36,298 nt of DNA from Erysipelotrichaceae bacterium (GTDB taxonomy: Bacteria; Bacillota_I; Bacilli_A; Erysipelotrichales; Erysipelotrichaceae), in the NCBI GenBank assembly GCA_017561615.1, contig JAFZBT010000108.1:1-36298 (forward strand), given 5' to 3'. Both the position numbers and the translations under genes were made by a program. Under the pieces are notes generated by a model that did not search any database, was not told the DNA's origin, and saw nothing but the letters and a program-made list of their open reading frames with translations. Below, piece by piece: positions 1 to 36,298 of the stretch (within the stretch, counting starts at the first letter, position 1; every line of letters starts with the position of its first letter).

Positions 1-757
1 AAAGTGTGAAGATCACGAAGTACCGATGAACATCGTCTACCCGGACGAACCGAAAGAAAAATACCCCTGCATGCTGCTGGTCCACGGCTTTCTCTCCTGC
101 AAGAACGGCGACGGCTTCATGCTGAAGCTGATCAGCGAGGCTCTTGCCAGAGCTGGGATCGTCGCTGCCCGCATTGATTTGGTAAGCATGGGTGAAAACC
201 TGTATTCCCGGGAAAACTACGGTCTGCAGGTCATGCTGAAGGAAGTTAAAGCTTCATTCGAATATCTGCAGAATCTGCCTGAGATCGGCGAAAACCGCGT
301 CGGCTTAATGGGCCACTCCCTGGGCGGAAGAGTTGTCTTCCTTTCCAGCAAGCTTCCCAGTAAGCTGTTAGTTTCTCTCAACGGCGCTGTCAATGTCGAC
401 GAGAATCTGCCGATGAAGTATAATCAGGATGATTTTGACAGACTTGGCTATACCCTGCACCGCACTTCTGACGGCCGGGTGGAACTGCTTTATCCCCGCT
501 TTTACGAGGAAATGAAGACCACGCTGTCCAGAGACATCTACGATTACCGCAATCCGGTCATGGTATGCGTCGGCACCGGTGACCCGACTCTGGACCCCAA
601 TGTCAGTTACAACTTCATCAATAACTGCGGCATGGATAACGTCGAGCACATCTTCATCGAAGGAGCCAACCACACTTTCCACGCCAAGACCAGAGACTAT
701 ACGCTGCTCAATCAGCTGATCGACCGGCTGGTCCCCTGGATCGCTGACAGGATCTGA
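1..757 (+). CDS. Alpha/beta hydrolase, 5' end outside the window
   Basis: Serine hydrolase of the alpha/beta fold, probably an esterase or acyl-peptidase-like enzyme; the substrate cannot be told. The motif GHSLGG holds the nucleophile Ser (about residue 98 counted from the ATG at 26). LLVHGF near the N-terminus forms the oxyanion region, VGTGDPTLD supplies a candidate acidic residue, and GANHTFH near the end supplies the catalytic His. The frame stays open upstream of the ATG at 26 to the window edge and encodes CEDHEVPM, which fits the strand before the LVHGF block in this family. The true start is therefore probably outside the window and the gene is only cut by the window edge, not broken. 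No ribosome binding site is seen before the ATG at 26. It ends before a shared terminator and converges with the next gene. Confidence 0.85.
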   Translation, partial: KCEDHEVPMNIVYPDEPKEKYPCMLLVHGFLSCKNGDGFMLKLISEALARAGIVAARIDLVSMGENLYSRENYGLQVMLKEVKASFEYLQNLPEIGENRVGLMGHSLGGRVVFLSSKLPSKLLVSLNGAVNVDENLPMKYNQDDFDRLGYTLHRTSDGRVELLYPRFYEEMKTTLSRDIYDYRNPVMVCVGTGDPTLDPNVSYNFINNCGMDNVEHIFIEGANHTFHAKTRDYTLLNQLIDRLVPWIADRI

Positions 758-815
758 TCATCCGGCTGAAGTTTTGAAAAATCTTCGGCTGTCAGAAAGA
801 ATTCTGATTCAAATG

Positions 816-847
816 AAAACCTCATTTCCAGGAAATGAGGTTTTTTT
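816..847. terminator. Bidirectional intrinsic terminator
   Basis: A perfect inverted repeat, AAAACCTCATTTCC against GGAAATGAGGTTTT, is flanked by an A-run on the left and T7 on the right. It can form a GC-containing stem with a U-tail on either strand. It lies between two convergent genes and probably serves both. Confidence 0.85.
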
Positions 848-882
848 CTGTCTGCCCTTAAGCAGATCACTGCGGAGGCATG

Positions 883-1731
883 TCAGATTATCTGTACGCG
901 CGAGACCGCAAAGGCAATGATGGCAACCGCCTCAGCATCCGACTGGCGGCAGCTGACCCGGTACAGTCCGGCCATCATGGCAACGTCTCTCAGGCCTTTC
1001 TTGTCTTCATACTGTTCCAGAATGTTGGTTCCGGCAGCCTTCAGCTGGGCAACCTCAACACCGTAATGTCTGATCCTGAAGGACCAGGCAACGGGATCAA
1101 GATACGGCTCAACGGAGTATCCCATGTCGGCGATGTATTCCCAGATGTTCTTTCCGTCGATGTTGAACCAGGACTTATCGACAATTGAGAAACTGTCATC
1201 GCCATAGGAGGTAGTCACCGTATGGCTGACGTTATGAGCCTCTTCATGACCGTTCAGATGGTTCTTGAAGGTGAAGACAAAATCCTTCAGAAGACTGATC
1301 TTATCGCAGTTGAACTCATATACCGGTTCTCTGGCCGTTGTCTCCAGGATGTAGCTCTGATTGAGCTTGCCGCAGAAATGGAAGTAATAGTCCTTCTGCT
1401 CTTCCGTGCTGGTTCTGATCTGCTCAACGACCTGCGGATCGGCAGCACCCATGTCCACCTTGTCGAAGTAGTTGGTTTCCTTCAGGCTCGTGGTGGTGAC
1501 ATCCTTCAGGCCGCGGACACCGAAGAAGATCATTACCGCGCCGATCACGGCAGTGATGATGCTGACCAGCGGTGAACTTTCGGTCGTAAAGGTATTGGGC
1601 ATGATGTACGGCAGAAGGCTGAAGGCCACAAAGCCGACGCCTACCAGCAGGGCCACAAAGTTAAAGCTTCCCTTCTGGGCTTTCTTCAGTAAATTAAGGA
1701 ACTTCATGTTCATATCTGAGCGCTTATGCAC
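883..1731 (-). CDS. Unknown membrane protein with two N-terminal helices
   Basis: I do not recognise this 282-residue protein. Two hydrophobic segments (about residues 24-43 and 54-74) near the N-terminus suggest a hairpin in the membrane. The remaining ~200 residues are soluble, mixed in composition, and show no catalytic motif I know. The start is taken as GTG at 1731: an AAGGGG ribosome binding site sits 5-6 nt upstream, whereas the internal ATG codons at 1713 and 1707 have none. A candidate promoter is just upstream at 1750-1779, so the gene is probably transcribed alone. It converges on the hydrolase gene with a shared terminator. The soluble part could be a sensor or a binding domain, but nothing in the sequence decides this. 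Confidence 0.7.
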   Translation of the reverse strand: MHKRSDMNMKFLNLLKKAQKGSFNFVALLVGVGFVAFSLLPYIMPNTFTTESSPLVSIITAVIGAVMIFFGVRGLKDVTTTSLKETNYFDKVDMGAADPQVVEQIRTSTEEQKDYYFHFCGKLNQSYILETTAREPVYEFNCDKISLLKDFVFTFKNHLNGHEEAHNVSHTVTTSYGDDSFSIVDKSWFNIDGKNIWEYIADMGYSVEPYLDPVAWSFRIRHYGVEVAQLKAAGTNILEQYEDKKGLRDVAMMAGLYRVSCRQSDAEAVAIIAFAVSRVQII

Positions 1732-1749
1732 TCTTTCCCCTTTGAATCA

Positions 1750-1779
1750 ATTATATACCCACGCTGACCGGCGGCTCAA
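1750..1779 (-). promoter_or_regulatory. Promoter of the unknown membrane protein gene
   Basis: On the minus strand TTGAGC (-35) and TATAAT (-10) are separated by 18 nt, with the -10 about 20 nt before the GTG start at 1731. It lies just downstream of the capA terminator, so a separate transcription unit is plausible. Confidence 0.6.
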
Positions 1780-1783
1780 GCAT

Positions 1784-1809
1784 AAAGAAAGGCGCCGGCC
1801 GGCGCCTTT
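1784..1809 (-). terminator. Terminator of the capA operon
   Basis: A perfect 22-nt palindrome AAAGGCGCCGG/CCGGCGCCTTT lies 8 nt beyond the capA stop codon and is followed on the minus strand by CTTTCTTTA. The stem is very GC-rich; the U-tail is interrupted. Confidence 0.75.
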
Positions 1810-1816
1810 GGCTTTC

Positions 1817-3058
1817 TCATTCGACTTCCACTTCCGGCATGTACAGCTGCAGCACGCTCTTGAACTTCTGGAAGGCGGCTTCGTTGTTCCGGGCCGTCCG
1901 GCTGGTAAGCTCGCTGTAGGGTACGACCTTGAACTTGTTTTTCTTCTGGGTATAGATCAGCCGGCCCTTGACATGCTCGAAACTGATCTTTACCTGGCCG
2001 TCCACTTCGGTCTTGATGATGTCCACGCTGGCCAGGCAGCCGGTCAGCGAATCCGCCCATTCGGATTCATTCTGGGAGGATACGAAGTTGCCCAGACCGT
2101 AGAGTACCAGAGTATCGCCGACCATTTCAATCGGCTGGATATAATGGGCATGGTTACCGATGACGATATCAACGCCCAGCGAGCTCAGATAGCTGGCAAT
2201 GTGCTTCTGAGAAGCATTGGGGGTATGGATGTAGTCAACGCCCCAGTGCATGGCCACGATCAGCAGATCGACCTTATCGCGGTAGGCAGCTACGTCCGCC
2301 GCAGCGACCTCTTCATCCCACATGTTGTTGAGGTATTCGCGTCCCTTGGGGTTATGTAGCATGTTGTCCAGAGTCGTGTAGGACAGCAGGGCATAGGTAA
2401 CGCCCTTCATCTCACCGATGACAATCCTGTTTCTTTCTTCCCAGCTCAGCCAGGATCCGGTGGCGATGATGCCGTCAGATTCATACCATTTATCCCAATA
2501 CGCCCGGGAATTTTCCAGCGCCTTGTCGCCATAGCGGTAACGGCCGTCCAGGGTATGGTTGTTGGCCAGCGAGACGATGTTGAAGCCGGCATCGATGAAG
2601 GCGTCGCCGACTTCCTGCGGTGAGTTGAACTGCGGGTAGTTGGACAGCCCCAGTTCGCTGCCGCCCAGGATCGTTTCCTGATTATAGTAAGCCAGGTCAT
2701 ACTGCTGGACGATCGGCTTGACATAGGTGAAGATGTCAAGGAAGTCGTATCCGGTAGCTGTCTTGTGGGTCTGATACACGGTACTGTGGATCAGGGCATC
2801 ACCGGTCATGATCAGGGTGATCCTGGTCTCACTGGTATCGGGCACCAGCATCGTGGCCGGATCACCGGTGAAGATCAGTCCGGCATTCTGGCGGTTGCCG
2901 GAACCGCCGGAGCCGCCGCCGTAGATCACCTGCCGGACTTCCGGCAGCTCACGCAGCAGGTTTTCAACCGGTTCTCTGGTGAAGGGCAGATAGCACGCTG
3001 CCGCCGCCAGCATTACCAGCACGTCCAGTATGACAAAAAGCAATGTCGTCTTCTTCAT
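1817..3058 (-). CDS. CapA-family surface protein (poly-gamma-glutamate synthesis type)
   Basis: A 413-residue protein of the PGA_cap/CapA family, which has a metallophosphatase-like fold and is linked in other bacteria to poly-gamma-glutamate capsule synthesis or export; most stand-alone members are uncharacterised. An N-terminal membrane anchor (about residues 5-24) should place the domain outside the cell. Family signatures follow in order: MTGDALIH, a NQET block, SLANNHTLDGR, MHWGVDY, IVIGNHAHYIQPIE, and LYGLGNFVSSQ. The start at 3058 is chosen because AGGTGA lies a few nt upstream; it is 1 nt past the stop of the preceding gene, so the two are translationally coupled. A longer start inside the upstream gene is possible but has no ribosome binding site. 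No pgsB or pgsC homologue is present here, so a capsule role is not supported by context. Confidence 0.88.
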   Translation of the reverse strand: MKKTTLLFVILDVLVMLAAAACYLPFTREPVENLLRELPEVRQVIYGGGSGGSGNRQNAGLIFTGDPATMLVPDTSETRITLIMTGDALIHSTVYQTHKTATGYDFLDIFTYVKPIVQQYDLAYYNQETILGGSELGLSNYPQFNSPQEVGDAFIDAGFNIVSLANNHTLDGRYRYGDKALENSRAYWDKWYESDGIIATGSWLSWEERNRIVIGEMKGVTYALLSYTTLDNMLHNPKGREYLNNMWDEEVAAADVAAYRDKVDLLIVAMHWGVDYIHTPNASQKHIASYLSSLGVDIVIGNHAHYIQPIEMVGDTLVLYGLGNFVSSQNESEWADSLTGCLASVDIIKTEVDGQVKISFEHVKGRLIYTQKKNKFKVVPYSELTSRTARNNEAAFQKFKSVLQLYMPEVEVE

Positions 3059-3059
3059 G

Positions 3060-4346
3060 TTACTCACCTGCCTCATAGCTGCCATCGGCATTCAGCTTCA
3101 GCCTGGTATCCCGGCTGATGGCAATGGCCGGAACCACGTTCTTAAGAAGGGTCGGGCGGAACAGCTCGGCCTGTTTTCCATAAGTATAGGCATATTTCTC
3201 TGAGGTCGTCGTCAGCCAGTAGTCTTCCGCCTGGGAAAGCTTGATGTCCAGAAGGGACGCCAGAGCCACCTTGCAGCGGAGGGTAGTGCCGGCAAGACCG
3301 GAAAGTTCCTTTGCATAGTCGCCGCAGGACCAGTCAGCTTCCCTCAAAAGGTCCTGATAAGGCAGGGAGCTGAGATACTCATTGTTGAGATAATGCGCCA
3401 GGGTATCCTGATCATCCGGATCGTAGCTGTCGCCCTTCAGACCGAAGGCCAGAGGTTCTTCCAGCGCCTGTTTTCTGATCAGCCGGTAACAGTTTTCGTC
3501 AACGCCGTAGACGATCCAGCTGTCGGACCCCAGACGGATCTCACTGCCCAGACCGACTGCTTCCTTCTGGCAGCGGTAGGGGTCATCCTTACGGCCGGTG
3601 CCGGAAACCAGCGGGGTGTCCGCCTTCAGGGTGATCACCGGACGGATGCCGTAGAAGCGGCTGTCATCGCTGACAGTCAGGCCGCCTTCCGCTGAGCGGT
3701 AGGCGCCGGCGTCAGAAGTGTTGGCCAGCCAGAAGCTGCTGTTGAGATCGCTGAGGTAGGTATGTCCGGAAATCACGCTGTTGAGCCAGGAAGCGACATC
3801 GCACAGGCTCACCGTGCTTTCCGCAATGTCTTCGGTTATGCAGGCAGAGATGGAGGCGATCTGATCGCCGTAGTAGCGGGTGGTGCTCAGACAGCTCTGA
3901 TCAAGCTGGCTGAGGAACTGGCCATTAAGCCAGTCATGCAGCTGACTGTCGGTAAAGCCCCTTTCTCCCCTCAGGCAGGGCAGCTGGTTGAAGTCCTGGG
4001 CGGCGATCAGCCTGACGGTATTGTCGCCGTTTACCTGCATGATCCGCCATAATAAGCCGCTGTAGAGGACGTAGTTGTTATCGCAGCTGCCCCGGAAGAT
4101 GCGGATGCCGTTAACGCTGTAAAGGCCGTCACCGCTTTCCACGACGGCATTGTCCCTGATGACGGCGGCAGAAAGCGAATTCTGACTGACGCCGTTGCGG
4201 ACATTGCGATAATAGCGGTAGCCGTAGAAGGCGCCGATCAGCAGCAGGGAAATGATGCTGAAGACAATGAACATCCCCTGAAAGGGGAAGTCCCGGCCTT
4301 CATCTCTTGCCGCCTCTGACGGCTGTTCTCTCAGATTCTCACTCAT
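3060..4346 (-). CDS. Membrane-anchored protein with two DUF6273-like halves
   Basis: A 428-residue protein: a short cytoplasmic N-terminus, one membrane helix (about residues 25-45), then a large outer part. This part looks like two diverged copies of the same domain. Copy 1 has SGLLWRIMQVNGD, LHDWLNGQF, SSFWLANTSDAGAY and FYGIRPVITLKAD. Copy 2 has SDSWIVYGVDEN, LAHYLNNEY, DYWLTTTSEKYAYTYG and FRPTLLKNVVPAI. The order WR(I/V) - (W)LN - W(L)xT(S) - (G)(I/V)RP is what I know from DUF6273-type domains of Bacillota surface proteins; the function is unknown. The ATG at 4346 is used because AGAGGT lies 7 nt upstream, not the GTG at 4352. It is coupled to capA downstream, which suggests a joint role at the cell envelope. 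Confidence 0.75.
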   Translation of the reverse strand: MSENLREQPSEAARDEGRDFPFQGMFIVFSIISLLLIGAFYGYRYYRNVRNGVSQNSLSAAVIRDNAVVESGDGLYSVNGIRIFRGSCDNNYVLYSGLLWRIMQVNGDNTVRLIAAQDFNQLPCLRGERGFTDSQLHDWLNGQFLSQLDQSCLSTTRYYGDQIASISACITEDIAESTVSLCDVASWLNSVISGHTYLSDLNSSFWLANTSDAGAYRSAEGGLTVSDDSRFYGIRPVITLKADTPLVSGTGRKDDPYRCQKEAVGLGSEIRLGSDSWIVYGVDENCYRLIRKQALEEPLAFGLKGDSYDPDDQDTLAHYLNNEYLSSLPYQDLLREADWSCGDYAKELSGLAGTTLRCKVALASLLDIKLSQAEDYWLTTTSEKYAYTYGKQAELFRPTLLKNVVPAIAISRDTRLKLNADGSYEAGE

Positions 4347-4369
4347 GAGCACACCTCTCTCTTACCAAT

Positions 4370-4398
4370 ATTCTATATCAACCTGAGCGATAACTCAA
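4370..4398 (-). promoter_or_regulatory. Promoter of the DUF6273-like/capA operon
   Basis: TTGAGT and TAGAAT are spaced by 17 nt on the minus strand, 24 nt before the ATG at 4346. This is a good sigma-A match and supports a two-gene transcript ending at 1784-1809. Confidence 0.7.
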
Positions 4399-4414
4399 TT
4401 TGCCGGCGGGCATG

Positions 4415-4436
4415 AAAAAAGCCCCAAGCGGACTTT
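4415..4436 (-). terminator. Terminator of the pcrA-to-NUDIX operon
   Basis: On the minus strand AAAGTCC pairs with GGGCTTT (one G-U pair) around a 5-nt loop, followed by further T residues. It lies about 20 nt past the NUDIX stop and before the next promoter. Confidence 0.65.
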
Positions 4437-4454
4437 AAGAGGCATTACAGGCGA

Positions 4455-4991
4455 TCATTCAAGGTTCAGTATTCTCCCCGCTCTTCTGAGCACCGGCAAC
4501 TCCCGGCTGGCGATCAGCCGGCCGATCCGGGTACAGCTGCACCGCTGGTATTCCTCCAGCGCCTGCCGGTAAGTCAGCTTCAGAGTCGAGAGATGGAAAT
4601 CCTCTATCTCATCAGCCATCAGATGCTTCTGACCAAAGGAAACTGCCCGGCATAGATAGTAATTGTTGATGTTGTGACGGTGGATCAGGTTGTAGTAGTC
4701 GCTGACCACGGCGATCTTCTGAATGATCTGCACCTCGGCGCCCAGTTCTTCTCTCAGTTCCCGCTTCAGGGCGCTTTTCAGCCTTTCGCCCTTTTCCGCG
4801 CCGCCTCCCGATGTCTCAATCAGCGTAGCCCGGCCGAACTCATCGTCGCGCTGAGCCCGGACGAAGTAAAAGAAGCCCTCGCTGTCAAAGACGATCGCTC
4901 TGACGATCCGGCGGTCATGATCGGTATATTCGTAAGGCCACTGATCGTCCCGCAGTTCGATCATCGGCACGTCTGTTTCCTTCTCCCTCAT
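4455..4991 (-). CDS. NUDIX hydrolase
   Basis: A 178-residue hydrolase of nucleoside diphosphates linked to another moiety. The NUDIX box is complete at residues 63-84: Gly63, Glu69, then RELREELG (77-84), giving the Gx5Ex7REUxEExG pattern that binds the catalytic metal. The substrate is not evident; the aromatic N-terminus and the DDEFGRATLIETSGG stretch before the box resemble ADP-sugar or lipid-diphosphate NUDIX enzymes without being diagnostic. The ATG at 4991 has GAGGAG about 9-10 nt upstream; a second ATG at codon 10 lacks one. It is the last gene of the leftward operon with the rRNA methyltransferase, 40 nt apart, where a GC-rich hairpin overlaps the methyltransferase stop but has no U-tail. 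It is followed by a terminator. Confidence 0.88.
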   Translation of the reverse strand: MREKETDVPMIELRDDQWPYEYTDHDRRIVRAIVFDSEGFFYFVRAQRDDEFGRATLIETSGGGAEKGERLKSALKRELREELGAEVQIIQKIAVVSDYYNLIHRHNINNYYLCRAVSFGQKHLMADEIEDFHLSTLKLTYRQALEEYQRCSCTRIGRLIASRELPVLRRAGRILNLE

Positions 4992-5031
4992 CCTGAAAAG
5001 TCTCCTCTTTTCCTTTATCCCTCCGGCCGGC

Positions 5032-6780
5032 TCAGCCGGCCTTCTTCAGCGAATCGCAGGTTTCCGAAAGCCATTCATGGTAGTGATCATAGGGAGTCTG
5101 CGTCCACCAGTCCAGAAGTCGGTTCAAAGTCTCGCGGTCTTCCTCGATGCTGGTGCAGCCATACTGCCCGGGATCGCGGTTGACCGTTACCACATGATCG
5201 CCGTCTTCCCGGAAATCGATCTGATAGATGCAGTATCCGGTCCAGCTGCGGTGGGCCCGGAGAGTTGATCCCTCCATGTACCAGAACCACTTGTCCTCCA
5301 TCGCCTGGGGGACATTGCCGCGGCGCAGCGCGTCCATCTGCTGATCGCTGAAAGTCCGGTTAAGCACGAAGGTCTCGTGCTGATCGGGCATCGGCAGGTT
5401 TTTCCAGTCATTCCGTCCGGCCGCTTTTGTTCTGTCCTCATCAGCTCTTCTTCTGTGAGAAAGGAGGCAGACGGTCTCCACGTGGTAGGTCTGCGGGAAC
5501 ATGTCCACCGGCTGGATCCTTACGACTTCATAGTCCTGTTCCAGGATCTTAAGATCACGGGCCAGCGTCGCAGGATCGCAGGAGATGTAGACCAGCCGCT
5601 CAGCTGCCAGTTTCCGGAGCAGTTCGATGGTCTGGGTACTGCAGCCCTTACGGGGCGGATCGACGAATACGCAGTCAAAATGCTCACCCGCATCCATGAG
5701 CCGGCCGCACTGCTCTCCGGCATCGCCGCAGATGAAGCGGGCGTTGGTTATGCTGTTGAGCTGCGCATTGATCCCGGCGTCCCTGACGGCCTGGGGAACG
5801 ATCTCGATGCCGGTAACGCTTCTGACCTTGCCGGCCATCGACAGGCCGATGGTCCCCACCCCGCAGTAAAGATCCAGGACGTCATCATCCTTCTTAAGAT
5901 CAGCCATCTGCATGGCGGTATTGTACAGCACTTCCGTCTGATAGGTATTGACCTGATAGAAACTGTGGGCGGAGATCTTGAATTTAAGACCGCACAGCTG
6001 ATCGTAGACGTGATCGCGCCCGGAAAGCAGGATATCCTCATCGCCCAGCACGACATTGGTATCAGCGCCGTTGACGTTCTGGATGACGCTGGCGACCTGC
6101 GGGAAGGCTTCCCTGAGTTCTTCAGCCAGCTTTCTGAGCCCGCTTACTTCCCGATGCCGGGTAACCAGCACCGCCATGACCTCACCGGTCCTCTGCATGT
6201 CCCGCAGCATGATGTGGTGGATCTGGCTTTCGATTCCGCATGCCGTTATCAGTTCCCTGATCCTTCTGACGATGTCATTGGCCAGCGGCGACTGCAGGCA
6301 GCAGTCCGGTGTCTCAATGATCTCATGGGAGTTGTAGCGGTAGAAGCCCATCTGGAGCTGACCGCCTTTGTCGACGGCCGCCGGCATCATTATCTTGTTG
6401 CGGTAGCCGTAAGGCTGCTTCATGGTGATGATCGCTTCCACGGGCGTTTTTAAACCGGCGACATTCTTCATCAGCTGTTCAACGCGATGCTGCTTGAAGG
6501 CGGCCTGACCTTCCGGACTCAGATGCTGAAGCTGGCAGCCGCCGCAGATCCGGGAAACCGGACAGCGGGGTTCGCTCCGGTACGGGGACGGGGTGATCAG
6601 ACTGACGATCTTTCCGTAGCCGTAGTCCTTCTGCATCCGGGTAATGACCACCTCGGCCTCATCGCCCAGGGCCATGTCCTTGACAAAAAGACAAAAGCCT
6701 TCATGCTTCAGAAGGCCCAGTCCGTTATATGTGTAATCTGTACAGGTTCCCTTTACGACCTGATTCTTTCTGTTAGTCAT
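5032..6780 (-). CDS. rlmD: RlmD/RumA-type 23S rRNA uracil-C5 methyltransferase with extra C-terminal module
   Basis: A 582-residue SAM-dependent enzyme that makes 5-methyluridine in 23S rRNA. In order: a TRAM domain (1-60); a 4Fe-4S site Cys73-x5-Cys79-x2-Cys82 plus Cys160/161; the SAM loop LDLYCGVGTIGL (about 302-313); VDPPRKG (373-379); and the catalytic nucleophile Cys401 in ISCDPATLARD. A normal family member ends near residue 445. Here a linker leads to about 120 more residues with EDKWFWYMEG, HRSWTGYCIY and VNRDPGQY, a compact module I cannot name with certainty. The frame is continuous, so this is a true fusion in the sequence given. The ATG at 6780 overlaps the end of the upstream gene by 8 nt; a longer start inside that gene is unlikely. 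Bacillota have one or two paralogues (RlmCD, RlmFO), so the exact target uridine is uncertain. Confidence 0.85.
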   Translation of the reverse strand: MTNRKNQVVKGTCTDYTYNGLGLLKHEGFCLFVKDMALGDEAEVVITRMQKDYGYGKIVSLITPSPYRSEPRCPVSRICGGCQLQHLSPEGQAAFKQHRVEQLMKNVAGLKTPVEAIITMKQPYGYRNKIMMPAAVDKGGQLQMGFYRYNSHEIIETPDCCLQSPLANDIVRRIRELITACGIESQIHHIMLRDMQRTGEVMAVLVTRHREVSGLRKLAEELREAFPQVASVIQNVNGADTNVVLGDEDILLSGRDHVYDQLCGLKFKISAHSFYQVNTYQTEVLYNTAMQMADLKKDDDVLDLYCGVGTIGLSMAGKVRSVTGIEIVPQAVRDAGINAQLNSITNARFICGDAGEQCGRLMDAGEHFDCVFVDPPRKGCSTQTIELLRKLAAERLVYISCDPATLARDLKILEQDYEVVRIQPVDMFPQTYHVETVCLLSHRRRADEDRTKAAGRNDWKNLPMPDQHETFVLNRTFSDQQMDALRRGNVPQAMEDKWFWYMEGSTLRAHRSWTGYCIYQIDFREDGDHVVTVNRDPGQYGCTSIEEDRETLNRLLDWWTQTPYDHYHEWLSETCDSLKKAG

Positions 6781-7414
6781 CACCCTCACCGGTGTCGTCG
6801 ATGTCAGGATCGTCGGTATCGGTATCATCGGGCTCCGGAATGACTTCATCCGGATGCGTCAGCTGGTAGGCCAGTTCCGGATTGATCGGCTCGTTGAGAT
6901 TGCTGATGACGTACTGCTCCATCGAGCTGTTCTTGATCAGAGTGACCATGATCGGACTTTCAGCATCCAGATTGTCATAGATGTTGATCTCCAGGTCATA
7001 CTGCTTGAATTCTTCCGTGCGGGTGAAATACTTTTCGATCGGCGTAACGCCGTCGACGATCTGATAGATCTTTTCCGCCAGGGCATCGTACTCTTCGGTG
7101 GTCAGGCCGTCTCTGGCGTTGACCGTGATCCTCAGGGTCTCGACGATCAGGTTTACCTGAACGGTTTCCACGTTTTCATCGGCCTTGATCAGACTGCTGA
7201 TCTGACCGACAGTGGTATCGTCGATCTCATAGGTGATCGTGTTCTTGATGCGGTCGCCGATGATCGGCGTATGGGTAACCTTGGCGGCTTCCCAAAGCAG
7301 GAAGACGAAGTAGATGATCGGTACCAGAATCACGACAAAGCTGATCCAGAAAAACCAGTTGAATCCCAGCCTCTTTTTCTTCTTTACCTTGCGTAAGCCT
7401 TCGTTTTCAGTCAT
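6773..7414 (-). CDS. Unknown single-pass membrane protein downstream of ligA
   Basis: A 213-residue protein I do not recognise. It has a lysine-rich N-terminus (VKKKKR), one membrane helix (about residues 19-42), an outer domain of about 140 residues with alternating beta-type segments, and a very acidic tail from residue 190 rich in Asp, Glu and Pro. The positive-inside rule puts the C-terminal part outside the cell. In Bacillus the gene after ligA encodes the CamS-type lipoprotein; this protein has no lipobox and no visible likeness to it, so equivalence is only positional. The start has GGGTGG 4-5 nt upstream. A possible internal promoter lies at 7440-7467, and the gene overlaps rlmD by 8 nt, so at least these two are coupled. 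Confidence 0.7.
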   Translation of the reverse strand: MTENEGLRKVKKKKRLGFNWFFWISFVVILVPIIYFVFLLWEAAKVTHTPIIGDRIKNTITYEIDDTTVGQISSLIKADENVETVQVNLIVETLRITVNARDGLTTEEYDALAEKIYQIVDGVTPIEKYFTRTEEFKQYDLEINIYDNLDAESPIMVTLIKNSSMEQYVISNLNEPINPELAYQLTHPDEVIPEPDDTDTDDPDIDDTGEGDD

Positions 7415-7439
7415 ATTACCACCCTTTACAAAACATACA

Positions 7440-7467
7440 TATATATTTTACACAATTTTCCTGTCAG
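7440..7467 (-). promoter_or_regulatory. Possible internal promoter after ligA
   Basis: CTGACA and TATATA are separated by 16 nt on the minus strand in the 65-nt AT-rich gap between ligA and the next gene. The -10 box is weak and there is no terminator after ligA, so it would only add to read-through from pcrA. Confidence 0.35.
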
Positions 7468-7479
7468 CGCAAATCGCCA

Positions 7480-11651
<4,172 letters not shown>

Positions 11652-11657
11652 ATATTC

Positions 11658-11666
11658 ATTATACCA
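11658..11666 (-). promoter_or_regulatory. Extended -10 promoter of pcrA, nearly leaderless
   Basis: On the minus strand TGGTATAAT (TG-N-TATAAT) ends 6 nt before the ATG of pcrA at 11651. With the usual 6-7 nt from -10 to +1, transcription would start at or next to the A of the start codon. No good -35 box is present, which fits an extended -10 promoter. Confidence 0.6.
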
Positions 11667-11704
11667 TTGCCCCCCTGGCTTAACTATAAGTAAGGCGCAA
11701 AACG

Positions 11705-11713
11705 TGCTATAAT
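11705..11713 (+). promoter_or_regulatory. Extended -10 promoter of the methyltransferase operon
   Basis: TGCTATAAT (TG-N-TATAAT) lies 15 nt before the ATG at 11729, giving a predicted leader of only about 8-9 nt. There is no convincing -35 box. It is divergent from the pcrA promoter, the two -10 boxes being 44 nt apart. Confidence 0.6.
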
Positions 11714-11728
11714 TACTGCGGTGATCTG

Positions 11729-12598
11729 ATGGAAACCGTAACAAGCTGCTGGCAGGATTACGAGATAATCGATGCCGGAAACCGCGATAAACTGGAACGC
11801 TGGAAAGACGTCATTTTAGTGCGCCCTGACCCCCAGGCCATCTGGCAGCCGACCGATGACCGCCGCTGGCAGCGCTATGACGGCATCTACCACCGCTCGG
11901 ACAAGGGCGGAGGCAGCTGGCAGTTCAACCGCAAGCTGCCGGAGTACTGGACCATCAGCTACCGCGACCTGGTATTCAAGGTCACGCCGACCAACTTCAA
12001 GCACACCGGTCTGTTCCCCGAACAAGCGACCAACTGGGACTGGCTGGCGGAACTGATCAGAAACGCCGGACGCGACATCCGCGTCCTCAACCTGTTCGGC
12101 TATACCGGCGCGGCCACCATCTCCGCCTCAGCGGCCGGAGCCAGGGAGGTCGTCCATCTGGACGCCGCCAAGGGCATGGTCGCCTGGGCCAAGGAGAACA
12201 TGGCGCTCAACCACCTGGAAGATCACGTGATCCGCTTCATCGTTGACGATGCCATGAAGTTCGTGAAAAGGGAACAGCGCCGGCAGAGCTACTATGACGT
12301 GATCATCATGGATCCGCCCTCATACGGACGCGGTCCCAACGGCGAAGTCTGGAAGCTGGAAGACAAGCTGGAGGAACTGATCAGCGAGAGCATCAGGCTG
12401 CTCAATGATCAGCCGCTGGCCTTCCTGGTCAACTGCTACACCACCGGCTTTTCCGCCATCGCCCTTGACAACATACTGAAGAAGCATCTGCTCTCCCGTT
12501 TCCCTGACGGGAAGATCAATACCGTAGAACTCACACTGCCGATCTCCGACAGCAGGATGCTGCTGCCCTGCGGCATTTCCGGAAGGTTCCAGCGCTGA
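11729..12598 (+). CDS. Class I SAM-dependent methyltransferase (COG1092/RlmI-like)
   Basis: A 289-residue methyltransferase of the Methyltrans_SAM type, related to the rRNA m5C enzyme RlmI but without its PUA domain. The SAM-binding loop is VLNLFGYTGAATISASAAGA (spread over about 118-137), with acidic partner VHLDAAKG, and the catalytic-loop motif MDPPSYGRG (about 204-212). The N-terminal ~90 residues resemble the strand-rich lid of this family (FKHTGLFPEQATNW). RNA is the likely substrate, but the target is unknown. Its stop overlaps the ATG of the pseudouridine synthase (TGATG), so two RNA-modifying enzymes are made together. The ribosome binding site is weak (GGTGA, about 4 nt away), in line with a short leader. 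Confidence 0.88.
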   Translation: METVTSCWQDYEIIDAGNRDKLERWKDVILVRPDPQAIWQPTDDRRWQRYDGIYHRSDKGGGSWQFNRKLPEYWTISYRDLVFKVTPTNFKHTGLFPEQATNWDWLAELIRNAGRDIRVLNLFGYTGAATISASAAGAREVVHLDAAKGMVAWAKENMALNHLEDHVIRFIVDDAMKFVKREQRRQSYYDVIIMDPPSYGRGPNGEVWKLEDKLEELISESIRLLNDQPLAFLVNCYTTGFSAIALDNILKKHLLSRFPDGKINTVELTLPISDSRMLLPCGISGRFQR

Positions 12599-13302
12599 TG
12601 AAGCTGCCGGTCCTTTATGAAGACAACCACCTTCTGGTGGTCGTCAAGCCGGCAAACCTGCCGGTAAACCTCGATGAGTCCGCTGACGAAGATCTGCTGA
12701 GTTTACTGAAGGGGTATCTGAAGGAGAAATACCATAAGCCGGGCAATGTCTACCTGGGTCTGGTCCACCGTCTGGACAGACCGGTAGGCGGCGTCATGGT
12801 CTTCGCCCGTACCTCCAAGGCGGCCTCCCGGCTGGCCAGAGCGATGCAGTCAGGCGGTTTTGCCAAGAGCTATCTGGCTGTCGGCTGCGGAAAGGCAGCG
12901 GAAGAAAAGCAGCTCAGAGACTATCTTACCAAGGACCCCGGTACCAATACCAGCCGCGTAACCGATGAAAAAAGCGGCAAGCTGGCCGTTCTCAGCTACC
13001 GGCTGCTGGAATACCGCGATCCTCTGAGCCTTCTGAAAGTTGACCTGCAGACCGGCCGATCTCATCAGATCCGCGTTCAGCTCAGCCATGACGGGCTGCC
13101 GTTATGGGGCGATCAGCGCTATAACCCCGATGCCCGTATCGGCCAGCAGATCGCTCTGTTCGCCTGCTCGCTCAGCTTTCCCCATCCCATCACCGGGCAG
13201 CTTCTCACCTTTTCGGCCAGGCCGGAGGCAAGAGAACCCTGGATACGCTTTGACATAGAAAGGTTGTGTAACGAGAGTGAAAAAGAAGAAATTCAGCTTT
13301 AG
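12598..13302 (+). CDS. RluA-family pseudouridine synthase without S4 domain
   Basis: A 234-residue synthase that isomerises uridine to pseudouridine in RNA. The catalytic Asp60 lies in LVHRLDRPVGG; other family blocks are YLAV (motif around 105), LQTGRSHQIRVQLSHDGLPLWGD (split over about 142-164) and the C-terminal FACSLSFPHPITGQ. It begins directly with the catalytic domain (LYEDNHLLVVVKPANLPV) and lacks the N-terminal S4 RNA-binding domain of RluD, as is common in short Bacillota members. The specific site in rRNA or tRNA cannot be told. The start overlaps the preceding stop by 1 nt and the 3' end overlaps the next gene by 26 nt. Confidence 0.9.
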   Translation: MKLPVLYEDNHLLVVVKPANLPVNLDESADEDLLSLLKGYLKEKYHKPGNVYLGLVHRLDRPVGGVMVFARTSKAASRLARAMQSGGFAKSYLAVGCGKAAEEKQLRDYLTKDPGTNTSRVTDEKSGKLAVLSYRLLEYRDPLSLLKVDLQTGRSHQIRVQLSHDGLPLWGDQRYNPDARIGQQIALFACSLSFPHPITGQLLTFSARPEAREPWIRFDIERLCNESEKEEIQL

Positions 13303-14659
13303 GATCCTGACGCTGTCGCTGATCATCGTCCTGCTTTGCGGAGCCATCGGCTTTGCGGGCTACAAGACCTTCTTTGAGGACAGCCGGCTGAGAAAGCTGG
13401 GCTATTCCTACCGGCAGATCCAGCAGCTGAAGAGCTATGACATCGACGATCAGGTAACGGTCTTCAACCAGTCACTGCTCTATGCCCTCAGCTCCCGGGA
13501 ATTCAACAAGAACAATCTGCCCTATTATCTGCTGTTTGACTCACAGATGGACCTGACCAGGATCGTCAATTCCCTGGCCAAGAGCTACACCGTTGAGGAA
13601 GTAGCCCAGATGCATGAGTTCATGGATAACGAGACGATCGAATCCGTCGCCGATTACGAGAAGATCAGAAATATCCCGGCGCTGAAAGGCATCCTGGAAA
13701 AGGGATACGGACTTGCCGAAGGCATCAAACTGGCCAACAGCCTGCCTGCTGAGGCACTCCCCTATTTCCTGTCTCTCAATCAGCTGACCATGCCGGAAAA
13801 CTACCTGCGCTATCTGGCCAACGGCTTCGACAATGAAACGATCTGCCAGATCGTCAGCCGGCTGGGAGATGACGGATTCAACAACCTCTGCTTCATGCGC
13901 TTCTACGACGAACTCTACGGCATGATCAGCAGCGAACTGTTCAACATCGACAATCTGCCCCGCTACCTGATGTACTATAACGGCAGGATGTCCACGACCG
14001 TCGCCAAGAGCATCAGCGAGGTCAACGCCAACAAGGACGTCACGGCGATCACCGACTATTCCGCCCTGGATGTCCGTAATCCCTATAAGGTCGAAGCCAG
14101 CGACATCACCATGCTGGTCAACCGTTCGCATCAGCTGGCTGCCTCCTACCTGCCGCTGAGGCTGGTTGAGGTCAGCGGCAATTACCGCTACGGACCGGCT
14201 CAGCTGGTCGAAGAGGCCTATGAGAATTTCTGCCAGATGGCCGATGACTGCCTGGCGGAAACCGGCAAGCAGATCCTGATCTACAGCGGCTACCGCTCCT
14301 ACGCCACCATCCAGGCAGCCTATCAGCAGGCTCTGGATGACAGCGGCGACAATCATCAGATGGTCGACAGTTTCCTTTTCCGAGCCGGCTTTGATGAAAG
14401 TCAGACCGGTCTGGCCGTCGAGCTGATGGAGAAGGGCCAGGAAAAGGACGACTTCGGCACTTCCGAAGCCTACAAGTGGATGCTGGAAAACGCCCACAAC
14501 TACGGATTCGTGCTGCGCTATCCCCAGAACAGGGAATATCTTACCAAGATCACCTTCTCGGATTGCCACTTCCGCTACGTCGGCGTACAGGCCGCCACCG
14601 TCATGAATGCCTATGACTGGACGCTGGAGGAATACCACTACCTGCTGGCCGGCAACTAG
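13277..14659 (+). CDS. VanY/M15-like protein with degenerate active site
   Basis: A 460-residue protein with an N-terminal membrane anchor (about residues 8-28), a long helical middle part, and a C-terminal region clearly related to D,D-carboxypeptidases of peptidase family M15B. SGYRS (337-341), QTGLAVEL (376-383), NYGFVLRYP (408-416) and HFRYVG (431-436) match. The residues that bind zinc in active members do not: the His of SEHQTGLAVD is Ser375, the following Asp is Glu382, and the catalytic Glu of EPWH is Ser428, leaving His431. The protein is thus probably not an active peptidase but a peptidoglycan-binding or scaffold protein outside the cell; this is inference. The start is GTG at 13277, inside the preceding gene; no ideal ribosome binding site is seen, so it may depend on translational coupling. 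Confidence 0.82.
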   Translation: MKKKKFSFRILTLSLIIVLLCGAIGFAGYKTFFEDSRLRKLGYSYRQIQQLKSYDIDDQVTVFNQSLLYALSSREFNKNNLPYYLLFDSQMDLTRIVNSLAKSYTVEEVAQMHEFMDNETIESVADYEKIRNIPALKGILEKGYGLAEGIKLANSLPAEALPYFLSLNQLTMPENYLRYLANGFDNETICQIVSRLGDDGFNNLCFMRFYDELYGMISSELFNIDNLPRYLMYYNGRMSTTVAKSISEVNANKDVTAITDYSALDVRNPYKVEASDITMLVNRSHQLAASYLPLRLVEVSGNYRYGPAQLVEEAYENFCQMADDCLAETGKQILIYSGYRSYATIQAAYQQALDDSGDNHQMVDSFLFRAGFDESQTGLAVELMEKGQEKDDFGTSEAYKWMLENAHNYGFVLRYPQNREYLTKITFSDCHFRYVGVQAATVMNAYDWTLEEYHYLLAGN

Positions 14660-14676
14660 GACATCAGAACAGGAAA

Positions 14677-14703
14677 AGAAAAAGGACATCGACGATGTCC
14701 TTT
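14677..14703. terminator. Terminator between the VanY-like gene and the ABC exporter
   Basis: A perfect 11-bp inverted repeat AAAGGACATCG/CGATGTCCTTT with a 1-nt centre. The U-tail is better on the minus strand (TTTTTCTTTTCC), so it mainly ends the exporter transcript, and may also act for the rightward genes. Confidence 0.75.
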
Positions 14704-14712
14704 CATTACGGT

Positions 14713-16590
14713 TTAATCGAGTTCAGCCTTGCCGGTGTAGAGCTGGTAATAGCGGCCCTTGTTGGCCAGAAGCTCCTCGTGGTTGCCCCGTTCGATGATC
14801 TCGCCATGCTCCAGCACGATGATGGCGTTGGAGTTGCGGATGGTGGAAAGACGGTGGGCAATGACGAAGACGGTCCGTCCGGCCATCAGCTTGTCCATGC
14901 CCTTTTCGATCAGCCGCTCGGTATGGGTATCGATGGAAGAGGTAGCCTCATCCAGAATCAGAACCGGCGGATTGGCGACGGCAGCCCGGGCGATGTTCAG
15001 CAGCTGACGCTGGCCCTGGGACAGGTTGGCACCGTTGGCCGTCAGCATCGTGTCATAGCCCTTGGGCAGACGCCTGATGAAGCTGTCAGCATTAGCCAGC
15101 CTGGCCGCTTCGATGCACTCTTCATCGCTGGCGGTCAGATTGCCGTAACGGATGTTGTCCATGACCGTGCCGGAGAACAGGTTGGTGTCCTGCAATACTA
15201 CGCCCAGCGAGTTGCGCAGGGAGGCCTTTTTGATGTCGCGGATGTCGATGCCGTCATAGGTGATCTTTCCCTCATTGACGTCATAGAAGCGGTTTATCAG
15301 GTTGGTAACCGTTGTCTTGCCGGCTCCGGTTGAGCCGACGAAGGCGATCTTCTGACCCGGCTTGGCATAGAGAGAGACGTCCTTGAGGACGGTCTTGTTC
15401 TCTTCGTAACCGAAGGTAACGTCATGCAGGCGGATGTCGCCCTTCAGCGGGATGATCTCGCCGCTGTTGGGATTGAGCCATCCGTAATCGTTGGTGATCT
15501 CTTCGCACTGAACCGGCTTGCCGTCCTGATAGCGGACGTTGACCAGTTCGTAAATGCCCTCATCGATCTCCGAGGGACCGTCGATGATGTTGAAGACCCG
15601 CTCCGCTCCGGAGATGGCCATCATCATGCCGTTGAACTGCTGGGACAGGTTGGAGATCGGTCCGGCGATCTGCCTGGTATACAGCAGGAAGGATGACAGA
15701 ATGCCCAGCGACATCTTTCCCTCGATGCACAGCCTGGCGCCCAGAACGGCGACCACGGCGTAGGTGATGTAGGAAAGATTCTGGTTGATCGGCATCAGCA
15801 TGCCGGCATAGGTATTGGTCATGACCGAGGCATGGAAGGCCTCGTCGTTGTACTTCTTGAAGCCGGCCACGGCTTCTTCCTCGTGGTTGAAGACCTTGAC
15901 GACCTTCTGACCCTGGAACATTTCCTCAACGTAGCCATTGATGTTGGAGATGCTCCGCTGGATCTGGATGAAGTACTTGCGGCCGTTCTTGCCCAGCACG
16001 TAGGTGATCAGCACCATGAACATGATGCTGATGGCGGCTACCACGGTCAGATACAGGTTCAGCCTGAACATCATGAAGAAGACGCCGACGATGTTGAACA
16101 GCGTCGAGAAGGCGGTCGGCAGAGTCTCCGCCAGCAGCGGTCTCATGGTGTCAACGTCGTTGGTATAGAAGTTCATCAGCTCGCCATGGGTATGGGTGTC
16201 GTAGAAGCTGATGGGCATTTCCTGCATCTTGGCAAACAGCTGCTTGCGCACGTCGTTGAGCACGCCGGTGGTTACGTGGGACATCAGCCGGTTCCACGTC
16301 CAGGTGGCGATGACGGCGGTCAGGTAGATGGCACCCATCAGCATCAGCATCCTGACGAATTCGCTGAGATCGGGATTCTCCTGGCCGATATAGGGAATGA
16401 CATATTTATCAATGATCGGCGTGAAGAAATAGGAAGAGGCGACGGATGCCAGGGCGGAGATGATCAGGCAGCTGAATACCAGAAACATGCCGGCCGGATA
16501 GCGGTTCAGATAGCTGAAGATCCGCCTGACCGTCTTGGGGATGTCGTTGGCTCTCGGGGTCCGTAAGGCCCGGTACTTAAGTTCGCTCAT
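14713..16590 (-). CDS. ABC exporter half-transporter, canonical ATPase half
   Basis: A 625-residue ABC exporter subunit with six membrane helices in the N-terminal ~330 residues and an ATPase domain after them. Walker A is GSTGAGKT (419-426), the Q-loop VLQD (465-468), Walker B LILDE with Glu548 present, and the switch His579 in IAHRLSTI. The signature is LSQGQ (523-527) instead of LSGGQ. With its partner it should form a heterodimeric drug or lipid exporter of the BmrCD/LmrCD/TM287-288 class. In that class the altered signature sits opposite the partner's degenerate Walker B, giving one weak ATP site. About 50 residues between the membrane part and the ATPase (about 340-385) are longer than usual. 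The start overlaps the partner's stop (TAATG). Confidence 0.92.
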   Translation of the reverse strand: MSELKYRALRTPRANDIPKTVRRIFSYLNRYPAGMFLVFSCLIISALASVASSYFFTPIIDKYVIPYIGQENPDLSEFVRMLMLMGAIYLTAVIATWTWNRLMSHVTTGVLNDVRKQLFAKMQEMPISFYDTHTHGELMNFYTNDVDTMRPLLAETLPTAFSTLFNIVGVFFMMFRLNLYLTVVAAISIMFMVLITYVLGKNGRKYFIQIQRSISNINGYVEEMFQGQKVVKVFNHEEEAVAGFKKYNDEAFHASVMTNTYAGMLMPINQNLSYITYAVVAVLGARLCIEGKMSLGILSSFLLYTRQIAGPISNLSQQFNGMMMAISGAERVFNIIDGPSEIDEGIYELVNVRYQDGKPVQCEEITNDYGWLNPNSGEIIPLKGDIRLHDVTFGYEENKTVLKDVSLYAKPGQKIAFVGSTGAGKTTVTNLINRFYDVNEGKITYDGIDIRDIKKASLRNSLGVVLQDTNLFSGTVMDNIRYGNLTASDEECIEAARLANADSFIRRLPKGYDTMLTANGANLSQGQRQLLNIARAAVANPPVLILDEATSSIDTHTERLIEKGMDKLMAGRTVFVIAHRLSTIRNSNAIIVLEHGEIIERGNHEELLANKGRYYQLYTGKAELD

Positions 16591-18329
16591 TACTCGGCCA
16601 CCCCCTTCTGCTGGGTATAGTACAGATCGGAATAGATCTGATTTCTTTCCATGAGTTCCTCATGCCGGCCGCAGTCGGCGATCCGGCCTTCATCGATGAC
16701 GACGATCTTGTCGGCATCCATGACCGAGGCAATGCGCTGGGCGATGATGATGGTCGTCATGCCCTTGAGCCTTTCCCTGAGGGCCTGGCGGATGCGCTTG
16801 TCGGTATCGGTATCGACGGCGCTGGTCGAGTCGTCCATGATGATGATCCTGGGCTTCTTCAGAAGCGCCCGGGCAATGCACAGCCTCTGTTTCTGGCCGC
16901 CGGAGACGTTGACGCCTCCCTGGCCAAGATCGGTCTGATAGCCATCCGGGAAGGATGATATGAAGTCATGGGCCTGAGCGCACTGGCAGGCTTCGATGAC
17001 CTGCTCTCTGGTGGCATCCTTGTTGCCCCATTTCAGGTTTTCCTCGATGGTCCCGGTAAACAGGGTGTTCTTCTGCAGCACCATGGCCACGGCCTGGCGC
17101 AGATTGTACAGGCTGTATTCCCTGACATCGTGACCGCCGACCGTCAGGCTTCCTTCGGAAACGTCGTAGAGCCTGGGGATCAGCTGGACCAGCGAAGTCT
17201 TGCCGGAACCGGTGGAGCCGATGATGCCGACCATCTCGCCGGAATCGATGTGCAGGCTGATGTCGGCAAGGGCCTTCTTCTGCTTTTCGGCGTCGTAACA
17301 GAAGCTGACGTTATTGAAGTCGATGCTGCCGTCGGCGACCTGAAGGTCGGGATCGCAGCCCTCATCGGTAATGTCGATCTTCTCATTAAGCACTTCATTG
17401 GCTCTGTCGACCGCAGCCTGAGCGAAGATGATCTGCATCAGCGTGCTGCTGAGGAACATCAGCGAGAACAGGATGTTGCGCATGTAGGACAGATAGCTCA
17501 TGAAATGTCCGGTGGTCATCTCATTGCGGATGATCATGTTGCCGCCGAACCAGCTGATGGCGATCATGCAGCAGTAGGTGACCAGATTGAACAGCGGACC
17601 GTTGAGAATGACGATCTTCTCGGCCCGGCGCTGGAAACTGGTGACGTTGTCGCTGGTAGCGGCGAACTTCAGTTTCTCATACTGCTCCCTGACAAAGGTC
17701 TTGACGACGCGGATGGCGATGAAGTTTTCCTCCAGGGAGCCGTTCATGGCGTCAAAGCGGGTAAACAGGGCGCGGAAGCGCGGATGGGCGGTATGGGCGA
17801 TCAGATAGAGGCCGACGGCCAGAATCGGCAGGGCCACGAAGAATACCGTCGAAAGCTTCCGGTTGATCAGATAGACCATCAGACCGCTGAAGAACAGGTT
17901 CAGCGGAGCCCGGAAAAGCTGACGGATGATGGCCACGTAGGCCATGCGCATTTCCCTCATGTCCTTGGTCATCCTGGTGACCAGCGAGGGAACTTCAAAT
18001 TTCTCAATGTTGGCAAAGCTGTAGCTCTGGACCTTTCTGAACATCGCCATGCGCACGTTTCGGATGAAGCTTGCCGACGCGATGGCAGTCAGCCGGCCGG
18101 CGATGGCGCCGCAGATCATGGCCAGAACGGAGAGTCCCACCATGATGGCGCCCATGCGGTAGATGTAGCCGATGTCGCTTCCGGCCGGGTTGTTGACGCC
18201 CTTGTCGATTATCAATGACATGACATAGGGGATCAGCACGTCCAGAATGACTTCCAGAATGACAAAAACAGGAGTCAGGACTGCTTCCCTGCGGTGATCA
18301 GTTGTATATTTGAATACCAGTCTGAACAT
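16590..18329 (-). CDS. ABC exporter half-transporter, degenerate ATPase half
   Basis: A 579-residue partner of the downstream half-transporter. Six membrane helices occupy residues 1-310, then the ATPase: Walker A GSTGSGKT (371-378), Q-loop Gln419, and an intact VSGGQ signature (475-479). The Walker B is IIIMDDSTSAVD, so the catalytic Glu is Asp500, and the switch His is Gln531 in IIAQRIASV. These are the hallmark changes of the non-catalytic half in BmrC/TM287-type heterodimers, so this is an adapted protein and not a decayed one. A strong AGGAGG lies 6 nt upstream of the ATG at 18329. The substrate is not evident; multidrug export is the family default. A palindrome overlaps its promoter. 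Confidence 0.92.
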   Translation of the reverse strand: MFRLVFKYTTDHRREAVLTPVFVILEVILDVLIPYVMSLIIDKGVNNPAGSDIGYIYRMGAIMVGLSVLAMICGAIAGRLTAIASASFIRNVRMAMFRKVQSYSFANIEKFEVPSLVTRMTKDMREMRMAYVAIIRQLFRAPLNLFFSGLMVYLINRKLSTVFFVALPILAVGLYLIAHTAHPRFRALFTRFDAMNGSLEENFIAIRVVKTFVREQYEKLKFAATSDNVTSFQRRAEKIVILNGPLFNLVTYCCMIAISWFGGNMIIRNEMTTGHFMSYLSYMRNILFSLMFLSSTLMQIIFAQAAVDRANEVLNEKIDITDEGCDPDLQVADGSIDFNNVSFCYDAEKQKKALADISLHIDSGEMVGIIGSTGSGKTSLVQLIPRLYDVSEGSLTVGGHDVREYSLYNLRQAVAMVLQKNTLFTGTIEENLKWGNKDATREQVIEACQCAQAHDFISSFPDGYQTDLGQGGVNVSGGQKQRLCIARALLKKPRIIIMDDSTSAVDTDTDKRIRQALRERLKGMTTIIIAQRIASVMDADKIVVIDEGRIADCGRHEELMERNQIYSDLYYTQQKGVAE

Positions 18330-18355
18330 TTCCTTCCTCCTTTTTTTCTTATCGT

Positions 18356-18389
18356 AAAAAAATACAATGCATGGCTATGCACTGTATTT
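18356..18389 (-). terminator. Hairpin with U7: terminator of the vWA gene, possibly also an operator
   Basis: 13-bp arms (AAATACAATGCAT and ATGCACTGTATTT, one mismatch that is G-U in RNA) around GGCT are followed on the minus strand by seven T. It ends the transcript coming from the vWA gene. The same palindrome abuts the -10 box and covers the predicted start site of the exporter promoter, so it could also be a repressor site in DNA. Confidence 0.75.
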
Positions 18390-18418
18390 ATTGTAGTCCT
18401 TCTGCCGGCTGTTTACAA
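18390..18418 (-). promoter_or_regulatory. Promoter of the ABC exporter operon
   Basis: TTGTAA and TACAAT are spaced by 17 nt on the minus strand. The predicted +1 is near 18383, within the palindrome at 18360-18389. It lies between the vWA stop codon and the exporter start, with no other good candidate. Confidence 0.65.
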
Positions 18419-18435
18419 GTTATCAGCCTTGCCTG

Positions 18436-19071
18436 CTAACGGCTGTTGAAGTCGTCATTGATGGCCTGCAGAGGCTCTTCCGCCAGCTTTCTGCTCTCTC
18501 TGAAACTGCTGATCGCGCAGCCGAGGGTCTCATAGCTGACGCCAACGCCCTGACGGTCGGCATGCCAGTTGGCCGTACGGCTTCTGTCAATTCCCAGGCC
18601 CTCACTCACCGTAAAGGAATCGATGTTGGCTCCCAGAAACAGGAATTCCCAGCCCTTTTCCTTCCGGGCTTCGATCATCTTTCTGATCTTTCCGCCTTCG
18701 AACTCCCGGGAGGAGTTTTCCAGACCATCGGTAATGATGACCATGATCACGTCAGCATCCGCCTCGTTGGCAGTGATGTTGTCGATCCGGCTGATGGTCT
18801 GACCGATGGCGTCATAAAGTGCCGTGCAGCCGGAAGTGAAGTATTCATTTCTGGTGATCTTCTTTACGTCATGGATATCCAGGTGATCGTGCAGCCAGGC
18901 GAACTGATGATTGAACAGCATCGTGGTGATGTAGGCCCGGCCGTCCTTTTCCTTCTGCTGCTGGAGCATGGAATTGAAACCGCCGATGGTATCCTCAACC
19001 AGATCGCTCATTGAACCGCTTCTGTCCAGCACAAACGCTACTTCGGTAATTCTGTTGTCATTCTTCTTCAT
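18436..19071 (-). CDS. Stand-alone von Willebrand factor A domain protein
   Basis: A 211-residue cytoplasmic protein made of little more than one vWA domain. The metal-ion-dependent adhesion site is complete: Asp16, Ser18 and Ser20 in DRSGSMS, Thr83 in SGCTALYD, and Asp115 in ITDGLEN. No signal peptide or membrane helix is seen. Such vWA proteins act as metal-dependent assembly or chaperone modules; TerF/TerY-like forms occur in tellurium-resistance-type stress clusters, which fits the neighbouring macro and HAD genes, but this is inference. ATG at 19071 is preferred: AGGAGG lies 8 nt before it and only 2 nt before the ATG at 19077. It follows the macro gene after a terminator, so it may have its own promoter, which I cannot place. 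Confidence 0.85.
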   Translation of the reverse strand: MKKNDNRITEVAFVLDRSGSMSDLVEDTIGGFNSMLQQQKEKDGRAYITTMLFNHQFAWLHDHLDIHDVKKITRNEYFTSGCTALYDAIGQTISRIDNITANEADADVIMVIITDGLENSSREFEGGKIRKMIEARKEKGWEFLFLGANIDSFTVSEGLGIDRSRTANWHADRQGVGVSYETLGCAISSFRESRKLAEEPLQAINDDFNSR

Positions 19072-19095
19072 TTTCATGTCCTCCTTCTTTACACA

Positions 19096-19115
19096 CTCAT
19101 GATAAAGGACATGAG
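19096..19115. repeat. Inverted repeat before the vWA gene
   Basis: CTCATG and CATGAG are separated by 8 nt, between the macro-gene terminator and the vWA ribosome binding site. It could be an operator or a small RNA hairpin; the arms are only 6 bp, so chance cannot be excluded. Confidence 0.3.
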
Positions 19116-19118
19116 AAA

Positions 19119-19142
19119 GTAAAAGGTCGCCTCAGAGGCGAC
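19119..19142 (-). terminator. Terminator of the HAD-macro operon
   Basis: GTCGCCT and AGGCGAC form a perfect 7-bp GC-rich stem with a 3-nt loop 11 nt beyond the macro gene stop. It is followed on the minus strand by CTTTTACTTT, an interrupted U-tail. Confidence 0.65.
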
Positions 19143-19153
19143 ATTTTTACCGG

Positions 19154-20209
19154 TCAGTCACCATAGGACCCCAGGGTCTTCTGGTCGTTGACGAACAGCA
19201 GTTCGTTGACTTCGTGAATGTTGTAGATGCCGTTGAGGAAGCAGTGCTCGACGATGATGTCAAACATGCTGGAATGGCCGATGCGGTAACCGGCCTTCTC
19301 CAGCAGCTCATTGGCTTCATCCAGGCTCAGTTTCAGGGCAATGGCCAGGGCAATGGCGGTATTGCGCGAGGGCTGGTAGGAGGCATCGGTACGGATCTTG
19401 GAAAACAGCTTGCGGTCCAGGTTGGCCCGGCGGTAGACATCAGGGTCCAGCATCTGACGCTGGTCGATCAGCTTTAACAGGGCAATGGAGAAGCTGTCCT
19501 CCGGCTGACGGAAGCCTTCAGCTGAATCCAGGCTGAGGTCACTGTCCGTGATGTTAGATTGATAAGCCGGCTCCCGGCGCTTGCTTTCTTCTGCCGGGGC
19601 CATGGCAAATCCCGTAAAGGCGAAAGACTGCTGGCTTTCCATCTGCTTGAGATCGCTCATGACTTTCCGTCTGGCAGTTGTCTCCTCATCCTGACGTTTG
19701 TGCCAGAAGCTCAGCATCTGACGCTGTTGCCACTTCAGGTAGCCGGAGGGTTCATCGTAGATCATCAGCCGGACATCCAGATCGCTTTTTTCCAGATGAT
19801 CGCCGATGGCCCTGACCGCTATCTGCAGGGCTTCATCGCGGGGATAGCCGTAAATGCCCGAGGAGATAAGGGGAAAGGCGATGGATTCGATTTTCAGCTG
19901 CTCGGCCAGATCCAGTGAACTGGCATAGGTGCTGTAAAGCTGTTCAGGTTCGCCATGCTCACCGTCCTGATATACCGGACCGACGGCATGGATGATGTAG
20001 CGGCAAAGCTGCAGACCGTCCGTATAGACAGCTGAGCCGGTCGGACAGCCGCCGATCTGATCGCACAGCTGCTGAAGCTGCTGACGGCCGGCCTTTTCGA
20101 AGATGGCTCCGCAGACACCGCCGCCGGCCTGCAGCCAGGTGTTGGCGGCGTTGACGATGGCGTCGCACTTCTGCTCGGTAATGTCTCCGTGAATGATGCT
20201 TAACGGCAT
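19154..20209 (-). CDS. Macro domain protein with C-terminal HTH-like domain
   Basis: A 351-residue protein. Residues 1-160 are a macro domain: GDIT (8-11), VNAAN (19-23), GGGVCGAI (29-36) and the phosphate-binding SSGIYGYP (116-123). This fold binds ADP-ribose or related nucleotides and can remove ADP-ribose or O-acetyl groups. A linker (about 165-238) rich in Gln, Glu and Ser leads to an all-helical C-terminal domain. There, LDRKLFSKIRTD...PSRNTAIALAIALKLSLDEANELLEKAGY resembles an XRE-type helix-turn-helix (about 255-308). The protein could thus sense ADP-ribose-type metabolites and bind DNA, or the helical part may contact a partner. The start at 20209 overlaps the HAD stop by 10 nt with GAGGGGG 8 nt upstream, so the two are coupled. 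Confidence 0.88.
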   Translation of the reverse strand: MPLSIIHGDITEQKCDAIVNAANTWLQAGGGVCGAIFEKAGRQQLQQLCDQIGGCPTGSAVYTDGLQLCRYIIHAVGPVYQDGEHGEPEQLYSTYASSLDLAEQLKIESIAFPLISSGIYGYPRDEALQIAVRAIGDHLEKSDLDVRLMIYDEPSGYLKWQQRQMLSFWHKRQDEETTARRKVMSDLKQMESQQSFAFTGFAMAPAEESKRREPAYQSNITDSDLSLDSAEGFRQPEDSFSIALLKLIDQRQMLDPDVYRRANLDRKLFSKIRTDASYQPSRNTAIALAIALKLSLDEANELLEKAGYRIGHSSMFDIIVEHCFLNGIYNIHEVNELLFVNDQKTLGSYGD

Positions 20210-20850
20210 AACAGATACCCCCTCAGTTCTTCTGCGCTGTCAGCCAGGAAATCCGGCTCACAGCTTTCCAGCAGATCACGGTCGCGGTAGCCCCAGCTGA
20301 CGGCCACTGAAGCCATCGGAGCGTTGCGGGCGGTTAGAACGTCGACATCGGAGTCACCGATGTAGACGGCATCCTGACAGCTTACACCCAGAAGTTCCAG
20401 AGCATTGTAGACGCTCTGAGGATCGGGCTTTCTTCTGACGTTTTCCTGCTCGCCGATGGCGGCATCCATCAGCCCGGGGAAATAATGCTCGTCGATAATG
20501 TGCACGGCACTGTCGATCTTGTTGGAGACGATGGCGTTTTTAACACCCTTTTCCTTCAGTTCCCGGATCAGTTCGGGGATGCCGGGATAGGGGACCGTCT
20601 TGTCCAGACAGTGCGGCAGATAATAGTCGCTGAAATCCTTCCTGATGGCCGGCAGGTCCGGATTGTCCTGACCTCCGTCAACGGAAAGGGCGAAGAGCCT
20701 GCCGATGCCGTTGCCGATGCGGGCACGGGTCTGCGGCAGGGTAATCGGCTGATAGCCGTTTTTCTCAAGCGCATAATTAACGGCGTCAGCCAGATACTCC
20801 AGGGTATACAGCAGCGTGCCGTCCAGATCCCATATAACTGCTTTGAACAT
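20200..20850 (-). CDS. HAD hydrolase, phosphoglycolate-phosphatase-like
   Basis: A 216-residue phosphatase of the haloacid dehalogenase superfamily with a helical cap between motifs I and II. Motif I is DLDGT with nucleophile Asp8 and Asp10; motif II is IVSNK; motif III is the Lys of RRKPDP; motif IV is GDSDVD. It resembles Gph/PpaX enzymes, which act on small phosphoesters; the substrate is unknown. The ATG at 20850 is used, not the one at 20868: the latter overlaps a TATAAT promoter box, and the former has GGTGA at 5 nt and gives the normal family N-terminus (MFKAVIWDLDGT). It is the first gene of a leftward pair with the macro protein, which suggests a link to phosphorylated nucleotide or ADP-ribose products. 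Confidence 0.87.
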   Translation of the reverse strand: MFKAVIWDLDGTLLYTLEYLADAVNYALEKNGYQPITLPQTRARIGNGIGRLFALSVDGGQDNPDLPAIRKDFSDYYLPHCLDKTVPYPGIPELIRELKEKGVKNAIVSNKIDSAVHIIDEHYFPGLMDAAIGEQENVRRKPDPQSVYNALELLGVSCQDAVYIGDSDVDVLTARNAPMASVAVSWGYRDRDLLESCEPDFLADSAEELRGYLLCR

Positions 20851-20866
20851 ATTGATCACCGCCTTC

Positions 20867-20875
20867 ATTATAACA
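20867..20875 (-). promoter_or_regulatory. Extended -10 promoter of the HAD-macro operon
   Basis: On the minus strand TGTTATAAT (TG-N-TATAAT) lies 16 nt before the ATG at 20850. The predicted leader of about 10 nt just contains the GGTGA sequence. No -35 box is visible. Confidence 0.5.
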
Positions 20876-20896
20876 TACCTCCACCTTCTTCCTTTG

Positions 20897-20905
20897 TGCT
20901 AGAAT
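20897..20905 (+). promoter_or_regulatory. Extended -10 promoter of mscL
   Basis: TGCTAGAAT (TG-N-TAGAAT) lies 19 nt before the mscL ATG, with the GGAGG site between them. It is divergent from the HAD promoter; there is no clear -35 box. Confidence 0.5.
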
Positions 20906-20924
20906 AAAGGCGGAGGACATTTGT

Positions 20925-21326
20925 ATGAAAAAACTGTTCAATGAATTCAAGGAGTTTGCCGTTCAGGGCAATGTTCTGGATATGGCTGTTGGTACCATGA
21001 TCGGCGGAGCCTTCGGCAAGATCGTTACCTCACTGGTCAATGACATCCTCACTCCCCTGATCTCCCTGTTGCTGGGAAACATCGACCTCTCCGGTCTGTC
21101 AACTGACGTTACCGTCGGCGAGAATACCATCAGCGTCGGATGGGGTCTCTTCCTGCAGAATGTCGTCGATTTCCTGATCATGGCTGCCTGCATCTTTGCC
21201 TTCGTCAAGTTCTTCACTTCTCTCAAGAAGAAACCGGAAGAAGAACCGGCTGAACCGGAAGAACCCAAGCTCTCAGATGAAGCCAAGCTGCTGACGGAAA
21301 TCAAGGAACTGCTGGAAAAGAAGTAG
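20925..21326 (+). CDS. mscL: Large-conductance mechanosensitive channel MscL
   Basis: A 133-residue homopentameric channel that opens under membrane tension to release solutes after osmotic downshock. The N-terminal amphipathic helix MKKLFNEFKEFAVQGNVLD and the first pore helix with AVGTMIGGAFGKIVTSLVNDILTPL match the family well (pore helix about 15-45). TM2 is about residues 73-96, followed by a charged KKKPEEEPAEPEEP linker and the C-terminal helical bundle SDEAKLLTEIKELLEKK. The length is normal. GGAGG sits 8 nt before the ATG. It is a single-gene unit between a divergent promoter and a strong terminator. Confidence 0.97.
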   Translation: MKKLFNEFKEFAVQGNVLDMAVGTMIGGAFGKIVTSLVNDILTPLISLLLGNIDLSGLSTDVTVGENTISVGWGLFLQNVVDFLIMAACIFAFVKFFTSLKKKPEEEPAEPEEPKLSDEAKLLTEIKELLEKK

Positions 21327-21348
21327 TTCCAACGTTAATTACCTGACC

Positions 21349-21375
21349 AAAGGGACCTGTTAACAGGTCCCTTTT
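21349..21375. terminator. Terminator of mscL, shared with the convergent gene
   Basis: A perfect stem AAAGGGACCTG/CAGGTCCCTTT with loop TTAA is followed by TTTTGTTCT on the plus strand. On the minus strand the U-tail is weaker, so termination there is less certain. Confidence 0.85.
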
Positions 21376-21383
21376 GTTCTCTT

Positions 21384-22277
21384 TCATTTGTCTACATATT
21401 CTGAAGAGTCTGAATCGTGCAGTATCATATTTTCACAGTCAATGCCATGCTCCGCAAGAACCTTCCTCAGCTTTTCAATTTCTTCTTCTTTCTTCTTCAG
21501 TGATTGTTCTGTTTCCTGAAGCATCTGAACGGCATTCAGACGAGCCTGTCTTTCCTTTTCCATTTCAGCATCATGCTCAGCTTTCAACTGTTCGAATCTG
21601 TCTCTGAATATTCTCTCAACCAATTCGCTCAACTTCTTTGCCTCCTTTGAACCCGGACTCTTGAAGTCCCTGATGGTATTGCTGATGACCTCACTGTCCA
21701 TGCTACGGTAGTCACTGCAGGAAAAGTCGTGCATCAGTGAGCCTATGGTATTGCTGGTATCACGGTAGGTTCCGTTGACGAATATGACATTGCTTCCATC
21801 ATCATACGGTTCGTCAATCTCCCTGAACCTTGATTCCACATGATATATGGGCAGACCTTTCCCCAGCAGATCGTAATCTAATATAAATATTATATACGAA
21901 TTGCTGAGATTCTTAAACTTCTCGCCGCTGCCCAATGATTTGCTGTCCATCAATGCCTGATAATATCTGGCACGCTTGAACAGGTCAGGGTCTTTGGCCC
22001 GCTGAACTTCAATGTCATAGCGGTTGCCATACGTGTCGACTGCCATAACATCAAGTCGGACGCCATGGCCAAAGCTGTTACCGTAATTGTACTGACTCTT
22101 GACACTGGTAACTGTCAGATCATTCCTGTCCAGTATCACTCTGAGTACATATTCGGTCAGTTCGGTGTTGTCATTGAAGACCACCGACATGAAGGCATCA
22201 TCAAGCAGGGTAAACTCCTTGATTGTCTCCATGATTTCTTCCAGATTTTCCGGAAACTTCTCATTTAGGGTACACAT
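21384..22277 (-). CDS. Rpn/PDDEXK-family nuclease-like protein
   Basis: A 297-residue protein of the Rpn (recombination-promoting nuclease, formerly putative transposase) family with a PD-(D/E)XK nuclease fold. Asp76 in HGVRLDVMAVD and Glu90-Val-Gln92 in RYDIEVQ form the core D...ExQ site typical of this family; the N-terminal TLLDDAFMSVVF and YYQALMDSKSL blocks also fit. The C-terminal third is a charged helical region (about 215-285) that likely forms a coiled coil. The ATG at 22277 has AGGAGG at 7 nt; the longer frame upstream has none. The sequence looks AT-richer, with different codon choice from its neighbours, which suggests recent transfer. Members are often present in many copies per genome and some are phage-defence or mobile genes; no transposon ends are seen. 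Confidence 0.88.
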   Translation of the reverse strand: MCTLNEKFPENLEEIMETIKEFTLLDDAFMSVVFNDNTELTEYVLRVILDRNDLTVTSVKSQYNYGNSFGHGVRLDVMAVDTYGNRYDIEVQRAKDPDLFKRARYYQALMDSKSLGSGEKFKNLSNSYIIFILDYDLLGKGLPIYHVESRFREIDEPYDDGSNVIFVNGTYRDTSNTIGSLMHDFSCSDYRSMDSEVISNTIRDFKSPGSKEAKKLSELVERIFRDRFEQLKAEHDAEMEKERQARLNAVQMLQETEQSLKKKEEEIEKLRKVLAEHGIDCENMILHDSDSSEYVDK

Positions 22278-22365
22278 TGTTTTTCCTCCTGTAAACCTTT
22301 CTATAATGGAAAAACTGTAAAAATCCGACTGCCGTGGAGGTCTCTTCACGTGTACCTTTTTTCTG

Positions 22366-22392
22366 ATTATATTGTACTATAATTTATTTCAA
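22366..22392 (-). promoter_or_regulatory. Possible promoter of the Rpn gene
   Basis: TTGAAA and TATAAT are spaced by only 15 nt on the minus strand, about 90 nt before the start at 22277. Both hexamers are good, but the spacing is short. The intervening leader of about 80 nt contains no clear structure. Confidence 0.45.
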
Positions 22393-22445
22393 GTTTCAAT
22401 GTTCTTTTTTCTTTTCCGCTTGAATTCTGTATTTCCTTTTCTCAT

Positions 22446-22469
22446 TGAAAAAGCAGGTTTCCCCGCTTT
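22446..22469. terminator. Terminator of the TerD-like gene
   Basis: On the minus strand AAAGCGGG pairs with CCTGCTTT (one G-U pair) around a GAAA tetraloop, followed by TT. It lies about 50 nt beyond the stop at 22521. The T-tract is short, so read-through toward the Rpn gene is possible. Confidence 0.6.
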
Positions 22470-22520
22470 CTTCTTTCTTATGTCTTTATCATTGCTCTTC
22501 ACGGAAATAGGTGCCGGCTT

Positions 22521-24503
22521 CTATTTTTCAATGAAGAAATCGCAGTCGATCAGGCTGATTTCGTTTTCCGCTTCCGGTTTTTCCATGACCAGTACAGTTT
22601 CAGCCTCTTCACGTGTACTGACTCTTTCCGCTTTCTGACCTTCCAGCAGCATTTCCAGATAAGTCTCCAGATTAAGCAGGGAAGTCGTATGGTCCTTGAC
22701 GGAATAAGCGCCTTCCATCCACTGCTGTTCGGATTTCGTGCCATCCAGACACAGATAACGTCCCACGGCGTTTACGTATCCGTAGTTGATGGTCCTGGTT
22801 CTGGTGCGGATGTCATTGTAGAAGAAGCAGTTCTTGGGATCGTACAGCTTGACATTGGTGCCGGTCTTCTTGACAGCCATCAAGCCAACAAAGCACTTGC
22901 CGATCTGATCAAAGGTCGGCTTGCCGGCGTACAGGTTGATGTTGAACTGGATCTCATTGACCTGGGAGTCCAGCTTAAGATCCACGTATTCAGCAGCGTC
23001 GCTGTGGGTGATGTCGCCGCTGTGGACGCAGCAGTCATTCTTATAATCGGTATTCCAGCCAATGTACAGCTGATCATAGTCCCTCGTGCTGCCGCTGGCG
23101 TGCAGGTCAATGTCCACTCGCTCCTTGTCATTCCAGTAGACGAAGAAGCGTATGTAATCAACGTTTTCAGGTATCTTATAGGCCAGACCGTTACGGACAT
23201 AGCCGGCTTCATCGCCCTTGGCCAGCAGCATCGAATGCGCCAGGTCAAGCCGGCCTTCATCAATGAAGACCTTCTTTCCGGCCAGCGGAGTCTCAATGAG
23301 CTGCAGCTTGCGCTGGAGAACATCACGGAGCACTTCATAGCTCTTCAGGCTTTCTTCACTGCGTCCCAGCTGCGTAGCCGCAAAGATCAGGGTGCGGGTG
23401 GAAAGATCCTGAGTTCTTTCCAGCAGGCTGTTTCTGATCTCCTGACGGTCCAGTCCGAGCTTGAGCAGCCAGTTGGTCCAGCGCAGCAGCATGCCCGGCC
23501 GCTGAGCTATGAAGCTGACGACGCCTTCCTCGCCCCTGGACAGCATGGCCTTTACCTGGCCTTCCCAGGAAGTCAGCTCGCCGTTGCGCAGGGCTCTGAC
23601 GACTTCCTTATGTTCTTCTGAGCGGGAAAAGCGGTTATAGGAAAGGTATTCCAGAACCTTGACGGTCCTTCTGGCCTTTCTGTTGGTCAGGATGACGTTG
23701 GCCTTCCAGTCTTCCACCGGATAGCTCTCGATCAGGCTGACCAGCCGGTTCTTCTGAGCAGAAGAGAAATGGTACTTGCTGTGAGTGAGAACGTAGTCCA
23801 GACACTTGAGCACGTCTCCGGTATGCTGGCACAGAGATGAAGCGGCCTTCTGGAACGCTTCGTTATCGTCCAGCCTGAACAGTTCATAAAAGACCGGCAT
23901 CATGTTCTGCTTGAAGGGAACGTCATACTCCAGAGCGGTCACGTCGATAAACTGGAGAGCCACGCGGATGATCTCCAGTTCCTGAGCGGTCAGCCGCTCA
24001 GCCTTTTTCAGCAGTCTTTCAACCGGCAGACGGTAAGCGTCTTCGGTAGTGATCAGTTCGATCGTCTTGGCCTTCAGAAGGGCTTCATCGCTTTCGGTCT
24101 TTTCCGTATCTTCCACTTCCGGCAGCCAGCCTCTCTTCACCTGGTAATCCTGGCCGAAAAACCGGGCAAGCTGCTCAACGCCGTAAGTGCTCATGTAGTG
24201 TGTCAGCTGATGGAAGCGGAACTGCGCTTCCTCCATGTTCATGACCTGCGAGGGGAAGTCGGGATACATCGGCTTGGCTGAGACATCGGGGATCAGGTCC
24301 CGGAAAGAAACCAGAAAGTTTTCCAGGCTGTCCGAACCGGCCAGCTGGGCAACGCCCTGAGCGGTAAGAGTGTATCCGAGATTCTGCAGCTCGGCGTTGA
24401 CGGTAACGGCTTTCTGCAGCCTTTCATCCGTCAGTTCATGATTCGGTTTCTCATAAACGGCCAGACGGAGCTGTTCCAGAAGATTCCTGCAATACTGAGA
24501 CAT
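22521..24503 (-). CDS. Large protein with TerD-like C-terminal region
   Basis: A 660-residue cytoplasmic protein. Residues 1-440 are mostly helical with no motif I can assign. Residues about 445-610 look like a TerD-type calcium-binding fold: IRFFVYW, VDIDLHASG (463-471), VHSGDITHSDAAEYVDLKL (492-510), then INLYAGKPTF. The D-DL-S and SGD-T blocks are the shared elements, but the assignment is moderate. TerD-domain proteins act with vWA and macro or nucleotide-processing proteins in stress and phage-response clusters; such genes lie 2-4 kb away here. The ATG at 24503 is chosen because GGAGG is 7 nt upstream. The gene lies directly downstream, on the same strand, of the two small-RNA-like units and could be controlled by them. 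Confidence 0.65.
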   Translation of the reverse strand: MSQYCRNLLEQLRLAVYEKPNHELTDERLQKAVTVNAELQNLGYTLTAQGVAQLAGSDSLENFLVSFRDLIPDVSAKPMYPDFPSQVMNMEEAQFRFHQLTHYMSTYGVEQLARFFGQDYQVKRGWLPEVEDTEKTESDEALLKAKTIELITTEDAYRLPVERLLKKAERLTAQELEIIRVALQFIDVTALEYDVPFKQNMMPVFYELFRLDDNEAFQKAASSLCQHTGDVLKCLDYVLTHSKYHFSSAQKNRLVSLIESYPVEDWKANVILTNRKARRTVKVLEYLSYNRFSRSEEHKEVVRALRNGELTSWEGQVKAMLSRGEEGVVSFIAQRPGMLLRWTNWLLKLGLDRQEIRNSLLERTQDLSTRTLIFAATQLGRSEESLKSYEVLRDVLQRKLQLIETPLAGKKVFIDEGRLDLAHSMLLAKGDEAGYVRNGLAYKIPENVDYIRFFVYWNDKERVDIDLHASGSTRDYDQLYIGWNTDYKNDCCVHSGDITHSDAAEYVDLKLDSQVNEIQFNINLYAGKPTFDQIGKCFVGLMAVKKTGTNVKLYDPKNCFFYNDIRTRTRTINYGYVNAVGRYLCLDGTKSEQQWMEGAYSVKDHTTSLLNLETYLEMLLEGQKAERVSTREEAETVLVMEKPEAENEISLIDCDFFIEK

Positions 24504-24552
24504 GATCATACCTCCATTCATTTTTTTAATCTATGTTAATGGGCCTGAAGTC

Positions 24553-24585
24553 AAAAATAAGCCCGACTGCTTTCAAGCAGGCTTT
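24553..24585 (-). terminator. Intrinsic terminator ending the second RNA unit
   Basis: On the minus strand AAAGCC and GGGCTT close a stem with an inner TGCTT/AAGCA hairpin, followed by ATTTTT. It lies 52 nt before the start codon of the TerD-like gene and well after the phosphoglucomutase terminator. It therefore implies a separate minus-strand transcript in the gap. Confidence 0.7.
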
Positions 24586-24736
24586 CCTGCCAGCCTTTCC
24601 ATGGATAAAAGGATGCTTGACGTGTGATTCGAACACACAGAATTGACAGGAAAACGTCAGGCTCGGCGAAGACTATGTGTTACCGGATGATCGTGAATGG
24701 ATAAAAGGAAGGTAACAGGCGCAGTGCACGTCTTCT
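24555..24736 (-). ncRNA. Candidate structured RNA, copy 2 (about 180 nt)
   Basis: The predicted start, an A 7 nt after the TATAAT box, coincides with the first base of the structure. P1 is GAAGAC (24735-24730) with GUCUUC (24673-24668). A small hairpin has GUGC and GCGC arms around ACU (24729-24719). P2 is UGUUACC (24717-24711) with GGUAACA (24684-24678). The junction strand CAUA closes a three-way junction, identical to copy 1. The 26-nt P2 loop begins UUCCUUUUAUCCAU. Unlike copy 1 the RNA continues into a 3' domain: a hairpin GUGUG-UUCGAAU-CACAC inside a longer UGACG/CGUCA pairing, then a second CCUUUUAUCCAU, then a terminator. I do not recognise this RNA. It may act as a trans-acting small RNA or as a leader of the gene at 24503. 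Confidence 0.65.
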
Positions 24737-24742
24737 GCCTTC

Positions 24743-24772
24743 ATTATAAACCAAGGCCGGCGATAATGTTAC
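24743..24772 (-). promoter_or_regulatory. Promoter of RNA copy 2
   Basis: GTAACA and a perfect TATAAT are separated by 18 nt on the minus strand. The segment GGTTTATAATG is the same as before copy 1, and the distance from TATAAT to the RNA's AGAAGAC is the same. Confidence 0.6.
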
Positions 24773-24779
24773 CAGAAAC

Positions 24780-24809
24780 AAAAAATGCCTGCTGTATCTC
24801 CGGCAGGCA
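24780..24809 (-). terminator. Terminator of RNA copy 1
   Basis: On the minus strand TGCCTGC and GCAGGCA form a perfect 7-bp stem with a 10-nt loop, followed by six T. It begins directly after the 3' strand of the P1 stem. Confidence 0.85.
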
Positions 24810-24886
24810 GAAGACTATGTGTTACCTCGTTATTCGTTTATGGACAAAAGTAAAAGGAAGGTAACAGGCGCTCTCGCACGTCTTCT
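24780..24886 (-). ncRNA. Candidate structured RNA, copy 1 (about 107 nt)
   Basis: A complete small RNA unit: promoter, structured body and terminator. P1 is GAAGAC (24885-24880) with GUCUUC (24815-24810). A hairpin GUGC-GAGA-GCGC (24879-24868) has a GNRA loop. P2 is UGUUACC (24866-24860) with GGUAACA (24826-24820). CAUA links P2 to P1, giving a three-way junction. The 33-nt P2 loop begins UUCCUUUUACUUUUGUCCAU. Compared with copy 2, all stem bases are the same while the small loop (GAGA against ACU) and the P2 loop differ in sequence and length; this is the pattern of a conserved fold. No open reading frame of note is present. The pyrimidine-rich loop could pair with Shine-Dalgarno regions of mRNAs. 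I cannot match it to an RNA family I know. Confidence 0.72.
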
Positions 24887-24892
24887 ATGGAC

Positions 24893-24922
24893 ATTATAAA
24901 CCAGCCCCTTCCTTCAGGGCAA
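24893..24922 (-). promoter_or_regulatory. Promoter of RNA copy 1
   Basis: TTGCCC and a perfect TATAAT are separated by 18 nt on the minus strand. The predicted +1 at 24886 is the A preceding the P1 stem. It lies just downstream of the phosphoglucomutase terminator. Confidence 0.7.
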
Positions 24923-24929
24923 ATGCAGG

Positions 24930-24953
24930 AAAAAAGGCGGATCTCTCCGCCTT
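24930..24953 (-). terminator. Terminator of the phosphoglucomutase gene
   Basis: A perfect 8-bp stem AAGGCGGA/TCCGCCTT on the minus strand with loop GAGA, followed by TTTT, 10 nt beyond the stop codon. Confidence 0.9.
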
Positions 24954-24963
24954 GATTCCGCAG

Positions 24964-26658
24964 TTATTCAACGGAATTGACCAGAGCGTAGATCTCGTCC
25001 TTGATCCTGTAACAGAGGTCATAAGCCTCCTTGCGGCTGCTGCCGCGGACATAGAAATAGAACTTGATCTTCGGCTCGGTTCCCGAAGGTCTGATCGCAA
25101 ACCAGCTGCCGTCATCCAGGAAGAAACGCAGAACGTTGGAAGCGGGGATGTCTTCATAACCGTTAATGTAGTCAATTACCTTTACGACCTTATGACCGTA
25201 AACTTCTTCCGGCAGGTTTTCTCTGACATAACTCATCATTCTTCTGATGCGTTCAGCGCCTTCCAGACCTTCCAGGATCATGTTGGGCTCATATTCAGCG
25301 CACCAGCCGTACTTATCGTAAATTTCATTGAGTACCATCCAGAGTGTCTTTCCGTGCTTGCGGTAATAAGCTGCCGCCTCAGCTACCAGCATGCCGGCGG
25401 AAATGCCGTCCTTGTCGCGGATCAGCGGGCAGGCTGCGTAGCCGACTGATTCCTCATAGCCGAACAGAATCTCATATCCCTTTTCAATAAGTCCGGGGTA
25501 GCGTCCGCAGATGTTCTTGAAACCGGTCAGCGATTCAAACATTTCAACTCCATAGGATCTTGCGATTTCGCTGGAAAGTGTTGAGGTGACAATTGATTTG
25601 ACCATCGCGCCTTTTTCAGGCAGCGTTCCGGCAGTCCGGTGAGCCTCCAGAATGTAGTTGACCAGCAGGTAGCCGGTCTGGTTGCCGTTTAAGGGAATAT
25701 AGATGCCGTCATCATTCTTCAACTCGATGGCAAAGCGGTCACCGTCCGGGTCACAGGCCATAAGCAGTTCAGCACCGAACTCGCGTCCGACCTGCTCAGA
25801 GATTTCAAAGGCATGCGGATCTTCGGGGTTGGGATAGCCAACGGAAGTGAAGTCGGGATCCGGGTCTTTCTGAATCTCAACGATCTGCCAGTTGCGGAAG
25901 CCGCGGTCCTGCAGCATCGTCGCAAACGGTATGGCGGCGGCGCCGTTGAGCGGGGTGAAGACCAGCGGAATGTCCAGGTCGATCTCATCACCGCCGTGAA
26001 TGGACATGCTCTCAACCAGATCGAGATAGGCGCGGTCATATTCAGGTCCCAGGACGATGACCTTGCCCTCTTCAACGGCCTTGTCAAAATCATACTTCTT
26101 AACGTCTTCAAACAGGTCCACGGCGTTGATCTTTTCGGTCATGCCATCGGCAACCGTGCTGGAGACCTGACAGCCGTCTTCCCAGTAGGCCTTATAACCG
26201 TTGTAGTCCTTGGGGTTGTGGGAAGCGGTAATGTTGATGCCGGCAATGCAGTTGAGGTAGGTAACCATGTAAGCCAGCTGCGGGGTCGGCCTCAAGTCAG
26301 GGAAGACATAAGCCCTGATGCCGTTAGCGGCCAGTATGCCGGCGGTCAGCTGACTGAATTCCCTGGAGAAGTGGCGGGGGTCATGAGCGATGACCACGCC
26401 GCGGTCCATGGCTGGCTGACCATATTCCTTAATGTAGTCGGCGATGCCCTGGGTGGCCTTGCCGACGGTATAGTAGTTCATGTTATTGGTCCCGGCGCCC
26501 ACCTTGCCTCTTAAGCCGGCGGTGCCGAAGGACAGATCCTGATAGAACCTCTCCTTTATCTCCTTATCATTACCCTTCAGATCCAGAAGCTGCTGCTTCA
26601 GCGGATCACCGTCCTCCAGCTTCTGCAGCCAGAGTTCGTATTTCTGCATGTAATCCAT
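24964..26658 (-). CDS. Alpha-phosphoglucomutase / phosphomannomutase
   Basis: A 564-residue enzyme that interconverts glucose-1-phosphate and glucose-6-phosphate through a phosphoserine. The order is typical: FGTAGLRGKVG (44-54) at the N-terminus, the phosphoserine loop TASHNPKDYNGYK with Ser146, the metal-binding loop ACDPDGDRFA, the sugar-binding loop GYEESVGYA, and the phosphate-binding RPSGTEPKIKFY near the C-terminus. The length and blocks fit the PgcA type of Bacillota. The ATG at 26658 has GGAGG at 7 nt. It is transcribed alone from an extended -10 promoter, divergent from the starch locus. The context suggests it feeds glucose-1-phosphate from maltodextrin breakdown into glycolysis. 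Confidence 0.95.
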   Translation of the reverse strand: MDYMQKYELWLQKLEDGDPLKQQLLDLKGNDKEIKERFYQDLSFGTAGLRGKVGAGTNNMNYYTVGKATQGIADYIKEYGQPAMDRGVVIAHDPRHFSREFSQLTAGILAANGIRAYVFPDLRPTPQLAYMVTYLNCIAGINITASHNPKDYNGYKAYWEDGCQVSSTVADGMTEKINAVDLFEDVKKYDFDKAVEEGKVIVLGPEYDRAYLDLVESMSIHGGDEIDLDIPLVFTPLNGAAAIPFATMLQDRGFRNWQIVEIQKDPDPDFTSVGYPNPEDPHAFEISEQVGREFGAELLMACDPDGDRFAIELKNDDGIYIPLNGNQTGYLLVNYILEAHRTAGTLPEKGAMVKSIVTSTLSSEIARSYGVEMFESLTGFKNICGRYPGLIEKGYEILFGYEESVGYAACPLIRDKDGISAGMLVAEAAAYYRKHGKTLWMVLNEIYDKYGWCAEYEPNMILEGLEGAERIRRMMSYVRENLPEEVYGHKVVKVIDYINGYEDIPASNVLRFFLDDGSWFAIRPSGTEPKIKFYFYVRGSSRKEAYDLCYRIKDEIYALVNSVE

Positions 26659-26696
26659 AATTATTCCTCCGTATGATCGGTGTCTTCTATGACTTC

Positions 26697-26705
26697 ATTA
26701 TAACA
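26697..26705 (-). promoter_or_regulatory. Extended -10 promoter of the phosphoglucomutase gene
   Basis: On the minus strand TGTTATAAT (TG-N-TATAAT) lies 38 nt before the ATG. No clear -35 box is seen; the cre-like sequence lies at that position. Confidence 0.55.
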
Positions 26706-26718
26706 AATGTAAGGGTCC

Positions 26719-26732
26719 TGAAAGCGAAAATC
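26719..26732. promoter_or_regulatory. Possible CcpA-binding (cre) site
   Basis: TGAAAGCGAAAATC matches the cre consensus TGNAANCGNWNNCW except for T in place of the C at position 13. It lies between the divergent phosphoglucomutase and starch-locus promoters, overlapping the -35 region of the former. The place is suitable for carbon catabolite control, but one short imperfect match is weak evidence. Confidence 0.35.
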
Positions 26733-26803
26733 GGCCTTCAGGTGTGCTGAAAATGTCCCAAAAGGAAAAAATTTCACAATAATTACACACTTCCTCGCAG
26801 TTG

Positions 26804-26812
26804 TGCTACAAT
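26804..26812 (+). promoter_or_regulatory. Promoter of the starch locus
   Basis: TGCTACAAT (TG-N-TACAAT) lies about 50 nt before the ATG at 26862. TTACAC, 18 nt upstream of the -10 box, is a poor -35 candidate. Confidence 0.55.
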
Positions 26813-26861
26813 AAAAATCAGTAAGGGAAATGTGAGTTTCCAAACAGAAGGAGAGAAAATT

Positions 26862-27842
26862 ATGAAGAAATTACTGGTAGTTTTATTATCCGTATTAATG
26901 GTTCTTTCCATGGCTGCCTGCAGCCAGAAGGCAAAACCGTTAGCGGACGACTCCTATGCCTTATGGGCAGCCCTCGGACAGCATGAGCTGGCTGACGGCA
27001 CTGTCAACGGCTGGGGTGACAAGGATGCTGCCTTATTCGAAAAGTCAGCTCTGACCGCCATCGCTGTGGAAGATGTCAAGGCCATTGACGAAGGCGTCTA
27101 CAACACCCTGAAGGGCAAGGAAGTCAAGTTCCTGTACACCATCGACCTGATCTTCGGCGTCAACGACGCTGGCTGGAACACCAAGTGCATGAAGGACGGC
27201 AAGCTCTACAATGCCAACGGCTCCTATGCGTTAAAGATCGGCAAGTGCAGTGTTGAGACCGACGGCGATCTGAAGGTCTACAGCGTTGACCAGTGGATCT
27301 CAGACCCCAAGACTGCTTATGTCGAAGCTCTGACTCCGGAGACAATCTTCTATCCTGTATGGCAGGAAGAAAAAGATGAGAAGGGATTCTCATGGGCTGA
27401 CAACCCGGTCGTCATCGGCGGCGCTGGCTTATACACCGTAGTCATCGCTCAGTATGCCAATGCTTCCGCTGCCGGCGCTCCCGGCTATGGCGTTGCTCTG
27501 ATCAAGAAGCAGGCCATGGAAGGCATCGACTACGAAGAGATCCTGGAATACGTTCCTGGTGATCATACCTACGGCATCGTCGGCGAATTCACCGGTTGGG
27601 GTTCAACCGAAGACATCGCCATGGAAAAGGGCGAAGGCAACACCTGGTACGGTGTAGCCACCTTAAATGCCAACAGCCCCTGGAAGGTCCGTGCAGACGG
27701 CGCCTGGGATAACAGCTGGGCAGTAGCCGGTTCCGACAACCTGAAGGAAGTCGACGGCAACCTCGTTGTTGATGCTGACGGCACTTACAAGATCACCATC
27801 ACCTTCGACGGTGGTATCAAGATCACAGCTGAAAAGCAGTAA
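26862..27842 (+). CDS. Lipoprotein with SusE/SusF-like starch-binding domain
   Basis: A 326-residue lipoprotein with a classic type II signal peptide: basic MKK, a hydrophobic core, and lipobox SMAAC with Cys20 as the lipidated residue. The middle ~200 residues are a secreted domain I do not recognise, rich in Trp and Tyr. The last ~90 residues (YGIVGEFTGWGS..., DIAMEKGEGNTWYG, WKVRADGAWDNSWAV, VDADGTYKITITFDG) have the layout of the SusE/SusF starch-binding modules known from Bacteroidetes. It probably binds starch or maltodextrin on the cell surface for the amylase and pullulanase encoded next. ATG at 26862 is used: AAGGAGA lies 7-8 nt upstream and the signal peptide starts there. A terminator-like hairpin follows the gene. 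Confidence 0.8.
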   Translation: MKKLLVVLLSVLMVLSMAACSQKAKPLADDSYALWAALGQHELADGTVNGWGDKDAALFEKSALTAIAVEDVKAIDEGVYNTLKGKEVKFLYTIDLIFGVNDAGWNTKCMKDGKLYNANGSYALKIGKCSVETDGDLKVYSVDQWISDPKTAYVEALTPETIFYPVWQEEKDEKGFSWADNPVVIGGAGLYTVVIAQYANASAAGAPGYGVALIKKQAMEGIDYEEILEYVPGDHTYGIVGEFTGWGSTEDIAMEKGEGNTWYGVATLNANSPWKVRADGAWDNSWAVAGSDNLKEVDGNLVVDADGTYKITITFDGGIKITAEKQ

Positions 27843-27861
27843 TTAACATTTAACATGCGGA

Positions 27862-27897
27862 AAAGGGACTTCACTGACAGCAGTGGAGTCCCTTTCT
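27862..27897 (+). terminator. Hairpin after the starch-binding lipoprotein gene, probably leaky
   Basis: AAAGGGACTTCACTG pairs with CAGTGGAGTCCCTTT (one T-G pair) around ACAG, a stem of 15 bp, followed by CTTAAG. The U-tail is short, and there is no clear promoter in the 40 nt before the amylase gene, so partial read-through is likely. Confidence 0.65.
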
Positions 27898-27937
27898 TAA
27901 GTCAAAATCAGCCGATAGTTTCAAAAAGGAGACCATT

Positions 27938-29923
27938 ATGAGAAAACTGATCATTCTGCTCATCTCAATTCTGATGATTCTTCCAACCTCCGGCTGCAAG
28001 GCCGATAAGGTACCGGAGTATGAGGATTTCCCCGATAACTATGTCGCTGCCCTGCCGGAAAACGCCCGGGACGGTCTGACGCTGCACGCGTTCAACTGGA
28101 CCTACAACGAAATCTACGACAATCTGGAAAACATCCGCAATGCCGGATTCAAGAATGTACTGACCATGCCCGTTCAGCAGCCCAAGAGCGGCGGCAGCGC
28201 CTGGTGGGCCTTCTATCAGCCTCTGAGCTTCTCCATCGGCGACAACTCGCCGTTAGGCAGCAAGGAAGATTTGATCAGACTCTGCGCCGAAGCAGAGAAG
28301 CAGGGCATCTGCATTCTGGCCGACATCGTGGCTAATCATATGGCTACTACCGATGACGAAGGCAAAGAAGCCGACGGAACACCCACCGTCAGTCCCCTGG
28401 TGGCTCAGTATGAGCCGGTGCTCTACAATAACCGCAACGAAGACACCGACGGCAACGGCCTGACCTTCCATCACAACCGCAACGCGGCCGGCTCGGGCGC
28501 CGAGACCCAGTACTATCAGTACGGCAACCTGCCCGACCTCAATACCGCCAATCCCTATGTCCAGGGAAGGATCCTGGCATTGCTGAAGGAATGCATCGAC
28601 GCCGGCATTGACGGCTTCCGCTTTGACGCCGCCAAGCACATCGAGACCTCCGGCGACCCCAATTATCCCAGCGACTTCTGGGACAATACCGTCGGCGAAG
28701 CAAAGAAATACTATAAGGAAAAGACGGGAAAGGACCTCTACGTCTACGGCGAGATCCTGGGCGGACCTTCCGGACGTTCGCTTTCCCTTTATACCCGAAT
28801 GATGCTGGTTACCGACGACGGCTTTGCCTCCCAGTTCAAGTCCGTCTATGCCAAGAAGGACCCCAGCCTCATTCTCAACGCTTCCCTGAAGACCGATGAC
28901 GCTTCCCAGCTGATCGCCTGGGTGGAAAGCCATGACGAATACGTCACCGCCAGCACCCACTATCCGGAAAACCGGATCGCCAAGTACTGGGCCGTCATCG
29001 CTGCCAAGAAGGACCTCGGCGGCCTGTTTTTGGCCAGACCGACTGACGAACTGACCGTCGGAGTGATCGGTTCCTATGGCTTTGAGAGTGAAGACGTGGC
29101 CATCGCCAACCGCTTCCACAACCGCTTCTATGGGGCGGAAAGCCATGAATCGGTATCCGGTAACTGCTATGTCAACGAGAAGATCGCCGCCAATGACCAG
29201 GGTGCCCTGATCATCAATGTCGGCGATCTCAGTGAAGAAACCGTCAAGGTCGCCGTTGCTCATCTGGATAACGGCAACTACTACGATGCTCTGACCGGTG
29301 AAAAGGTCGTCGTCCATGAGCATCAGGCTTATGTTAAGTTCAATTCCAGCGGCTTATGCATCCTGACCCGCAGCAGGGACGTCCATCCGCAGATGGAGAT
29401 CTCCGAGCGGGACTGCGGCTTTACCGGCGACAAGGACATCACCATAACGGTGAAAAACGCCGATGAAGCCTGCTACTGGTTCAATGACGATAAAGCCAAT
29501 AAGACTCCCATCACCGACAGCACCACCGTCAACCTCAACGGCCACGCCGTTGACGGCATCGTCGATCTGCATCTGTACGGTCGCAAGGGCGTCAATGTCT
29601 TTGAGCAGACCGTCACTTACCGGCAGGTCCAGCTGATAGAGGGCAAATTCAATGTCATCAACCTGGATCCCAGGTATCTGAACGGTGACTACGAGATCTA
29701 CCTCTGGAGCTGGTCACCCGGACGCTGGAGCAAAAACTATGAAATTAAAGACGGCGTGCTTCTGGTCGATACCACCGGCATGACCGGCTTCCTGGTAGCC
29801 GTCTTTGAAAAGGGCTACGTAATAACCAATCCGAACGAGTGGGATGCCAACGTCATCAAGCAGTCCTCCGACATCAAGGGCGACATGCTGAAGGCGGGAT
29901 TCTTCGACATGTCCGGATTCTAA
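27938..29923 (+). CDS. GH13 alpha-amylase lipoprotein
   Basis: A 661-residue surface enzyme that cleaves internal alpha-1,4 bonds of starch. The signal peptide ends in lipobox PTSGC with Cys20. The four GH13 regions are present: ADIVANH (128-134), GFRFDAAKH with nucleophile Asp230, YGEIL with acid/base Glu272, and ESHDEY with Asp333. The barrel ends near residue 470. The last ~190 residues hold two beta-rich segments (CGFTGDKDITITVKNADEACYWFND and VINLDPRYLNGDYEIYLWSWSPGRWSKNY) that resemble starch-binding modules of the CBM25/26 kind by their Trp/Tyr pattern; this is tentative. AAGGAG lies 6-7 nt before the ATG. The pullulanase gene follows after 15 nt. Confidence 0.93.
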   Translation: MRKLIILLISILMILPTSGCKADKVPEYEDFPDNYVAALPENARDGLTLHAFNWTYNEIYDNLENIRNAGFKNVLTMPVQQPKSGGSAWWAFYQPLSFSIGDNSPLGSKEDLIRLCAEAEKQGICILADIVANHMATTDDEGKEADGTPTVSPLVAQYEPVLYNNRNEDTDGNGLTFHHNRNAAGSGAETQYYQYGNLPDLNTANPYVQGRILALLKECIDAGIDGFRFDAAKHIETSGDPNYPSDFWDNTVGEAKKYYKEKTGKDLYVYGEILGGPSGRSLSLYTRMMLVTDDGFASQFKSVYAKKDPSLILNASLKTDDASQLIAWVESHDEYVTASTHYPENRIAKYWAVIAAKKDLGGLFLARPTDELTVGVIGSYGFESEDVAIANRFHNRFYGAESHESVSGNCYVNEKIAANDQGALIINVGDLSEETVKVAVAHLDNGNYYDALTGEKVVVHEHQAYVKFNSSGLCILTRSRDVHPQMEISERDCGFTGDKDITITVKNADEACYWFNDDKANKTPITDSTTVNLNGHAVDGIVDLHLYGRKGVNVFEQTVTYRQVQLIEGKFNVINLDPRYLNGDYEIYLWSWSPGRWSKNYEIKDGVLLVDTTGMTGFLVAVFEKGYVITNPNEWDANVIKQSSDIKGDMLKAGFFDMSGF

Positions 29924-29938
29924 AAGGATGGTGATCAC

Positions 29939-32701
29939 ATGAAAGCAAGAAAGACCATTGTTCTGTTACTGGTGTTCTCATTCATCTTCAGCCTGCTTTT
30001 GTCCGGCTGCAAGGCTGACGAAGGACCGGATGAGAAACCCGTCGAACTCACCCCGGCCGGCAACGTCATCGCCAAGTACAGCCGGGACGACACCGACTAC
30101 GGGGCCATGCCGGCTCAAAAGACCCGCATCGTGCGTCTGCACTACCGCCGCAACGACGACAACACCAATGACCGGGCCTGTTACGATCCCTGGAACGTCT
30201 GGGCCTGGGACGTGACCAACGGCGGCAACGGCGCGGCCTATGACTTCACCGGCTATGATGACTACGGGGTCTACGCCGACCTTGATCTGGCCGTCATATC
30301 CGACAACCGGGAGATGGAGAAGATGGGCTTCATCGTACGCACCGACACCTGGTCCAAGGACCCGGACGGCGACCGCTTCATCGACATTGAGCCCCAGACG
30401 CCCGGAGGCGTCCAGAACGTCTACGTAAGGACTTCCGAATCCACGGTGTTCGACACCCAGGAAAACGCGCTCAAGAGCATCATCAGCTATGCGATGCTGC
30501 GCTCATCCAAGGTGATCAGCGCCTACTTCAAGCCGCTCTCCAACGACTTCAAGCCCTATCAGCCCCGCTTCTCCATGACCGTCAACGGCAAGGAGTACAG
30601 GGACTTCACGATGGGCGAATATGACGCTTCTCTCAAGATGGTAAATCTGGAACTGAAGGATGACATTGACCTCAGCGACGTGGTCACGGTCAGCTACCGC
30701 TTCGATTCCAGCTGGATAAACAAGGTAGAACTGATGATGACCAATTACTTCGATACCGACGAATTCAATGAGAAATATGCCTATGACGGCGATGATCTGG
30801 GCGTGAGCTTCGATGACCCCGAAAAGGTCACGGCCACCACCTTCAAGGTCTGGGCGCCGACCAGCCAGTCCATGGTTCTCAACATCTACGCCACCGGCGA
30901 CTATGAGACCGACCGGCAGCCTCTGGCCAGCTATGAGATGACCAAGGGCGACAAGGGCGTCTATAGCCATACCGTCAGCGAAGATCTGGACGGCCGATAC
31001 TACACCTACACCGTCACCAACTCCAAGGGCACCAATGAAGTGGTCGATCCCTATGCTCTCTCCGCCGGCGTCAATGGCCGCAGGGGCATGATCGTCAACT
31101 TCGCCAGGCTCAACAGAACGATCGAAGGCTGGGATCAGGACGTCAGACCCTTTGAGGGCAATAACGTCGATGCGGTGATCTATGAGATCCACGTCCGCGA
31201 CATGACCATCAGCGAGACCAGCGGCGTTCCGGAGCTCTACCGCGGCCGCTTTATGGGTCTGTCTCTTAACGGCACGACCTATACCAGAAACGGCATCACC
31301 GTCAAGACCGCCCTGGATCACCTGCAGGAGCTGGGCATCACCCATGTTCAGATCCAGCCTTTCTATGACTATTCATCGGTCGACGAGGCCAACCCGTCGA
31401 CGGCGATGAGCAAGACCAACTACAACTGGGGCTATGACCCGCTGAACTACAACGTGCTGGAAGGCAGCTACGCTACTGACGCCCATGACGGCTACGTCCG
31501 CATCCGGGAATTCAAGCAGATGGTCATGGCCATGCACCAGGCCGGCCTGTCCATCAACATGGACGTCGTCTACAACCATACCGCTGCTTCCGAGAACTCC
31601 AACCTCAACCTGTTAGTGCCCTATTACTATTACCGTACCAAGGCCAACGGCGCCTTCTACAACGGCTCGGGCTGCGGTAACGAGCTGGCATCCGAGCGCT
31701 ACATGGTCAACAAGTTCATGCGCGATTCCTGCAGGTTCTGGATCGACGAGTACCATCTTTCCGGCTTCCGCTTTGACCTGATGGGCCTGATCGACAACCA
31801 GACGATGATCGACATCTACAACGACTGCTCAGCGATCTATCCAAACATCATGATCTACGGCGAACCGTGGGCCGGAGGCACTTCCAAGCTGAAATCCGGC
31901 AAGAGCGCCGATAATCTCAGGGGTCAGATGACGGTTCAGGAATCGCTGGCCCAGGATTACTTCAGCGGCAGCGGCGTGCTGGTCGGCGCCTTCAATGACG
32001 TCATCAGAAACGCGGCCAGGGGCGAAAACAACCCCAACAAGGGCTACGTTCAGGGCAGCACGATCGAGGCATCGCTGATCGCCATGTGCGCCGAAGGCCG
32101 TTTCTCTCAGGAGACGGTCAAGACCCAGAACATCGATCCCAACCTGGTACTCAACTACGTTTCCTGCCACGACAACTACACGCTGTACGACCAGCTGATC
32201 CAGACGATGAACGAAAGCCGTCTGCCGATGGCCTACAGCCAGGCCGAGTCGATCGTCTTCCTGGCTCAGGGCGTGCCCTTCATTCAGGAAGGCGAGGACT
32301 TCATGCGCAGCAAGTACGACCCCGACACCGGCAAGTACGAGGGCAACTCCTACAACGTCGGCGACTACATCAACGTCATGGACTACTCCCTGAAGATCGA
32401 TCATCTGGACACCTTCCGAAAGGTAAAGGAACTCATCGAGCTGCGCAGGACCAACGAGTCCTTCCGGCTGGCCAGCCGCCAGCAGATCAAGGAAAGGATG
32501 CGGGACGTCAGCTCTGCTGACGGCGTCATCAGCTACCGCATCGACGATCTGCTGGTGATCCATTCGGTCACCGGGACCCCCTACGATCTGGACGGCAGCT
32601 ATCAGATCATCTACTCCAACGTCCGCTCTTCCTACGGCAAGGTATCGGGAACCATCACGATCGGCACCAATGAATCGATCGTCCTGAAGAAGGCTGACTG
32701 A
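29939..32701 (+). CDS. pulA: Type I pullulanase lipoprotein
   Basis: A 920-residue debranching enzyme that cuts alpha-1,6 bonds of pullulan and branched starch at the cell surface. The lipobox LLSGC gives lipidated Cys24. A CBM41 starch-binding domain (about 62-165: IVRLHYRRND, YDPWNVWAWDV) is followed by an immunoglobulin-like spacer (about 185-270), a CBM48 domain (about 285-380), and the GH13 barrel. The pullulanase signature YNWGYDP is at 495-501. Region I is MDVVYNH (541-547); the nucleophile is Asp613 in GFRFD; the acid/base is Glu642 in YGEPWAG; Asp745 lies in VSCHDNY. It shares the amylase transcript, its complement on branched starch. Its stop overlaps the next ATG (TGATG). Confidence 0.95.
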   Translation: MKARKTIVLLLVFSFIFSLLLSGCKADEGPDEKPVELTPAGNVIAKYSRDDTDYGAMPAQKTRIVRLHYRRNDDNTNDRACYDPWNVWAWDVTNGGNGAAYDFTGYDDYGVYADLDLAVISDNREMEKMGFIVRTDTWSKDPDGDRFIDIEPQTPGGVQNVYVRTSESTVFDTQENALKSIISYAMLRSSKVISAYFKPLSNDFKPYQPRFSMTVNGKEYRDFTMGEYDASLKMVNLELKDDIDLSDVVTVSYRFDSSWINKVELMMTNYFDTDEFNEKYAYDGDDLGVSFDDPEKVTATTFKVWAPTSQSMVLNIYATGDYETDRQPLASYEMTKGDKGVYSHTVSEDLDGRYYTYTVTNSKGTNEVVDPYALSAGVNGRRGMIVNFARLNRTIEGWDQDVRPFEGNNVDAVIYEIHVRDMTISETSGVPELYRGRFMGLSLNGTTYTRNGITVKTALDHLQELGITHVQIQPFYDYSSVDEANPSTAMSKTNYNWGYDPLNYNVLEGSYATDAHDGYVRIREFKQMVMAMHQAGLSINMDVVYNHTAASENSNLNLLVPYYYYRTKANGAFYNGSGCGNELASERYMVNKFMRDSCRFWIDEYHLSGFRFDLMGLIDNQTMIDIYNDCSAIYPNIMIYGEPWAGGTSKLKSGKSADNLRGQMTVQESLAQDYFSGSGVLVGAFNDVIRNAARGENNPNKGYVQGSTIEASLIAMCAEGRFSQETVKTQNIDPNLVLNYVSCHDNYTLYDQLIQTMNESRLPMAYSQAESIVFLAQGVPFIQEGEDFMRSKYDPDTGKYEGNSYNVGDYINVMDYSLKIDHLDTFRKVKELIELRRTNESFRLASRQQIKERMRDVSSADGVISYRIDDLLVIHSVTGTPYDLDGSYQIIYSNVRSSYGKVSGTITIGTNESIVLKKAD

Positions 32702-33114
32702 TGTTCAGGCACGGAGATATCAGCACCGAGGTCGACCGCAAGCCGTTTGTCTTCACCCTGGTGTGCCTGATCGTCGGGATGGCCGTCACCCTGGCCGCCT
32801 TCATTCTGGGCCGCGGCAGCGGACTGGCACTCTTCGCCGGCATCCTGATGGCCGTGGTCACCCTGGCTGCCGGCGCCGTGATGGCGGCGATGGTCAGCGA
32901 TAGGGCCTACATAGAAGACGGGGTGCTGCACATAAGCTATCTGCTGAAAAAAGCGGATATCCCCCTGGAGAAGATCGGCAGAGTGACGCTTAGGGACGAC
33001 GTCTATTCGGTTTATGACCGCCACGACAGGCTGGTGGGAACGATCAACGGCTTACTGACCGGCATCGATTCGATCCTGCACGCTCTGGACAGCAGCGGCA
33101 TAAAAATAGGCTGA
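32701..33114 (+). CDS. Small membrane protein with PH-like C-terminal domain
   Basis: A 137-residue protein translated through a TGATG overlap with the pullulanase stop. Two membrane helices (about 17-37 and 42-66) are followed by a ~70-residue cytoplasmic part: AYIEDGVLHISYLLKKADIPLEKIGRV, TLRDDVYSVYDR and SILHALDSSGI. This layout, two helices then a strand-rich domain ending in a helix, fits bacterial PH-like (bPH/YdbT-like) proteins, but the match is by pattern only. No link to starch use is known to me; coupling to pulA implies co-expression with the amylolytic enzymes, perhaps in their membrane placement. Confidence 0.7.
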   Translation: MFRHGDISTEVDRKPFVFTLVCLIVGMAVTLAAFILGRGSGLALFAGILMAVVTLAAGAVMAAMVSDRAYIEDGVLHISYLLKKADIPLEKIGRVTLRDDVYSVYDRHDRLVGTINGLLTGIDSILHALDSSGIKIG

Positions 33115-33121
33115 ATAGTGG

Positions 33122-33148
33122 TTTACTGTTCAGAGTTTGATATATAAT
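33122..33148 (+). promoter_or_regulatory. Possible promoter before the MsmX-like gene
   Basis: A TATAAT box at 33143-33148 follows TTTACT at 33122-33127, a spacing of 15 nt; alternatively, TG at 33138-33139 makes an extended -10 with TATATA at 33141. It lies in the 73-nt AT-rich gap after the small membrane protein gene, where no terminator is seen. Confidence 0.5.
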
Positions 33149-33187
33149 ATAGTTTAAGGAAACAATTAAATAGAATTGGAGGAGAAT

Positions 33188-35074
33188 ATGGCAAATTTAA
33201 AGCTTTCCCATATCTACAAGGTTTATGAGAATGGGCACAAAGCGGTAAATGACTTTTCTATCGATATTGCCGACCAGGAGTTTATTGTTTTCGTCGGACC
33301 GTCAGGCTGTGGTAAGTCAACCACGCTGCGAATGATCGCCGGTCTGGAAACGATAACTGCCGGAGACCTTTTCATCGGCGATACGCTAGTAAATGACATG
33401 GAGCCAAAGGACCGCGACATCGCAATGGTCTTCCAGAGCTACGCTTTGTATCCGCACATGACCGTGTATGAGAACATGGCATTCGGTTTACGCAACCGGA
33501 AGATGCCCGAAGAAGAGATCAAGCAGCGCGTGCTGAAGGCCGCCAAGATGCTTGACATCGAGGATTATCTGGACCGCCAGCCCAAGGCAATGTCCGGCGG
33601 CCAGAGACAGCGTGTTGCCTTAGGCAGAGCGCTGGTCCGCGACCCGAAGGTCTTCTTACTGGACGAGCCGCTGTCCAATTTGGACGCCAAGCTGCGCGCC
33701 ACCATGCGTACCGAGATCACGGCTCTGCACAAGAGCCTGAAGACGACGTTCATCTACGTTACCCACGACCAGGTCGAAGCCATGACCATGGGCACCAGGA
33801 TCGTCGTCATGAAGCTGGGCTACGTCCAGCAGATCGATACCCCGATGAACCTCTACAACGAACCCTATAATAAGTTCGTAGCCGGCTTCATCGGCACCCC
33901 GCAGATGAACTTCTTTGATGTCAAGCTGCTCAGGGACCACGACAGGGTGATCATCAACTTCGCCAACAACGACAAGGTCACCGTTCCCTATGAGAAGGTA
34001 TCGAAGATCCACAAGAGCTATCTGAACGGTGATACCACCGTCACCTTCGGCATCCGTCCGGAGCACATCAGCCTGAACAAGAAGGGCGACGGCCTGAAGT
34101 TCATCGTCACCAACGTCGAGAACCTCGGCAACGAGACCATCGTCTACGGCAAGCTGGGTGACCATCTGGGCGAATTCACCATGAAGGATGAGGGCAACAA
34201 CATCGTCGTCAAGGTCGTTGACACCAACGACATTGCGGTCGGCGATGTCGTCTACGCTACTCCCAATCCCAACAAGGTCCACTTCTTCGATGCCGAGACG
34301 GAAGTAACGCTGATGAACAAGATCCCGCTGTACAATACTCTGACCGCCAAGCATGTTGGCGACAAGATGGAACTGCTGGATCACAGCGTCGCTCTGCCAG
34401 CTGTCTTCAAGGATGCCCTGAAGGGCAAGGACAGCTTCGAGCTCAGCGTACCGCCGCACGCCATCGTGCCGGGCAAGGACTTCCAGCTCAAGGTTGCCAA
34501 GATCGAAGATGTCGATGACAAGCACCTCGCCTACCTGGTCAACGGCGACAGCTACCTGTTCGCTCTGGTTGACGACAAGGTCAAGGAAGGCAGCATGTAC
34601 GACTTCTCCTTACTGAACGACAAGGTCAACGTAGCCGTTGACGGAAAGAACGTTCTGGAAGCCATCGCTGATGAGGAAGCCCTGCTGGGCCACTTCACCA
34701 AGACCGAGGTCAAGGAAAACGGCGACCGCGTCCTGCACTTCTTCTACAACATCGGCGACTACGTCCTGGAAGCCGCTCCCGAACAGGGCTACAAGATCAA
34801 CTCCATTGACGGTGACAACTGCTACAAGAACACCTACAGATACGCTGTCAACCGGGAGAAGATCCGCCTGGTCGGCGCCGATGAGGCCGGACTTGACGGC
34901 AAGGTGAACGAGATCCTGGATTACGGTAACATCCGCTTTGCCAAGGTCAATGCCGACAACCAGGAGCTGCTCATCCATGTCGATAAGGACTTCAAGGCCG
35001 ACAAGGTCAGAGTTGCCTTTGACAGCAGCGACGTCTCAGTCTACTCCACCAGAATAGACATGAAGATCTGCTAA
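33188..35074 (+). CDS. msmX: MsmX/MalK-type sugar ABC transporter ATPase with long C-terminal extension
   Basis: A 628-residue ATPase that should energise uptake of maltodextrins and perhaps other oligosaccharides. Residues 1-240 are the nucleotide-binding domain: Walker A GPSGCGKS (37-44), Q-loop Gln83, signature MSGGQ (135-139), Walker B LLDE (157-160), switch His193. A regulatory TOBE/OB part runs to about residue 370 (FGIRPEHI, ENLGNETIVYGKLG, HFFDAETEVTL). Usual MsmX proteins end there; this one has about 258 more residues, beta-rich, which look like further OB/TOBE-type or unrelated domains. The frame is unbroken. The ATG at 33188 has GGAGGAG just upstream; a TTG 12 nt earlier overlaps that site. 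The RDD gene follows after 1 nt. Confidence 0.92.
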   Translation: MANLKLSHIYKVYENGHKAVNDFSIDIADQEFIVFVGPSGCGKSTTLRMIAGLETITAGDLFIGDTLVNDMEPKDRDIAMVFQSYALYPHMTVYENMAFGLRNRKMPEEEIKQRVLKAAKMLDIEDYLDRQPKAMSGGQRQRVALGRALVRDPKVFLLDEPLSNLDAKLRATMRTEITALHKSLKTTFIYVTHDQVEAMTMGTRIVVMKLGYVQQIDTPMNLYNEPYNKFVAGFIGTPQMNFFDVKLLRDHDRVIINFANNDKVTVPYEKVSKIHKSYLNGDTTVTFGIRPEHISLNKKGDGLKFIVTNVENLGNETIVYGKLGDHLGEFTMKDEGNNIVVKVVDTNDIAVGDVVYATPNPNKVHFFDAETEVTLMNKIPLYNTLTAKHVGDKMELLDHSVALPAVFKDALKGKDSFELSVPPHAIVPGKDFQLKVAKIEDVDDKHLAYLVNGDSYLFALVDDKVKEGSMYDFSLLNDKVNVAVDGKNVLEAIADEEALLGHFTKTEVKENGDRVLHFFYNIGDYVLEAAPEQGYKINSIDGDNCYKNTYRYAVNREKIRLVGADEAGLDGKVNEILDYGNIRFAKVNADNQELLIHVDKDFKADKVRVAFDSSDVSVYSTRIDMKIC

Positions 35075-35075
35075 C

Positions 35076-35723
35076 ATGCAAAGGGAAATCAACGGAAAGA
35101 CCATTGACATAGAACCTAACTGCCGGCCGCACATCCTCAAGAGGATCGCGGCAGACGGATTCGACATCACCACCGTATTCATTGTCTTCATGGCCCTGAC
35201 CTATCTGCTGGTCAATACGCCGCTGGCCAATACCTATAATGAACATTACGCCAGATACAAGGCCATTGAGCAGCAGGTCACCGAGCAGTATCACGGTGAT
35301 TCTCAGGCCATCAGCGCTGCCCTCAGCGCCGACGAGGAATACCTGGATGAAGTTCTGGCCGCCAACCTGCACGGCTACGTCTTGAAGGCCTACGCTGCCC
35401 TGGCAGCCGAAGCCCTCTTCCTGCTCATCATACCGCTGGCCAACCGCCGCCGGTCGACCCTGGGCAGGATGATGACGGGGACAATGCTCTTCGATGAGCG
35501 CAGGCAGGCCAAAGCCGCCTGGCATCAGGCGCTTTCCCGCTTCCTGTTCGCCTATCTGTTTGACTCTCTCGCTCTCTACCTGCTTACCGGTCTGCTGACC
35601 TTCCTGCTGGTAGTGGTGCTGAGGCTGATCCAGATGCTGCTGAACAGGAAGTACAAAACCATTGTTGATTATATGACGGGTACGATGATCATCGAACAGG
35701 CGTCATATAACGGAATAAACTAA
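35076..35723 (+). CDS. RDD-family membrane protein
   Basis: A 215-residue integral membrane protein. The N-terminal HILKRIAADGFDITTVFIVFMAL has the Arg...Asp of an RDD domain in its first helix (about 27-47). A second helix lies at about 103-121, then STLGRMMTGTMLFDE, the conserved loop of the family, and a QALSRFLFAYLFDS segment with a third helix (about 150-180). RDD proteins are poorly understood; some act in transport or ion exchange. A ~45-residue loop with QQVTEQYHG between helices 1 and 2 is longer than in small RDD proteins. It starts 1 nt after the msmX stop, inside the maltodextrin transport operon, so a helper role in uptake is possible but unproven. Confidence 0.78.
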   Translation: MQREINGKTIDIEPNCRPHILKRIAADGFDITTVFIVFMALTYLLVNTPLANTYNEHYARYKAIEQQVTEQYHGDSQAISAALSADEEYLDEVLAANLHGYVLKAYAALAAEALFLLIIPLANRRRSTLGRMMTGTMLFDERRQAKAAWHQALSRFLFAYLFDSLALYLLTGLLTFLLVVVLRLIQMLLNRKYKTIVDYMTGTMIIEQASYNGIN

Positions 35724-35742
35724 CATCAGGGAGGATAATATG

Positions 35743-36298
35743 ATGAAAAAGATAATTACCTTATTAATGATTTCCTTCATGCTGCTGACGACCCTTACCG
35801 GCTGCGGCGGCGGTGGCGGAGAAAACGGAGGCAACACCAAGCCCGATGACGGTGTCATCAGAGTATGGGTCGGTGAGGAATCCGCTGAATTCTATCAGAA
35901 GGCCTGCGACGAATACGTCGCCAGCCATCCCGACTTCGGCTACAAGATCGAGGTAAAGGGCATGGATACCGGTTCCATCGCCGGCACCATCACCAATGAC
36001 CCGACAGCCGCGGCCGACATTTACACCGTAGCACACGACAACATCGGCAAGCTGGCCAGCACCCAGTGCGCCAAGCCGATCACCGATGAAAGCCTGATCG
36101 CTCAGGTAAAAGCCGACAACCCGGCTTCCTTCCAGAGCGTCATCTACTCCACGCTTAACGGCACCCAGTACCTCTATGGCGTTCCCTACATTTCACAGGC
36201 TCTCTTCCTGTATTACAACAAGGCGCTGGTGACTGAAGAGCAGGCCAAGACCTTTGAAGGCCTGAGAGAAGCTGCCAGGAAGGCCGGCACCAAGGCCA
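35743..36298 (+). CDS. Sugar ABC transporter substrate-binding lipoprotein, 3' end outside the window
   Basis: The first 185 codons of a MalE/MdxE-type binding protein. The signal peptide ends in lipobox TLTGC with Cys21 (counted from the ATG at 35743), followed by a Gly-rich linker. The mature part begins VIRVWVGEESAEFYQKACDEYVASHPDFGYKIEV, the first strand and helix of extracellular solute-binding family 1, and later has the YGVPYISQALFLYYNKALV block of maltose/maltodextrin-binding proteins. The frame is open to the window end, so the gene is only cut by the edge. GGGAGG lies 8 nt before the ATG at 35743 and 5 nt before a second ATG at 35740; either may be used. It probably delivers maltodextrins to permeases encoded beyond the window and energised by the MsmX-like ATPase. 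Confidence 0.9.
   Translation, partial: MKKIITLLMISFMLLTTLTGCGGGGGENGGNTKPDDGVIRVWVGEESAEFYQKACDEYVASHPDFGYKIEVKGMDTGSIAGTITNDPTAAADIYTVAHDNIGKLASTQCAKPITDESLIAQVKADNPASFQSVIYSTLNGTQYLYGVPYISQALFLYYNKALVTEEQAKTFEGLREAARKAGTKA

Follow-up and report, generated by a model that had tools for sequence, protein, structure and literature searches.

Bacteria and humans alike have Ro60 and its Y RNAs, and the role of the system in bacteria is still open. In an Erysipelotrichaceae bacterium the minus strand of the DNA analysed here (the window, 36,298 nucleotides) carries tandem structured RNA units (24886..24555) upstream of a gene for a Ro60-like/TerD protein (22521..24521), which raises the question of what these RNAs are and how they relate to the protein. 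We propose that the locus probably encodes a ribonucleoprotein working like the bacterial Ro60/Y-RNA system. The computed basis is an RNA family, covariation in its stems, linkage to the gene, a predicted protein fold and the adjacency of rtcB.

Units 1 (24809..24886, minus strand) and 2 (24667..24736, minus strand) begin with the 5′ strand of the basal stem P1, AGAAGAC at 24886 and 24736. They share P1 (AGAAGAC/GUCUUC; 24886-24880/24815-24809 in unit 1), a following hairpin with a 4-bp stem (GUGC/GCGC), P2 (UGUUACC/GGUAACA; 5′ strand of unit 1 at 24866-24860), the loop sequence TTCCTTTTA (24859-24851 in unit 1, 24710-24702 in unit 2) and CAUA, and differ in the small loop (GAGA versus ACU) and in the length of the large loop (33 versus 26 nt). 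The two tandem copies with common stems and differing loops are thus present where the first-pass annotation had described them. Beyond them lies a third, tRNA-like unit (24561..24664, minus strand). The plus-strand repeat ATGGATAAAAGGA is exact in units 3 and 2 and 85% identical in unit 1.

Ahead of unit 1 stands a sigma-70-type promoter sequence (TTGCCC-18-TATAAT, 24893..24922, minus strand) and ahead of unit 2 a second one (GTAACA-18-TATAAT, 24743..24772, minus strand), each with 10/12 consensus positions. Transcription had been predicted to start on the first base of P1, and in both units TATAAT ends 6 nt ahead of it, which agrees with that prediction as a consensus match only. The perfect terminator ascribed to copy 1 was found again (GCCTGC/GCAGGC plus U6, 24780..24808, minus strand): it is read from the sequence and folded, with a 6-bp stem and a loop of 10, and it was passed over by a terminator scan because that scan admits loops up to 8. 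Between units 2 and 3 there is no terminator; past the P1′ strand of unit 3 a terminator-like U-run (24553..24557, minus strand) separates RNA and gene.

When folded, unit 1 with its terminator was more stable than all of 200 shuffled sequences (z −3.62). The core of unit 1 alone (z −1.87; 9/200 shuffles as good), the core of unit 2 (z −1.45; 19/200) and unit 2 with part of the following sequence (z −0.71; 35/200) were not outstanding. Since the stems of units 1 and 2 are identical, the pair yields no covariation. None of 4227 Rfam families reached its gathering score at the units, the three Rfam matches in the window at E up to 10 were all far under the family thresholds, and ARAGORN found no tRNA in the window. 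At the loci L104 and L111 and at 15 orthologue loci, Rfam at gathering score gave two true tRNAs only. The earlier statement that no known family fits was therefore upheld.

Within the order the 666-aa protein has strong orthologues: it has matches at E ≤ 0.001 in 24 of 315 genomes, 16 of them at E ≤ 6e-91. Protein hits at contig ends (L129, L140, L141) and a fragment with stops (L131), at which the RNA model R2 finds no RNA, were dropped. In all 14 genomes whose sequence covers the beginning of the gene and the DNA 5′ of it, the RNA lies just upstream of the gene, as in the window; in the short flanks of weaker bacterial homologues no RNA was seen. Most of the named sources are assembled metagenomes. 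The units (60-120 nt; one to three per locus, often one) were located by the motif [AC]CTTTTA, which is therefore part of the consensus by construction. Descriptor scores of the loci were 32-43 against a median of 0, a 95% point of 27.5 and a maximum of 33 for 300 motif-keeping shuffles, one real locus (L121, score 32) falling under that maximum. The same descriptor reached 31 or more six times among 80 phosphoglucomutase loci and four times among 64 viral loci, L146 (see below) accounting for two of the latter; L132-L145 gave no such score.

Bounded by hand, 22 units (not including those of L121 and L123) were available, of which 21 were aligned (A5; L128, a near-copy of L122, was left out). 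In this alignment, whose stems vary widely in sequence, 97.8% of 278 stem cells pair, and in 107 of these cells both sides differ. Covariation scored 0.888, compared with 0.216 for shuffles (0/500 reached the observed value) and 0.06-0.14 when the partners were slid. The counts of pairs and of pair types, two of five covariation measures, did not exceed the shuffles (219/500 and 442/500), because random partners also make many pair types. When strands were shuffled, the means fell to 91 for P1 and 72 for P2, compared with 143/147 and 124/126 observed pairs. In the basal stem (helix 1 of the alignment, predicted ends) 97.5% of cells are paired and seven of eight pairs change on both sides; each of the two inner closing pairs is C-G throughout the 21 units. 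MAFFT leaves gaps in the outer P2 pairs of L124, L126 and L127, the same three loci in which the 5′ hairpin is absent; this hairpin is optional, and the three-way junction announced for the RNA is present in copies 1 and 2 of the window but does not extend to these three loci. Homologues with compensatory stem changes were thus looked for and found between genomes and, together with the lack of an Rfam match at gathering score, strongly support the initial view of a conserved structured RNA outside Rfam.

HUMCUUUUA opens the loop, and most 3′ junctions resemble AGAUA, CAUA or UGAUG. A search of 315 genomes with the model R2 placed the RNA at 11 sites in 9 genomes, all beside the Ro60-like/TerD gene, with at most 14 candidates scored per genome and hits mostly at training loci (units 1, 2 and 3 of the window, at 58.2, 49.7 and 51.8 bits, are themselves training sequences). 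Because R2 was built mostly at these loci, its information lies in the absence of the RNA elsewhere, within the reach of those 14 candidates per genome. R2 missed 5 of 14 genomes with known units (G216, G221, G231, G301, G303), detected units outside its training set at L121 (29.0 bits) and L123 (30.9 bits), and reached at best 18.2 bits in 80 loci lacking the Ro60-like/TerD gene. A model made from two copies (R1) and run over 244 genomes found two relatives within the genus (G145, G150); four more R1 hits (E 0.02-0.06) look like chance alignments. One could think of antisense RNAs that act in trans and use their C/U-rich loop (UUCCUUUU) to bind the Shine-Dalgarno sites of messenger RNAs, the loop motif being predicted to be unpaired in units 1 and 2 and promoter-like sites lying ahead of the units. 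We consider this very unlikely: the motif occupies the first nine loop positions in 21/21 units, together with a similar 3′ junction, and R2 finds the RNA beside one protein family only, whereas a general small RNA need not track a gene.

Are the RNAs leaders of the gene that follows? A cis-acting attenuator or autoregulatory element, in which P1′ and the U-run form a terminator, would explain why the RNA ends shortly before a same-strand gene in the window and in 14 genomes, and why a U-run (at least 5 T in 9) follows P1′ in 15/21 units. By eye, however, no antiterminator was seen, unit 1 of the window has its own promoter-like site and terminator, and tandem units with separate stems would be unusual for a leader. 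A single viral contig (L146) with a 45%-identical orthologue also speaks against it: there all three RNA units are found on the 3′ side of the gene, and beyond them the longest open reading frame runs on the opposite strand. The RNA is therefore tied to the gene but not necessarily as its leader, and we regard the leader as an unlikely explanation. Between the two proposals first made, small RNAs or tandem regulatory leaders, stand-alone RNAs fit better, and obligatory leaders do not agree with the downstream position in L146. The best promoter-like site before the L146 units has 7/12 consensus positions and none is good, so these units may be transcribed with the gene. Directly before the orthologue in L146, where other genomes have the Y-like RNA, there is a complete tRNA-Leu (taa) gene (2127-2213), by eye with a promoter-like TTGACT...TATAAT.

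Three strict patterns run over the viral collection returned one contig in all, L146, with the first pattern only; this match is by construction since the pattern was written from known units including those of L146. A further 63 viral contigs (L147-L209) encode remote homologues (20-35% identity). None of these 63 loci carries the RNA, and the remote viral homologues may therefore use other RNAs. With one-step tblastn, phages (3 records) and plasmids (2 records) yielded nothing closer than remote matches. Orthologues are named from Ruminococcus and Oscillospiraceae, and their loci were found in 0/8, 0/12 and 0/394 genomes (the last at E ≤ 1e-30), so that L146 is the one representative of the more remote branch.

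Unit 3 adds a second kind of domain. In the two genus relatives G145 and G150 a single copy stands upstream of the orthologue of the 666-aa reading frame, and after it comes the second domain that the window also has; the comparison covers three sequences. In the window, P1 of unit 3 is GAGCCTGAC/GTCGGGCTT, P2 TCAAGC/GCTTGA, the loop ATCCTTTTA and the 3′ junction AAGCA; in this second domain, which in the window is unit 3, P1 has the pairing GCCUGAC/GUCGGGC with a U-run, and the loop motif NUCCUUUUA repeats, in the window sequence, the ATGGATAAAAGGA element once more. A hairpin of this domain bears a tRNA T-loop (GUUCGAAUC) that is exact in all three genomes. In the window the T-arm mimic reads GTGTG-TTCGAAT-CACAC (24622..24638, minus strand; loop invariant in the three genomes), and the T-stems are GUGUG/CACAC, GGUG/CACC and UGUG/CACA, with one pair changing from U-A to G-C. 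A D-arm was not seen in unit 3.

Past the T-arm, a candidate pairing with a strand further on would agree with a circular permutation of tRNA. A further stem, P3 (24586..24650, minus strand), is long and variable: CCUGUCA/UGGCAGG in the window (24650-24644/24592-24586) and AUGUCCC/GGGACAU in G145, while in G150 only the six-pair core CUGUCC/GGACAG is clear and the ungapped register counts 7/11. P3 crosses P2 and the two are therefore either a pseudoknot or alternating stems. Folded singly, the three RNAs formed P1 and at minimum energy preferred P3 over P2, whose core CAAGC/GCUUG is invariant and which is for this reason a candidate stem only. Two of the three folded better than shuffles (z −3.4 and −4.2) and that of G150 did not (z −1.1).

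These features recall YrlA, the partner of Rsr. According to passages of PMC8394870, YrlA has a basal stem and a tRNA-like part and is encoded beside a Ro-like gene; PMC11472068 describes, in part, a superposition of YrlA on tRNA with circular permutation, and sections of PMC7790460 place rsr, Y RNAs and rtcBA in one operon in some bacteria, e.g., Salmonella. At our loci, too, the RNA gene adjoins a Ro-like gene (if the protein is indeed Ro-like), a basal stem joins the predicted 5′ and 3′ ends, one RNA has a putative tRNA-like part, and rtcB is a neighbor in some genomes. Unlike YrlA, the window RNAs have the HUMCUUUUA loop and an AGAUA-type junction and lack an Rfam match, the T-arm occurs in one genus only, and a D-arm was not seen. 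A 2014 study by Chen reportedly found, in each species, one or more Y RNAs with a tRNA-like domain.

Read from 24521 the protein has 666 residues; the likelier start is the ATG at 24503, past a GGAGG, giving 660 residues, the length of an identical protein (P0001). Orthologues in G145 and G150 are 83% and 73% identical. The predicted structure is a helical-repeat ring followed by a C-terminal TerD-like domain, in the place where Ro60/Rsr (TROVE plus vWA) has its vWA domain. For the ring, the best structural matches of the predicted model are TROVE/Ro60 proteins, with a modest Z of 9.6-11.0 and a match that begins only at residue 145-161. Among the matches listed, four TROVE/Ro60 entries align over 238-263 residues at 3.8-4.9 Å; of the other 46, 43 align over 79-150 residues and three over 158-246 residues at 13.7-18.3 Å only. 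By sequence the window protein has no match to the TROVE family PF05731 up to E 10; this family is also missing from the best 25 of 35 families for 49 members, and it was found in 0/7 genomes of the genus, a control genome giving a match; TROVE loci were absent from the 149 genomes searched. Because the PF05731, vWA and Rfam tests fail, we call RNA and protein Ro/Y-like and not members of the known families. Among the known families, Ro60/TROVE proteins bind Y RNA and misfolded RNA, and YrlA tethers the ring protein to PNPase.

In type III toxin-antitoxin systems, RNA repeats and a terminator precede a protein gene. The layout of the locus matches, and tandem structured RNA repeats might accordingly neutralize the adjacent protein. 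The protein, however, is a 660-residue predicted helical ring with TerD that corresponds to no PADLOC family, and the units are 60-120 nt long and often single, which makes such a system very improbable.

Two described families also resemble the protein. All 49 members tested match the MXAN_6230/SCO0854 family RING protein (NF041916) at E ≤ 1; the window protein itself scores 65.5 bits, far under the cut-off of 600 bits, and aligns best within its TerD part. In the literature within reach, no paper with SCO0854 or MXAN_6230 was found. Four tested phage homologues match phrog_33734, a phage family of unknown function, over much of their length, and the match of the window protein is to the C-terminal part of that family, on the TerD side, but the RNA, as mentioned, is missing from the 63 remote viral loci. 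Nine of 120 homologues listed bear a name, in each case "hypothetical protein". Titles and abstract openings of the literature (most subscription papers being outside reach) contained no description of this RNA or of a TROVE-TerD protein.

Eight neighboring genes were scanned: one is rtcB, two encode an amidohydrolase, three a glycosyl hydrolase, a PAP2 and a GNAT protein, and two are without family. The gene rtcB directly follows the Ro60-like/TerD gene in G312 (10 nt on) and G302, and at one viral homologue locus (L186) an rtcB-like stretch is about 3.6 kb away; neighbors other than rtcB vary between loci and are uninformative. That the protein is some other helical-repeat RNA-binding protein, paired with the RNA but not Ro-like, would agree with the weak support for TROVE from sequence and Foldseek. 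The four long TROVE/Ro60 alignments, which stand apart from the other entries listed, and rtcB neighbors at two loci lead us to think this highly improbable, and we retain the Ro-like protein.

In the window, genes for PDDEXK/Rpn nuclease, HAD, Macro and vWA proteins lie past the Ro-like gene (18436-22349, minus strand); all four are common to G145 and G150, PDDEXK in G145 being a 46-residue match only. An RNA-repair operon made up of them was considered and rejected, the genes being absent at six other orthologue loci at E 1e-5. Since only the two genus relatives share them, they are treated as local synteny. The phosphoglucomutase encoded upstream is 94% identical in G145, 89% in G150 and 76% in a goat-gut Erysipelotrichaceae, the best among named genomes; the best phosphoglucomutase relatives (up to 76% identity) have no RNA at the corresponding place, and comparison with seven of these genomes at the DNA level brought up weak matches only (best E 0.007). 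A gut member of the Erysipelotrichaceae is the probable source of the window. In G150 a 730-residue reading frame on the other strand (L111, 9516-11708), by eye methyl-accepting-chemotaxis-like, lies between RNA and phosphoglucomutase gene, and G145 (L104) has a similar stretch; the window lacks this reading frame and has an extra RNA copy in its place.

Taken together, the RNA plan, the link to a Ro-like ring, the multiple units, the T-arm and the partial rtcB adjacency make the locus resemble the Rsr/YrlA organization, and the analysis suggests that RNA and protein are Ro/Y-like; binding and function we infer from this likeness. The 660-residue protein would be a divergent TROVE-like helical ring with a C-terminal TerD-like domain instead of vWA. 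Its partners would belong to a new family of small RNAs, one to three in tandem next to the gene, and in the window have promoter-like sites of their own ahead of them. Basal stem, junction and the HUMCUUUUA loop are the likely protein-binding site, and the particle may handle RNA that is damaged or misfolded, in some genomes together with the RtcB ligase. We give an even chance to the wider proposal of a separate Ro/Y branch. Its ring protein, with TerD for vWA, would connect the RNA quality control of Ro proteins with stress sensing of the Ter type; the branch would have tandem Y-like RNAs of its own in gut Firmicutes and distant relatives of the protein on large viral contigs (phrog_33734), and one of the RNAs would have gained its T-arm mimic independently of YrlA.

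If this is true, a Ro60 relative with its own RNA family, and with remote relatives on viral contigs, has been missed by sequence models in gut commensals, and the range of these ribonucleoproteins would be wider. The vWA domain would be exchangeable for TerD, and the idea of tRNA mimicry would become testable in another lineage. The locus would also offer a first functional lead for a large protein family: of 7996 candidates scored, 577 are homologues at E ≤ 0.001.
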